Shown here one piece after another: positions 1 to 53,139 of a stretch of 53,139 nt of DNA. Position 1 is the stretch's first letter. Every line of letters begins with the position of its first letter. A program made the position numbers and the translations under genes. The notes beneath the pieces were generated by a model. That model saw nothing but the letters and a program-made list of their open reading frames with translations. It did no database searches and was not told the origin of the DNA. The DNA is from Bdellovibrionales bacterium (GTDB lineage: Bacteria > Bdellovibrionota_C > UBA2361 > RFPC01): assembly GCA_020434565.1 (NCBI GenBank), contig JAGRAO010000003.1:1-53139 (forward strand). The letters are read 5' to 3'.

Positions 1-2
1 AG

Positions 3-209
3 GCTGGACAGATTACCTTGAAGCTTCTGGAGTCTGCTGTCGCGAATGCAAAGCATACGACTTCAGTTGATGTGGATGATCTTTGGGTTACGGGTGGTTT
101 CGTAAACATGGGAAAGACCATGCGGCGATTCCTTCCAAGAGCTCAAGGGAGAGCGACCCCGCTTCGTAAGCGTGCCTCTCACATCACGGTAGAGCTTGGG
201 CTTCGGTAG
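3..209 (+). CDS. rplV: Ribosomal protein uL22 (L22), 3' part
   Basis: C-terminal part of the large-subunit protein L22, which binds 23S rRNA and lines the exit tunnel. The reading frame is open from the window edge ([16 protein letters not shown]), matching the family's conserved helix. It continues into the basic hairpin segment ([12 protein letters not shown]) that forms the tunnel loop and ends with the usual I-T-V-E-L-like strand. The start lies upstream of the window. Gene order (next is rpsC) is standard for the S10 operon, but the following 320-base gap is not. Confidence 0.95.
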
Positions 210-277
210 TACGAATCCCGTTTTCGAGAAGGTTTTTATGGCTTTTGAGGTGTGAATAAACCCCTCATAGGCCTGAA

Positions 278-306
278 TTGATTGGGGTATATGCTTGCTG
301 TAGTAT
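278..306 (+). promoter_or_regulatory. Possible sigma70-like promoter for rpsC and downstream genes
   Basis: TTGATT (278-283) and TAGTAT (301-306) are separated by 17 bases, with four of six matches in each hexamer. Transcription from it would begin at the edge of the hairpin array, so the repeats would form the 5' end of the message. The match is modest and could be chance. Confidence 0.3.
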
Positions 307-444
307 TGTCACCCCCGGTTTGCACAGCAAACCGACCCCTGAGGGGTAGGGTGTCACCCGGCCTCGCTAACGCGAGTCCACCCCTGAGGGGTTAGGTTGT
401 CACCCCCGGTTTGCACAGCAAACCGACCCCTGAGGGGTAGGGTG
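306..444 (+). repeat. Three tandem ~45-base hairpin units
   Basis: Two identical 48-base copies (306-353 and 397-444) flank a diverged middle copy (about 352-396). In the outer copies the sequence CGGTTTGC-ACA-GCAAACCG forms a perfect 8-bp hairpin, followed by ACCCC-TGA-GGGGT. Both are enclosed by CACCC and GGGTG, giving a three-way, tRNA-like cloverleaf fold. The middle copy has a different first hairpin (CTCGC-TAAC-GCGAG) but keeps CCCC-TGA-GGGG. A changed sequence with preserved pairing suggests that structure is under selection. Confidence 0.85.
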
Positions 445-529
445 GGGCGGAGAGAGTTCAGTAGGGAGAAGGGATTCTCCAGGAGAGTTTGAGTTTTTAG
501 AAAACGTAAGTTGAACGAAGGATAATTGA

Positions 530-1195
530 ATGGGTCAGAAGGTACATCCGTACGGACTTCGAGTTGGAATCATCGAGACATGGCGTTCGAGATGGTTTGG
601 AACGAAGGGAGCAATTGCTCGTTACATCGGTGAAGATCGAGAGATCCGTCGGTACGTAAAATCTAAATTGCAAAACGCTGGAATCTCTAAAGTAGAGATC
701 GAGCGTGCTGCTGCGAAGGTGAAGATCAATATCTACTCAGCTAAGCCGGGACTCGTCATTGGTAAGAAGGGAAAAGATATTGAAGAACTTCGGGCGAAGC
801 TTCGGAATCTCGTTCGCCGAGAGATCAGCCTGAACATCATCGAAGCTCGAAAGGCTGACATGGATGCCCAGTTGGTCGCTGAAAATATCGCGTTTCAGCT
901 CTCCCGTCGGGTCAATTTTCGACGTGCTATGAAGGATGCCGTTTCTCGAGCTGTTCGAGTAGGTGCTGAGGGTATCAAAGTAACTGTTTCTGGTCGTTTG
1001 AACGGGGCAGATATTGCACGAAGTGAGCAGTACAAAGAGGGAAGGATTCCTCTTCATACTCTCAGAGCTGAAATTGATTACGGATTTGCTGAAGCAATGA
1101 CAACGTACGGCCTTATTGGGGTAAAAACCTGGGTATTTAAGGGAGAAAAATTCGATCCGGATGAGCAGGTACCGGTCGAAGCGATGCAGCTCTAG
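530..1195 (+). CDS. rpsC: Ribosomal protein uS3 (S3)
   Basis: Small-subunit protein S3, near the mRNA entry site. The 221 residues begin M-G-Q-K-V-H-P-Y-G-L-R, the invariant family start, and contain a type-2 KH domain with the G-L-V-I-G-K-K-G-K-D loop near residue 76. The C-terminal half has the conserved G-R-L-N-G-A-D-I-A-R-S-E motif. Length is normal. The start has AAGGA upstream. Confidence 0.98.
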   Translation: MGQKVHPYGLRVGIIETWRSRWFGTKGAIARYIGEDREIRRYVKSKLQNAGISKVEIERAAAKVKINIYSAKPGLVIGKKGKDIEELRAKLRNLVRREISLNIIEARKADMDAQLVAENIAFQLSRRVNFRRAMKDAVSRAVRVGAEGIKVTVSGRLNGADIARSEQYKEGRIPLHTLRAEIDYGFAEAMTTYGLIGVKTWVFKGEKFDPDEQVPVEAMQL

Positions 1196-1268
1196 AGAGA
1201 GGCGAGAGAGGGAAAACAGCCCGACGTCACCCGTTCGAGAGAGCATGGATTTGGAAGGATAGCGAGAG

Positions 1269-1694
1269 ATGCAACAGCCAAAGAAGTTTAAATACCGCAA
1301 GCAGATGAAACAGTCTCGGAAGCTGAGAGGCACTGAGACCCGTGGATGCGAAGTGTCTTTTGGTGACTTCGGACTTCAAGCGATGGAATCCGGATGGATC
1401 ACGGCGCGCCAAATTGAAGCGAGTCGGGTTGCTTTGACGCGGCATGCGAAGCGGGGCGGGAAAGTCTGGATCAGAATGTTTCCAGACAAGCCGATCACCA
1501 CAAAGCCAGCCGAAACTCGGATGGGTAAAGGAAAGGGCGCTCCAGATCATTGGGTGGCAACGATTCGAGCCGGTCGCGTGATGTTTGAAATCACGGGTGT
1601 AGAGAAGCCGTTGGCGAAGCGAGCTCTTGAGCTTGCAGCTGCCAAGCTGCCAATTAAGTGCCAGGTGATCGAGCGATCGAAGACGATCTTGTAA
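1269..1694 (+). CDS. rplP: Ribosomal protein uL16 (L16)
   Basis: Large-subunit protein L16, which helps to position A-site tRNA. The 141 residues show the hallmark G-D-F-G-L-Q-A segment, the [13 protein letters not shown] loop, and the C-terminal [12 protein letters not shown] strand. It lies 73 bases after rpsC, a little wider than usual, and just before rpmC. Confidence 0.98.
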
Positions 1695-1718
1695 GAGAAG
1701 TTTTGTAAGAGAAGAGTG

Positions 1719-1931
1719 ATGAAAAAGAAAGACAACCTCAAAGAACTCCGAGACCTCTCTCTTGAGCAGCTTAAGGCAAAAGTGAAAGAGCTCAATGAAG
1801 AGGGCATGAAGCTTCGGTTCCGAAAGTCTTCTGGGCAGCTTGATCAGACCCACAGGTTTGGTGAGGCGAAAACTCAGTTGGCCCAGGCGAAAACGGTGCT
1901 CGCCGAAAAGCTTGCAAGTGCAGCGGGATAA
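1719..1931 (+). CDS. rpmC: Ribosomal protein uL29 (L29)
   Basis: Small helical-hairpin protein at the tunnel exit, where it helps to dock SRP and trigger factor. It has 70 residues with the typical L-R-D-L-S-L-E-Q-L motif and the helix E-E-G-M-K-L-R-F-R-K-S-S-G-Q-L. A GTG at 1716 directly before the ATG would add one residue. ATG at 1719 is preferred because AAGAG at 1707-1711 is at proper spacing. Confidence 0.96.
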   Translation: MKKKDNLKELRDLSLEQLKAKVKELNEEGMKLRFRKSSGQLDQTHRFGEAKTQLAQAKTVLAEKLASAAG

Positions 1932-1962
1932 ATTTCTAGGCGTTGAGCGAAGGAAAACAGCA

Positions 1963-2244
1963 ATGACAGAGAATACAGAAAATAAGAGTGCATCGAGGGG
2001 TCTTCCGAAGAGGCTCGAAGGAGTCGTGGTCAGTACAAAAATGAATAAGACCATCGTTGTGTCGATCTCTCGTCAGGTAAAGCACCGTACGTATAAAAAA
2101 TTCGTTCGCGAAACAAAGCGATACCACGCTCACGACGAGCGGATGGAAGCGAAAGAGGGCGATACCGTCCAAATCGTGGAAACCCGTCCGATGAGTAAGC
2201 TCAAGCGGTGGAGAATGCAGAAAATTATTACTCGAGCTGTTTAA
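1963..2244 (+). CDS. rpsQ: Ribosomal protein uS17 (S17)
   Basis: OB-fold primary 16S-rRNA-binding protein. Starting at ATG 1963 gives 93 residues with L-E-G-V-V-V-S-T-K-M-N-K-T-I-V-V, the family signature, and a basic tail. The frame is open further upstream into rpmC, but that extension overlaps rpmC and has no family similarity. AAGGA at about 1950 supports the chosen start. Confidence 0.97.
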   Translation: MTENTENKSASRGLPKRLEGVVVSTKMNKTIVVSISRQVKHRTYKKFVRETKRYHAHDERMEAKEGDTVQIVETRPMSKLKRWRMQKIITRAV

Positions 2245-2335
2245 GAAAAACTATTTGGAAAGAGAGTAAAGAGAGCTGTTAGGAAAACTGGCAGCACTTC
2301 TTGAAGAGAACAAACGTTTCAAAGAGGTCTCAACC

Positions 2336-2704
2336 ATGATTCAGATGAAGTCCCTGGTAAATATCGCGGACAACTCCGGTGCGAGAAAGGCAGTTTGCGT
2401 GAAAGTGCTTGGTGGGTCTAAGCGCCGATATGCCGGAATCGGCGATGTTATTGTCGTTGCAGTTCGTGAGGCTCTTCCGAATTCGAAAATTGCAAAAGGC
2501 TCCGTGCATAAAGCGGTGATCGTTCGTACTGCAAAAGAGGTTCGCCGTGAAGATGGTTCCTATATTCGGTTTGATGATAACAGCGCGGTTTTGATTAACA
2601 GCCAAAAAGAGCCAGTTGGAACTCGGATCTTTGGTCCAGTGGCCCGGGAGTTGCGTGGTCAGAAGTTTATGAAGATCGTGTCTTTGGCGCCGGAGGTGCT
2701 TTAG
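2336..2704 (+). CDS. rplN: Ribosomal protein uL14 (L14)
   Basis: Large-subunit protein at the intersubunit face. The 122 residues have the standard length and contain [16 protein letters not shown] at the start and the conserved [10 protein letters not shown] motif near the end. It is the first gene after rpsQ, with a 91-base gap containing a GAGG-type ribosome-binding site. Confidence 0.98.
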
Positions 2705-2764
2705 GACAGGCGTGAGTTTCGATACTCGGAACAGAACTCGAGGAAGGGAGTGAGATAGAGAGAA

Positions 2765-3166
2765 ATGGCACAAGCAAAGCAAAATGCTTCAAAGCAGGTA
2801 GCCCGGCGACAGGCGTCACGTGGTCTGAAAAAGGGTGATCCGGTCATGGTTATAGCCGGTGGTCACAAGGTGAAGCGCCCGAACAAGGGAAAGGTCGGGA
2901 AGATCATGAGTTTTGTTGGCAAAGAGCGTGACCGGGTGATTGTTGAAGGGATCAACATGATCACGAAGCACCAACGCGCAACTGCTCCTGGTAAGCCAGC
3001 GGGGAAGCTGCAGAAAGAGGGTTCAATCCATATTTCGAACGTCATGTATTACGTTGAGAAAATTAAGAGCCCTGTTCGGCTACGGCATCAATTTCTCGAA
3101 GATGGAAAGAAGGTTCGAGGCTACATCCACCCTGAGAACGGGGAGTTCGTGCAGTTGGAGAGCTAG
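2765..3166 (+). CDS. rplX: Ribosomal protein uL24 (L24)
   Basis: Assembly-initiator protein of the large subunit. A KOW motif lies at residues 22-50 (K-K-G-D-P-V-M-V-I-A-G...G-K-V-G-K-I). At 133 residues it is longer than the usual 100-110, with a basic, Gln- and Ala-rich N-terminal extension of about 20 residues and an extended C-terminal end. Confidence 0.96.
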   Translation: MAQAKQNASKQVARRQASRGLKKGDPVMVIAGGHKVKRPNKGKVGKIMSFVGKERDRVIVEGINMITKHQRATAPGKPAGKLQKEGSIHISNVMYYVEKIKSPVRLRHQFLEDGKKVRGYIHPENGEFVQLES

Positions 3167-3222
3167 TTTTCGGAGTTTGTCTAAGAACGAGCTGCTGAGA
3201 GAGAAAGAAAGAGAGTTTTGAT

Positions 3223-3762
3223 ATGAAAAGAGTAAAAGAGCGATACGAAGAGAGCGTTATCCCGGCTTTGAAGAAACAGTTTAGCTATTCTTCACCGATG
3301 CAAGTTCCTCGACTTGAGAAAATCGTTTTGAACTGTGGAGTTGGAGAAACAACCGCAAACAGTAAGGCGATGGAGTTTGCGACTTACGCTCTCACACAGA
3401 TCAGCGGTCAGAAGCCCCTCGTTACTCGGGCGAAAAAATCAATTGCGACCTTTAAACTCCGTGAGGGACTCGCTATCGGGGCAAAGGTAACGCTTCGGGG
3501 AAAGAGAATGTATGACTTTCTCGATCGGCTCATTACTGTCGCGCTTCCCCGGGTAAGAGACTTTCGTGGAACACCGCGTAAGGGGTTCGATGGACGTGGA
3601 AACTATACGCTCGGAATCAAAGAGCAGATCGTTTTTCCGGAAGTGAACCTCGACAAGCTCGATAAAGTTCGTGGAATGGACGTGACGTTTGTTACGACAG
3701 CTCGAACTGATGATGAAGGGAGAGCATTGCTTGAAGGTATGGGTCTACCGTTCCGTAAGTAA
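3223..3762 (+). CDS. rplE: Ribosomal protein uL5 (L5)
   Basis: 5S-rRNA-binding protein of the central protuberance. The 179 residues match the family length. Landmarks are [11 protein letters not shown] near residue 30, the [15 protein letters not shown] segment, and R-D-F-R-G at about residue 108. The gene is followed by rpsN, as is typical. Confidence 0.98.
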
Positions 3763-3800
3763 GAGAAGCACTCGAGAGATTTCAGGAATAAGGAGAATCA

Positions 3801-3986
3801 GTGGCAAAGAAGTCAATGTTAGAAAAACAGCGAAGGACTCCAAAGTTTGGAGTTCGTGGGTATACCCGATGTCAGTGTTGTGGTCGCCCTCGGTCGGTGT
3901 ATCGGAAATTCATGCTGTGTCGCATCTGTTTTCGTGAGCAGGCGCACCGGGGTCTCATTCCTGGTGTCGTGAAAGCGAGTTGGTAG
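3801..3986 (+). CDS. rpsN: Ribosomal protein uS14, zinc-binding type
   Basis: Short, zinc-type S14 of 61 residues. Four cysteines (C24, C27, C40, C43) form two CxxC knuckles, so this is the C+ form rather than the longer zinc-free form. It starts with GTG, with AAGGAG seven bases upstream. The C-terminal half [17 protein letters not shown] is diagnostic. Confidence 0.97.
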
Positions 3987-4017
3987 CAATAGGAAGAAAG
4001 AGAGAGGAAGAGTACAC

Positions 4018-4422
4018 ATGGTTACGGATCCGATAGCAGATCTCTTAACAAGAATCCGAAATGCTCAGCGAATTGGGCAGCGAAACACAATCGTTTCAAA
4101 GTCAAATACCGCGGAACGAGTTCTGAATGTCTTGAAGGAGGAAGGGTTTATCACCGGGTTTTCCTCTGAAAAAACTGAGGGAAATTCGTTTGAGCACTAT
4201 TCGGTTGAACTCAAGTATTACCCGAATGGGGACCCGTTGATTGTTGAGGCCAAGCGAATGAGCAAGCCAGGCCGTCGCCACTACTCAAAGCACGGGGATC
4301 TTCCACAAGTTCACCGTGGCCTAGGAGTTTGCTTGGTGTCGACCTCGGCTGGAGTTATGTCTGATCGACAGGCTCGGAAACAAGGTGTTGGGGGAGAGAT
4401 CCTGGCTTTCATCAGTAGCTAG
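4018..4422 (+). CDS. rpsH: Ribosomal protein uS8 (S8)
   Basis: Primary 16S-binding protein of the platform and, in E. coli, the translational repressor of the spc operon. The 134 residues include D-P-I-A-D-L-L-T-R-I-R-N-A at the N terminus and the C-terminal S-T-S-A-G-V-M-S-D-R-Q-A-R signature. Whether it autoregulates here is unknown. Confidence 0.97.
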   Translation: MVTDPIADLLTRIRNAQRIGQRNTIVSKSNTAERVLNVLKEEGFITGFSSEKTEGNSFEHYSVELKYYPNGDPLIVEAKRMSKPGRRHYSKHGDLPQVHRGLGVCLVSTSAGVMSDRQARKQGVGGEILAFISS

Positions 4423-4441
4423 CCGGACAGAGGAGAACGTC

Positions 4442-4978
4442 ATGTCACGTATTGGAAAATTACCAGTTGAAATGCCGAATGGGGTCAAAGCCTCAGTATC
4501 TGGTCAGATTGTTAAGGTAGAAGGGCCAAAGGGGAAGCTCGAGTATACCGTTCATGAGATGCTTGGAGTGTCGGTCGATGGCTCAACCGTGGTCGTCACC
4601 CCGAAAGATAAGAGTAAGCAGACTCGTGCGAACTGGGGCACAACCCGTTCCGTAATTGAAAACATGGTTCTTGGCGTAACTGATAAGTGGAAGAAGAGAC
4701 TTGAGCTCGTTGGAGTCGGATTCACAGCCGCTCTTGCTGGAAACAAGTTGACGCTCGCCACAGGGTATTCGCACAAAACTGAAGTTATTATCCCCCAAGG
4801 GATCGAAGCGAAGGTTGGGAAGCAGGAGATCGAACTCGAATCGTGTGACCGTCAACTCCTTGGAAAGGTTGCTGCTGGTATCCGCGACGTATGTCCTCCG
4901 GAGCCGTATCTTGGAAAAGGTATTCGGTTCGCCGGTGAGAATGTTCGAAGAAAAGCCGGTAAGGCTGGAGCGAAGTAG
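4442..4978 (+). CDS. rplF: Ribosomal protein uL6 (L6)
   Basis: Large-subunit protein near the sarcin-ricin loop. ATG 4442 gives 178 residues starting M-S-R-I-G-K-L-P-V, the canonical start. AGAGGAG just upstream acts as ribosome-binding site. An upstream in-frame start inside rpsH is rejected. The C-terminal P-P-E-P-Y-L-G-K-G-I-R-F motif is conserved. Confidence 0.98.
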   Translation: MSRIGKLPVEMPNGVKASVSGQIVKVEGPKGKLEYTVHEMLGVSVDGSTVVVTPKDKSKQTRANWGTTRSVIENMVLGVTDKWKKRLELVGVGFTAALAGNKLTLATGYSHKTEVIIPQGIEAKVGKQEIELESCDRQLLGKVAAGIRDVCPPEPYLGKGIRFAGENVRRKAGKAGAK

Positions 4979-5017
4979 ATCAGCTCTTAAGATACAAGAT
5001 GATTTAAAGGTGATGCT

Positions 5018-5422
5018 ATGAGTAAGAAAGATAGTCAGATGACAGCCCGTCAAAGAAGGCGGTATCGAATTCGAAAGCGGATCTCGGGTAGCGCGGAGCG
5101 ACCTCGTTTGAGCGTTTATCGAAGTGATAAGTTTACGTATGCGCAACTGATCCAGGATGACTCTGAGAAAACAGTTTTCTCTTGTTCAACAAAGGATAAG
5201 GCCGTCTTGGATCTTATTGGGTCTGTAGAGAAAGAAGGGCTTGCTTCGACTGCTACCAGTTCGAAGAGCACCCTCGCTGCGAAAGCGTTGGGGTTAAAAG
5301 TTGCAGAGCTCTGTAAAGAAAAATCTATCAAGAAGGTTGTCTTTGATCGTGGTGGTTACCTCTATCACGGGCGAATTCAGGCTGTCGCAGAAGGTGCGAG
5401 AGAAGGGGGACTTGAGCTGTAA
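5018..5422 (+). CDS. rplR: Ribosomal protein uL18 (L18)
   Basis: 5S-rRNA-binding protein. The 134 residues carry the R-R-Y-R-I-R-K-R-I-S-G N-terminal arm, R-P-R-L-S-V-Y-R-S, and the C-terminal V-V-F-D-R-G-G-Y-L-Y-H-G-R-I-Q-A signature. It is about 12-15 residues longer than typical, through a Ser/Lys-rich insertion in the middle. Confidence 0.97.
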   Translation: MSKKDSQMTARQRRRYRIRKRISGSAERPRLSVYRSDKFTYAQLIQDDSEKTVFSCSTKDKAVLDLIGSVEKEGLASTATSSKSTLAAKALGLKVAELCKEKSIKKVVFDRGGYLYHGRIQAVAEGAREGGLEL

Positions 5423-5495
5423 GAGGCTCCGAAACGAGATTTTGGTTGCGGCCTTCACCACGAGACGAGGTCGAGTTTGAAAGAGAGCGATTGAT

Positions 5496-6032
5496 ATGAA
5501 ATTGAAAGACAGAATGCATGAACGGCGGGTAGCGGCAGAGGACTGCGGTGAGCTGACCGACAAGACAGTTTTCATCAACCGTGTAGCGAAGGTGGTGAAA
5601 GGGGGTCGTCGGTTTAGTTTTAGTGCTCTTGTTGTTACAGGTGACGGGCAAGGGCATGTTGGATTCGGACTTGGAAAGGCAAACGAAGTGCCCGAAGCTA
5701 TTCGTAAGGCGTCTGAAGCCGCAAGAAAGAGTCTTGTTCGAGTGCCGATGCGTGGCGCAACGGTGCCGCATGACATCCTCGGAAAGTTCGGACCTGCGAC
5801 AGTTGTTATTAAGCCAGCCCCTCCGGGAACTGGGGTAATCGCCGGATCGGTAGTTCGTGCTGTAGTTGAATCTGCTGGAATCCAAGATATTCGAACAAAG
5901 TGTATCGGATCAAATCGTGCACAGAACGTCATTCAAGCGACGATGGCAGGTCTTCTTGGAATAAGGGAGCCTGAATTGGTTGCTGAGCTTCGAGGATTGA
6001 GCCTGGAAGAGATTGGATACGCTCCCTACTAA
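5496..6032 (+). CDS. rpsE: Ribosomal protein uS5 (S5)
   Basis: Small-subunit protein important for translational accuracy. The 178 residues contain the dsRNA-binding-like N-terminal domain ([18 protein letters not shown]) and the [13 protein letters not shown] motif, followed by the C-terminal ribosomal S5 fold with [11 protein letters not shown]. Length is slightly above the family mean. Confidence 0.97.
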
Positions 6033-6084
6033 GAGGTAATGGGTTGCACCGAAGACAGAGAGAGCGCAAAGCAAAGAGGGGAAT

Positions 6085-6291
6085 ATGGAATCAGATCAAC
6101 AGCTGCCAGAAAAAATAGAAGTTCGGCAAATTAGAGGGACGGTCTGTCGGACTCAAAAAGTACGACGGACTCTCGCTGCGTTGGGTTTGGGAAGGATCGG
6201 AAAGTCGAAGGTTCTCCCTGCTAACCCAGCAGTGGTTGGAATGATTCGTTCGGTACGTCACCTTGTCGAAGTTAAACCTGCTAAGGAATAA
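6085..6291 (+). CDS. rpmD: Ribosomal protein uL30 (L30)
   Basis: Small large-subunit protein, 68 residues. After a short N-terminal extension it shows the typical core: I-R-G-T-V-C-R-T-Q-K-V-R-R-T-L-A-A-L-G-L-G-R-I-G-K, then a conserved V-G-M-I-R-S-V-R-H-L-V-E-V strand. It sits in its standard place between rpsE and rplO. Confidence 0.95.
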   Translation: MESDQQLPEKIEVRQIRGTVCRTQKVRRTLAALGLGRIGKSKVLPANPAVVGMIRSVRHLVEVKPAKE

Positions 6292-6353
6292 GGCAGGAGG
6301 GGATAGGTTGGTGACGCGCAAGTAGCCGCGTTGTTCGGAAAGAGGAGATCACG

Positions 6354-6881
6354 ATGGAAGAGAAAGATATGCAAGAAATGGAACAGGGGGGTCTGACCCT
6401 TGAGTCACTCGCTCCACTTCCTGGTTCTCGAAAAACGGGGAAGCGTTTGGGACGGGGTGAGAGCTCAGGTCTCGGGAAGACTTCAGGAAAGGGAAACAAA
6501 GGACAACTCGCTCGGTCTGGTGGAAAGGTGCCGGCTTGGTTTGAGGGCGGACAGATGCCTTTGTACCGACGAATTCGTAAGGTTGGATTTCGATCAAGAA
6601 AGATTCGCGACGGTATTAACCAATATCAGATAGTAAATGTTGCTGAACTTGAAAAATTCGAGTCAGGAACAGTTGTTGATGAGGTGACCCTTGCAAGCAT
6701 TGGTCTTGGACCGCGCGCTCATAAGCTCGCTGGTACAAAAATTCTTGGAAATGGCGAACTCACTAAAAAACTTACGGTGAAGGTACAGGCTATCTCCCAA
6801 GCTGCTCAAGCAAAAATTGAGAAGGCGGGAGGAACTGTGGAGATAGTTTCGCTGTCGAAATCAGCAGTAGCTGCTGAATAG
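6354..6881 (+). CDS. rplO: Ribosomal protein uL15 (L15)
   Basis: Large-subunit assembly protein of 175 residues. The basic Gly-rich N-terminal arm (G-K-R-L-G-R-G-E-S-S-G-L-G-K-T-S-G-K-G) and the F-E-G-G-Q-M-P-L-Y-R-R motif are diagnostic. It begins with an acidic extension of roughly 16 residues not normally seen. AGGAG six bases before ATG 6354 supports this start. Confidence 0.97.
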   Translation: MEEKDMQEMEQGGLTLESLAPLPGSRKTGKRLGRGESSGLGKTSGKGNKGQLARSGGKVPAWFEGGQMPLYRRIRKVGFRSRKIRDGINQYQIVNVAELEKFESGTVVDEVTLASIGLGPRAHKLAGTKILGNGELTKKLTVKVQAISQAAQAKIEKAGGTVEIVSLSKSAVAAE

Positions 6882-7365
6882 TCCGCTTTCGAATAAGCCC
6901 ATTCTGTTTGCGAAATGCGGCATCTGAGGGTTCCTTTCCTAGGCAAGAGGGAAGTACTCGTTTCAAAGAGGTAAAATCTTCTCTTGAGAGCCAATTGAGC
7001 TGCAGAGAAGCCTGCTTTGTGGCATTCCTGCCGAGGCTTGCTATAGTTTGTGAAGATCTGGAGGGAGCGATTTGAGCGACTCTCTGGGTGCAGAGTCTTT
7101 GGATCTGTGATATCCCAGTTTCTCGTCATGTGAACTTGGTAGGCTAGGTTTTGAATGATGCTCGCTATTGTGATTTGCAAAGAGATATCTCAATCTTTTA
7201 ACTCATCAGAATAGAAGAAGCTCGCTGAAATGAGAATGTCTTCGACGGGACACGAATTTCGATTAACACGAAGAGGTGTTTGTACCAGACTGCCTTTCGC
7301 AAGAAGCGGAAGGAGGCTGGTGCGAAATCACTTCTGAAGAAAAATTCTAACAAAAGAGAGAGCAG
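6882..7365 (+). other. 484-base leader before secY, no gene seen
   Basis: rplO and secY are usually close together, so this gap is long. No protein-coding stretch is convincing on either strand. One candidate extended -10 element (TG-C-TATAGT, 7039-7047) suggests a separate promoter for secY-adk. I see no terminator with a U-run. Confidence 0.6.
7020..7047 (+). promoter_or_regulatory. Possible extended -10 promoter ahead of secY
   Basis: TG at 7039-7040, one base, then TATAGT at 7042-7047 fits the extended -10 pattern TGnTATAAT with one mismatch. The -35 region (TGGCAT with a 16-base spacer) is weak. It would give secY-adk a message with a leader of about 310 bases. Confidence 0.3.
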
Positions 7366-8706
7366 ATGATTGGTGGTCTTGGAGATATCGGCAAAGTTCC
7401 AGAACTTCGAAAGAGGATCTTTTTTACGATCCTTATGCTCGCTGTTTATCGGATGGGAGTTTACGTCTCGACCCCGGGTATTAACGTAGAAGCGCTTCGG
7501 AATCTCTTTGGACAGGCAGACGGAACTCTGTTTGGCCTCATTAACATGTTTTCGGGAGGTTCATTTGAGCGATTCTCGATCTTTACGCTCGGAATCATGC
7601 CCTACATCAGTGTGTCGATTATTGTTCAGGTTCTGACTCCCGCCATTCCGGCTTTGGAAGCATTGAAGAAAGAAGGGGAAGCGGGCAGGCGGATCCTCAC
7701 TCGGTATACGAGACAGGGGACAATTATTCTTGCTTTGTTCCAGAGCTTCTTCATTTCGATGGGGCTTGAAGGGCAAGGCCTCGTCCTTCAGCCGGGTTGG
7801 GCGTTTCGAATTTCTACGATGATTACCCTAACTGCCGGGACAGCGTTCATTATGTGGCTCGGCGAACAGATTACTGAAAAGGGAATTGGGAACGGTATCA
7901 GTATTATTATCTTCGCCGGGATCGTGGCGAGAATGCCCCAGGTCTTTATCTCAACTATCGCGTTGGCTCAAACCGGTGAGATTAGTCCTATAGTTATTCT
8001 CATGCTGCTCGTCTTTTGCGTGGCGACGGTGGCCGCGATTGTTTTTGTGGAACGGGCGCATAGGAAGATTCCGGTACAGTATCCCCGACGTATGGTGGGA
8101 AATAATCTCGCACAAGCTCAGACCCAACATATGCCATTAAAGGTAAATATGGCTGGAGTTATCCCTCCGATCTTCGCGTCAGCTTTTATGGTAGTTCCTG
8201 CTACCGTTGGATCGTTTTCGAATAATCCCACCCTTCAGGAATTCCTCTCGTACCTCACGCCTGGAACCTGGAGTTACACCGTTATCTTCGTGGGATTGAT
8301 TATTCTTTTCACCTATTTCTATGTACCGATCATTTTTAATCCAGAAGAGGTAGCAGAAAATCTCAAAAAGAATGGCGGCTTTATTCCAACCGTTCGCCCT
8401 GGAAAGCCCACGGCGGATTATCTTTTTGAGGTGTTGAATCGTCTAACAATGTGGGGTGCGCTCTACATCGCGTTGGTCTGTATCGTCCCACAACTTTTCT
8501 ATCTCGAAATGGGAGCGCAGAGTTTTAGCTACGTCTTTGGCGGAACAGCGATTTTGATTGCTGTTGCTGTTACGCTCGACACTGCTTCTCAAATCGAGTC
8601 GCACATTGTCTCTCGAAATTACGAAGCATTTATGAGTCGAACCTCCAAGAAACGGGGAGGGGTCGGTTCCATGAGCTACAGCAGGACACGTCTTTTGCGT
8701 CGATAG
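7366..8706 (+). CDS. secY: Protein translocase subunit SecY
   Basis: Channel-forming subunit of the SecYEG translocon in the inner membrane. The 446 residues show ten hydrophobic helices, the plug/TM2 region with F-S-G-G-S-F-E-R-F-S-I-F-T-L-G-I-M-P-Y-I-S, and the cytoplasmic R-R-I-P-V-Q-Y-type segment (here R-K-I-P-V-Q-Y-P-R-R) near residue 228. Length is typical. It lies upstream of adk, as in many proteobacteria. Confidence 0.98.
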   Translation: MIGGLGDIGKVPELRKRIFFTILMLAVYRMGVYVSTPGINVEALRNLFGQADGTLFGLINMFSGGSFERFSIFTLGIMPYISVSIIVQVLTPAIPALEALKKEGEAGRRILTRYTRQGTIILALFQSFFISMGLEGQGLVLQPGWAFRISTMITLTAGTAFIMWLGEQITEKGIGNGISIIIFAGIVARMPQVFISTIALAQTGEISPIVILMLLVFCVATVAAIVFVERAHRKIPVQYPRRMVGNNLAQAQTQHMPLKVNMAGVIPPIFASAFMVVPATVGSFSNNPTLQEFLSYLTPGTWSYTVIFVGLIILFTYFYVPIIFNPEEVAENLKKNGGFIPTVRPGKPTADYLFEVLNRLTMWGALYIALVCIVPQLFYLEMGAQSFSYVFGGTAILIAVAVTLDTASQIESHIVSRNYEAFMSRTSKKRGGVGSMSYSRTRLLRR

Positions 8707-8769
8707 GAGATTGGCTCTTGAGGAAGGGAGATGAGTTTTTGACTGGGTGTACGTGAGGGAGAGAACGAA

Positions 8770-9339
8770 ATGAAACGTATAGTACTTCTCGGCCCCCCGG
8801 GCGCGGGCAAAGGAACTCAAGCAGTGCTTATTTGTCAGCGCTTTGCAGTTCCTCATATTTCTACCGGTGATATTTTTCGCGCAGCCGTAAAAAGCCAGAC
8901 TGAGCTCGGAAAGCAAGCTCAGGGATTTATGGACAAGGGGGAGCTGGTGCCTGACTCACTTGTCATCGCGCTTGTAAAGGAACGGTTGAGCCAGCAGGAT
9001 TGTCGAGAGAAGGGGTTCCTCCTCGATGGCTTTCCTCGCACTCTTGAGCAGTCGCAGGCTCTTACTGTTCTCCTGGATGAGATCGGCTCACCCTTGACGC
9101 ATGTGCTCGATTTAGAGGTCTCCGAAGCTATTCTTCTTGAAAGAATTCAAAATCGTGGGAACCAGGGGTCTGGCCGAGCTGATGACAGTGCAGATGTCGC
9201 AGCCCACCGACTTCAGGTTTATCGGGATCAGACAGCGCCTGTGACTGGGTACTACGAGCAGAACATCGGGGTAACAAAGATCGATGGTCTGGGATCGGTT
9301 GAAGAGGTCACACAGCGAATTCTGGATGCACTCTTGTAA
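8770..9339 (+). CDS. adk: Adenylate kinase, short-LID form
   Basis: Catalyses ATP + AMP to 2 ADP in the cytoplasm. The P-loop G-P-P-G-A-G-K-G-T-Q lies at residues 8-17, then the AMP-binding H-I-S-T-G-D-I-F-R-A segment and D-G-F-P-R-T. At 189 residues it lacks the zinc-finger LID insertion; a short G-R-A-D-D loop bridges this region, as in short-type bacterial enzymes. Confidence 0.97.
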   Translation: MKRIVLLGPPGAGKGTQAVLICQRFAVPHISTGDIFRAAVKSQTELGKQAQGFMDKGELVPDSLVIALVKERLSQQDCREKGFLLDGFPRTLEQSQALTVLLDEIGSPLTHVLDLEVSEAILLERIQNRGNQGSGRADDSADVAAHRLQVYRDQTAPVTGYYEQNIGVTKIDGLGSVEEVTQRILDALL

Positions 9340-9754
9340 AATCTCTCTTCGGGAATCTCTTGAAATATCAGTCTTTTCAGGTTGTTAGTTAAGATGCTTG
9401 GAGGATAGCTCTGCTCTTGCTGGAACTAGGGCTTGTAAGTTCTCGAAAATTGGGCAGTTGAGTTGAGATCGAGAATAAATAGGTGTACAATCCCTCACCT
9501 TGTGGATTTCTCTTGAAATCTCTTGTTATTACAGTTGGTTAAGCCTGTCAGCCCCTTTTGTTGTCTCAGCGAAAGTCGTGGATTTCTGTCGGCAATGCGT
9601 CTCCCAACATGGGCCGTCTCTCAAGGTCGGGCCAAGGTTCGTGTGGCGGAGTTGCTGGGAGTGTCCAGCGAGGTAGCGCTTGGGGGGTGTCCGTGAATTT
9701 TAGCGGAACTGGGCGTGTGGCTTTGGTGTCTATAAGTTTTTTCGGAAGAGTGTC
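9340..9754 (+). other. 415-base gap where map and infA often lie
   Basis: In many bacteria map (methionine aminopeptidase) and infA sit between adk and rpmJ. Neither is recognisable here in any frame. The gap contains a good sigma70-like promoter (9463-9491) and a 33-codon reading frame at 9595-9696 of doubtful status. Confidence 0.7.
9463..9491 (+). promoter_or_regulatory. Sigma70-like promoter for rpmJ-rpsM-rpsK-rpsD-rpoA-rplQ
   Basis: TTGAGA (9463-9468), a 17-base spacer, and TACAAT (9486-9491). Four of six and five of six bases match consensus with ideal spacing. It lies at the head of the alpha-operon genes, where an internal promoter is expected if the secY-adk unit ends upstream. Confidence 0.5.
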
Positions 9755-9871
9755 GTGAAAGTTCGAGCGTCAGTAAAACCGATTTGCGCGTATTGCAGAG
9801 TGATTCGTCGGAAGGGAAAGGTCTTTGTGATCTGTAAGCGAACACCGAAACACAAGCAGCGACAGGGATAG
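9755..9871 (+). CDS. rpmJ: Ribosomal protein bL36 (L36)
   Basis: A 38-residue zinc-ribbon protein of the large subunit. GTG start, sequence [14 protein letters not shown]...C-K...H-K-Q-R-Q-G. The ligands are C11, C14, C27 and H33, so this is the zinc-binding form. Its place immediately before rpsM is standard. Confidence 0.96.
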
Positions 9872-10000
9872 GTCCGTAGGAAGAGTAGAGGTGTCACGTT
9901 CTTCACGAGGGATCGTACGACGGGAGAGAGTCTCGTCGGTGTCATGAGTGAAAGAGTGATAGCCAACGAATTTGAGTGCTGAAGAAAAGGAGCGAAACGA

Positions 10001-10384
10001 ATGCCTCGTATTGCTGGAGTTGATTTACCGCGAAACAAGAGAGTTATTCGCGGATTGACATACATTTACGGTATAGGACCTACAAAGTCTCGTCAGATTC
10101 TTGATGAAGCTGGCGTGGATCATAGCGTTCGAACAGATGATCTTACGGCTGACCAGGTGGCGAAGATTCGGGGGATTATCGAATCGCGCGAACAAGTCGA
10201 AGGGGATCTTCGACGTGAAGTACAGATGGCGATTAAGCGCCTGATGGACCTTGGGAGTTATCGTGGATTGCGACACAGAAAGGGTCTCCCTGCACGAGGG
10301 CAGCGTACGAAGACGAACGCCCGAACTCGAAAGGGACCACGAAGAATGGCCATCGCCGGTAAGAAGAAGGCTACGAAGAAGTAA
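10001..10384 (+). CDS. rpsM: Ribosomal protein uS13 (S13)
   Basis: Small-subunit head protein touching P-site tRNA and L5. The 127 residues start [10 protein letters not shown] and contain [10 protein letters not shown], then the basic C-terminal tail with [28 protein letters not shown]-type site upstream. Confidence 0.98.
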
Positions 10385-10438
10385 GTCAGATCGGAAACGG
10401 ATAGATAACGTAAGTTTTTCTTTCGAAGGGGAATTTTC

Positions 10439-10831
10439 TTGGCACAAGCAAAAGCGACTACAAAGAAGAAAAAAGTTAAGAAAGCGATCCCGGTGGGCAT
10501 CGCGCATATTCATGCAACTTTTAACAACACGATCGTCACGATCACCGATCCAAGTGGGGGTGTCGTTTCTTGGTCGAGTTCAGGTTGTAATGGATTCAAA
10601 GGCTCCAGGAAGTCTACGCCGTTTGCGGCTCAAGTCGCTGGAGAAAAGGCCGCTTACAAAGCCAAGGATGCCGGAATGCGTACCGTGAGTGTACTCGTAA
10701 AGGGTCCTGGAGCTGGTCGGGAGTCGGCCCTTCGTGCGTTAGCTTCAAGTGGACTCAATATTTCGGTGATCAAAGACATCACACCAATTCCGCATAACGG
10801 ATGTCGGCCGCGAAAGAGTCGACGGGTGTAA
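10439..10831 (+). CDS. rpsK: Ribosomal protein uS11 (S11)
   Basis: Small-subunit platform protein, 130 residues with [14 protein letters not shown] and the C-terminal [12 protein letters not shown]. It starts with the rare codon TTG, preceded by AAGGGG eight bases upstream. No ATG lies early in this frame, so the TTG start is needed to include the basic N terminus. Confidence 0.97.
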
Positions 10832-10865
10832 GACGGAACAAGTTTAGGAACAAGGAATATTTTCA

Positions 10866-11492
10866 ATGGCAAAATACACTGGTCCAGTTTGTCGGTTGTG
10901 TCGACGAGAAGGAGAAAAGCTCTTTCTCAAGGGTGAACGATGCTTCACAAGCAAGTGCGCTGTAGAGAGAAGAGAGGGCGGACCCGGACAGCACGGAAAG
11001 CGTCGTCAGAGTTTCTCTGACTTTAAAACCCAGCTTCGCGCGAAGCAGAAGGTAAAGCAATCTTATGGCATGACAGAGCGACAATTTCGGGATTGCTTTG
11101 ATAGAGCGGTGAGGACAAAAGCAGTGACTGGTACTGAACTCCTCCTCAATCTTGAGCGCCGCCTTGATAATATCGTTTATCGTCTTGGATTTGGCTCTTC
11201 CCGTGCCCACGCGCGACAGGTCGTTTCGCACGGACATGTTCGAGTGAACGGAAAACGTGTAAATATCGCCTCTTTTAATGTGACGGTTGGTGACGTTATC
11301 GAGGTAACCGAAGCAGCGAAGAAAGATATCTCGATTCAGGCCGCCCTGAAGTCTGCCGAAGCTCGGTCGATCCCTGAGTGGTTAACGCTTGAGCGAGATC
11401 AGCTTCGTGGAACGGTAACTGCTCTTCCAACACGTGAGCAGATGCCGCAATCGTATCAAGAGCAGCTGATCGTGGAATTGTATTCTAAGTAG
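10866..11492 (+). CDS. rpsD: Ribosomal protein uS4 (S4), zinc-binding type
   Basis: Primary 16S-binding protein of 208 residues. The N-terminal domain has four cysteines (C9, C12, C26, C31) arranged as a zinc knuckle, the C+ form. An S4 RNA-binding domain follows, with L-D-N-I-V-Y-R-L-G-F and the S-R-A-H-A-R-Q-V-V-S-H-G-H motif. Gene order rpsK-rpsD-rpoA is standard. Confidence 0.98.
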   Translation: MAKYTGPVCRLCRREGEKLFLKGERCFTSKCAVERREGGPGQHGKRRQSFSDFKTQLRAKQKVKQSYGMTERQFRDCFDRAVRTKAVTGTELLLNLERRLDNIVYRLGFGSSRAHARQVVSHGHVRVNGKRVNIASFNVTVGDVIEVTEAAKKDISIQAALKSAEARSIPEWLTLERDQLRGTVTALPTREQMPQSYQEQLIVELYSK

Positions 11493-11577
11493 TGTGCTCG
11501 AGAGAGGAGTATTCTTCGTAAGAGAGTTGTTGAGTTTTTCGAAATTGTGACCTTTGTCCCTTGGAATTCGGTGAATT

Positions 11578-12597
11578 ATGAAAAAGATCAATTTAAGAGA
11601 CCTCATTAAGCCTAAGCGTATCGAACTAGAGGCGAACACCCTCGATGATCGATACGGAAAGTTTGTTGCCGAGCCGCTTGAGCGTGGATTTGGTCTTACA
11701 ATCGGAAACAGTCTCCGACGCATCCTTTTGTCATCGCTTCAGGGGGCAGCGATCACCTCTTTGCGAGTCGACGATGTGATGCATGAGTTCTCAACAATTC
11801 CGGGGGTCATGGAAGACGTTACTCAGATAGTCCTTAATCTCAAAAACGTGGTTCCCCGATTAGAAGATAAGGATGAAGCGCACCTCCGTATTGAAGCGCA
11901 AGGTCCTTGTGATGTCACTGCAGGAATGTTTACAGGTGATCCTGCAGTTGCGATTCTGAATCCGGAACACCATATTGCTACCTTGGGTGAGAATTCAAAG
12001 CTCTCTCTCGAAGTTACCATTCGAGTGGGGCGAGGGTATGTCTCAGCGGAGAAAAACAAAGTTGAAGGTGCTCCGATGGGTACCGTCTTTATTGACTCGA
12101 TCTTCTCCCCAGTTCGTCGTGTGAACCACGTTGTTACGAACGCTCGGGTCGGTCAACGAACTGACTACGACAAATTGACGATGGAGATCTGGACAGATGG
12201 CAGCATCGATGCTCGCTCAGCAGTAGCGCAGGCCGCACATATCCTTGTTGATCAGCTCGGACTGTTTGTTGGAGAAGGATTCGTGGTTGAAGAAGAGGAG
12301 CCGAAACAGGAAGCTCCGAAGCGACAGCTGAACGAAAATCTCTTCCGAAGAATTGAAGAAATTGAACTCAGCGTTCGTAGCGCAAACTGCCTTGAGAACG
12401 CTGATATTAAATACATCGGAGAGTTGGTTCAGAAGACTGAAGCCGAAATGCTCCGAACGAAGAACTTTGGTCGAAAGTCATTGAATGAGATCAAAGAGAT
12501 TCTCTCAGAGATGGGTCTTGCTCTCGGAATGAAGCTCGAAGATTTCCCAGCTCGGGAAGAACTCGAGAAGATGCACCGCGAAGTTGTGGAACAGTAA
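11578..12597 (+). CDS. rpoA: RNA polymerase alpha subunit
   Basis: Alpha subunit: the N-terminal domain (residues 1-235) dimerises and recruits beta and beta', with [17 protein letters not shown] near residue 37. A Glu-rich linker follows. The C-terminal domain (about 260-325) has the helix-hairpin L-S-V-R-S-A-N-C-L and [12 protein letters not shown]. The 339 residues are a normal length. Confidence 0.98.
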
Positions 12598-12651
12598 AGA
12601 GGACAAGACGTTCACAATCTGAAGAATGAGCGTAGGGTGGAGTAGTACGCG

Positions 12652-13158
12652 ATGAGACATAACAAGGCGTTTAGAAAATTTAGTCGAACCCCTGCCCATC
12701 GAAAGGCGATGTTCAGGAATCTTGCGACTTCTCTCTTTGAGCACGGTAAGATTGAAACGACAGTGGCGAAGGCAAAAGACCTTCGTAGAGTCGTAGAAAA
12801 GCTCATTACCGTTGCCGGTGAAGATACTCTTCACCGTCGCCGTCAAGCGTACGGTTACATCACGAGTAAGCCAGTCGTTCATAAGCTGTTTGCAGAGATT
12901 GGCCCGCAATTCAAGACTCGTCCGGGAGGATACACACGAGTGGTCCGAACGCGACGGCGGGCCGGAGATGCCGCAGAAATGGCAGTGATCGAGTTGGTTC
13001 AGGAAGAGTACAAACCAGCAAAGAAGAAAGGGCGTCGAGGCAGCGGGAAAGCTTCAGGAACAAAGAAGGAAGCAGCAGCCAAACACGACGCAGCTCCTTC
13101 TGCCAGCACAGAAGCTGTAGCCGCCGAAGAGGCTGCGTCCGGAAACGAAGCTCAGTAG
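12652..13158 (+). CDS. rplQ: Ribosomal protein bL17 (L17) with C-terminal extension
   Basis: The core (residues 1-117) is typical: M-R-H-N-K-A-F-R-K-F-S-R-T-P-A-H-R-K-A-M, then the R-P-G-G-Y-T-R-V segment. A low-complexity tail of about 45 residues rich in Lys, Ala, Ser and Glu follows, ending in an acidic alanine-rich stretch. Such tails vary between lineages. It is the last gene of the ribosomal cluster. Confidence 0.97.
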   Translation: MRHNKAFRKFSRTPAHRKAMFRNLATSLFEHGKIETTVAKAKDLRRVVEKLITVAGEDTLHRRRQAYGYITSKPVVHKLFAEIGPQFKTRPGGYTRVVRTRRRAGDAAEMAVIELVQEEYKPAKKKGRRGSGKASGTKKEAAAKHDAAPSASTEAVAAEEAASGNEAQ

Positions 13159-13254
13159 GGCACTTCAAATCGAGCGGCTCCCTTTTTGTTCTCGTAGTGG
13201 GTTTCTCATCAAGATAACGATGGGCACTCGTTGCTCATTGACGGAGGAAAAAGA

Positions 13255-14022
13255 ATGGGAATGTTCGCCGGTAAGAAAATCTTAGTTCTCGGTATTGCTA
13301 ACAAAAAGAGTATAGCTTGGGCTGTCGCAGAATCCCTAAAGCGAGAAGGAGCCGAGCTTTGTTTTACCTACATGAACGACGCGATCGAAAAGCGGGTGCG
13401 GCCCCTTGCCGAGGAACTTGGGGTGTCGCTTGTCCTACCGTGTGATGTCCAGGATGACAAGCAGCTCGACGAGATGTTCGGAGAGATTGAGAGTCGGTGG
13501 GGCTCACTTGACGGGGTGGTTCATTCTGTGGCGTTCGCCGAAAAAGACGATCTCTCAAAGCGTTTCTGTGAGACCTCCCGAACTGGCTTCCAGCTTGCGT
13601 TGGATGTGTCGGCGTACTCTCTGATAGCTGTGGCAGGGCGTGCTCGTTCCCTCATGAAGGATGGCGGTGCTATCGTAACGATGACCTATCTTGGAGCAGT
13701 AAGGGCGGTACAGAACTACAATGTGATGGGCGTGGCGAAAGCGGCTCTCGAATCAAGTGTTCGTTACTTGGCGAGCGACCTTGGTAAAGAGAATATCCGT
13801 GTGAATGCAATATCTGCTGGGCCGATTAAAACCCTCGCTGCCTCGGGTATCCCGAAATTTAGAGAGCTTCTTACAACTTTTGCTGAGCGAGCTCCGTTGG
13901 GCCGAAACACTGAACCCGAGGATGTTGCGAAAGCGACGTTGTTTCTCCTCGGACCTCTAGGATCTGGAGTCACAGGTGAAGTCACGTATGTGGATTGTGG
14001 CTTCAACATCCTCGGCTTGTAG
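13255..14022 (+). CDS. fabI: Enoyl-[acyl-carrier-protein] reductase [NADH]
   Basis: Reduces trans-2-enoyl-ACP in the last step of each fatty-acid elongation cycle. It is an atypical short-chain dehydrogenase, 255 residues. The cofactor motif G-I-A-N-K-K-S-I lies at residues 13-20. The catalytic pair is Y155 and K162 (Y-x6-K), with a second conserved tyrosine at Y145. GGAGG seven bases upstream fixes ATG 13255; a TTG at 13231 would add eight unsupported residues. Confidence 0.95.
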   Translation: MGMFAGKKILVLGIANKKSIAWAVAESLKREGAELCFTYMNDAIEKRVRPLAEELGVSLVLPCDVQDDKQLDEMFGEIESRWGSLDGVVHSVAFAEKDDLSKRFCETSRTGFQLALDVSAYSLIAVAGRARSLMKDGGAIVTMTYLGAVRAVQNYNVMGVAKAALESSVRYLASDLGKENIRVNAISAGPIKTLAASGIPKFRELLTTFAERAPLGRNTEPEDVAKATLFLLGPLGSGVTGEVTYVDCGFNILGL

Positions 14023-14061
14023 ACCAAGATATCTCACCCCTTCGAGAGGGAGTTCATCGAG

Positions 14062-14394
14062 ATGGTTTCCAGGAAAGATTTTCACAAGGTAGTAGATCTC
14101 GCGAGAGAGCTTGTCTCCCGCGAGGCTTCTCACGGTGAGAGCTTTATAAGCGCTCTTGAAGCGTATTCTCGTGCGATGGGATCTCTCGGTGATCTCTCTG
14201 AGATACCGGATCTCGGTCGGGAAGATCTCGAAACTCTCGAGGACCTCAATCAGAAAATTCTGTCCTTGGCTCAGCAGGAAAAGGTTGCAACTTCAGATGA
14301 CTTAAAAAAGCTTGCCCAGAAGGGTAAAGGTATCAGAAAGTATATTGACCGGTTCCCTTCGCGAATGAGCATTCGGCGGACAAAGAAGGGATAA
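14062..14394 (+). CDS. Small helical protein of unknown function
   Basis: Not recognised. The 110 residues are highly charged and predicted mostly helical, with no signal peptide, cysteine or membrane segment, and a strongly basic end (R-M-S-I-R-R-T-K-K-G). GGGAG nine bases before the ATG is a good ribosome-binding site. It sits between fabI and the LptE-like gene on the same strand, 39 bases after fabI, so co-transcription is likely. Confidence 0.75.
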   Translation: MVSRKDFHKVVDLARELVSREASHGESFISALEAYSRAMGSLGDLSEIPDLGREDLETLEDLNQKILSLAQQEKVATSDDLKKLAQKGKGIRKYIDRFPSRMSIRRTKKG

Positions 14395-14484
14395 GTGAGG
14401 ACTAAGCAATTCAGGGACCGAGTTAAGAGAGCGGTCGAATAGTCTGTCTGAGTTTGGAGTCGTATCTCCGAGATGGAGCAGAGG

Positions 14485-15081
14485 ATGAGTATGAGGACTT
14501 TTCAAATTTTGTTGTTGTTCGTTGTCCTCAGCTTGGAAGGGTGTGGGTATACCTTCCGAGGAGGTGAAAGTGTACTGCCGCCTGACGTAAAGCGAGTGTA
14601 TATTCCCCGAACAGAAAACATTACATCTGAGCAGGGCTTGGAGCTCGTGCTCACCGAAGCGCTCCGAGATGAATTCGAACGGTATGGTGTTCTTACCGTG
14701 GTTGAGGGCAATGAGCAGGCTGATGCAGTTTTACGTTCAAAGATCACGAGTGTTAAACGAGAAACCCGAACTGTAACTTCTAATACAGACACAGCACTTC
14801 AGTTGACTACTGTGATGCGAGTTGCTGCTGAGCTAAAGCGAAAAAACGGCACGTCGCTTTGGAGAAACAAGGCTGTCGTTGTATCCAAGGCATTTGGAAC
14901 TGACCAGAGTGCCGTCGTGACGACATCTGCGGAGTTTGCTGGCGGAAGCATCGGCTCCAGTACGCTCTCTTCACTCGATAACCGTGAGCTTTCGCGGGGC
15001 CAGGAGCAGCAGGCCTTTGAAGATCTCTCTGAGCAAGTTGCCCGCAGAATCTATTCCGAAGCAGTCCTTCCCGAATTCTAG
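14485..15081 (+). CDS. lptE: LptE-like LPS-assembly lipoprotein
   Basis: Probable partner of LptD in the outer membrane, helping lipopolysaccharide reach the cell surface. A signal peptide of about 18 residues ends in the lipobox L-E-G-C, followed by the family hallmark G-Y-T-F-R-G. Then come P-P-D-V-K-R-V-Y-I-P-R-T-E-N and a helix L-T-E-A-L-R-D-E-F, all typical of LptE. Length near 200 residues also fits. Starts at 14473, 14485 or 14491 are possible; 14485 has GGAG six bases upstream. Confidence 0.85.
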   Translation: MSMRTFQILLLFVVLSLEGCGYTFRGGESVLPPDVKRVYIPRTENITSEQGLELVLTEALRDEFERYGVLTVVEGNEQADAVLRSKITSVKRETRTVTSNTDTALQLTTVMRVAAELKRKNGTSLWRNKAVVVSKAFGTDQSAVVTTSAEFAGGSIGSSTLSSLDNRELSRGQEQQAFEDLSEQVARRIYSEAVLPEF

Positions 15082-15266
15082 AGAAGCTCTGAAGAAGTCC
15101 CCATCTTCTGCGGAGAAAGAAACTTGTAACTTTTCGATCGAATTGGGTTCCGGAACAGTCTGCCGAAACGCGCATTCTCCTTCGTCCAAGAGGTCTGTTG
15201 GAGCGTATCTCTTTGAAATCTCCTGCTTTTGCCGAGGAAAGAATTGCAAGGTTCCAAGAGCAACCC

Positions 15267-15321
15267 CCTACGCTTATTTTAGTAGTAATACTTTGTATGA
15301 TAATAGTAAACATAGCGTAGG
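15267..15321 (+). promoter_or_regulatory. AT-rich segment framed by CCTACGCT / AGCGTAGG
   Basis: A perfect 8-bp inverted repeat (15267-15274 and 15314-15321) encloses a 39-base AT-rich stretch. The stretch contains TATGAT (15296-15301), a -10-like hexamer without a good -35. It ends 18 bases before the YiiX-like gene, so it may be its promoter-operator region. Confidence 0.4.
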
Positions 15322-15339
15322 TCATCTGGAGAAATTGAC

Positions 15340-16320
15340 GTGCCGAAACAAGCAGAGGGGGCTTTGTCTCTTCCCCCTGAGAAGGTAGATCTGTCGCCGT
15401 GGGTGGAGCTCGATGCTCCAAAAGAGATCTCGGGTGGTCGACTATTACGAGCGCTCGGCTCCGGGGCATTTGGCAAGTTTGGACTGCAGCTTCTCGGAAT
15501 AATGGTTGGAACCGACTGCTCAGTGGATGGACTTGGCTTTGAAATTCGCCCTCCCGACGGAACCGACTTGGCGCAAGAGCAAGAAGTCCTTCGTTGTCTT
15601 GAGAGCGCCGATCAAAAGTCTCTGTCGTGGGAGAAACGGTGCCAAATGGCCGCAGTTGTCTCTTACTTAAGACGGAATCCCCCTGAGCGTGAGGCAAAGA
15701 ATCCCGTAGCGGCTGCTCAATATCTGCGCCAACAGGCCCACGTTGGCGATGTAGTTTTTTTTAGCCAAGGGGGTAGCGGAAGTGACGCATACTCAGAGCT
15801 TTTTGGAAATATCGCTCGTCATGCATTTGCTGAGCGCGAAGGTGACCTTCGTTTTCCTTTTACCCATCTCGGAATAGTCGTGGGAGATAATGAGATTCTC
15901 CACATTACTCCTCGAGGACTGAAGCTCCGCTCATTTGAGAGACTCGTTGTTGAAAACACCCGTTACGATGCAATTGCCTTCGGGAGATTGAATCTCTCAG
16001 AAGAGCACCGTGGCTTGCTCGCGAAAGAGGCTCAGGCTTTTGCCGAGGGGCGAACTTTCAACAAAGGTTGGATGATACGTGATTACGAACTCTTTCCGTG
16101 GGGTCAACCCCGCGTGAGCGGATTGAAAGACTCGAGCGCTGATGACGGAAAGATGGTGTGCATCGACATCGTTACTGAGCCATCAAAAGTCCTACGAGAA
16201 GCTGAGGTTCCTCTCAGCGAGGAACTCGCCTTTGCCATGTCTCCTCTCGAGGTTTTCTCAGCCCCTGATATCTCGATAGTTGAAGCGGTAGAAATTGCAA
16301 GAGACTACGACCTTTGGTAG
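15340..16320 (+). CDS. YiiX-like permuted papain-fold protein
   Basis: Resembles the YiiX/YebB branch of the NlpC/P60 superfamily, which are thiol hydrolases acting on amide or lipid bonds. Seen: G-D-V-V-F-F at residues 136-141, T-H-L-G-I-V with likely catalytic H176, the strand N-E-I-L-H-I-T, and a C-terminal C274 in M-V-C-I-D-I-V, the position expected for the nucleophile in the permuted order. The first 130 residues match nothing I know. GTG start with GGAGA seven bases upstream. Substrate unknown. Confidence 0.6.
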   Translation: MPKQAEGALSLPPEKVDLSPWVELDAPKEISGGRLLRALGSGAFGKFGLQLLGIMVGTDCSVDGLGFEIRPPDGTDLAQEQEVLRCLESADQKSLSWEKRCQMAAVVSYLRRNPPEREAKNPVAAAQYLRQQAHVGDVVFFSQGGSGSDAYSELFGNIARHAFAEREGDLRFPFTHLGIVVGDNEILHITPRGLKLRSFERLVVENTRYDAIAFGRLNLSEEHRGLLAKEAQAFAEGRTFNKGWMIRDYELFPWGQPRVSGLKDSSADDGKMVCIDIVTEPSKVLREAEVPLSEELAFAMSPLEVFSAPDISIVEAVEIARDYDLW

Positions 16321-16464
16321 CGGATTAGCTCTCGCACGAGCTATTTGGGGCTGTGATGAATATCTTGCGAGCAAAACTTGGGGCCACAGCAAGTCGAGCT
16401 GTAGAAAAACCCCAACGCGATGAGCAAGACGCTTGAGCGGCTTTCGATCGCGTAAAACATGACG

Positions 16465-17025
16465 CTATGCGGCGAGTCGGCCCTTGGCAGTGTCCAGTCG
16501 GAGCACTGCATTTCTCACCGAATGCGCGGTCGCTCGCGGCAGAGCAGCCGAGAGAGCCACCAGGAATCGCTGACGCCGATCTCTGTCTTTGCCGATCTCG
16601 CTCTTTACGATCGAGACTGCCTCGTTGACCTGCGCCTCCCAGCCCTCTTGTGTCGTCACTCGGAGACACTCACTTCTGAACTCGTTCGAGCACTGGTCGA
16701 CACTCCTCTTCTTGAGGAGCGCCGCATGGAGTGTTCGAGCGACCTGAGAGCCGATCGAGACCGTACGGTGGAGATCTGAGAGGATCAGATCGGCCTGTAG
16801 ATTCGCCTCCTTGCTTTCAGTCTCCCTAAGGAGAGCTAGGAGTGCGAGTTGGGCTTGAATTCGCCGGCCCTCGTTCTCGAGGAGTTCGCGAAGCTGACTC
16901 CCCTGGACCGAGGTTCCGAGAATCTCGACCGAGCACACCTCGATGCCCTCTCCAAGCTCCTCAACGATTCGCTGGATCAGACACGCGATCTTGTTCACTC
17001 TATTTTCGGTAGACTTCCGCTTCAT
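16465..17025 (-). CDS. Helical protein of unknown function
   Basis: Not recognised. The 186 residues are charged and largely helical, with heptad-like leucines (L-L-A-L-L-R-E-T-E) and no signal peptide or membrane segment. The initiating ATG is preceded by AAAGGGAG at ideal distance, and the composition is protein-like throughout, so the gene is probably real. It converges on the YiiX-like gene. Upstream lie two strong inverted repeats. Confidence 0.6.
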   Translation of the reverse strand: MKRKSTENRVNKIACLIQRIVEELGEGIEVCSVEILGTSVQGSQLRELLENEGRRIQAQLALLALLRETESKEANLQADLILSDLHRTVSIGSQVARTLHAALLKKRSVDQCSNEFRSECLRVTTQEGWEAQVNEAVSIVKSEIGKDRDRRQRFLVALSAALPRATAHSVRNAVLRLDTAKGRLAA

Positions 17026-17059
17026 AAAAACTCCCTTTGCTAAGAATGCTCACACTCAC

Positions 17060-17100
17060 GAGGAAACGCTCCAAGAGCCACGCGCTTCGAGCGTTTCCTC
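17060..17100. repeat. 12-bp perfect inverted repeat (hairpin)
   Basis: GAGGAAACGCTC (17060-17071) and GAGCGTTTCCTC (17089-17100) are exact reverse complements separated by 17 bases. In RNA of the minus strand this would form a stable stem about 35 bases before the start codon at 17025. No U-run follows on either strand, so a simple terminator is unlikely. Confidence 0.7.
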
Positions 17101-17176
17101 TGAAATTGCGAGACATTGCAAAGAGAAAACCTTCTTTAAGACTGCTGTGGCAGAGCCAAGAATGTACTCTTCGCTC

Positions 17177-17193
17177 TGACACACCCTGTGTCA
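17177..17193. promoter_or_regulatory. Palindrome TGACACACCCTGTGTCA
   Basis: A 7-bp perfect inverted repeat with a three-base centre, the size and symmetry of a dimeric-repressor operator. It lies 152 bases upstream of the minus-strand gene starting at 17025. Confidence 0.4.
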
Positions 17194-17350
17194 CACCTTT
17201 CGTGAAATATGGTCGTCTCGGAGTATATCGGTCTGGACGGAGAAGACGGACTGGTGAATGTGAGGATTGAGTGAGAATTCCGTGAGGAACGTCCCTCAAC
17301 GGAGCAGGACCTGCAAATGATATCAGATCCCAGGCTTAGGCAATCGATTC

Positions 17351-17731
17351 TTATACCCGGTGCGAGAGGACCTTTGGTGTGGCGTCTTGATTCTGTCCGA
17401 AGAAAATCGGCCGAACGAGTCCAAAGAGGCGCCTTCTCCAAAACGGATAGGTCAGGAATGTACCTGCGCCAAACACTAAGGGATAACTCCCCAGAAGATA
17501 GAACGTCAGCGCCCACACGAACTCTTTAGAAACGAGGAGCGCATTTGACTCGGAGCTTTTTAGGGGCTCGAGAGATGCGAGGCGCGCCGTACACTGTGTG
17601 TAGCGGAATCCGATAAAAACAGCGAGAGCGGCTGACCAATCTTGAGCGTGACCACCAGAGCTGTAAGCGATAGTTGAGAGAATGATCGCAACAGCAATGC
17701 TATCTATTTTGTCTGCAAAAACCTCATCCAC
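17351..17731 (-). CDS. Small membrane protein of unknown function
   Basis: Not recognised. The 126 residues show about three hydrophobic segments: A-V-A-I-I-L-S-T-I-A-Y, F-V-W-A-L-T-F-Y-L-L-G-S-Y-P-L-V-F-G, and a shorter one near W-S-A-A-L-A-V-F-I-G-F. The C terminus is basic. A GTG at 17731 is chosen because GGGAGG lies eight bases upstream; a TTG two codons earlier is too close to it. Predicted inner-membrane location. Confidence 0.6.
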   Translation of the reverse strand: MDEVFADKIDSIAVAIILSTIAYSSGGHAQDWSAALAVFIGFRYTQCTARLASLEPLKSSESNALLVSKEFVWALTFYLLGSYPLVFGAGTFLTYPFWRRRLFGLVRPIFFGQNQDATPKVLSHRV

Positions 17732-17889
17732 AACCAATTCCTCCCTTCCTGTCTGGAAAGTTATTGAGTGAGGTTGTGAAGAAGTTTCTTATGGAATTCC
17801 TTGGAGAGAGCTCAAACGAGAGGCCACAACATGGTCCCGATTGTTAGGGAGTTAGCCAGCTCTGCCTCCTCAAAACCGGCTTGGGCCTC

Positions 17890-17906
17890 CTACGATATTT
17901 TCGTAG
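17890..17906. repeat. Small palindrome CTACGA-n5-TCGTAG
   Basis: A perfect 6-bp inverted repeat with spacer TATTT in the divergent gap between the minus-strand membrane protein and the plus-strand gene at 17983. A shared operator is possible. Confidence 0.3.
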
Positions 17907-17982
17907 TCAGAACAATCCGGTGTACACTCTCGCGGTGCTCGGTTAGGAGGTCCTTGCTTTTCAGGATCAGATAAAGAGTCGT

Positions 17983-18837
17983 ATGCCGAACCAACAACAG
18001 CTGTATCATATCCCAGAGCATGAGCTTGTTTACCGATTGGGCGAACTTCTTGACGGAGGTTGGCGAACGCAGATCAATCAAGAGGTAAAAGTTTCGGGTG
18101 AGCTCTCATTTGTCGGGCCAAAACGTATTGTGACAGCTCCAAGTTTTCTTGCGGGCTCAGTGCTCACAGGAGCGTCCTTGATCACTCAGCTCCCGTTGCC
18201 TGTAGAGTTTACGGTAGAAGCAAATTGCTACGCCCTTCGAGATGCATTCGCAGATAAAGTGCTTGAAGTGATCAGCGAGTCTCCCCTTTTTGAAGGTGAA
18301 AGTATTCTTGAAGGGATGCTTCGTCGCAGGCGAGCTGATGGCGCGCTTTTTATACGAGATCCGATTCAAACTGCTCCGACCGAAAAAGGCTGTTTCATGC
18401 CGCGCGGTGCTCAGCTCGTGACTTCCGAAGGGTTTTTCTTTTCAAATGAGCACTCTCTTGTGGAGGAGATGCTCGGATATCCTGTGCGAGATATCGCTCA
18501 CTCTGTTGAATTGCAGTCAACGATTCTTGCCATTCTTGAACATGAGTTGCTTCAACAGCTCCCACCGCCGAATGTGTGTGAAGGATTTGAGAAGATGTCG
18601 GGGCCGATCCAGGCTTTTCGCGATTGGGTCGTAAAAAGGGTTTATGGCGAGGAAACCAAACCTCCTTTCGTATCAGTCTCGAAGCTCCTTAGCTATTTTA
18701 ACCCCGAGGCAAAGGGTGTGGTGCTTGAGGGAGTAGATGTGCTTGTTGTAAAGGGCCTCGCTGAATGGGTTTACGCTGACGAAGATCCCGTCGTGGGCCC
18801 GAGTCTGGTGGGAATGAGGCTCTTTGAAGGGACTTAA
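17983..18837 (+). CDS. Protein of unknown function, 284 residues
   Basis: Not recognised. A soluble-looking mixed alpha/beta protein without signal peptide or membrane segment. It contains one R-R-R-R stretch near residue 114 and scattered single cysteines. The upstream site is weak (AAAGAG), but base composition and amino-acid make-up are like the neighbours. It stands alone, with gaps of about 250-290 bases on both sides. Confidence 0.65.
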   Translation: MPNQQQLYHIPEHELVYRLGELLDGGWRTQINQEVKVSGELSFVGPKRIVTAPSFLAGSVLTGASLITQLPLPVEFTVEANCYALRDAFADKVLEVISESPLFEGESILEGMLRRRRADGALFIRDPIQTAPTEKGCFMPRGAQLVTSEGFFFSNEHSLVEEMLGYPVRDIAHSVELQSTILAILEHELLQQLPPPNVCEGFEKMSGPIQAFRDWVVKRVYGEETKPPFVSVSKLLSYFNPEAKGVVLEGVDVLVVKGLAEWVYADEDPVVGPSLVGMRLFEGT

Positions 18838-19128
18838 CTTGATATTGTTCACATCTTCGCAACCAATCTGATCCCTTATCGATTGGAGCTGTTTCATTTT
18901 CTTCGTCCTTGTCCTATTCCTCCTCCTGCTCGATATTGGGCATGCATAAAGAGTCAGGAGAGAATCGGTACCTCCCCCCCCAGAGAGACGTATCTCATAA
19001 GGTGAGTATCATACTCTCGGCGGTTTAAAGGAGTCCCTTGTTCAACCCACACTGACTCAAGGCCATTTCGCCAAATTGACTCAGAAAGTTTTCGTTGTGA
19101 GAGTTCTCTCGTAGGAAGGAGGAAAAGA

Positions 19129-19515
19129 ATGTTTAAGGTGATTGCTTTCGGTGGATTCTTTGTTTTTATCGCTCTCGGCATCTTTTTCATATATCCAAAG
19201 CTCTCGTTGGCCGAGTTCGCAACAACTGATGTTGTCAAAAAAGCAGTTGATAGTGGGGCGCTCGTTATTGATGTTCGAACGCCTCAAGAGTTTGAGTCCG
19301 GACATGCAAAGGAAGCGATTAACGTGCCGTACGACGAAATCGTCGATAATCCGAGAATGTTGCAAGAATCCAAGGACAGAGCGATTATCGTATACTGTCG
19401 CAGTGGACGACGTTCCTCAATCGCGAAAAGCACTCTCGAATCCCTCGGTTTCCGCAATATTTTAAATGCCGGCGGGGTGTCCGAAATGGAAAAGGCATCT
19501 TGTTTTGGCTGTTGA
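19129..19515 (+). CDS. Membrane-anchored rhodanese-like protein
   Basis: Single rhodanese domain behind an N-terminal hydrophobic anchor (residues 5-22), so probably periplasmic. Landmarks: V-I-D-V-R-T-P-Q-E-F near residue 47, G-H-A-K-E-A-I-N-V-P, and the active-site loop Y-C-R-S-G-R-R-S with C90, the residue that carries persulfide sulfur. It ends C-F-G-C, an extra pair of cysteines that may assist sulfur transfer. GGAGG upstream. Donor and acceptor are unknown. Confidence 0.9.
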   Translation: MFKVIAFGGFFVFIALGIFFIYPKLSLAEFATTDVVKKAVDSGALVIDVRTPQEFESGHAKEAINVPYDEIVDNPRMLQESKDRAIIVYCRSGRRSSIAKSTLESLGFRNILNAGGVSEMEKASCFGC

Positions 19516-19760
19516 GGAGATTTTTTCGCGGCGCTTTCCTTGGCGTAGATTTGAGCTTGATTTGGGAGGAGTAGGACGAAGACAAGAAGCAGGAAACGCG
19601 CGCTATGTGAGTTTGAGGCATTTTGTGGTTCTAACCCTTTGATGAGACTTGGGCTTTTTTGAGGAAGCTCGCTCCAGGGCAGAGGGGCAGAATTTTGTGA
19701 ATAAGATCTACGAAACGGATACACTGCAGGACAGTTCAACGACCGAAAAGGAGTATCACA

Positions 19761-20084
19761 ATGCGTCTTCTGAACATCGCCTTTTTGCTTATTATTTCAT
19801 TCCCTTTTTGTGTTTGTGCCGAAACTTCTGGGTCAGGGCAGGCTCCTAAGCAGATGGTGAAGCGTTCGTTTTCTGGTGGCAGTGGAACAGTGCACCGAAT
19901 TGATACGCCAAGAAATGCTATCGAAAGGGAAGAAAGAGAGGCGATGAAGGCTCAGCCAGCACTTGAAGCACTCACCCAAAAGAATGACAAATCATCAGAG
20001 ACTCAAAAAGGGGTGCCAGTATCTTTTTCAGGGGGCTCAGCTTCAAGGTTGCAGCACCTGCCTCGGAATGCTGACCGACAGTAG
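19761..20084 (+). CDS. Small secreted protein with duplicated SFSGGS motif
   Basis: Not recognised. The 107 residues start with a clear signal peptide (L-L-I-I-S-F-P-F-C-V-C-A, cut near residue 20). The mature part holds two copies of a motif: S-F-S-G-G-S...R...P-R-N-A at about residues 36-53 and again at about 88-105, with a charged helix between them. AAGGAG precedes the ATG. A long structured hairpin follows the stop codon. Confidence 0.7.
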   Translation: MRLLNIAFLLIISFPFCVCAETSGSGQAPKQMVKRSFSGGSGTVHRIDTPRNAIEREEREAMKAQPALEALTQKNDKSSETQKGVPVSFSGGSASRLQHLPRNADRQ

Positions 20085-20090
20085 GTCCCC

Positions 20091-20151
20091 CAAGTATTGC
20101 CTTCGGTGTCCGCTGTTCTCCTCGAGGAGAGCGGGCATCACCGTATACTTG
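20091..20151 (+). ncRNA. Long segmented hairpin downstream of the small secreted protein
   Basis: Nested complementary segments form one rod: CAAGTAT/ATACTTG (20091-97 with 20145-51), CGGTG/CACCG (20104-08 with 20139-43), CCGC/GCGG (20110-13 with 20131-34) and TCTCC/GGAGA closing on the loop TCGA (20122-25). That is 21 pairs interrupted by small internal loops. No U-run follows, so it is not a plain terminator; an RNA-stability element, processed 3' end or small RNA is possible. Confidence 0.45.
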
Positions 20152-20233
20152 AAACATTGACTCAACATTCTATACGCCTTTCTCGCTGCGCTTTTTAGGT
20201 CCTTTCCCTTCTTTTTGCTCTATCCTACTCATT

Positions 20234-20254
20234 CCCCTCGAGTTTTGTGAGGGG
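20234..20254 (+). repeat. Hairpin CCCCTC-n9-GAGGGG
   Basis: A 6-bp GC-rich stem with a nine-base loop in the gap before the outer-membrane barrel gene. No U-run follows directly. Confidence 0.4.
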
Positions 20255-20281
20255 AGCGCCGATTAGCTCCAATCATATGGG

Positions 20282-20305
20282 GGAGATAGCCTTCCGGCTT
20301 TCTCC
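20282..20305 (+). promoter_or_regulatory. Leader hairpin just before the barrel gene
   Basis: GGAGA-t-AGCC, loop TTCC, GGCT-t-TCTCC: nine pairs with one central mismatch. It ends 11 bases before ATG 20317, so it may shape message stability or access to the start. Confidence 0.45.
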
Positions 20306-20316
20306 GGATTCTACGA

Positions 20317-21057
20317 ATGGGGGAAATGATCGTGAAAGCGAAACTGATCTTAGCACTTCTTTTGAGTCTTTTTGTTTCACTAGGTTCAACAGCTGCCGAA
20401 GAGAAGTCTTGGAGCGTTGATACGAGCGTAGGGTTTTTCTCAGACTACATGTTCCGGGGGTTCAATCTGTATGACGGACTCTCGATTCAGCCTACCATCG
20501 GAGCTTCTTATTCTTTCGGGGACGATCTTGGTTCTCTCGGTGGAACGTGGTGGGCACACCTTCCTGGAGAAGGAGATGAGAACGGAAATAGCGACGATTC
20601 CGAATTCGACTACACGCTTTCATATGACAATTCATTCGGCCCGTTTGGCGTTTCTACTGGTTTTATCTGGTACACCTATCCAGACAGTAGCGTGAACGCC
20701 ACAACTGAATACTATGTATCAGTGGCATACGATTCAGTCTTAAATCCTACTGTGAGCGTTTATAAAGATTTTGATGAATTTGATAGTGAGTACTATGAAC
20801 TGGCATTCAGTGAAACGCTTGAGTGGTCGGCACTCGGCGATGGATTCAATGTCACTCCATTTGTTGTTTTTGCATTCGCTTCGTCTGCTGAAAAAGTTTA
20901 TGCCGATGATGGATTTGTTCACTCTACGTTTGGCGTCTCGTTTGATGCGTCGCTCGGAGATGTAACGTTAAGCCCAACCGTAAACGTGACTCAGGCTGCT
21001 GATGACGCGACTGAGGATGAAGTTTGGACCGGTGTAACGTTTGGGTATTCGTTTTAG
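20317..21057 (+). CDS. Outer-membrane beta-barrel protein (TorF-like putative porin)
   Basis: The 246 residues start with a signal peptide (L-I-L-A-L-L-L-S-L-F-V-S-L-G-S-T-A-A). Alternating aromatic and acidic strands follow, with Gly-Tyr turns and a final phenylalanine in G-V-T-F-G-Y-S-F, a usual outer-membrane insertion signal. The opening S-V-D-T-S-V-G-F-F-S-D-Y-M-F-R-G resembles the TorF/gcw_chp family of putative porins. The mature protein is strongly acidic. Alternative starts at 20326 and 20332 keep the same signal peptide. Confidence 0.75.
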   Translation: MGEMIVKAKLILALLLSLFVSLGSTAAEEKSWSVDTSVGFFSDYMFRGFNLYDGLSIQPTIGASYSFGDDLGSLGGTWWAHLPGEGDENGNSDDSEFDYTLSYDNSFGPFGVSTGFIWYTYPDSSVNATTEYYVSVAYDSVLNPTVSVYKDFDEFDSEYYELAFSETLEWSALGDGFNVTPFVVFAFASSAEKVYADDGFVHSTFGVSFDASLGDVTLSPTVNVTQAADDATEDEVWTGVTFGYSF

Positions 21058-21075
21058 GGGGTGAGTGTAAGGGAG

Positions 21076-21140
21076 GGTACTGATTTGAGTGGATAGCCCT
21101 TAAATCGGTACCAGACTGAGAGCACCCACTCAAGTTTTTT
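21076..21140 (+). terminator. Overlapping hairpins with U-run (terminator or attenuator)
   Basis: Two alternative folds share bases. A 14-pair hairpin joins 21076-21089 with 21099-21112 (GGTACTGATTT pairs AAATCGGTACC, one G-U). A competing stem pairs TTGAGTGG (21085-21092) with CCACTCAA (21126-21133), directly followed by GTTTTTT. This could end the barrel-gene message, or work as an attenuator for the chemotaxis operon that begins 80 bases on. Confidence 0.5.
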
Positions 21141-21219
21141 CGTAGAAGATTCGATAGCTCAGATGGCTGGTTGTGGTCTGAGTTTCCTGCGGCAGGTGTT
21201 TAATATTACTAGGTTTACT

Positions 21220-23544
21220 ATGAGAAAGGTTCATCTTTCACTTCGATTAAAGCTTATCCTCTCATTCCTCGTTGTGGGATTGCTTCCGTTTGGAATGATG
21301 GCGGTTCAAAGCTACATGACGACACAGCATGTTCTTGAGACGGGCTACGAAGAAGATCTCGTTGCATTTCGCGAGATGAAGGGAGAGGAGATAGAGGACT
21401 ATTTTAAAACCATTCGAAGTGAAGTTGAAACGTTTTCGAGTTCGCCTTCCACTGTTGATGCTCTCAAGGGATTCGCTCGAACCTTTCCACTCTATGCTGA
21501 CCAGGTACCAGAGTCCCTTTCAAATTCGTCTCAGAATGCGTTGAAGGATTATTACGAGAATCAGTTCGGAGCCGAATATGAGCGACAAACTGGTGGGAGT
21601 CCCTCTTCGAAACTCAATACGATTTACAGTAGCCTAAGTTCGGCAACACACGCTCTCCAATGGGCGTTTATCGCCGCGAATCCAAACCCGCTCGGATCAA
21701 AGCACGAGATGATGGCACCCCAGGACTACTCCGAGTATTCCGCGCTGCATGCCGAGTACCATCCGGCGATTAAAAAGTATCTCGAAAAATTCGGGTACTA
21801 CGACATTTTCCTTGTTGATCGAGAATCAGGAACGATCGTGTACACGGTCTTTAAAGAGCTCGACTTTGGAACCTCTCTTAAGACGGGCCCCTATGCCGAT
21901 ACAAAGTTCGGACAACTCTTTCGAGAGGTCAATGAATCAACCGATCCAGACTTTGTAAAGTTAGTCGATTTCGAACCGTACTTTCCATCGTATGAGAGTG
22001 CTGCTGGATTTGTAGCTTCTCCGGTCTACGATCACGGTAGGCCCATTGGCGTAGCAATGTTTCAATTGCCGGTGGATAGGATCAATTCGGTTATGACGAG
22101 CAACGGCCACTGGAGAGAGGTTGGTCTCGGTGATTCCGGAGAGTCGTATATTGTCGGAAGTGACAGACTGCTGAGAAACAATTCTCGATTTCTCGTTGAG
22201 GACAAAGATGGATACCTCAAGGCCCTGAGTGAAGCAGGAGTAGAGAATGAGAAAATCGAACTTATAAAAGCGAAAGGATCCAGTATCCTGCTACAGCCGG
22301 CTCAAGGTGAAGCAGTAGAGGCTGCTCTCTCCGGCAAGACGGGATTCGCTCAGATAAAAGATTATCGCGGAGTCGAGGTCTTGAGTGCGTACCGTCCTCT
22401 GAAAATCAAAGATGTCCAGTGGGGAGTCTTCGCCGAGATCGATAAGGAAGAGGCGTATGCTCCGCTTTATGCCCTCGTGCAACAGGTCCTCATTTGGTGC
22501 GTGATAGGCGCAGCTCTTATCGTTGGGACAGCCTATTTCATCGCGCGAAGTGTTTCCAAATCAATAGTTTCAGTTATTGATGTTCTTACTGGATCGACTC
22601 AGCAGCTTGACGGCGCTTCAAAGCAGGTTGCTTCGAGCTCTCAATCGCTTGCGCAGGGTGCCACTGAGCAGGCAGCATCGCTCCAGGAAACCGCTGCTTC
22701 GCTTGAAGAGATCTCTTCGATGGCCTCTCAGAACGCTGATAATGCAAGACAAGCTGATGCTATCAGTGGAATGCTCAAGGAGGACGCACAGCGCGGAGTC
22801 TCAACCGTGTCGCAGATGAGTGAAGCGATGTCTGCTATTCAGAGCGCGGCAGACGAGACTTCAGAGATTGTAAAGACGATTGATGAAATAGCATTCCAGA
22901 CAAATCTCCTGGCGCTGAATGCAGCGGTAGAAGCTGCAAGAGCTGGAGAAGCTGGGAAGGGGTTCGCAGTAGTCGCCGAAGAGGTCCGGAAGCTCGCGCA
23001 ACGAAGTTCCACTGCAGCGAAAGATACGGCAGAAAAAATAAAACGCTCAAATGAGCTCGCCCGTAGTGGAGTCAAAGCAACCGAAGAAGTCGGTGCTTCG
23101 CTTGAGACTATCTTTGACAATTCCAACAAGACTTCAAACCTCGTGAGTGAAATTGCCGCCGCGAGCAAGGAGCAATCAACAGGGCTTGGGCAGATTAATA
23201 CCGCTATTAGTCAGCTTGACCAGGTAACTCAGACGAATGCTTCAGTAGCTGAAGAGGCTGCAGCGGCTGGTGAAGAGCTCTTTGCTCAGACGAAATCCGT
23301 TGCGCAGGGCGTTCAGGATCTCATGAGAGTAGTTTACGGGAACGGAGGTTCCACTGCTCTTTCAAGCAAGCACTCCCCTGAAATGCGGTCAAAAGCTGTG
23401 CAGTCTAAGCCGAGTAAAACGACCGTTCGAGAAGTTGACCTCTCGGAGGAAAGTGAAGAGTTTAACAACCCTGCCTCGCGTAAGGAGAACCTAACTCCCG
23501 ATCAGATCATTCCTCTTGATAATGATGACTTTCTTGGATTTTAG
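21220..23544 (+). CDS. Methyl-accepting chemotaxis receptor, dCache type, no HAMP
   Basis: Transmembrane receptor feeding the CheA below. TM1 is near residues 11-30. A large periplasmic domain of about 400 residues follows, with Cache features such as G-Y-Y-D-I-F-L-V-D and G-T-I-V-Y-T. TM2 is [14 protein letters not shown]. The cytoplasmic hairpin contains the invariant [20 protein letters not shown] tip. After TM2 the chain enters the signalling helix almost at once, without a normal HAMP domain. No C-terminal CheR-tethering pentapeptide. A start at 21163 would add 19 unlikely residues. Confidence 0.9.
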
Positions 23545-23556
23545 GAGGATCTCTTT

Positions 23557-24072
23557 ATGGCAAATTCAGGTGAAAAGACAGGATTGTACTCGACCGGGGG
23601 CAAGTTCCTCTCATTTCTTCTTTCTCAGGAGCAGTACGGTCTTGAAATTCTCAAGGTTGTCGAAATCTTTGGGATGATGAAGATTACTGCCGTTCCTCGG
23701 GCTCCAAAATATCTCAAAGGCGTGATCAATCTCCGTGGAAAAATTATCCCTGTGATGGATCTCCGGCTGAGATTTTCTCTGGAAGAGCGACCGTATGATA
23801 ACAAAACCTGTATTATCGTTGTTACAGGTGAAAGAGCCGAGCAGGAACTTACCGTTGGGTTGATTGTGGACACGGTCTTAGAAGTAAAGGACTTTCCTGC
23901 AGAGATGATATCCCCGAGCCCGGATTATGGCGCGGGACTCGATACCGATTTCATCATTGGCATGGGACGAGATGGCGACGAACAAGTCACCATACTTCTT
24001 GATCTCGAGAAAATCCTTCCGGCGGAACACATCGATATTCCAGTTACTTCTGAGAGCTCGGCAGCGCAGTAG
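23557..24072 (+). CDS. cheW: Chemotaxis coupling protein CheW
   Basis: SH3-like adaptor that links receptor tips to CheA. The 171 residues have the typical F-L-L-S-Q-E-Q-Y-G-L-E-I-L-K-V-V-E-I, P-K-Y-L-K-G-V-I-N-L-R-G-K-I-I-P-V-M-D-L motif near residue 50, and the C-terminal L-L-D-L-E-K-I-L. GGAGG lies ten bases upstream; the gene starts 12 bases after the receptor stop. Confidence 0.97.
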   Translation: MANSGEKTGLYSTGGKFLSFLLSQEQYGLEILKVVEIFGMMKITAVPRAPKYLKGVINLRGKIIPVMDLRLRFSLEERPYDNKTCIIVVTGERAEQELTVGLIVDTVLEVKDFPAEMISPSPDYGAGLDTDFIIGMGRDGDEQVTILLDLEKILPAEHIDIPVTSESSAAQ

Positions 24073-24121
24073 GTCAGTGTCCGAAAGACTAAGGTTGTCA
24101 ACGTAGACGAGAGAGCGCCAG

Positions 24122-24538
24122 ATGAAGAAAGTAAAAGTTTTAGTCATAGACGACGAAAAGACGAGTCGAACCCTGCTCCGTCGAGCTGTCGAACAGGTGG
24201 GTGCCGTTGCTATCGAATGTTCAGATGGGGAGCGGGCTCTGCATCTTTTAGAGGACAACCAGGACATCTCGCTGGTGATTACAGACTATTTGATGCCGCG
24301 CGTTACGGCTAAAGAACTCATTTCGATTGTGCGGAAGGAAAAAAGTGAGAAGGAACTCCCAATAATTGTGGTTTCCGGAGTCGTTCACGTCGCTGAGATA
24401 CAAGACGTCCTCAAGCAAGGGGTGCGATACTTCGTTCCAAAGCCGATAGATGTATCAATGCTCCATGAGTATATCGTGAGATGCTTCGAGATATCGGATG
24501 AAGCAGCACGCGGTTTAGAAGCTGGGGAGGTACAATGA
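24122..24538 (+). CDS. Single-domain response regulator
   Basis: CheY-like receiver of 138 residues. The phosphorylation site is D55 (V-I-T-D-Y-L-M-P), the acidic pair is D10/D11, and the conserved lysine lies in P-K-P-I. It has a short acidic tail rich in Glu and Ala. Lying between cheW and cheA, it may serve as a phosphate sink or an adaptation regulator rather than the motor signal. Its stop overlaps the cheA start (ATGA). Confidence 0.92.
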   Translation: MKKVKVLVIDDEKTSRTLLRRAVEQVGAVAIECSDGERALHLLEDNQDISLVITDYLMPRVTAKELISIVRKEKSEKELPIIVVSGVVHVAEIQDVLKQGVRYFVPKPIDVSMLHEYIVRCFEISDEAARGLEAGEVQ

Positions 24539-27180
24539 GCGCAGGGCAACTCTTAGAAGTGCTTGATGATTGCGCGATACTCGTCGTTATGATGTCGGCC
24601 GGTGATCCAACGAGCCTTGAACTCGTCGCTGACAATCTCACCGAGCTTCGGAAACAAGATGCCTGGAGTGACTATCCGAATATGGCTACTTCCCTCTCAC
24701 AGGTGCTCGAGATTAACAGGAGTGCCGAGCCTGCGGTCTTTATTCAGGCTGTGGCCGATTTTATATCTCATGCCCAGTCTGCTCTCAGTGGAAAGGGGGA
24801 TATTGCAGTGAAGAGCGATTCTCCCTCGAACTGGGCTGGAGATCTCGCCGCTACGGCTGATGCTGAATTAATTGTGGAGTTTATAGAAAAACACACCTCT
24901 CTTCTCGATGACTTTGAAGCTCGAATTCTCCAAGAGGTGGATGCGAGTGAGGAAGGGAGCGAAGATGAGCTGCAAGGGTTTCTCAAGTCCTATCTTCACA
25001 ATGTCAAGGGCGATGCAGGATCTGTCGGTCTCCTTGGCGTAGAGAAAGTTACCCACTGGTGCGAGGATCAGCTTCTTGATCACGGACCGAAAGCACTCAC
25101 CGAGCTTCTCCTGGCTTACAAGGAGTGGGTTCTCTCGTTATGTAAAGCGTACTCGGAGGGGAGCGCTCCAAGTGAATTTGCTCTCGATTTTATTGAGTGC
25201 TGGAAAGGAGTTGTTGGTAATGAAAAAGAAAGACCAACGGACACCGAGCACGAAAGGGGAGAGACTCACCCGAAAGAAGGGCAGCCGGTGGAGGTACCGA
25301 AGCCATTTCAGTCTGAAGAGTACTCGATCTCTGGTGATACGGATATTCTCTCTGAGTTTCTGATAGAAGCAGAGGACCATCTGAGCCAAGTTGAAAGCAT
25401 GCTTCTTGATGCTGGCAGGGCTTATTCTCTGGAAGACCTCGATGCGATCTTCCGAGCTGTTCATTCAATTAAAGGTGGATCAGCCTATTTCTCATTGAGA
25501 GAAATTACTGAGACTTCGCACATTACTGAGAGCTTTATGGATAAAGCTCGTGATGGAAAAATTATTTTTAATACAGTCCTTCAGGAGATAGTCCTGGAGT
25601 ATGTCGGGCTTCAACGCGAATTGCTCCAGAACGCTCGAGAAGCTATGACAAACGGAACTGCACTCAGGACCTGTGAACAGGTTTTTCGTTACAAACAACG
25701 AATTGAAGACTATCTCCTCTCGGTAGCGTTAGTTTCTGAGTTTGAGAGTGGTGCGGAAGTGAAGGACGTGCCTGAAATGCCTCAGACCACGGATGCTGCT
25801 GAGGCCATTGAGATCAAGGAAGCAAGAAGAGTTCCGGAATTGGACCCCATTGCCGTTCGAGAAGAGAAACATGTACAACCTGTTACGAAGCAATCCGAAA
25901 CAGAAGCTGTTCATCAGGCAGAGAGAGAGCAAGACAAAAAAGTCCCAGAAAAAGTCAAAGTCAAAAATTACGTGAAAATTGAGACGGAGCGACTTGATCA
26001 TCTGATTGAGTACATTGGCGAGATGGTGATTTCATCATCGATGCTCATACGAAATTGTCGAGACCTCCTCGGAGAGAACGAAGCCGTACTGTCGAACTCA
26101 AACCAACTCGAACGAATCTCGCGTGAAATTCAAGACCTTGGAATGTCTATGCGGCTTATTCCGATTAAAGGATTGTTCCAAAAGATGTCCCGGGTGGTTT
26201 GGGATACAGCAAAAAAGCTCAAAAAGGATGTCCGCTTTGAAATGGAAGGTGAAGACACCGAACTCGATCGGTCCGTTATCGATAAGCTCGCAGATCCTTT
26301 AATGCATATGGTTCGAAATGCGGTTGATCATGGGGTCGAAAGTATTCAGGAGCGACAGGCCGCTGGAAAACCGAAGCAAGGCGTCGTCAAGCTCTCTGCG
26401 TACCACTCTGGAGGGAGCATCTATATTGAAATTACCGATGATGGAAAAGGATTGAACCGAGAAAAACTCCTCGCGAAAGCGATTGAGAAAGGACTCGTGA
26501 GTAGTGGAGATAAGCTTAGCGACGAGGAAGTCTATATGTTGATCTTTGCAGCTGGATTCTCAACTGCTGAAAAGGTTACAGACGTTTCGGGACGCGGCGT
26601 AGGAATGGATGTTGTTCGTCGAAATATAGAGTCTATGAGAGGAAGGGTAAGTATAGCGTCTACACTTGGCGGGGGATCTATTTTTACAATCGAATTGCCG
26701 TTAACCCTTGCGATTGTCGAAGGAATTGAAACTCGAATCGGTTCTCAGAGCTTCATCATTCCAAGTTTGTCAGTCGTTGAATTTTTGCGACCAACTCCGG
26801 ATATGTTGATGCATGCCCTTGATAAGGCCGAGACGCTCAAGTTTCGGGGTCAGTTTCTTCCGCTCTATCGAGTTGCCGAAACCTATGGACTTCACCCTCG
26901 AGCAACGGATCCCTGTGACCGTATAGTTATGATCGTTGAAGTGGCTGGCCGCCTCGCGGCTCTCCTTGTTGATGATGTTCTCGGGAAGATCTCAGCCGTC
27001 ATCAAAGGGCTCGGGGATCTCTACAAAGAGGTTGAGGGTGTCTCCGGCTGCGCAATTCTCCCCGACGGAGCAATAGGTCTGATTCTTGATGTGGGAACTT
27101 TTGTCAGCTTGGCAAAGCGTTATGAGACGCAAGCAATCCCAGACAGTCGTTTATTAGGACCAACTTTGGGAGAGTGTTAG
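24535..27180 (+). CDS. cheA: Chemotaxis histidine kinase CheA with two Hpt domains
   Basis: Autophosphorylating kinase that passes phosphate to CheY and CheB. It has 881 residues: an unassigned N-terminal segment (1-100), a first Hpt with H155 (L-H-N-V-K-G-D-A-G), a second Hpt with H310 (V-H-S-I-K-G-G-S-A), a charged linker, the dimerisation helices (T-E-R-L-D-H-L-I-E-Y-I-G-E-M), the HATPase domain (N box M-V-R-N-A-V-D-H-G, then G-R-G-V-G-M-D-V-V), and a C-terminal CheW-like domain. Most CheA proteins have one Hpt; here both carry the phosphoacceptor histidine. Confidence 0.96.
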   Translation: MSAGQLLEVLDDCAILVVMMSAGDPTSLELVADNLTELRKQDAWSDYPNMATSLSQVLEINRSAEPAVFIQAVADFISHAQSALSGKGDIAVKSDSPSNWAGDLAATADAELIVEFIEKHTSLLDDFEARILQEVDASEEGSEDELQGFLKSYLHNVKGDAGSVGLLGVEKVTHWCEDQLLDHGPKALTELLLAYKEWVLSLCKAYSEGSAPSEFALDFIECWKGVVGNEKERPTDTEHERGETHPKEGQPVEVPKPFQSEEYSISGDTDILSEFLIEAEDHLSQVESMLLDAGRAYSLEDLDAIFRAVHSIKGGSAYFSLREITETSHITESFMDKARDGKIIFNTVLQEIVLEYVGLQRELLQNAREAMTNGTALRTCEQVFRYKQRIEDYLLSVALVSEFESGAEVKDVPEMPQTTDAAEAIEIKEARRVPELDPIAVREEKHVQPVTKQSETEAVHQAEREQDKKVPEKVKVKNYVKIETERLDHLIEYIGEMVISSSMLIRNCRDLLGENEAVLSNSNQLERISREIQDLGMSMRLIPIKGLFQKMSRVVWDTAKKLKKDVRFEMEGEDTELDRSVIDKLADPLMHMVRNAVDHGVESIQERQAAGKPKQGVVKLSAYHSGGSIYIEITDDGKGLNREKLLAKAIEKGLVSSGDKLSDEEVYMLIFAAGFSTAEKVTDVSGRGVGMDVVRRNIESMRGRVSIASTLGGGSIFTIELPLTLAIVEGIETRIGSQSFIIPSLSVVEFLRPTPDMLMHALDKAETLKFRGQFLPLYRVAETYGLHPRATDPCDRIVMIVEVAGRLAALLVDDVLGKISAVIKGLGDLYKEVEGVSGCAILPDGAIGLILDVGTFVSLAKRYETQAIPDSRLLGPTLGEC

Positions 27181-27986
27181 TGGAGCACGAGGTATTCGAA
27201 AAATTTCGAACCCTCATCCACGGCGAGAGCGGTATTTCGTTGAAGGATGAGAAGAAGGTGCTGCTTGAGAATCGCATTCGAAGGCGCATGAATGAGCTCC
27301 GACTTCGAGATCCGAGGGACTATCTTGAGCTTATTGAGCTTGACATAGATGGCTCTGAGATAGTTCACCTCTTAGACGCAGTTTCTACGAATCACACGTT
27401 CTTCTTTCGGGAGGGATCGCATTTCACCCAACTCGCTCAGATTTTGAAATCACGAGTAGCATCCGGCCAGAAAGAGATACGCATTTGGTGTGCTGCATCG
27501 TCGACTGGTGAGGAGCCGTACACGATTCTTATGACGGCAGCCGAAGCAGTAGATCTCAACACGTGCGAGGTAAAGCTGCTTGCGAGCGATATATCGATGA
27601 CAGTTTTGCAGACGGCAAGCTCAGGATGCTACTCCGAAGAGGGGCTTTCAGGGGTGTCGCTTGAGCTTCGGAAGAAATATTTCAGTCAGATAGGTCCCTA
27701 TGATTACCAGATTCGGCGTGACCTTCGAGAGAAGGTGCTCTTTAAAAGGCTCAACTTGAGTACGTTCCCTTATCCATTGAAAGGGTCATTCGACATTATT
27801 TTTTGCCGAAACGTCATGATCTATTTCGAACGGGAACTACGCCACAAGATAGTGCAAGAATTTCATCGTCTGCTCGTTCCGGGGGGATGTCTCTTTGTAG
27901 GGCACTCTGAGGCTTCGGCTGGACAGGTAAAGGGGTTTCGACGAACTGAAAACGCCATGTTTCTCAAAGAAGGCTGTGGGAAATGA
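27180..27986 (+). CDS. cheR: Chemotaxis protein methyltransferase CheR
   Basis: Methylates receptor glutamates with S-adenosylmethionine for adaptation. The 268 residues hold an N-terminal helical domain, then the Rossmann core with I-W-C-A-A-S-S-T-G-E-E-P-Y-T, the classic CheR motif, and D-I-I-F-C-R-N-V-M-I-Y-F. GTG 27180 is chosen because GGGAG lies seven bases upstream and it overlaps the cheA stop (TAGTG). A GTG at 27174 would add two residues. Confidence 0.95.
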   Translation: MEHEVFEKFRTLIHGESGISLKDEKKVLLENRIRRRMNELRLRDPRDYLELIELDIDGSEIVHLLDAVSTNHTFFFREGSHFTQLAQILKSRVASGQKEIRIWCAASSTGEEPYTILMTAAEAVDLNTCEVKLLASDISMTVLQTASSGCYSEEGLSGVSLELRKKYFSQIGPYDYQIRRDLREKVLFKRLNLSTFPYPLKGSFDIIFCRNVMIYFERELRHKIVQEFHRLLVPGGCLFVGHSEASAGQVKGFRRTENAMFLKEGCGK

Positions 27987-28507
27987 GTTTGGGAATTGCT
28001 CAGAAAAAAAAGACCCACGTTGGTATCGCACAGTTTGCTGCGAGTAGCGATCCCTCAGAGATGCTTATAGCAGCGAATCTCGGGTCGTGTCTTGGGGTGG
28101 CTGTTTTTGATCGAAAGGCCGGTGTCGGAGGAATGGTTCACTGTCTCCTCCCATTGTCGAAATCGGATCCGGAAAAGGCAAAAGAAAACCCCTGTATGTA
28201 CGTTGATACCGGAGTGGCCCATCTCTTGAATCAGTTGTTAAATCTCGGAGCAAGCAAAGAGAGACTCGAAGTCTGTGTTGCCGGTGGAGCAAATATCGCT
28301 GATACGACGAATGTCTTTGAAATTGGGAAGAAGAATTTCACGATTCTGAGAAAAATTTTGTGGAAAAATAACCTTCTTATTGCTGCGCAGGATGTCGGAG
28401 AGAGTGTTTCAAGGACGATTACGCTCGATATGGAGACGGGCGAAATCAAACTGCGACGCGAAGGGAAGGAATCTTTACTGTTTGATGGAGGATCTCATGT
28501 CCTTTAA
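27983..28507 (+). CDS. cheD: Receptor deamidase CheD
   Basis: Deamidates receptor glutamines and is regulated by CheC/CheX-class phosphatases. The 174 residues contain the catalytic cysteine C36 in N-L-G-S-C-L-G-V and H53 in G-G-M-V-H-C-L-L-P. The C-terminal part has the usual V-A-G-G-A-N-I and the I-G-K-K-N pattern. The ATG overlaps the cheR stop by four bases. Confidence 0.95.
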   Translation: MSLGIAQKKKTHVGIAQFAASSDPSEMLIAANLGSCLGVAVFDRKAGVGGMVHCLLPLSKSDPEKAKENPCMYVDTGVAHLLNQLLNLGASKERLEVCVAGGANIADTTNVFEIGKKNFTILRKILWKNNLLIAAQDVGESVSRTITLDMETGEIKLRREGKESLLFDGGSHVL

Positions 28508-28878
28508 CTTCTTATTGGTGGACGACTCGAGCATCGTTCGAAAGTCTCTCAAGAAAACACTGGCACTCACGGATCTCGATATTGCAGCGGTGGTTGAAGC
28601 TTCGAATGGGGAAGAGGCTCTCAAGGCTCTCCGAGAAAACTGGATTGATCTCGTTTTCTTAGATATCAATATGCCCGTTATGAATGGCGTGCAGTTTATG
28701 CAAGCCCTTTCGCAGAGCGAGGATCTGTCAGATACAAAGGTGCTCATTGTTTCAACCGAAGGGAGCTCCGAGAGAATTGAGGAACTCCAAATGCTTGGAG
28801 CGCTGGGCTATTTGCGAAAACCTTTTACACCCGAAGAGGTTGTGGAGAAAGTTGCCGATCTCTTGAAGGGAGGTTCCA

Positions 28879-28886
<8 letters not shown>
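28497..28886 (+). CDS. cheY: Chemotaxis response regulator CheY
   Basis: Receiver of 129 residues with D9/D10, the phospho-acceptor D56 (V-F-L-D-I-N-M-P), the conserved V-S-T-E-G and L-R-K-P-F lysine. It is compact, with no output domain, as expected of the motor-switch signal. GGAGG five bases before the ATG; the start overlaps cheD by 11 bases. Confidence 0.93.
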
Positions 28887-30374
<1,488 letters not shown>

Positions 30375-30557
30375 TCTGTCCCGCCTTCGAGTTCATTAGA
30401 TTCTGAGCCACTCTGTTTGGTCTGAAACCACCTCAAATCAGTGTAAGTTCAAAGGGTTAAGCTCCTACATTTATTTCCTTAAGGATGGTGGGTTTGTTAC
30501 CCTGTTTGTGCGTGTAAGTTCTTTGAACCATTAACTTTTTGAGTAGAAACACTGACC

Positions 30558-30600
30558 GCTTCTACTGTTGAGGGAGGAGGCTTCCTTCAGCAGTAGAAGC
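30558..30600 (+). repeat. 20-bp hairpin with three-base loop
   Basis: GCTTCTACTG (30558-67) pairs perfectly with CAGTAGAAGC (30591-600). The inner TTGAGGGAGG pairs with CTTCCTTCAG mostly through regular and G-U pairs, leaving loop AGG. No U-run follows. It could end the che operon by another mechanism or be part of the leader. Confidence 0.65.
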
Positions 30601-30649
30601 AGCGTGATCCAAAAAAGGTTTTCTGGCTGAAGACATCTTTCTTCGCCAA

Positions 30650-30704
30650 CTCTCCTTTCTCCTAAGCGCACCCCCACATGGCGGGCGTTTCGGAGAAAGG
30701 AGAG
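30650..30704 (+). promoter_or_regulatory. Hairpin sequestering the Shine-Dalgarno of the next gene
   Basis: CTCTCCTTTCTCC (30650-62) is the exact reverse complement of GGAGAAAGGAGAG (30692-704). The stem continues inward, after one mismatch, with six more pairs (30664-69 with 30685-90). The 3' arm is itself the AAAGGAG ribosome-binding site, four bases before ATG 30709. In the closed form ribosomes should be blocked. Confidence 0.7.
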
Positions 30705-30708
30705 CAAC

Positions 30709-31800
30709 ATGTTGAAATTCTCGTATTGGCTCCTTGCGTGCCTCTGTACGCTTGTCGCAGCCGCGCACGCGCAGGCGGTGCAACCGGAGGAAGCTCGGAC
30801 CTATGTATGGGCGATGAACCCGGTCGCTCCGTACGTGATCGAGCAGAACTTAGAAAAGTCTGAACTACAGTCGAGTGTGGGAGAAGCTGAAACGAACCTG
30901 AGAGGGTTTGATGTTCTGCTTCTGAAGCTCATCGACGAGAGGATGCCGGAACGCTTCGAATTCCGGATCCTCAGACCTGAGGAACTCCACCTGAAGGCGG
31001 AGGGACTCAGCGACAGTGGCTACGACGCGCTTGGAGGTGCAATTACCCGAAGCGCAGAACGGCTGAAGAATCCGAACATCCTCTTCAGCGACAGCTATCA
31101 CCGTTCCGAAGTTCGGCTTGCGACCCGGTGGGATGAAGGGCGCGAAGCAGGCCACGGCCTGATAGCATTTTTCTCTTCGGGCTTGGAGCCCTTTCGAAAG
31201 TCGCTCCACTGGTCTCACCTTCTTTTCATGGTGTTCCTGATCTTTCTCGGAGGACTGACGGTGAAGATCGTCACTTCAAAGAAAGTAAAGGCATGGCAGG
31301 CTGGTGTGATGTTGTTTTTCGTATTTGCGATAAACAATACCTATCTCACAGCGATGCTCGTCACTGCTCTTCGAGTCCAGGCGACACCGTACGTGGTTGG
31401 GCTCGATCGCCTCGAAGACCTCGCCACCGCCGGCAAGCCGGTGGCTGTAAAGGCGACATCCCCGAGCGTCGAAGAAGTCGAGTACTGGCAGGCAGAGGCG
31501 ATTCCTTTCGCTTCGGTGAACCAGATGTGCCAAGTGGCGTCTGATCCCGACAACGACTACGACATCGAGCTTGTCGCGCACGACTGGGAGATCCTCAACT
31601 GGGAGATCAACCGGAACTTTCCTGGTCGGTTCAAGTTCATCTTGGACGGATTTGGTGAGCAATTCTATGCGTTCATGTTCCGGCCCGACATCGATCCGGA
31701 CTTTGTGAGGCGGTTCAACATCGCTCTCGCCGAAGTCCTCGAAGACAAGAATGCTCAGGCGAGGCTGCGCCTCTACCTGCCTCACGAGGGTGAGGAGTAG
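30709..31800 (+). CDS. Prokaryotic ionotropic glutamate receptor-like protein
   Basis: Layout: signal peptide (1-22); first binding lobe (about 30-150) with G-F-D-V-L-L-L-K-L, G-G-A-I-T-R-S-A-E-R and L-F-S-D-S-Y, where R118 matches the ligand-carboxylate arginine of this fold; TM1 (170-188); a short basic loop; TM2 (196-222) with N-T-Y-L-T-A-M-L-V-T, resembling the gate helix of glutamate receptors; then the second lobe (about 225-357) with the D-R-L-E-D-L helix. A bacterial periplasmic binding fold split by membrane helices is the GluR0 arrangement. Unlike GluR0, no pore loop or selectivity filter lies between the two helices. GC-rich codons differ from neighbours. Ligand unknown. Confidence 0.65.
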   Translation: MLKFSYWLLACLCTLVAAAHAQAVQPEEARTYVWAMNPVAPYVIEQNLEKSELQSSVGEAETNLRGFDVLLLKLIDERMPERFEFRILRPEELHLKAEGLSDSGYDALGGAITRSAERLKNPNILFSDSYHRSEVRLATRWDEGREAGHGLIAFFSSGLEPFRKSLHWSHLLFMVFLIFLGGLTVKIVTSKKVKAWQAGVMLFFVFAINNTYLTAMLVTALRVQATPYVVGLDRLEDLATAGKPVAVKATSPSVEEVEYWQAEAIPFASVNQMCQVASDPDNDYDIELVAHDWEILNWEINRNFPGRFKFILDGFGEQFYAFMFRPDIDPDFVRRFNIALAEVLEDKNAQARLRLYLPHEGEE

Positions 31801-31898
31801 TCCCCACTTCCGGTCCCGTGATGACAGATACGAGAGGAGGATTCAATTTAGGGTTTGAGGTGGATCACGGCTGCCTCTCCCATTTTTTGTGAAGAGCT

Positions 31899-34800
31899 AT
31901 GCGCGATCTGACGCACGAAAACACACCGGCTCAGCCAGTCTCATCGGGACGACCCCCCGAAGAAACTGTGCGTCCAAAAATTGACTCGGATTTGAGAGAT
32001 TTCAATCTTGAAGCCGGAAAGCTTCTCGGTGTTCTTATCCAGAGTAAATTTGAGCAAGAAGTCCGGAGTTGGCTCGGAAAGCGGGTAGCATTTGCGTGCG
32101 CAGACCCCGGTCTGGACGAGCACTGCCTCTCCCAGATAGCTGAACTTGATGCAAACTTTCTCCGAGAGATGTCGGGATATATTCCCGAACTTTCAAAGAG
32201 GGGATTGAGCGAGCTTCAGCGTTTTGCCTATTCAGTGGCCTCCGATGTTGTCGGAGAAGAAGTGAGTGCCGTGCGCGAAAGGCATCTCGCTGTTTGGAAA
32301 GAGGCTGGAAAGGAGATCTCTCGAATTTGGGAAGAGATTGGAGAGTGTCGTGGTCGTTCCCCAAATGGGAAACGAGAGACCGAACTTCGTGACGAATGGA
32401 AAACTCTCAAAGCGCGTCTGAAAATTGAAATTCAACAACTCGTCAATCTCTATGGAGAGGAAGAGGTCAAGCCTAAAGAACTGAAGCTTGCGGTGCATAC
32501 TATCCAGAATGAGGCCGAGGATATAGGAGAAGAGCGTTACCTTGAAGCAGATAGGAGAGCATCGGAGCTCAAATCATCCATTTCGAGATTCTCGATTAAC
32601 ACGGATAAGATGTTTGAAGTGCTTTCGGATCTGTCACCGGGAGAAGCAGATCTCCTCTCCCGAGTCTATAAAGAGAAATACGGGCGCTCGTTCGAAGATG
32701 TTCGGGAAGAGGCATACAGCAAAGTTTTTCGTCAGCTAACAACGTTTCTTCGATTCAATGTGATTAAAGACGTTTTCGCAGATCAATTCGGTATCGGGGC
32801 AGGGTTGGTTGAACAGTTTACAAAACGGAGCAAACTCGGAGCGGTTGTTAAAGCGGTTTGGCCCGGAACGTGGATCCGCAAAGCCCGCGACGGATATCAT
32901 TTCCTTCGAGAGAACGAATACTCCTTGAAAGAAGTTCCACGGTTTTGTCGGGAAACCCTTGAGCTTTTTCGAGACAAAGTAAAGCTGTACGAGGAAGCCC
33001 GACTCAAGCGATTACTTAAGGGTGACCGCCTCGAGGCGGACACGGATTCTATCTTTCTCGCTCTGTGGGATCGACCTTTAAACCCTCTTCTTCGACGTGA
33101 TGTTGATGATATCGTGGCCTCAACTCTTCTTAAACACTCGCGAGAAGAGCGAGCTCAGATTGAAGCTGATTTTAATAGTCGCTACCGTCATAAATTCGAA
33201 AAATCAGTTCCAGCAATTATCCGCGATCAGCTCGGTTCAGAAGCAGCAGAGGAACTCCTGGCGGAGATTCGAAAGACCGCTCTTGATTCATTGAGTCTCA
33301 AAACTGCCAAGAAAATTACCGTAGCAATTCGAGAACTTTTGATCTCTCGAAAGCTCGAGATAGAGACAAAGATTCGAGGTCTCGTAGAGGACGAGGAGAT
33401 AGCAGACTATCTTGTTGCAAAAATTCAGGAAAAGAAACCGAAAAAGGTTCCGATAGCAGCAACGAAAAATTTTCGTGAAGTAGTCCGGGACACGCTTCCC
33501 GGCGTGGCATCGGAGTACCTCTTGGCGCGATTGGATGGCGACCGCCCTCGAGCAGTGGCTCTCCTTCTCGAAGTCGGCTCCAAAAAGCGATTCTTTTGGT
33601 CGAAACGGTGTAACGGGGAATTTTACGCAGCGCTAAGAGAACTCTCTGAACTTTCGCCTGATGAGAGACAGCAGGTCCTTCGAATTGGCGGCTCGTGGAA
33701 ATCAATCATGGAGAGTGGATCTCCGATCGGGAATTGGTTGCGAGAGGCACTCTCGAACGACCCCGGCAGTGAATACCGTCGAGAAGCAGCGAGGCTTCGA
33801 TGTGCCGTGAAAAAGCTCTCGGGTGAGTATCCGGAGTCGGTACTTTTTTCACGGGAACGGGAGGAGAACCTAGCCATCCTTAAAACGTATGAGGAGATCT
33901 TTGGAAAGAGCTTTCTCTCTGAGTATGGGAAGTTGATGGGAAGAGACGGTAAACGAGGACTTCAGAACTACATCGATAATGGTCGCCTCTCGCGTTCGGA
34001 GCAGGTGAGAGACTGTTTGCTCAAGTTTAATCCCGACTACAAGGGGCTCGTATCACTTCTCGCCGGTTACACTTATGAAGAGCAACAGGAGCTCACCAAG
34101 GAATATGCTAGAAATTTCAGACAAATCTCCCACCCGTCAAAATGGGTTGGGAGCCTTTTTTCAGAGCTTCGAGAGGCTCGAGAGAGGGGGCAGGGGATCC
34201 GCGAGGTTTTACGAAAACCCCGCGAGGTGATCTTTGAGCCAAGAAGCCTTGAAGAGGATGTCGCTCGCCAGTTGAGTGGATATCGGCTGCTTCGAGTTCA
34301 GCGGCTCTTGAGAGGCGAACCGAAGACATTACAGGATGTCTACGAGGATTTTCTTGCTCGATACTCCGAAGATCACAGCGGTGCAGAGTTTCGCTACTCG
34401 CCAGGAGAAAGCGAGGGAATCGCCTCGAGAATGCGGAATCTCATGCGTTTCGGTCGAAAAGAGCCACGTAAGCTTGGTCGTAAGGACGAGGATTGTCGCC
34501 TTGTCGGAGAGTTTTATCACGAAGTGATCCTGCCAAAGCTTGAATCCCGTCAGAAAATTCCTGAGAGAGAAAGTCGACAGTTCCGTCACCTTGTTGCTAT
34601 CGCATACCAAAGTCTTGATGCCTATCAAGAGGGCAAGCAGAAGCTAGCTTCTACAATCGCAAACTTTGGTGAATTGGCAGTTTTTCCGACGGCAGCAACA
34701 GCGGTAAAGTTTTTTGGATTACCCACCTTGGGAGTGATGGGGTCAGTGACCTGTATCGTGATGGCTTACAGAATGTTCGTGAAAGATCACATTCTCGGTG

Positions 34801-35219
34801 AGGGGTACGAGCGGCGGGCAAAGTTTGTCGATGCTTTTATCTCATCAGCAAGTGGAGTCTCTCTTGGAGGAATGCGCTACGGGATGTATACCGCCCAAGG
34901 CCTTACCGCTGTTTTTCGTGGTCCCCTCTTTCGTCGAGTGCTTTCGACGGCCCTTAAAGTCGGAATCAAAACTGGGATGAAAACTATCGGGAATACAGTT
35001 GTCTCGAAACGCCTCCTTGGTGATCGTGAGTCTGGACAGGTTCGACTCCATACGGAGAGGGATCGTATCGAGTTTCTCGCAAATAAGGGGCGACAGATTG
35101 AACATAAACGAGAAGAGCAGGTGCGATCGGCTTATCTTAACCATGCCCACGAAGGCATAGAAGACTTCTTCCGAAAGCTTTCGTTCCTCTGTGGAGAAGA
35201 CCGACTATCAGATGCGTAA
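31899..35219 (+). CDS. Giant helical protein with annexin-like repeats
   Basis: Not assigned to a known family as a whole. The 1,106 residues are almost entirely helical and charged. A segment at about 233-275 (T-D-K-M-F-E-V-L-S...V-Y-K-E-K-Y-G-R-S-F) closely follows the annexin repeat pattern, and looser copies follow (around 385-460, 540-610, 650-690, 710-740, 800-840). Near residue 918-960 is a hydrophobic, Gly/Ala-rich segment, then a basic tail. No signal peptide. Function unknown; membrane or calcium-dependent lipid binding would be the guess from annexins. The ribosome-binding site is weak (GAAGAG). Confidence 0.7.
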   Translation: MRDLTHENTPAQPVSSGRPPEETVRPKIDSDLRDFNLEAGKLLGVLIQSKFEQEVRSWLGKRVAFACADPGLDEHCLSQIAELDANFLREMSGYIPELSKRGLSELQRFAYSVASDVVGEEVSAVRERHLAVWKEAGKEISRIWEEIGECRGRSPNGKRETELRDEWKTLKARLKIEIQQLVNLYGEEEVKPKELKLAVHTIQNEAEDIGEERYLEADRRASELKSSISRFSINTDKMFEVLSDLSPGEADLLSRVYKEKYGRSFEDVREEAYSKVFRQLTTFLRFNVIKDVFADQFGIGAGLVEQFTKRSKLGAVVKAVWPGTWIRKARDGYHFLRENEYSLKEVPRFCRETLELFRDKVKLYEEARLKRLLKGDRLEADTDSIFLALWDRPLNPLLRRDVDDIVASTLLKHSREERAQIEADFNSRYRHKFEKSVPAIIRDQLGSEAAEELLAEIRKTALDSLSLKTAKKITVAIRELLISRKLEIETKIRGLVEDEEIADYLVAKIQEKKPKKVPIAATKNFREVVRDTLPGVASEYLLARLDGDRPRAVALLLEVGSKKRFFWSKRCNGEFYAALRELSELSPDERQQVLRIGGSWKSIMESGSPIGNWLREALSNDPGSEYRREAARLRCAVKKLSGEYPESVLFSREREENLAILKTYEEIFGKSFLSEYGKLMGRDGKRGLQNYIDNGRLSRSEQVRDCLLKFNPDYKGLVSLLAGYTYEEQQELTKEYARNFRQISHPSKWVGSLFSELREARERGQGIREVLRKPREVIFEPRSLEEDVARQLSGYRLLRVQRLLRGEPKTLQDVYEDFLARYSEDHSGAEFRYSPGESEGIASRMRNLMRFGRKEPRKLGRKDEDCRLVGEFYHEVILPKLESRQKIPERESRQFRHLVAIAYQSLDAYQEGKQKLASTIANFGELAVFPTAATAVKFFGLPTLGVMGSVTCIVMAYRMFVKDHILGEGYERRAKFVDAFISSASGVSLGGMRYGMYTAQGLTAVFRGPLFRRVLSTALKVGIKTGMKTIGNTVVSKRLLGDRESGQVRLHTERDRIEFLANKGRQIEHKREEQVRSAYLNHAHEGIEDFFRKLSFLCGEDRLSDA

Positions 35220-35229
35220 AACAATGAGA

Positions 35230-35805
35230 TTAGGTTTCGGAGCCAGTTTCCAAAGTCGCCTCGGCCGGAACCACGAGACTGAGAGCCGAGGCTCTGCTAT
35301 ATCCATAACGTTTTGCGGCAACATAGGCCGGGTTGCCATCAGTCGAAGGAACGAATTCGAGATCAATCGAGTCGAAGCCTCGATTGTCGGGGACCAGAAA
35401 CCCACATGCCAAGGGATTTTGGTGCTCAATCTGAAGAGAGAGGACCCCATTCTTTTTAGAAAACTGGGCTCGATTTTCTGAATCAGGATGGAGGAGAAAG
35501 CTATCAGAAAACTCTCCTTCGCCACTTACTTGGTATCTTCCCCAGATTCCATTTGTCGGGAGATGGCGAGTCTGGAGCCACACGTCTTCTCCGTTCGTGA
35601 CGATCTCAAAGAGAAAGCCAAATTTTTTCGGCTCTTTGGGTTCAAAAACTTCTATAATGTGCGCACTAGGGATCTCGGCGTGGGGTCCAGAATGGGCAAA
35701 GAGTATATCGGTTCTCTCGGTGATGGCAGGGACTGAAACCTCGTCAAGAGAATCCCCCTTCGCGTGGGCTCCCCCTTGAGCTGCTGGTGTATTATTCAGG
35801 GTCAT
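35230..35805 (-). CDS. Protein of unknown function, 191 residues
   Basis: Not recognised. The first 40 residues look disordered; the rest is beta-rich with a G-F-L-F-E-I-V-T-N-G-E-D-V-W-L-Q-T segment and aromatic strand ends. No signal peptide. AAGGAG nine bases before the ATG is a good site. It is convergent with the 1,106-residue gene and divergent from the 979-frame gene, and its overall layout recalls the 39037-39645 product, so the four genes may be functionally linked. Confidence 0.65.
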   Translation of the reverse strand: MTLNNTPAAQGGAHAKGDSLDEVSVPAITERTDILFAHSGPHAEIPSAHIIEVFEPKEPKKFGFLFEIVTNGEDVWLQTRHLPTNGIWGRYQVSGEGEFSDSFLLHPDSENRAQFSKKNGVLSLQIEHQNPLACGFLVPDNRGFDSIDLEFVPSTDGNPAYVAAKRYGYSRASALSLVVPAEATLETGSET

Positions 35806-35958
35806 GGATCGAGTCTCCTTCGTCCTTAGGGTACCAGCTCTTTTGGCGCTAATAAAAAAAAGGAATCACCTGGAAAAGTTTTTTAAGGATCTGATTTCCT
35901 TTATCATTCCTTTACCTTTCGTTCGATTTTGAGCGGTCCGAAAAGAAGTTGTTTTCGT

Positions 35959-38868
35959 ATGCAGCCACATCACAGCCCAGACATGACACCGCACCCACAG
36001 GAGTTGCGGACTCCGCGGGCAGGCGTACCTGAAGATGTCCCGAACCCTCAAGCGGGATTTGAATCGTTAGCCATTCCTGCAGCGAAATTACCTGTACTGA
36101 CTGATGAGTTGCTAAAAGATGAGGGTCTTGAGTTCGCAAATCAAGTGCAGGCTGCTTACGCAGATTGGGGAAGCCTCTCGTCTACAGAGCGCGCCAGTCG
36201 ACTCCAACAAGTTCAATCGCTTATTTCCGAGCGGTTTATGAAATTGAGCGAGGCGCTCTCCGGCTTTCTTAAGGATCACCCACCCCTCTCTGCGAAAGAT
36301 ATTTCAAATCTGGGAGATGATGAATTCAAAGAAGTGCTCAGTCGCGAGTTTCGTGTTGTTGAAAATAGGGTGAATTCTGCTGTTCAACAGCTTGGAGTTT
36401 TGCTTACAGCGTTAGAGCAGGGGCCCATTGCCAAGGGGAAACGGGAGTTTAACTCTGTTACGGGATTTCTTGATGACAAACCAAAGTTGAATGGCTCGTT
36501 GGCGCTCAGTGCGAGCACCATTGGAATAGGGTTGGGGATTTGGGGTGCCCTATCGACTCACCATGCGTTTGTTCACTGGATGGCGGGGCACGGTGAAGGG
36601 GTGCTCCACAAGCTTTGGTATTTGACGAGTGAGATTATTGGTGGCTTCACCCTCTCAACCGGAGTGATGGTTGCAGCTTTTGCTGGCGCAGCTTCATACG
36701 GGATGGCGAAAACGCTCCTAGGAGAGGCTCGACGATTCTTTAACTCTTCAGCTCATGATGCTTTTATCGAAAAACAAAAAGCGGCCTCATCTCTCCATGA
36801 AAATCTGACCTCGACGCGAGAGCAGCTCGTGCAGAATGTCGTACCTCTTATGGAGATGCTCCCGACTTTTTACACACGTAACAACATTCTGCGAGCCGAA
36901 GCTTCAGAGAGAATCTTTCGTATTCGGGATCGTCTGCTCGAAGAGGGATTATCCGAGAACCCCGTATTGCTCCACGAACGGGAAGAAATTCGCGAGATGA
37001 CCGACCTCACAAAACTCCTCGGTGTAAGTGAGTTTGCGGATATCTCAACTCTTGTTGAAACGCGAGACCGTCTCGCCCGACTCCAAGGAGAGGATATCCG
37101 TTCAATCGCCCTTCGTGAGCATAGTCCTGATGAACAAGTTCCATCTCGTGGTCGCGTATTGCGATTGTTGAACAAAATGCGTCGATCCTTGCAAGTTACG
37201 AGTCGCTCTGCTGCGAGCCTCTTTGGTAGTGGCGAAGATATCGGGATGGGTACCGCTCTCGCCCAGGCTTCTGAGCTTCATCAGTCATTCGACAATCTTG
37301 AGCATCTTCCTAAGGGCATCGAGATCGGCCTGAACGGTGTCGCGCAGATCACTTCTGCTTTGGTCACAGGCGTTGTCCCGAGCGACAAGATCGAAAAGCT
37401 CCCTGAGGGGATGAAACAGATGGTATCAGGCCTCGGGAGTGAAGTTTCTTCGCTCCTCGAAGTGGCGATTCGCTCCGGCAAAGAACCGGAAACGCTTCTG
37501 CTTGATGCACTCAAATCTGGAATTTCTCTCGTCAACTTTGGGCCGGATAAGAAAGAGGGCGCTGGCTTTGGGGAGCTTGTTCGCTACCTCATGATGCCAG
37601 AAGTATGGCGGACGAGTAAGTGGCGTTGGCTGGGCAAATTTATCCCCCTCTCATTGGTGGCAGTTTTTAAAAAACCAGTAATCCTCGCAGAGATTGATAG
37701 AATCTCTGGAAATATTGACTCGATTCGCTTTAAGCAGATCAAAGCAGATATCCAGCAGTCTGAATCTCGGCTGAGCCGAATTGTCTATGGCCTCAAAGAA
37801 GTCGGAAAAGTCCTCGGTCAAGCTACGATCGGAGCCGTGGGAAAGCTCGGCGTTGAGCTTCCTCTTCGCAAGCTCGCGCATCTTCAGCGACAGAACGATT
37901 TTTTTCAAAGAGGAGTATTTCCTGATTTCTCATCACTCGTGAAAGACTGGTTTGAGCTTCGGCTTCGTCAAGGGAAAGGAACGGAACAGGAACTCGTCCA
38001 TAAGCTTGAGCAATATGGATACGAAAGCCTCGCGACTTGTCCACTGAGTGATCTGAAAAAGATCATTCTCCTTGCGGCTGTTGAGTTTCGTGAAGGGGTG
38101 GGACTCGTCTCAGGCCGGGAGTTGCGAAAGCTCCTCAAGTATAAGGATGCACGAGAAAAGCGTGATTGGCTGCTTCGTCAGATCGACAATGTAGAGCACG
38201 TAAAGAGTTTGACGAAATTAGACAGAAGGCTTCCTGGACTGAAGGCTACTATAGAGGCAAAAGTTGCGAGAACTGATCTCGGAGAGAACCTCGATAAACT
38301 CACTCCTCAGGAGATTCGCGCAAAGGAGAGAGAAGTTCGAAATGCACGGCTAGAGAAATTCATCACCGAGTTCAACTCTTCGCTTGGTGCCGCTGTCCGG
38401 GCCACTCCAACGGTCGTCGCTGGATTCCAAGATGGAGCGGTTGTCGTTCGAAACTCCGATGGTACCCTCGAGAAGCTCGCAGGGATTGAATTACAAGAGC
38501 GCATACTTGGTTCTTTTAAAGCTCTTCGGGCAAAAGGGAAAAGTCGTTCGGTGCCTTTGGCTGTGTTGCCAGGAGCCGATCAAGCTCGAGCGAATGTACT
38601 CGAGGCTTTTCTTATGACCGTTGAACCGCAACAGTTGGAGGCGTTCTTAGAGATCCACCGCAACACCTCGGCCGGAGCGAGCAACCTTGAAAAGGAGGTG
38701 CGCTTTCTCATGAAGAACCATTTTACGTTGCCAATTCTTCTCGGCTCAGAAGCGGCTCCTCAGGGAGGGTTTCCAGGACTCTATCGACTTGGACTTATTG
38801 GGGATTCTGTTCCGCCAGAGCGAATTATTCAGCAGGTAAGACGGAGACTTGTCCGGGAAAACCCGTAA
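35959..38868 (+). CDS. Giant membrane-associated protein of unknown function
   Basis: Not recognised. The 969 residues have a Pro-rich N terminus, helices to about residue 165, and two hydrophobic segments at about 176-200 (L-A-L-S-A-S-T-I-G-I-G-L-G-I-W-G) and 213-245 (G-G-F-T-L-S-T-G-V-M-V-A-A-F-A-G). A long charged helical region (about 260-960) follows. It resembles the 1,106-residue protein in style but without a clear shared motif. A TTG at 35929 would add ten residues; ATG 35959 was chosen, though neither has a strong ribosome-binding site. Confidence 0.7.
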   Translation: MQPHHSPDMTPHPQELRTPRAGVPEDVPNPQAGFESLAIPAAKLPVLTDELLKDEGLEFANQVQAAYADWGSLSSTERASRLQQVQSLISERFMKLSEALSGFLKDHPPLSAKDISNLGDDEFKEVLSREFRVVENRVNSAVQQLGVLLTALEQGPIAKGKREFNSVTGFLDDKPKLNGSLALSASTIGIGLGIWGALSTHHAFVHWMAGHGEGVLHKLWYLTSEIIGGFTLSTGVMVAAFAGAASYGMAKTLLGEARRFFNSSAHDAFIEKQKAASSLHENLTSTREQLVQNVVPLMEMLPTFYTRNNILRAEASERIFRIRDRLLEEGLSENPVLLHEREEIREMTDLTKLLGVSEFADISTLVETRDRLARLQGEDIRSIALREHSPDEQVPSRGRVLRLLNKMRRSLQVTSRSAASLFGSGEDIGMGTALAQASELHQSFDNLEHLPKGIEIGLNGVAQITSALVTGVVPSDKIEKLPEGMKQMVSGLGSEVSSLLEVAIRSGKEPETLLLDALKSGISLVNFGPDKKEGAGFGELVRYLMMPEVWRTSKWRWLGKFIPLSLVAVFKKPVILAEIDRISGNIDSIRFKQIKADIQQSESRLSRIVYGLKEVGKVLGQATIGAVGKLGVELPLRKLAHLQRQNDFFQRGVFPDFSSLVKDWFELRLRQGKGTEQELVHKLEQYGYESLATCPLSDLKKIILLAAVEFREGVGLVSGRELRKLLKYKDAREKRDWLLRQIDNVEHVKSLTKLDRRLPGLKATIEAKVARTDLGENLDKLTPQEIRAKEREVRNARLEKFITEFNSSLGAAVRATPTVVAGFQDGAVVVRNSDGTLEKLAGIELQERILGSFKALRAKGKSRSVPLAVLPGADQARANVLEAFLMTVEPQQLEAFLEIHRNTSAGASNLEKEVRFLMKNHFTLPILLGSEAAPQGGFPGLYRLGLIGDSVPPERIIQQVRRRLVRENP

Positions 38869-38914
38869 TTTCCCCTCGAAAGCGCCTTTTCCGAGCGACG
38901 ATTTAGTCTGCTCT

Positions 38915-39097
38915 TTATCCTAACTGTGGAAGGAAAGGATCGGTTGGTTTCGATTCCAAGCCTTTCAAAGGTTTTTGCTGAATCTCGGTATCAACCGAGA
39001 AGAGGCGATATAGGTCTTTTGTCGTAGGAGTGAGTCGTGCGTCAGTCTCCATCTCTTCATCTTCATCCAGTTGAATCAAGCCGGGGTCATTCTTCAA
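38915..39097 (-). CDS. Possible small acidic protein overlapping the next gene
   Basis: A 60-codon frame with TTG start and AGAGGA upstream, or 45 codons from ATG 39052. The product is acidic and protein-like (T-P-T-T-K-D-L-Y-R-L-F-S-V-D-T-E-I). It overlaps, antisense, the first 61 bases of the gene at 39037. It may be real or a by-product of composition. Confidence 0.25.
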   Translation of the reverse strand: MKNDPGLIQLDEDEEMETDARLTPTTKDLYRLFSVDTEIQQKPLKGLESKPTDPFLPQLG

Positions 39098-39645
39098 GGA
39101 AAATTTCCTCTGAAGTTCATGCTCTTCGTGAGTTCACTCAACGCTCGTGTTCGATCTCTGAAGTAGCGAGTAAGTGGGTGACGGAGTCTCGAAGCGTATC
39201 TGTACTTCTTGAGGAGGACGAGAAGAGCGTTGTGTTGTTGTTTCTCGACGGTGACGACCTTGAAATCATAGGCCGAATGGAAATAGGGCTTCTGAAACTT
39301 AAGCCGAATTACCGTACCGATCCGCTGCGAACAGATTGGTCTGAGGTGGATGAAGAGGGAAACCTCGTGCTTGAAGATTCTTGGTTCAATGAGCGAAATC
39401 TCGGTTTGGGTGGCCGTTACCGAGAAGACTTTGACACCTGGATGGTTCCCCTCAGCTCAGGAGATCGCCTTCTTGCTTCGTATCTCCTCTCCGGAAACGG
39501 CACCGGTCGACTATTTAAGGGAATCTTTGGCTATACGTGCCTGCAAGTTCTGTATTTCGATGAACCAAAAGAGTGCGGATGGATGGAGGAGTTCTTCTTT
39601 GCGCCCTCTCTTTCCCGTGCGACTTTGAGCGAACCAACGACTTAG
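39037..39645 (+). CDS. Protein of unknown function, 202 residues
   Basis: Not recognised. GTG start with AGGAG six bases upstream. After a Ser/His-rich N terminus of about 45 residues it is beta-rich: V-S-V-L-L-E-E-D-E-K-S-V-V-L-L-F-L-D-G-D-D-L-E-I, then L-G-L-G-G-R-Y-R-E-D-F-D-T-W-M-V-P-L. No signal peptide. The style recalls the 191-residue product at 35230-35805. It sits 168 bases downstream of the giant protein. Confidence 0.65.
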   Translation: MRQSPSLHLHPVESSRGHSSRKISSEVHALREFTQRSCSISEVASKWVTESRSVSVLLEEDEKSVVLLFLDGDDLEIIGRMEIGLLKLKPNYRTDPLRTDWSEVDEEGNLVLEDSWFNERNLGLGGRYREDFDTWMVPLSSGDRLLASYLLSGNGTGRLFKGIFGYTCLQVLYFDEPKECGWMEEFFFAPSLSRATLSEPTT

Positions 39646-39822
39646 AACAGAGAGCGCCACAACTCGGGGTGTTTTGAGATGGCTTCTAGCCACTTCCTCG
39701 CTCTCGTGGGACCATCGGGTCAAGAATGTTTTGCGGACGAGCCCTCCTGCGTCGTCCGAATAATCCGAATTGGTGGATATCTTCCTTGAGGGCCGCCAGA
39801 GCTGAGAGCTACTGCCAAACGT

Positions 39823-41385
39823 ATGACTGTGAATTATCTCTTGGAGTGGTTTGTCGGAGGGGGACTTGTTCTCGCGCTTCTTCAGATGCGAGGAAAGCCT
39901 GCCCACTTTGCTCGTCCCTGGATTCAGCTCTTGGGCGGAACGCTTGCTCTATTCGTTGCTGTTATTTTCCTGTTCCCCAATCTCGGCGGTTACATCATGT
40001 TCGTATGGTGGGCATCGATCTTCATTCTGCCGAGGTTTTTATTCCAGAAATACCTTGTTTCGCTGCAGAAAGGAGATGTCTCCGGATCACGTCAGCTCGC
40101 TTCTTTTCTTGCTCCTCTTCAACCAGGATATCGGTGGAAGGAAGTTCGGGACCTTCTTGCAATCGTGAGTGAGAAACAGCCGGGATGGGAGGAAAGACTC
40201 CTCACGAGTTCCTTTTCCGATGCCGTTGTTCGGCAAACGGTTATTACTGAGTTCGCTTCTTCGGGGAAATGGTACGCCCTTGCTCAGTATCTTCGTGGGA
40301 GCTTTGAGCAGTATCCTGATAGTTGGCCATTTTATTTGCGAGCTCTTGGCGAGCAGGGGCAAATTGAACAGATGCTCCGAGCGCTGGTTCAGATAGAAGC
40401 TCGGCTGGGAGACAAGCCGAGAGACAAAAATATCTTCTTTTGTTTTCTTATGGTTTTTGCCTTTACAGGTCAACGTGAGCCAGTGAACTGGCTGCTCGAC
40501 GGTCCCTTGCGACGCATTCCTGATTCATCCAGAGGGTTTTGGCGCGGAACCGCTGAACAAACGGCTGGAGATTCGTTTGCAGCAAATTCGTTTTTCGTGC
40601 CTCTTCAGCAAAGTAGCCACCGATCGATTTCGCGTGCGGTACAGGAGCGGAGAATGGATCCGCTCCCAGTATTTGCATCGAAAGTTACCACTCAGGAACA
40701 GCAGCTCCTTCTCCGGACGTTCGAGCTCTTTCAAAGCGCGGTCGATGAAGTTCGCGGCGCTCAAAAGAGCCGGCCAACGATGACATATCTCCTCACTGGG
40801 CTCACAGTGGTAGCATACGGAGTTCAATTGTGGCTCTCTGAAACTGTAAGTCCGCAGTACCCGCTCCAGCTTGCTGCTCTCGCTCCTGAATTGGTCCTCC
40901 ACTTTGACCAGTGGTGGAGGCTAGTGGGATGCCTCTTTCTTCACGGGAGTTTTACGCATCTCTTCATGAACTGTTTGGGACTCCTGATTCTTGGGAACTA
41001 CGTTGAGAAAACATTCAGAGGTCTGCTTTTTCTCTTGATCTACTTTGGGTGCGGAATCGGATCTTCGCTGATCGTTGTATTCCTCTTCTCGGCGGGGTTG
41101 ATTTCGACAGAGGTGCTGATGGGAGGTTTTGGTGTCGTACTTGGGCTTGTTGGGGTGAATGCCGCAATACTGGCGGAGCAGTACATTCATCATCGAAAAG
41201 CTGAAACCGGTCAGGAGCTCAGAGCGATCGGATTTATTGTTGTTCTCCAGGTCTTGTTTGACCTCTCGACAGAACAGGTCAGCTTTTCAGCGCACATCGG
41301 AGGGATCTTTTCAGGTGCTGTGATCGGTTGCGTTCTTCTCGGCGGTCGCGGCTTATGGGTAAACCGGAGAGCATCTGGTTCATAA
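39823..41385 (+). CDS. Rhomboid-fold membrane protein, predicted inactive
   Basis: The 520 residues have three parts: two N-terminal membrane helices (about 5-70), a soluble helical-repeat region (about 85-310), and a six-helix rhomboid domain (about 320-510). The domain shows F-L-H-G-S-F-T-H-L-F-M-N, the Tyr/Glu loop G-N-Y-V-E-K-T-F-R-G, and the TM6 histidine H491 in S-A-H-I-G-G. The protease motif G-x-S-G reads G-G-F-G, with F436 (codon TTT) where the nucleophilic serine belongs. It is therefore likely a pseudoprotease with a binding or chaperone role. No strong ribosome-binding site was found. Confidence 0.85.
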   Translation: MTVNYLLEWFVGGGLVLALLQMRGKPAHFARPWIQLLGGTLALFVAVIFLFPNLGGYIMFVWWASIFILPRFLFQKYLVSLQKGDVSGSRQLASFLAPLQPGYRWKEVRDLLAIVSEKQPGWEERLLTSSFSDAVVRQTVITEFASSGKWYALAQYLRGSFEQYPDSWPFYLRALGEQGQIEQMLRALVQIEARLGDKPRDKNIFFCFLMVFAFTGQREPVNWLLDGPLRRIPDSSRGFWRGTAEQTAGDSFAANSFFVPLQQSSHRSISRAVQERRMDPLPVFASKVTTQEQQLLLRTFELFQSAVDEVRGAQKSRPTMTYLLTGLTVVAYGVQLWLSETVSPQYPLQLAALAPELVLHFDQWWRLVGCLFLHGSFTHLFMNCLGLLILGNYVEKTFRGLLFLLIYFGCGIGSSLIVVFLFSAGLISTEVLMGGFGVVLGLVGVNAAILAEQYIHHRKAETGQELRAIGFIVVLQVLFDLSTEQVSFSAHIGGIFSGAVIGCVLLGGRGLWVNRRASGS

Positions 41386-41389
41386 GAGA

Positions 41390-41424
41390 TGGCCCTCGCC
41401 AAGAAGGCGGATCTTTAAGGGCCA
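41390..41424. terminator. Hairpin between convergent rhomboid-like gene and rpsT
   Basis: TGGCCCT (41390-96) pairs with AGGGCCA (41418-24), and CGCC/GGCG pair within. There is no strong U-run on the plus strand, so termination is uncertain, but the position between two converging genes fits. Confidence 0.4.
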
Positions 41425-41458
41425 CAAAGATGTAAAAATTCCTTAAGGGGAGGGGAGC

Positions 41459-41737
41459 CTACGCAGCAGGTGTAGACGGAGAGCCCTGCACGAGTTTCGT
41501 GAGTCGAGAAACCTTTCGATCGGCGTTCTTTTGATGGTAGAGCCCTCGGCGAGCTGCTTTTTGAATCGACTGTTCCGCCTCTTGGAGGCCCTCTTTTGCC
41601 TTATCCAACTTTCCTTCAGCAACTAACGCCCGCACCTTCTTGATCGCGGTTCTTACACTGCTTCGGACGGTTCTGTTTTTGGCCCGCAGTTTGTTGTTTT
41701 GACGGATGCGCTTTTTTGCTGACTTGTGATTTGCCAT
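41459..41737 (-). CDS. rpsT: Ribosomal protein bS20 (S20)
   Basis: Three-helix 16S-binding protein. From ATG 41737 it has 92 residues beginning M-A-N-H-K-S-A-K-K-R-I-R-Q, the canonical start, then A-L-Y-H-type G-L-Y-H-Q-K-N-A-D-R-K-V-S-R-L. An in-frame start 21 codons upstream is rejected as outside the family. Confidence 0.97.
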   Translation of the reverse strand: MANHKSAKKRIRQNNKLRAKNRTVRSSVRTAIKKVRALVAEGKLDKAKEGLQEAEQSIQKAARRGLYHQKNADRKVSRLTKLVQGSPSTPAA

Positions 41738-41998
41738 TTCTCTCTGTCCAATTATCGTTTCGTCTCGGTCGCGAAATTCACGTCCGAGGGAACCTGTCAC
41801 TTTGATTTCCCAAAGACGGGTCCCAGCTTCGAATACTTTTTAGCTAACCGGTAAAAATATCTGTCTCAATTTCGCTACAGGAGCCCTGTTCCGGTTTCCT
41901 TGTAACTGGAGGTTCTCTCAGAGGAGAATTCCCGAAGGTGCGACGCTTGAGAGCGCAAAAAATTATCAGGTATTCAGGGCAGATGCAAACAGCGTCCC

Positions 41999-42526
41999 CT
42001 ATTTTTCACCCTTGCCGCTGAGCACTTTTGGAAACATTTTGTCATCCCACGCCTGCGTCGCTCCAGCCTGCCCCTGGTAGTGCCCACGCCCCTGTTCTCC
42101 GTAAGCGATATCTGGAGCGGACTCCATGCTGAGAAAAACGAGCTGAGCCACTCTCATTCCCGCTGTGAGCCTTCGAGGGTAGGGCCCGAGGTTTTGAAGC
42201 TCAAGTGTGATCTGTCCCTGAAAGTTACAATCGATCCAGCCACTTAAGCTATGGTTCAACCAGAGCCGACCGAGGGAGCTCTTAAGCTTGAGATCACACA
42301 CAACGTCTCGGGGGAGTTTCACAAATTCGGCTGTTGTGGCGAGGATTACCTCGCCTGGGAACAGCGTAAAGTGCTCAGATCGAGTCTCTTCAGGATCTCT
42401 AGTCGGACAAATCCAATGATCACCAAGTGTTACATCATAACTTGCTGGATTCACGTGCTCGCGGTTGAACGGTTCAATCCCGCCACTTTGGCCGAATTTG
42501 GTAATCCAGTGGTCTGGCTTAATCAT
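41999..42526 (-). CDS. dcd: dCTP deaminase
   Basis: Converts dCTP to dUTP for thymidylate synthesis. The 175 residues begin M-I-K-P-D-H-W-I, typical of the shorter Dcd form, and contain N-P-A-S-Y-D-V-T-L-G-D, K-S-S-L-G-R-L and G-W-I-D-C-N-F-Q-G-Q-I-T-L-E-L, where the Glu matches the catalytic residue. GGAG nine bases upstream supports ATG 42526. A longer frame (to 42712) adds 62 residues that do not look like the family. Confidence 0.88.
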   Translation of the reverse strand: MIKPDHWITKFGQSGGIEPFNREHVNPASYDVTLGDHWICPTRDPEETRSEHFTLFPGEVILATTAEFVKLPRDVVCDLKLKSSLGRLWLNHSLSGWIDCNFQGQITLELQNLGPYPRRLTAGMRVAQLVFLSMESAPDIAYGEQGRGHYQGQAGATQAWDDKMFPKVLSGKGEK

Positions 42527-42744
42527 CAGTTTCTCTCCAATTGCAGCGAGCACCTCGGCCCGAACACCCTCGTCCCAAGCACCTCGTTTGTGTCTCGGAG
42601 GCCGGGCTACCGGGTCTTCTTTTGTATCGTGAATAGAGAGGGGAATCCACTGTGTTCTCCTGGAGGCGGAGCGAAGACAGCTACAGCCTCTGATGTTCAT
42701 CGACGGTCGCACGAAAGAGGAGCGTTGATGCAGTGCGCCAGTCA

Positions 42745-42763
42745 GTGTGATAAGGAATCACAC
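42745..42763. promoter_or_regulatory. Operator-like palindrome GTGTGATAAGGAATCACAC
   Basis: A perfect 7-bp inverted repeat with a five-base centre, containing TGTGA and TCACA half-sites like those of CRP/FNR-family regulators, though with a seven-base rather than six-base spacer. It lies in the divergent gap between dcd and the sensor kinase at 42793. Confidence 0.45.
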
Positions 42764-42775
42764 GTACCCGAAAAC

Positions 42776-42781
42776 TATACT
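42776..42781 (+). promoter_or_regulatory. Possible -10 element very close to the kinase start
   Basis: TATACT, five of six matches to TATAAT, 11 bases before ATG 42793. It would give a message with a leader of only a few bases, consistent with the absence of a ribosome-binding site. The -35 is poor and overlaps the nearby palindrome. Confidence 0.35.
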
Positions 42782-42792
42782 GAATCTTCAAG

Positions 42793-44298
42793 ATGACGAA
42801 CGGAAAAGGCAGCGGCGACTATCATGTTTTCGAAAAGGTACTCCTTGTAGAGGACGACCCTGGGCACTCCGTGATTATCCGGAGGTCATTGAGGGGAATC
42901 TGTCGGCAAGTTCAGCAAGCTTCAACAGTTTCGGAGGCCATATCGTTGCTTGAGACTTCCCCTCCCGATCTTTTGATAACAGACCTCTCACTTCCGGACA
43001 CTGACGGTATCTCGCATCTCGTTTCCTTCAATGAAATTTCACCGGACGTTCCGGTCGTGGTTCTCACTGCCTCAACGCGAACCGAGGATGCTGTTGAGGC
43101 GATGAAACGGGGAGCGAAGGATTTTCTCTTAAAGGAATTCAACAGTTCCTTTCCCGAAGCTTTGCACCTCTCGCTTACCCGCGTTTTTGCAACCGTCGAA
43201 CTTGAGCGGGAGAGGAAGAAGCTCCAAGTCGCTGTCGAGAACAGTGAGGACGGTTTAGCGCTCGTGAGGCCGGATGGCGAGATCCGCTATTCGAATACGG
43301 CTTTTCGAACCTTTGCTGGAATGTGCGGAGCAGATTCAGAATCACTCTTCTCGCTTTTTTCTGACAAGGTGCGAGAAAGCGAGCGGTTGAGAGAAACCGT
43401 ACGAGAGCGACTCCTGGAAGCTCGCGCGGGGAGTGTGTGGACTGCGGAATTGTCACTCACCGAGGAATCTGAGCGGGCATTCGATATGAGCCTGTCCGGT
43501 CTCTCGGATGGACAATCTTCGGACGATCGTGAATCAGTTGTTTGGTTGCGGGATCGGAGTGAGCAAAAACGAAGAGAAAAATTTCAGCGAGAAATCCTGT
43601 CTACAACCACCCACGACCTCAAAGGACCAATGGGGGCTATCATTACGGGGAGTGAGTTACTCCTTGATTCCCTTCCAAAGAAAGAGCGACCACATGAGAT
43701 TACCCTTCGTATCAATTCTGCTGCGCACGGAGTCGTGAATCTGATTGATGAGTTTTTGAGTGCGCGAAGGATAGAAGCGGGCAATTTTATCCTCAAACCA
43801 GCGCCTCACCCGATAGAGGTGTTGATTGACGAACCTCAGTCGAGTTTCTCTACTATTGCGCAAGCGCGTTCGATTGACCTTACCTTTACTGTTGAAGAGG
43901 GGTTGATCGTTAATGTTGATAAGCTTGGGTTTACCAGAGTGCTCGGAAATTTGTTGAGCAATGCGGTAAAGTTCACTCCCCAGCACGGCAAGGTCTCCGT
44001 GGAGATTAAGCGGGCCGATAGCGATGGGGTCGTCGTTCGGGTCTCCGATACCGGATCGGGTATGGAGCCAGCCGAGGTTTCTCGAGTATTTGAGAGGTTT
44101 TCGAGGTTATCAAAGCACAACGAAGTTAAGGGAACTGGTCTCGGCCTCTTCGTGGTCAAAAGCATAGCCAGTGCTCACGGAGCTTCGATCGAGGTCTTCA
44201 GTAAAAAGGATGAAGGAACCACGTTTGAGATTACATTTCCGGGCCATCCTCCGGTCGATGAGCGGGGAGAATTAATCTGCCTCGATTTTACTGGGTGA
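42793..44298 (+). CDS. REC-PAS sensor histidine kinase
   Basis: Cytoplasmic, 501 residues. The N-terminal receiver (about 14-130) has D64 (I-T-D-L-S-L-P-D). A PAS-like domain follows (about 140-255, A-V-E-N-S-E-D-G-L-A-L-V), then the dimerisation domain with H274 (T-T-H-D-L-K-G-P), and HATPase with N-L-L-S-N-A-V-K-F, D-T-G-S-G-M and G-T-G-L-G-L. Input therefore comes from another kinase or by phosphorylation of its own receiver. No Shine-Dalgarno is visible. Confidence 0.93.
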   Translation: MTNGKGSGDYHVFEKVLLVEDDPGHSVIIRRSLRGICRQVQQASTVSEAISLLETSPPDLLITDLSLPDTDGISHLVSFNEISPDVPVVVLTASTRTEDAVEAMKRGAKDFLLKEFNSSFPEALHLSLTRVFATVELERERKKLQVAVENSEDGLALVRPDGEIRYSNTAFRTFAGMCGADSESLFSLFSDKVRESERLRETVRERLLEARAGSVWTAELSLTEESERAFDMSLSGLSDGQSSDDRESVVWLRDRSEQKRREKFQREILSTTTHDLKGPMGAIITGSELLLDSLPKKERPHEITLRINSAAHGVVNLIDEFLSARRIEAGNFILKPAPHPIEVLIDEPQSSFSTIAQARSIDLTFTVEEGLIVNVDKLGFTRVLGNLLSNAVKFTPQHGKVSVEIKRADSDGVVVRVSDTGSGMEPAEVSRVFERFSRLSKHNEVKGTGLGLFVVKSIASAHGASIEVFSKKDEGTTFEITFPGHPPVDERGELICLDFTG

Positions 44299-44417
44299 TG
44301 ACACATTTGGAGGGTTTCTTCGGGGTGAAATTCCACGCTTCGAAGGAACTCCCGGACTTGTCTTGTTCTAGCAGTTTTGCGATCTTACATGGTGCTCTTG
44401 AGAAAAAGGTGAAAACT

Positions 44418-44882
44418 ATGCGTTTGCTTCAACTTCTTGTGTTTCTTTCGATACTTTTGATCTCTTTCTGTGGTTGTGAGCCGAGAGGAGAGACCGAGAC
44501 CCTTCAGACCGTATTTTCACTGGCGAAAAATCGTTTTGTTGAAGCGAGAGCAAAAGCTTCAATTCCTGCTGGGAGTACTTCAGAAGTTGAGGCTCGATTG
44601 AAGCAGGTAGAGGATGGACTCGCTCTTATCGTGGCTCCGGGTGAGAAATTTCAACCGAAAGAGTTTGAAGCGTTGCTTGACCAGCTCTCGTGGTTGGTTG
44701 ACCGTTCGGGATATACGACACGACCGGCGTTTGGTGAAATTATGAGCCAGTACCGGGAGTTGAGTTTTTCAGCCCACCCCTCTGCAAGTACTGCGCGAAT
44801 TAAGCTCTTGGCCGCGCGAACCTACACGCTCTTGTCCCAGGAGCTTGAGACAACTGCTTTTCGTGTACCGCGGGTTTCGTAG
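44418..44882 (+). CDS. Putative lipoprotein of unknown function
   Basis: ATG 44418 with AAGGTGA upstream gives 154 residues: a hydrophobic signal ending F-C-G-C, an imperfect lipobox, then a soluble helical domain (T-E-T-L-Q-T-V-F-S-L-A-K-N-R). A longer frame starts at 44295 but lacks sense before the signal. It follows the kinase by 119 bases and may be co-transcribed. Confidence 0.65.
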   Translation: MRLLQLLVFLSILLISFCGCEPRGETETLQTVFSLAKNRFVEARAKASIPAGSTSEVEARLKQVEDGLALIVAPGEKFQPKEFEALLDQLSWLVDRSGYTTRPAFGEIMSQYRELSFSAHPSASTARIKLLAARTYTLLSQELETTAFRVPRVS

Positions 44883-44911
44883 CGAAACGATTGAGCCTCG
44901 CTGAGACGGTT

Positions 44912-45529
44912 TTAGGTTTTGAGTTTGTTGCTCAGTCGTTTGATATTCAGTCCACGGGCTGCGTGAGACAGGAGCGTAATATCCTCGCAGCTCTCTTGGG
45001 AAAGTTCTACAACGCCCCCTACGGCTATGTGCACGACCAGCTGACACAGTCCTGACTTGTACTGTTGAAGTTCAGCTGGGAAGGTCAGGATCTCAGTTGC
45101 TTCAGAATAGCTCAACTCAACCGGAAGCGGATGAAAGTCTCGAAATGACTCCAACAAGCCCAATTCTGCAGAGTCTTGTACGCGGGGATGCGGAATTCTC
45201 ACCCGGAGATTGAGACCACGGGGAGTTCTCCCGTCAAACCCGAGCCATTCGCCTTCGCGAAATGATTTGAGAACCTCGGGCTCGCCGAGCTTCGGGTCAA
45301 TGGTGAGCCACTGGATAAGAGATTCTTGAGGAGAATTCGTGTGGAACAATTTGTAGAGGTTTGATCCCTTTTCGAGCCAGGTGACTTTTTTTTCGTACTT
45401 TACTGACTTTGCGTCGAGCTGATTGAGATATTTAGATTTCAGAATTTGCTCGAGCGGGTCGGCAGCATTCACAAATACAGGTCCAACGAAGAAGCCTCCG
45501 AGCGCTGCCACGAACAAAAGGACTCTCAT
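44912..45529 (-). CDS. Secreted protein of unknown function
   Basis: Not recognised. From ATG 45529 the product has 205 residues with a signal peptide (V-L-L-F-V-A-A-L-G-G-F-F-V-G-P-V-F-V-N-A, cut near residue 22), then a mixed alpha/beta domain. Two cysteines near the end (C-Q-L-V-V and S-C-E-D) could form a disulfide. A GTG at 45550 would add seven residues. Convergent with the lipoprotein gene. Confidence 0.65.
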   Translation of the reverse strand: MRVLLFVAALGGFFVGPVFVNAADPLEQILKSKYLNQLDAKSVKYEKKVTWLEKGSNLYKLFHTNSPQESLIQWLTIDPKLGEPEVLKSFREGEWLGFDGRTPRGLNLRVRIPHPRVQDSAELGLLESFRDFHPLPVELSYSEATEILTFPAELQQYKSGLCQLVVHIAVGGVVELSQESCEDITLLSHAARGLNIKRLSNKLKT

Positions 45530-45669
45530 GTTTTGTATACGTAATCTCACAAGAAGATTATGGGAACGTAGCCCGAATGGGTGCTCTTAGAAGTCATTTC
45601 GAAAATACATCCTGCTGCTTCTCGCGACGGAGTATTCTAGGCTATTTGGGGACAAATGGCGGGCCTTCT

Positions 45670-46413
45670 CTACTGCGATACGGTGTTCGGGCTTCCCTCT
45701 CGGCGGGCTGGCTTTGTTTTTAAACGCTTTCTGAGACGACCGAGTCGAGTTGCGGGGCCTTTACTTCTCTCAATACAGAATCGCTCCAATGCCTCAAAGA
45801 GCCCGTCTTGGCCACCCTTGGCAAAGGTCTGAGCGAGCTCTGCCGAAACTCGAAATCCACGCATAGCTCGGGGAATTTCACGCTTTGCCGTATCAAACTG
45901 CTTTGCTTGGCGCATGATTGTAGCCGCCTTATCAAGGCTTGCCATCATGATGGCCACGAGGGCTTCATTTCTATCTTTCGCCTGTTTTACAGAATCAGCG
46001 ATCGGTTCACCTTTAGTCGCTGCGACCACTGCCGCATCAACCGTGTCAACTGTAAACGGTTTACACAGGTATCCACGCGCACCAAGGACGAGCAAGTCGA
46101 AAACATCATCAACGTTCGGCTCAAAGGAAGCCGGTATCAGTACCACGTTTGGATCGTACTCAACGACTTTCGATACGAACTCAGTGGTAGGCATATTTGT
46201 CTTTTTGGCGTCGAAGATAATGTGAGTGATCCGACGTTCTTGCATTTTTTCAAGAGCTGCAGAGTGAGTTGGACAATCAGTGATTCCTCCGAATCCAAGT
46301 TGTTTGAGAGCTGTTCGGATGTTTTGGCGTTCGTTTCGATCTGGTTCAACGGTGAGGATCACGGCGTTCGCCCGCTCCTTTGGTGTCAGAGACATTTCTT
46401 CCTGTTCAAACAT
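45670..46413 (-). CDS. Response-regulator-like protein with novel C-terminal region
   Basis: Residues 15-135 form a receiver domain with the phospho-site Asp in I-I-F-D-A-K-K-T-N-M-P and the conserved lysine in L-C-K-P-F. The rest (about 140-247) is helical and ends in a very basic tail (R-L-G-R-L-R-K-R-L-K-T-K-P-A-R-R). No known DNA-binding output domain is seen. GGGGA upstream supports ATG 46413; a GTG at 46491 is the longer alternative. Confidence 0.8.
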   Translation of the reverse strand: MFEQEEMSLTPKERANAVILTVEPDRNERQNIRTALKQLGFGGITDCPTHSAALEKMQERRITHIIFDAKKTNMPTTEFVSKVVEYDPNVVLIPASFEPNVDDVFDLLVLGARGYLCKPFTVDTVDAAVVAATKGEPIADSVKQAKDRNEALVAIMMASLDKAATIMRQAKQFDTAKREIPRAMRGFRVSAELAQTFAKGGQDGLFEALERFCIERSKGPATRLGRLRKRLKTKPARREGSPNTVSQ

Positions 46414-46630
46414 ACGTTCCCCACCGGACGAAGGAGCTTCTAGCTCCCCTATTTCATGGACTTTTCTACTTCTCTTGAAAGATATCGGCACCTTCGATGA
46501 ATTGCTTGATCTCCAATAGTAACTTTTTTGAGCTTCCTCTCTTTGAAGTTCTCTTAGTTATCGTAAGGGATATCACTGAGTTGGCCTGAATTGGGCAGAG
46601 TCTTGCGGTATAGTCGGGCTTAGGCATGAG

Positions 46631-47383
46631 CTACGCAGCCGGGAGAGCCTCTCCGAGGAGCGTTTGAACCAACTGCCGCTCTCGCGCGGTGAGGCTCGGA
46701 TGAAGTGCTTTCAAGGAAACCCCCGAGTCCTCTCCAAAATGCACCAGGCGTTCCAGGAGCTGGAGTGATGCCTGTTCTTCAAACCCTACTTCCCCGAGCA
46801 TCTTAACGGCCACCATGTCGGCTTGCATCTCTCTCTGAATAAACTCAGAGAGAGTGATATTCATATCATTTGGCCCTCTTAGATGGTGTCCCAGCACTCC
46901 GTGAGCCAACTCGTGGGCCAAGAGAAAGGCGAATTCCGATCGAGAGTGAACGAGGTGAAGAATACCCGAGGAAAAAGTGAGGGTTCCGTTTTGCGATATA
47001 TAAGCGTGCGGCAATGCGTTTGAAACAAAGCGAAGCCTCGGTACAAACCCTAGGTAAGCGTTCACATCGTCTCCAGCGAGTCGGTGGAGCACTCGTCTCC
47101 CGAGGGTCTCCCAGTCGTGGACTGATGACTCAGCAAGGGTCTGACTAAGTGAATTGCTAAATACAAGACTTGGAACAGACTCTGATACCGGGACAGCCGC
47201 GATAGGGATCGGAAGTCCTGCTAAAATTTGTTGAGGAAATCGTGCAATCTCAAGGGGACTAGCCGGAGGGCGAGCGGAGTTGACAGGGTTTTCAGCCAGA
47301 AGGGATTGAACTGAAACCACGAAAAAAACGAACAAACCGACCGAGAGTACTCCTCTCGGGAGACTCAATGAAAAAACCTTCAT
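46631..47383 (-). CDS. Secreted M48-family metallopeptidase
   Basis: Zinc endopeptidase likely in the periplasm. The 250 residues comprise a signal peptide (1-30), then a domain with the zinc motif H157-E158-L-A-H161 and the third ligand Glu in E185-M-Q-A-D. It resembles the BepA/LoiP branch, involved in outer-membrane protein quality control, but has no TPR repeats. Monocistronic by spacing. Confidence 0.88.
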   Translation of the reverse strand: MKVFSLSLPRGVLSVGLFVFFVVSVQSLLAENPVNSARPPASPLEIARFPQQILAGLPIPIAAVPVSESVPSLVFSNSLSQTLAESSVHDWETLGRRVLHRLAGDDVNAYLGFVPRLRFVSNALPHAYISQNGTLTFSSGILHLVHSRSEFAFLLAHELAHGVLGHHLRGPNDMNITLSEFIQREMQADMVAVKMLGEVGFEEQASLQLLERLVHFGEDSGVSLKALHPSLTARERQLVQTLLGEALPAA

Positions 47384-47558
47384 ACTCTTTTGAAGTTTGA
47401 GCAGTTAAATATGATTCTAACATTTTTCTCGGAACCTTTACAAAACGGAGCTACATTACGTAACGTTTTAAAGTTTCACGCAAAAGAGTACGAACATCTG
47501 CTACGAACATTCATTCGGTATCAGTGAGAATTTCTCGTTAGAAGGGGTGCCAAAACCG

Positions 47559-48179
47559 GTGAGCAATAGAGAGCGTAACGAGCTTCGAGCCGAGATGAAG
47601 AAGATTCTTGGGAATCTCGATGAACGGTGGCTTCGGGCCGCGAGTGGAGATCTCTGTCGAAACCTCAGTGAGGTCATTAAGATTAGAGTGGATCGGCCTT
47701 TAGAGAGTATCCTCGCTTGGACCTCTTTTTTCCCGGGAGAGGTTGACCTAGCCCAATTCATCTCGGAGCAGATTGACGAACGAGAGGTCTATCTTCCTCG
47801 CTCACTCCCTTCTTTGGAGATGACTTTTCTTTCTATTGGGAAAAATTGGGTTCAGGACATGTCGGCTGGCGAGTTTGGAATTCTAGAGCCCGCCGATAGC
47901 TCGGGAACTCCGTACGATGCTCTTTCTGAAGCGTCGAAAACAGTGGTGATCGTGCCGGGTTTGGCTTTTGACCGCTCAGGAAATCGCCTTGGTCGGGGAA
48001 AAGGGTATTACGATCGGTTTCTCGGAAGTGAGTTGATGCGCTCGGCGCTACGAATTGGGGTTGGCTGGGAGCTTCAATTTGTTCCAACTATCGATACCAA
48101 ACCACATGATATTCCAGTGCACTGGTTTGTGAGCGAAGAGGGGGTGTATGAGTTTAAGTTGGCAGACGAGAGTCTTTGA
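47559..48179 (+). CDS. 5-formyltetrahydrofolate cyclo-ligase
   Basis: Converts 5-formyl-THF plus ATP to 5,10-methenyl-THF, recycling a folate side product. The 206 residues end with the hallmark V-P-G-L-A-F-D-R-S-G-N-R-L-G-R-G-K-G-Y-Y-D-R-F-L, the ATP/folate site. GTG 47559 is preferred because AAGGGG lies upstream; a GTG at 47547 overlaps this site. Next gene starts two bases after its stop. Confidence 0.92.
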   Translation: MSNRERNELRAEMKKILGNLDERWLRAASGDLCRNLSEVIKIRVDRPLESILAWTSFFPGEVDLAQFISEQIDEREVYLPRSLPSLEMTFLSIGKNWVQDMSAGEFGILEPADSSGTPYDALSEASKTVVIVPGLAFDRSGNRLGRGKGYYDRFLGSELMRSALRIGVGWELQFVPTIDTKPHDIPVHWFVSEEGVYEFKLADESL

Positions 48180-48181
48180 TC

Positions 48182-49000
48182 ATGAGTGAGAGACAGAAGG
48201 GACTGAGGATACTGTGTCTTGGCGATATCGTGGCTCGTCCCGGGCGAGGCGCGCTTGTGAATCTCTTACCGGTTGTTCGAAAGGAGCACGAAATAGACTT
48301 CGTCGTTGCTAACGGAGAAAACGCCTCGGGAGGGACCGGATTGGATCCTCGAGCTGCTCGAGAGATTTTAAAAGCCGGAGTCGACGTCATTACTCTTGGA
48401 GATCACACATGGCGACACCGGGAGTTACGCCCCTTCCTGTCGAAGAACTGCCACTCAGTGATCCGTCCGGCGAATTATCCAGGTGGTGCGCCTGGTCGCG
48501 GGGCTACGGTGGTTCGACTCCCTCATGGTGGCTCCATAGGGGTTATGAACCTAATAGGGCGAGTCTTTATGAACATTCCGCTCGATTGCCCTTTCCAAAA
48601 GGCAGATGAGCTCTTATCGCATGAATTGAAAGATGCTGATGTCATAATCTGTGATTTTCATGCTGAGGCAACTTCAGAAAAGATCGCGATGGGTCGCTAT
48701 CTCGACGGTCGAGTAGGACTGTGTTTTGGGACCCATACCCATGTGCAAACTGCAGACGAGCAAGTGCTGGCAAAGGGGACCGCGTATATCACAGACGTTG
48801 GAATGTGTGGTTCAAACGCTGGCGTTATCGGCCTCGATGGAGAGACTGCCGTTGATCGTTTTGTGAGCGGGTTGCCGTCATCCTACAAGCCCGCCAAGGG
48901 AAGCAGTCGCCTTAACGGAATCTTGATGGACTATGATCTCAGCGAGAAAAACGTGCTCCGCCTCGAAAGGCTCAATATCGCTGATGTGGAGCATTCTTAA
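48182..49000 (+). CDS. YmdB-like metallophosphodiesterase
   Basis: TIGR00282/YmdB family, 2',3'- or 3',5'-cyclic-nucleotide phosphodiesterases. The 272 residues show the metal-ligand motifs C-L-G-D-I-V-A-R-P-G-R, A-N-G-E-N-A-S-G-G, G-D-H-T-W, C-D-F-H-A-E-A and G-T-H-T-H-V, in the right order. Directly downstream of the cyclo-ligase, a common pairing in bacteria. A TTG at 48176 would overlap that gene. Confidence 0.92.
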   Translation: MSERQKGLRILCLGDIVARPGRGALVNLLPVVRKEHEIDFVVANGENASGGTGLDPRAAREILKAGVDVITLGDHTWRHRELRPFLSKNCHSVIRPANYPGGAPGRGATVVRLPHGGSIGVMNLIGRVFMNIPLDCPFQKADELLSHELKDADVIICDFHAEATSEKIAMGRYLDGRVGLCFGTHTHVQTADEQVLAKGTAYITDVGMCGSNAGVIGLDGETAVDRFVSGLPSSYKPAKGSSRLNGILMDYDLSEKNVLRLERLNIADVEHS

Positions 49001-49025
49001 ACTCGGTCGATGCAGATGCTCCACG

Positions 49026-51437
49026 TTACTGGGCTGGTTGTTCCGTTACCTGCTCGTCGCATCCGTCTTCGGCGTTGATAGCCCGAGACACCCTATCGGC
49101 GAGAGTATCAATATCGAACGGCTTGTTGATAATTGGAACTCCTAATGTTTGTACCTCTTCAACAAGGCCAAAACCGGTCATAACGAGAGTCCGTGGATGA
49201 TTCTCTTTCTCGCCGAGTTTGCGAACGAATTCGAGTCCACCCATTTGAGGCATCATCATATCGCACAACACGAGATCAAAACCTGAGTGGTCACACTTCG
49301 AGAGAGCCTCGACTCCGTTCTCGCAGTTGTCGACCTGGTAGCCAAGAGTTTCTAACATTCGGGAAACGAGTTCACGAATGCCAGGCTCGTCTTCGACAAC
49401 AAGAATTCGCTTCCCAAGAGGTGCTCGGTTCTTCTTCGAGGGAGACTGAGTCGGCTGCTCTGACCTCGTCTGAGATGCGGTACTTACCAGAGGGAGATAG
49501 ATCGAAATGGTCGTTCCTTTTTCAGGAAAGCTTTCGACGGTGAGAAAGCCATCATGGGCCCGAACGATCGCGAACACTATTGAAAGGCCAAGGCCTGAGT
49601 GCCCTTCGTTGGCTTTGGTAGTGAAGAGCGGATCGAAAGCTCGAGCAACGTGCTCGCTCCCCATACCGTACCCGTAGTCCTTGACCCGCAGCCGAACATA
49701 CTTTCCAGGTCTCGCCCCAGGATAGAGAGAAGCAACCTCGCTCTCCATCTCTTCGGTATCAAGTTCGATCTCTATCTTTCCCTGTCCTTGCCGATATGCC
49801 TCCTTGGAGTTGGAAATGAGATCGGTAAGAGCCTGAGTGAGAAGGTTTTGATCGCAGACTACCCCGAGAGGTGAATCTGCAGCCTCGAATGAGAGTTCAA
49901 ATCGCTCTCCAACGAGTTTACGCAGGAAATCGAGTCGCTCTTCAACAACCTTTCGAAGATCGAAGGTCTTCATCATACTTGGCTTGCCCTCCGAGAACTC
50001 AAGAAGCTTCCAAACGAGTTCGCCTGCTCTGTTGGCTGAACGGAGAATCTCGGCCAGGGCTGAGCGGAGATTTGCATCATCCTTTGACCGGAGGGCGAAA
50101 CTCGCGTGTCCGATAATGCTCGTGAGAGAGTTATTAAAGGCGTGAGCGATCCCACTTGTGACGCTCCCAAGAGATTTGAGCTTCTGTGCCTGAAGCAGGT
50201 GGCTCTCAACCGTTCTTCGATCGGTAATGTCTTTCAGCGTTAAGACAATCCCATAACTTTGAGCGGACGGCTCTTCGGTATTGCTCGCCTGAGATTGGAA
50301 TCTTTCGACTGAAACAGAGAAGAATCGGAGTGAATCAGGGAGCTGATTTACTTTGAACTCTGTGACGTAAGCTCCTCGTTGTGGCACGTGATCGAGCGCT
50401 TCAAGAAGGTGACGCCGGACGTCCGAGTTCATGTGGATATGTTGCAACATCTTTCCGGCGAGGTGCTCGTCGTGAACCTGAGCCACGTCGCGAAACTGCT
50501 CATTCACAAAGATCACAGTGCCCTCGGGTTGCAGTGCACAAACTCCCTCCGGAGTTGCCTCGCCCGGTGGATGCGTCCCTTCATTTTCGTGGTTTTCCTC
50601 ATTTTCTACACGGGGCAGAGTGAGGTAGCTTCCGCGAAACTCGCTTGAGTTTCTCTGTTTGCTTACCGAAGTGTTGGGGGTCCATTCGGTTGTCCCTCTC
50701 TCAAGGGATAGGCTTGGAGTTGAACTGAGACCACCGCGAACCCGGATGAGACCGGGTACGGTACGAGACAGCCACCATGCACAGAGAGCCGAAACGGCGG
50801 TAGAGATAAAAGTGAGCAGAGTCAAGAAGTCGAGCGTGTCTCCATAAGTCAGCTGGGCAGCTTTGGCTGAGAACACTTTGTGAGGAACAGTCAGCGCAAG
50901 CAAAGTAACCCCTGACGTGAGGACTGTCACTACATTCACGAGCACTTCGCTCACTTGAGACTGTCGTGCTGAATTGTGGATAGAAGTCCAAACGGATGGA
51001 GCAACGAGAACCAGATCTGCGACGCCCACGAGAAAGACATCAGCGAGAGCGCTCAAGAGCAGGTATTCAATATTTGAGTTGTGGCTGAGAGAGAAGATCA
51101 ACTCAAGCGGAAGAAGCAGAAAGATCCACGAAGCGGTAGCAACTGCCACGGCTGGGACGCGGGGGTAGCGACGTTTACAGTATCCAAGAACGATACAGAA
51201 GGTCAGCATTCGCACTGAGAAACCGATGTCGTGTCTCGCGATAGCTTCAGGAAGAAGCGCAACGGCGTAGGAGAGCAAAGCACCTGGCGCACCGAACGCG
51301 AGTGAACAGAAAAATACCACCGGCTTTGAAACGTATAGCTCTAAATTCTCAAACCACACGAGGCTGAGACCAGAGAGCAAAAGCGCCAAGAGGCCAAGTG
51401 CAAACGAATAGGAGAAAACTCTTCGATTGAAAACCAT
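49026..51437 (-). CDS. Membrane hybrid sensor histidine kinase
   Basis: The 803 residues comprise about seven to eight membrane helices (1-245, MASE-like sensor), a linker, PAS (about 300-430), the dimerisation domain with H in G-I-A-H-A-F-N-N-S-L, HATPase (about 530-655, D-Y-G-Y-G-M, G-L-G-L-S-I), and a C-terminal receiver with D in L-V-L-C-D-M-M-M-P. ATG 51437 with AAGG upstream is chosen; the frame is open 33 codons further. It lacks a separate Hpt, so the receiver probably modulates the kinase. Signal unknown. Confidence 0.93.
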   Translation of the reverse strand: MVFNRRVFSYSFALGLLALLLSGLSLVWFENLELYVSKPVVFFCSLAFGAPGALLSYAVALLPEAIARHDIGFSVRMLTFCIVLGYCKRRYPRVPAVAVATASWIFLLLPLELIFSLSHNSNIEYLLLSALADVFLVGVADLVLVAPSVWTSIHNSARQSQVSEVLVNVVTVLTSGVTLLALTVPHKVFSAKAAQLTYGDTLDFLTLLTFISTAVSALCAWWLSRTVPGLIRVRGGLSSTPSLSLERGTTEWTPNTSVSKQRNSSEFRGSYLTLPRVENEENHENEGTHPPGEATPEGVCALQPEGTVIFVNEQFRDVAQVHDEHLAGKMLQHIHMNSDVRRHLLEALDHVPQRGAYVTEFKVNQLPDSLRFFSVSVERFQSQASNTEEPSAQSYGIVLTLKDITDRRTVESHLLQAQKLKSLGSVTSGIAHAFNNSLTSIIGHASFALRSKDDANLRSALAEILRSANRAGELVWKLLEFSEGKPSMMKTFDLRKVVEERLDFLRKLVGERFELSFEAADSPLGVVCDQNLLTQALTDLISNSKEAYRQGQGKIEIELDTEEMESEVASLYPGARPGKYVRLRVKDYGYGMGSEHVARAFDPLFTTKANEGHSGLGLSIVFAIVRAHDGFLTVESFPEKGTTISIYLPLVSTASQTRSEQPTQSPSKKNRAPLGKRILVVEDEPGIRELVSRMLETLGYQVDNCENGVEALSKCDHSGFDLVLCDMMMPQMGGLEFVRKLGEKENHPRTLVMTGFGLVEEVQTLGVPIINKPFDIDTLADRVSRAINAEDGCDEQVTEQPAQ

Positions 51438-51832
51438 GCACAACCTTAAACTATCGAACGAGGTGCCACGCCAACGGCAAACGTGAGAGTAGGGGAACGC
51501 TACTCTCGCTTCCTCGATACAAATGAACCGTGACAAATAACAAACCGCCTAGCCCTTACTTAGCGACGAGTGATTCAGTACCCCCGGAGATCGCCCTTTG
51601 CGCCGCTGTAACAGATATAGATGCTCATTTACTAAGGGAGACTCGGAAAGGGGTCCGAAGAGTGGTAAATTTTGAGACAGTGTTTAGTAAGCGGGGGTTC
51701 GTGGAGGGCTTAAGCGTTTGAAGATGAAGGCATTTTCAGGTTACGGCGCGCGCATTCTTTACTTTTGGAGAGCCTCTCGGGAAGAGCGGGAACTCCTATG
51801 GAGATTGCACCCCTCTATTCACTGAGCCATCT

Positions 51833-51844
51833 CTGTGATCACAG
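51833..51844. promoter_or_regulatory. Perfect palindrome CTGTGATCACAG
   Basis: A 12-base perfect palindrome about 110 bases upstream of a possible promoter for the OmpA-family gene. It contains TGTGA/TCACA with no spacer, so it is not a CRP site. Confidence 0.3.
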
Positions 51845-51942
51845 TGCCGAAAAAAGAGACAGTGTTCCGTTAGAATAACTCGCAAACTCTTCTCGACCCT
51901 GCTCGTCTAACACAAATGGTATGGTTCGTGACTCTTTTGGTA

Positions 51943-51951
51943 TGCTATACC
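51943..51951 (+). promoter_or_regulatory. Possible extended -10 of the OmpA-family gene
   Basis: TG-C-TATACC, inside the inverted repeat GGTAT-GCT-ATACC. No clear -35. If used, the leader would be about 190 bases. Confidence 0.3.
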
Positions 51952-52145
51952 CCTTAGTACTTTGAGCAGTTTACCTACTGAAGTTCCGTCTCTGAGTCTG
52001 TGCTAATCGTGAGTTGGGTCTTTAGTTTGTAGTCGGCTTGGGATGCTTTTGTACGAGGTTCGCTCTTAACCAGACGCCGAACCCCGGGGCTCAGCCGTTT
52101 CGTTAGCGAATGGGTTTCGTTATTTTTGAAATGAGGATGTCTTGC

Positions 52146-52919
52146 ATGGGTATCGTTCGTAATTTTGCACTGAGTGTGTCGCTCGTTCTGTGTCTGGGCT
52201 CACTGTCTTTGGTTCAAGCGCAGGATAAGCTCCCTGATGATAATGGATTGGCCACGTATCACACGGCGCCAAACTATCGTGAGAGTGAATCGCATCCGCT
52301 TCGGATTGTTGGATACGCTCTTCATCCAATCGGTTGGCTTGCTCGAGAAGTAATCTTCCGTCCTTTTAGCTATTTCGCCTCTTCGAGTGAAACGCGAAGG
52401 AGTGTTTTTGGATATCGCGATCCATTCGACTACCGCCGTCCTGAGTGTTTCTCCTCTGATGATTCTGCTCCTGACTGTCGGTCGGTTACTCCGTTCAACT
52501 ACGATGCGGGCTTGGCAAACGATGTGGTTGAAGAAGTGGCTGTCCCAGAAACTGAAATCGTACGACAGGTTTACTTTCCGGATGTGAATTTTGATTTCGA
52601 CAAAGGAAATCTGAACGATCTCGGAAAGGGGCGAGCGTATCAGATAGCTCAGCTCCTCCAGCAGGAGCCTGGCGTGAAGATCGTTCTTGAAGGACATGCT
52701 GATTTTATCGGGTCAGAGCAATACAATGAGAAGCTCGGTATGACTCGAGCAGAAACGGTTCGAGCTGAACTCGTTGAGCTCGGCGTGTCAGCTGACCGTC
52801 TCTCTACGGTAACTTTTGGAAAGTCTCGGCCAGCCCTTGAGCAGAAAACTGACTGGGCAAGAGCAGTTAATCGTCGAGTAGAAGTTCATCTTGGCGAAGA
52901 ATCAAACCTCACCGAGTAG
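52146..52919 (+). CDS. OmpA-family peptidoglycan-binding protein
   Basis: Secreted, 257 residues from ATG 52146 (GAGG nine bases upstream). A signal peptide ends near A-Q-A-Q. An unassigned N-terminal region with Y/F/R-rich stretches follows, then the OmpA C-terminal domain: V-N-F-D-F-D-K-G-N-L, L-E-G-H-A-D-F-I-G-S, Y-N-E-K-L-G-M-T-R-A-E and N-R-R-V-E-V, the peptidoglycan-binding residues. It probably links envelope layers. Earlier in-frame starts (52110, 52131, 52137) have weaker sites. Confidence 0.9.
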   Translation: MGIVRNFALSVSLVLCLGSLSLVQAQDKLPDDNGLATYHTAPNYRESESHPLRIVGYALHPIGWLAREVIFRPFSYFASSSETRRSVFGYRDPFDYRRPECFSSDDSAPDCRSVTPFNYDAGLANDVVEEVAVPETEIVRQVYFPDVNFDFDKGNLNDLGKGRAYQIAQLLQQEPGVKIVLEGHADFIGSEQYNEKLGMTRAETVRAELVELGVSADRLSTVTFGKSRPALEQKTDWARAVNRRVEVHLGEESNLTE

Positions 52920-52939
52920 GAGAGGATTTTGCTTCTCAG

Positions 52940-52970
52940 AAAAAACCCCGGCTGTGTCCGGGGTTTTTTT
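52940..52970. terminator. Strong bidirectional rho-independent terminator
   Basis: AAACCCCGG-ctgtgt-CCGGGGTTTTTTT: a GC-rich stem with a six-base loop and an A-tract on one side, T-tract on the other, so it can act on both strands. It sits between the OmpA-family gene and the converging gene at the window end. Confidence 0.9.
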
Positions 52971-53003
52971 GTGCGTCGTTTCGGAACAAAAGGGGTAGCG
53001 AAA

Positions 53004-53139
53004 CTACTGTTGAGTGCGATTTTGGTTGTTCACTTCGTACGTCCCACCCTTGGCTAACCCTTCCTCCTTTGGTGGTGGAAGGAGTCCGATCCACTCAAGA
53101 GCATTTCGAAGCGGGGAGGTCCTTCGTTGCTGCTGCACA
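53004..53139 (-). CDS. 3' end of an unidentified gene
   Basis: On the minus strand a frame is open from the window edge to TAG at 53004-53006, giving 44 C-terminal residues: R-R-T-S-P-L-R-N-A-L-E-W-I-G-L-L-P-P-P-K-E-E-G and an Asn/Gln-rich end. The composition is protein-like and the terminator is placed correctly for it. Family not recognisable. Confidence 0.5.
   Translation of the reverse strand, partial: VQQQRRTSPLRNALEWIGLLPPPKEEGLAKGGTYEVNNQNRTQQ

Follow-up and report, generated by a model that had tools for sequence, protein, structure and literature searches.

The window analysed here is a whole stretch of 53,139 nucleotides from a Bdellovibrionales bacterium (contig JAGRAO010000003.1 of assembly GCA_020434565.1). 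The gene under study, P0001, is an intact open reading frame at positions 30709-31800 of the forward strand that starts with ATG, contains zero internal stops and codes for a protein of 363 amino acids. Upstream of it lies a complete chemotaxis cluster, which runs from a gene for an MCP with a dCache sensor (21163) through cheW, a response regulator gene, cheA, cheR, cheD, cheY and cheX to cheB, ending at 30374; cheD and cheB were named from inspection of their translations. The 334-bp gap between cheB and P0001 holds two strong hairpins (Table 1); of eight inverted repeats found in the window, they rank with the longest. The Shine-Dalgarno sequence buried in the hairpin next to the start codon suggests translational control of the receptor gene, and a search of Rfam returned no RNA family at these upstream hairpins. 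Downstream, a forward-strand gene (31899-35219) encodes a protein of 1106 amino acids with similarity to annexins (E = 1.1e-6 for the Pfam family PF00191, E of about 0.002 for structures of annexins V and VI). Annexins have been described in bacteria (PMC3894181), but this neighbour is very large. Third-position GC content of the P0001 gene was found to be 0.68, against a mean of 0.494 (sd 0.032, maximum 0.55) for the 27 other long genes of the window. This outlying value, together with the lack of relatives in sister genomes, suggests that the gene was acquired horizontally, so that its chemotaxis neighbourhood may be accidental.

Table 1 Features of the P0001 locus, in positions of the window
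Feature	Position	Strand	Basis
Second strong hairpin between cheB and the P0001 gene (18-nt arms, 7-nt spacer)	30558..30600		Fold and inverted-repeat analysis
Hairpin directly 5' of the start codon (25-nt arms), Shine-Dalgarno GGAG (30699-30702) inside the stem	30650..30704	+	Fold of 30560-30730, z = -7.5
P0001 gene, loop-less glutamate-receptor-like protein	30709..31800	+	ORF; Pfam; 94-channel profile, 63.0 bits, E = 1e-21
Predicted N-terminal signal peptide, residues ~1-22	30709..30774	+	Hydrophobic MLKFSYWLLACLCTLVAAAHAQA; model helix 2-22; cleavage site by inspection only
Binding lobe 1, residues ~29-142, with Y42, T113 and R118	30793..31134	+	PF00497 match; lobe-1 profile, 20.9 bits, E = 6.6e-7
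R118 codon (equivalent of GluA2 R485)	31060..31062	+	Arg in 86/94 aligned channels
First transmembrane helix, residues 166-190	31204..31278	+	Hydropathy; AlphaFold helix 166-190
Short basic turn, residues 191-194 (KKVK), where channels carry the pore helix and selectivity filter	31279..31290	+	AlphaFold turn; G182-T214 spacing
Second transmembrane helix, residues 195-224, with AINNTYLTAMLVTALRV; similar to the gate helix of glutamate receptors	31291..31380	+	AlphaFold; anchored M2 score, p ~0.07; plant-GLR motif matched as well by 7/1333 control segments
Binding lobe 2, residues ~227-358, with S251 and D292	31387..31782	+	Lobe-2 profile, 41.1 bits, E = 1.2e-11
D292 codon (equivalent of GluA2 E705; acidic residue for the ligand amino group)	31582..31584	+	Asp in 88/94 aligned channels

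In P0001 a signal peptide is followed by lobe 1, a first helix, a short basic turn, a second helix and lobe 2. The predicted signal peptide places lobe 1 outside the inner membrane, and the basic connection between the helices agrees with the positive-inside rule if both lobes are outside. One significant Pfam family was obtained, SBP_bac_3 (PF00497, E = 3e-7, 30.7 bits against a cut-off of 26.4, residues 60-351), and its match is split by about 90 residues holding the two membrane helices, so that the protein has no uninterrupted soluble periplasmic domain. Hydropathy peaks between the lobes start at residues 169-173 and at residue 200. The original prediction had placed seven residues between the helices; the connection is indeed short, while its exact length varies from 4 to 9 residues with the method (hydropathy or AlphaFold).

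An AlphaFold model computed with 55 relatives reached a pLDDT of 86.4 and a pTM of 0.78, with both lobes mostly above 90 and a four-residue join between the helices. This model was steered by the channel relatives in its alignment, so that it supports the fold but gives no independent view of how the hairpin packs; a model from the single sequence (pLDDT 36) was uninformative. Foldseek returned full-length GluA2 as the top PDB match (4u1x_D, E = 3e-14, 370 columns), and soluble glutamine-binding proteins matched the lobes. P0001 thus resembles the animal and plant receptors (GluA2, AtGLR3.4) across both clamshell and membrane helices, with a gate motif partly in common, but these have a pore loop (M2) and usually an M4 and an N-terminal domain, and P0001 leaves the Pfam family Lig_chan unmatched.

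Close relatives of P0001 were found neither in the genome contigs collection (27 pattern matches, 0 confirmed), the viral contigs, the plasmids and the phages nor, with P0001 alone as query, in the phylum's 46 genomes. The phage collection gave one weak match (E = 0.2). Matches at E 0.035-0.35 in the phylum's genomes were taken as chance, and the one that was read (L002) is a cation-efflux-type transporter. A distant match with E = 1e-4 (G237) is a channel of the GluR0 type and has the K+ filter TVGYGD. From this sequence a channel set was grown, made up of 11 members from across the bacteria (seven belong to the phylum of P0001), 80 named from the genome contigs and two from the viral contigs. 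The 11-channel profile, built without P0001, gave it 36.0 bits, the best of 2000 shuffles reaching 6.3 bits, and the 94-channel profile gave 63.0 bits (E = 1e-21).

The lobes were then compared with the membrane part cut from every channel sequence, using equal-sized 16-member profiles and ten random channel sets. Without its helices, P0001 scored 45.7-61.7 bits (median 50) with the GluR0-type profiles and 9.7 bits with the soluble-SBP profile, the latter drawn from a small set (16) of little diversity. Held-out sequences were sorted correctly throughout, the channel profile being preferred by 7/7 real channels (by 18 to 44 bits) and the soluble profile by 16/16 soluble binding proteins (by at least 74 bits). 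By lobe and channel profiles, P0001 carries S1/S2 ligand-binding lobes of the glutamate-receptor kind, and its helix hairpin is inserted at the first crossover from lobe 1 to lobe 2, the same junction as in GluR0 channels. This contrast between lobe profiles is the strongest evidence that P0001 probably derives from the receptor branch. The order lobe 1 - TM1 - TM2 - lobe 2, originally likened to that of prokaryotic ionotropic receptors, was confirmed in its architecture, hairpin insertion point and binding lobes by the 94-channel profile, AlphaFold, Foldseek and the lobe profiles.

The same comparison bears on a different origin, in which a soluble-type amino-acid-binding protein gained its membrane hairpin independently, would serve in anchored binding or scavenging, and would be kin to glutamate receptors by its binding fold only. 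Soluble amino-acid binding proteins of the SBP_bac_3 family, such as glutamine-binding protein, share the clamshell fold with P0001 as well as its sole Pfam family match, and the helices of P0001 are not significantly related to channel helices. The soluble proteins differ, however, in having no membrane hairpin and far less similar lobe sequences: the lobes of P0001 lie far closer to channel lobes (50 against 9.7 bits) and its insertion point is that of GluR0 channels. Nor was another SBP_bac_3 protein found in the genome, of which the assembly is 84% complete. Given the lobe-profile contrast, we regard this origin from a soluble-type protein as less likely, and indeed as improbable.

The absence of a selectivity filter, which had been predicted, proved correct. 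From G182 in the first helix to T214 in the second, P0001 has 32 residues where all 94 channels have 65-72 (median 68), and is about 36 residues shorter. The pore helix, selectivity filter and filter motif are all missing, and the pore-loop positions of the channel profile are skipped in the alignment. A profile of M1-M2 from which the loop had been excised (A5) matched P0001 in one piece (1-89), whereas other channels matched only from the second helix onward. The residues associated with the loop in channels have also changed, W186, E189 and R190 reading K, T and S in P0001 in the 94-channel alignment. The closest known systems are GluR0 and the "Group 1" prokaryotic receptors with a K+-type filter (Ger et al. 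2010, PMC2950845), which are like P0001 in part order, insertion site and ligand residues and have the closest lobe sequences; they differ in the pore helix and TVGYGD filter, some 36 residues absent from P0001, and in the W..ER motif at the end of M1, which P0001 has lost. That study left 78 of 100 sequences with "somewhat different topologies" unresolved in its text (PMC2950845), and no description of a glutamate receptor lacking the pore loop was found in the literature. Because P0001 lacks the re-entrant loop of GluR0-type receptors, we class it as a relative of the ionotropic glutamate receptor channels rather than as one of them; it is a real but unusual variant.

Five GluR0-like proteins from the same phylum (L018, L020, L021, L022 and L023) share the architecture of P0001 but have a loop region of normal length, and P0001 scored only 16.4 bits with the phylum's 7-member lobe profile. 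Their filters already depart from TVGYGD (SGGPGD, TGKTxYxG, TIGTGD), as if filters eroded repeatedly in this lineage. Profile searches, with reduced recall, yielded no second loop-less relative in the phylum's 46 genomes or in about 490 others. These genomes are the less biased sample, since the filter motif was used in part to find the 80 genome-contig loci, which hence could not show loop-less forms. A wider search of 386 genomes with the A1 profile gave nine full-length matches, all unbroken through the loop region, and the last two A5 searches spanned 5 and 9 genomes from small phyla.

These relatives raise the question, posed with the original prediction, of whether P0001 is simply a deleted copy of a normal channel. 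The answer was divided: in every other member found, those of its own phylum included, the loop region has the usual length, so that the short loop is not general, but P0001 is far diverged and intact and has kept its ligand residues, and so is not a recently deleted copy of a channel that is normal otherwise. In a phylogenetic tree its branch, the placement of which is not settled, measured 2.96 substitutions per site against a median of 0.50. Since the branch is so far diverged and the residues adjoining the loop have changed too, the loss of the loop does not appear to be fresh. A decaying gene or an assembly artefact, that is, a channel gene minus its loop and heading to loss, would be in keeping with a singleton that was possibly acquired (third-position GC 0.68 against 0.49) and with the presence in its phylum of relatives that bear the loop. 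Set against the intact 363-codon frame, the start signal, the ligand residues retained despite such a branch and the changes beside the loop, this explanation strikes us as very unlikely.

Turning to the ligand site, five positions known as ligand contacts in GluA2 are kept in P0001, namely Y42, T113, R118, S251 and D292, which in established GluA2 numbering are Y450, T480, R485, S654 and E705. R118, singled out in the original prediction as the conserved ligand-binding arginine, was correctly identified and is the last residue of the stretch AITRSAER beginning at A111; GluA2 R485 binds the alpha-carboxylate of the ligand. T113 and S251 are the commonest residues of their columns among the 94 channels, and Y42 occupies the "P-[FY]" position. 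One classical lobe-2 contact, GluA2 T655, is a proline in P0001 (P252). Because these contact residues are kept, an amino acid is the likely ligand.

The membrane helices gave a less clear picture. Profiles of the GluR0 helices alone scored P0001 at -4.6 bits for M1 and -3.0 bits for M2. When anchored by register, M2 scored best exactly at the expected register, a score that about 7% of the 1324 membrane segments used as controls also reached (p ~0.07), while the score of M1 was reached by about 57% of controls (p ~0.57). A plant GLR gate segment scored 24 at residues 208-223; this template was picked after seeing the sequence of P0001, and 7 of 1333 control segments scored as high, a true glutamate receptor being one of the seven. 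The search for the glutamate-receptor channel domain that had been proposed as a check turned out negative, Pfam Lig_chan matching neither P0001 nor its isolated fragments; three of four positive controls were matched (P0002, L021 and L022), the fourth, L018, having the same architecture as P0001 and being likewise unmatched. Ion_trans_2 gave no match to P0001 either. Homology to the channel helices is therefore suggestive for M2, and for M1 we have no evidence of it. The predicted gate-like stretch NTYLTAMLVT does lie inside the second helix, but as sequence evidence for a gate the motif is only suggestive; given the weak M2 scores, the unmatched Lig_chan and the equal scores of controls, we downgraded the view of this helix as a proven gate helix.

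The main rival reading takes the second helix as the wall of a ligand-gated pore without a filter. In such an assembly of subunits the second helices would line a wide pore, with N210, T214 and V218 on one face, which closure of the clamshell would open with little ion selectivity. Two-helix channels such as P2X or ASIC are likewise without a re-entrant loop, and the helix length, the gate-like motif TAxLxxxLxV at the expected register, the polar residues N209, N210, T211, T214 and T219 within the membrane helix and lobes kept as in channels would all suit a pore. Its gate similarity is weak, however (p ~0.07), R222 sits where 88/94 channels carry Thr, and no ionotropic glutamate receptor is known to conduct without its pore loop. 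On balance we consider such a pore unlikely, even as the foremost of the rivals.

Our preferred reading, to which we give about even odds (0.5), is that P0001 descends from a GluR0-type channel, has lost the pore loop and acts as a membrane-anchored, non-conducting amino-acid receptor. Its clamshell, outside the inner membrane, would close on an amino acid bound through R118 and D292 and thereby pull the hairpin of two helices. Since P0001 has neither a selectivity filter nor a cytoplasmic domain, a signal could leave it only by rearrangement of the helices or through a putative partner located within the membrane or close to it. The analysis shows the intact frame, the homology and channel-type character of the lobes, the retained ligand residues, the hairpin at the insertion site of channels and the absence of the loop; descent by loop loss, the amino-acid ligand, any oligomeric state, the lack of conduction and the signalling partner are what we infer here. 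Against this reading stand the status of P0001 as a singleton in everything searched, the limited independent support from its model and a helix homology that is not significant alone. A regulatory, dominant-negative subunit co-assembling with a normal GluR0-type channel would have the same architecture minus the filter, and non-conducting subunits occur in other channel families; profile searches found no other GluR0-like gene in the genome, the assembly being only 84% complete, and we judge this the least probable of the explanations weighed. The broader proposition, that a glutamate-receptor fold without a pore loop serves here either as a filter-less pore of second helices or as a bacterial amino-acid receptor that acts purely through its conformation (metabotropic-like), we put forward tentatively and with some doubt. 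If true in either variant, coupling of clamshell to helix can persist without an ion filter. Glutamate-receptor channels described so far have a pore loop, and a natural loop-less version would be a small, purifiable protein in which the sensing of a ligand and the pull on the helices are separated from the selection of ions. It would bear on non-ionic signalling by glutamate receptors, which is debated for the animal receptors, and on the evolutionary joining of binding proteins with K+-channel pores, its weight being reduced by there being a single known member, with a function predicted from sequence and model.

Two minor observations were made along the way. The two helices of P0001 have in common a 21-nt imperfect direct repeat (31255-31275 and 31345-31365, encoding LTVKIVT and LTAMLVT), which may be due to chance. 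In BFVD, the best viral fold match to P0001 was E3T502 of Cafeteria roenbergensis virus (E = 8e-16), a protein annotated as an amino-acid transporter that looks to be of the glutamate-receptor type.
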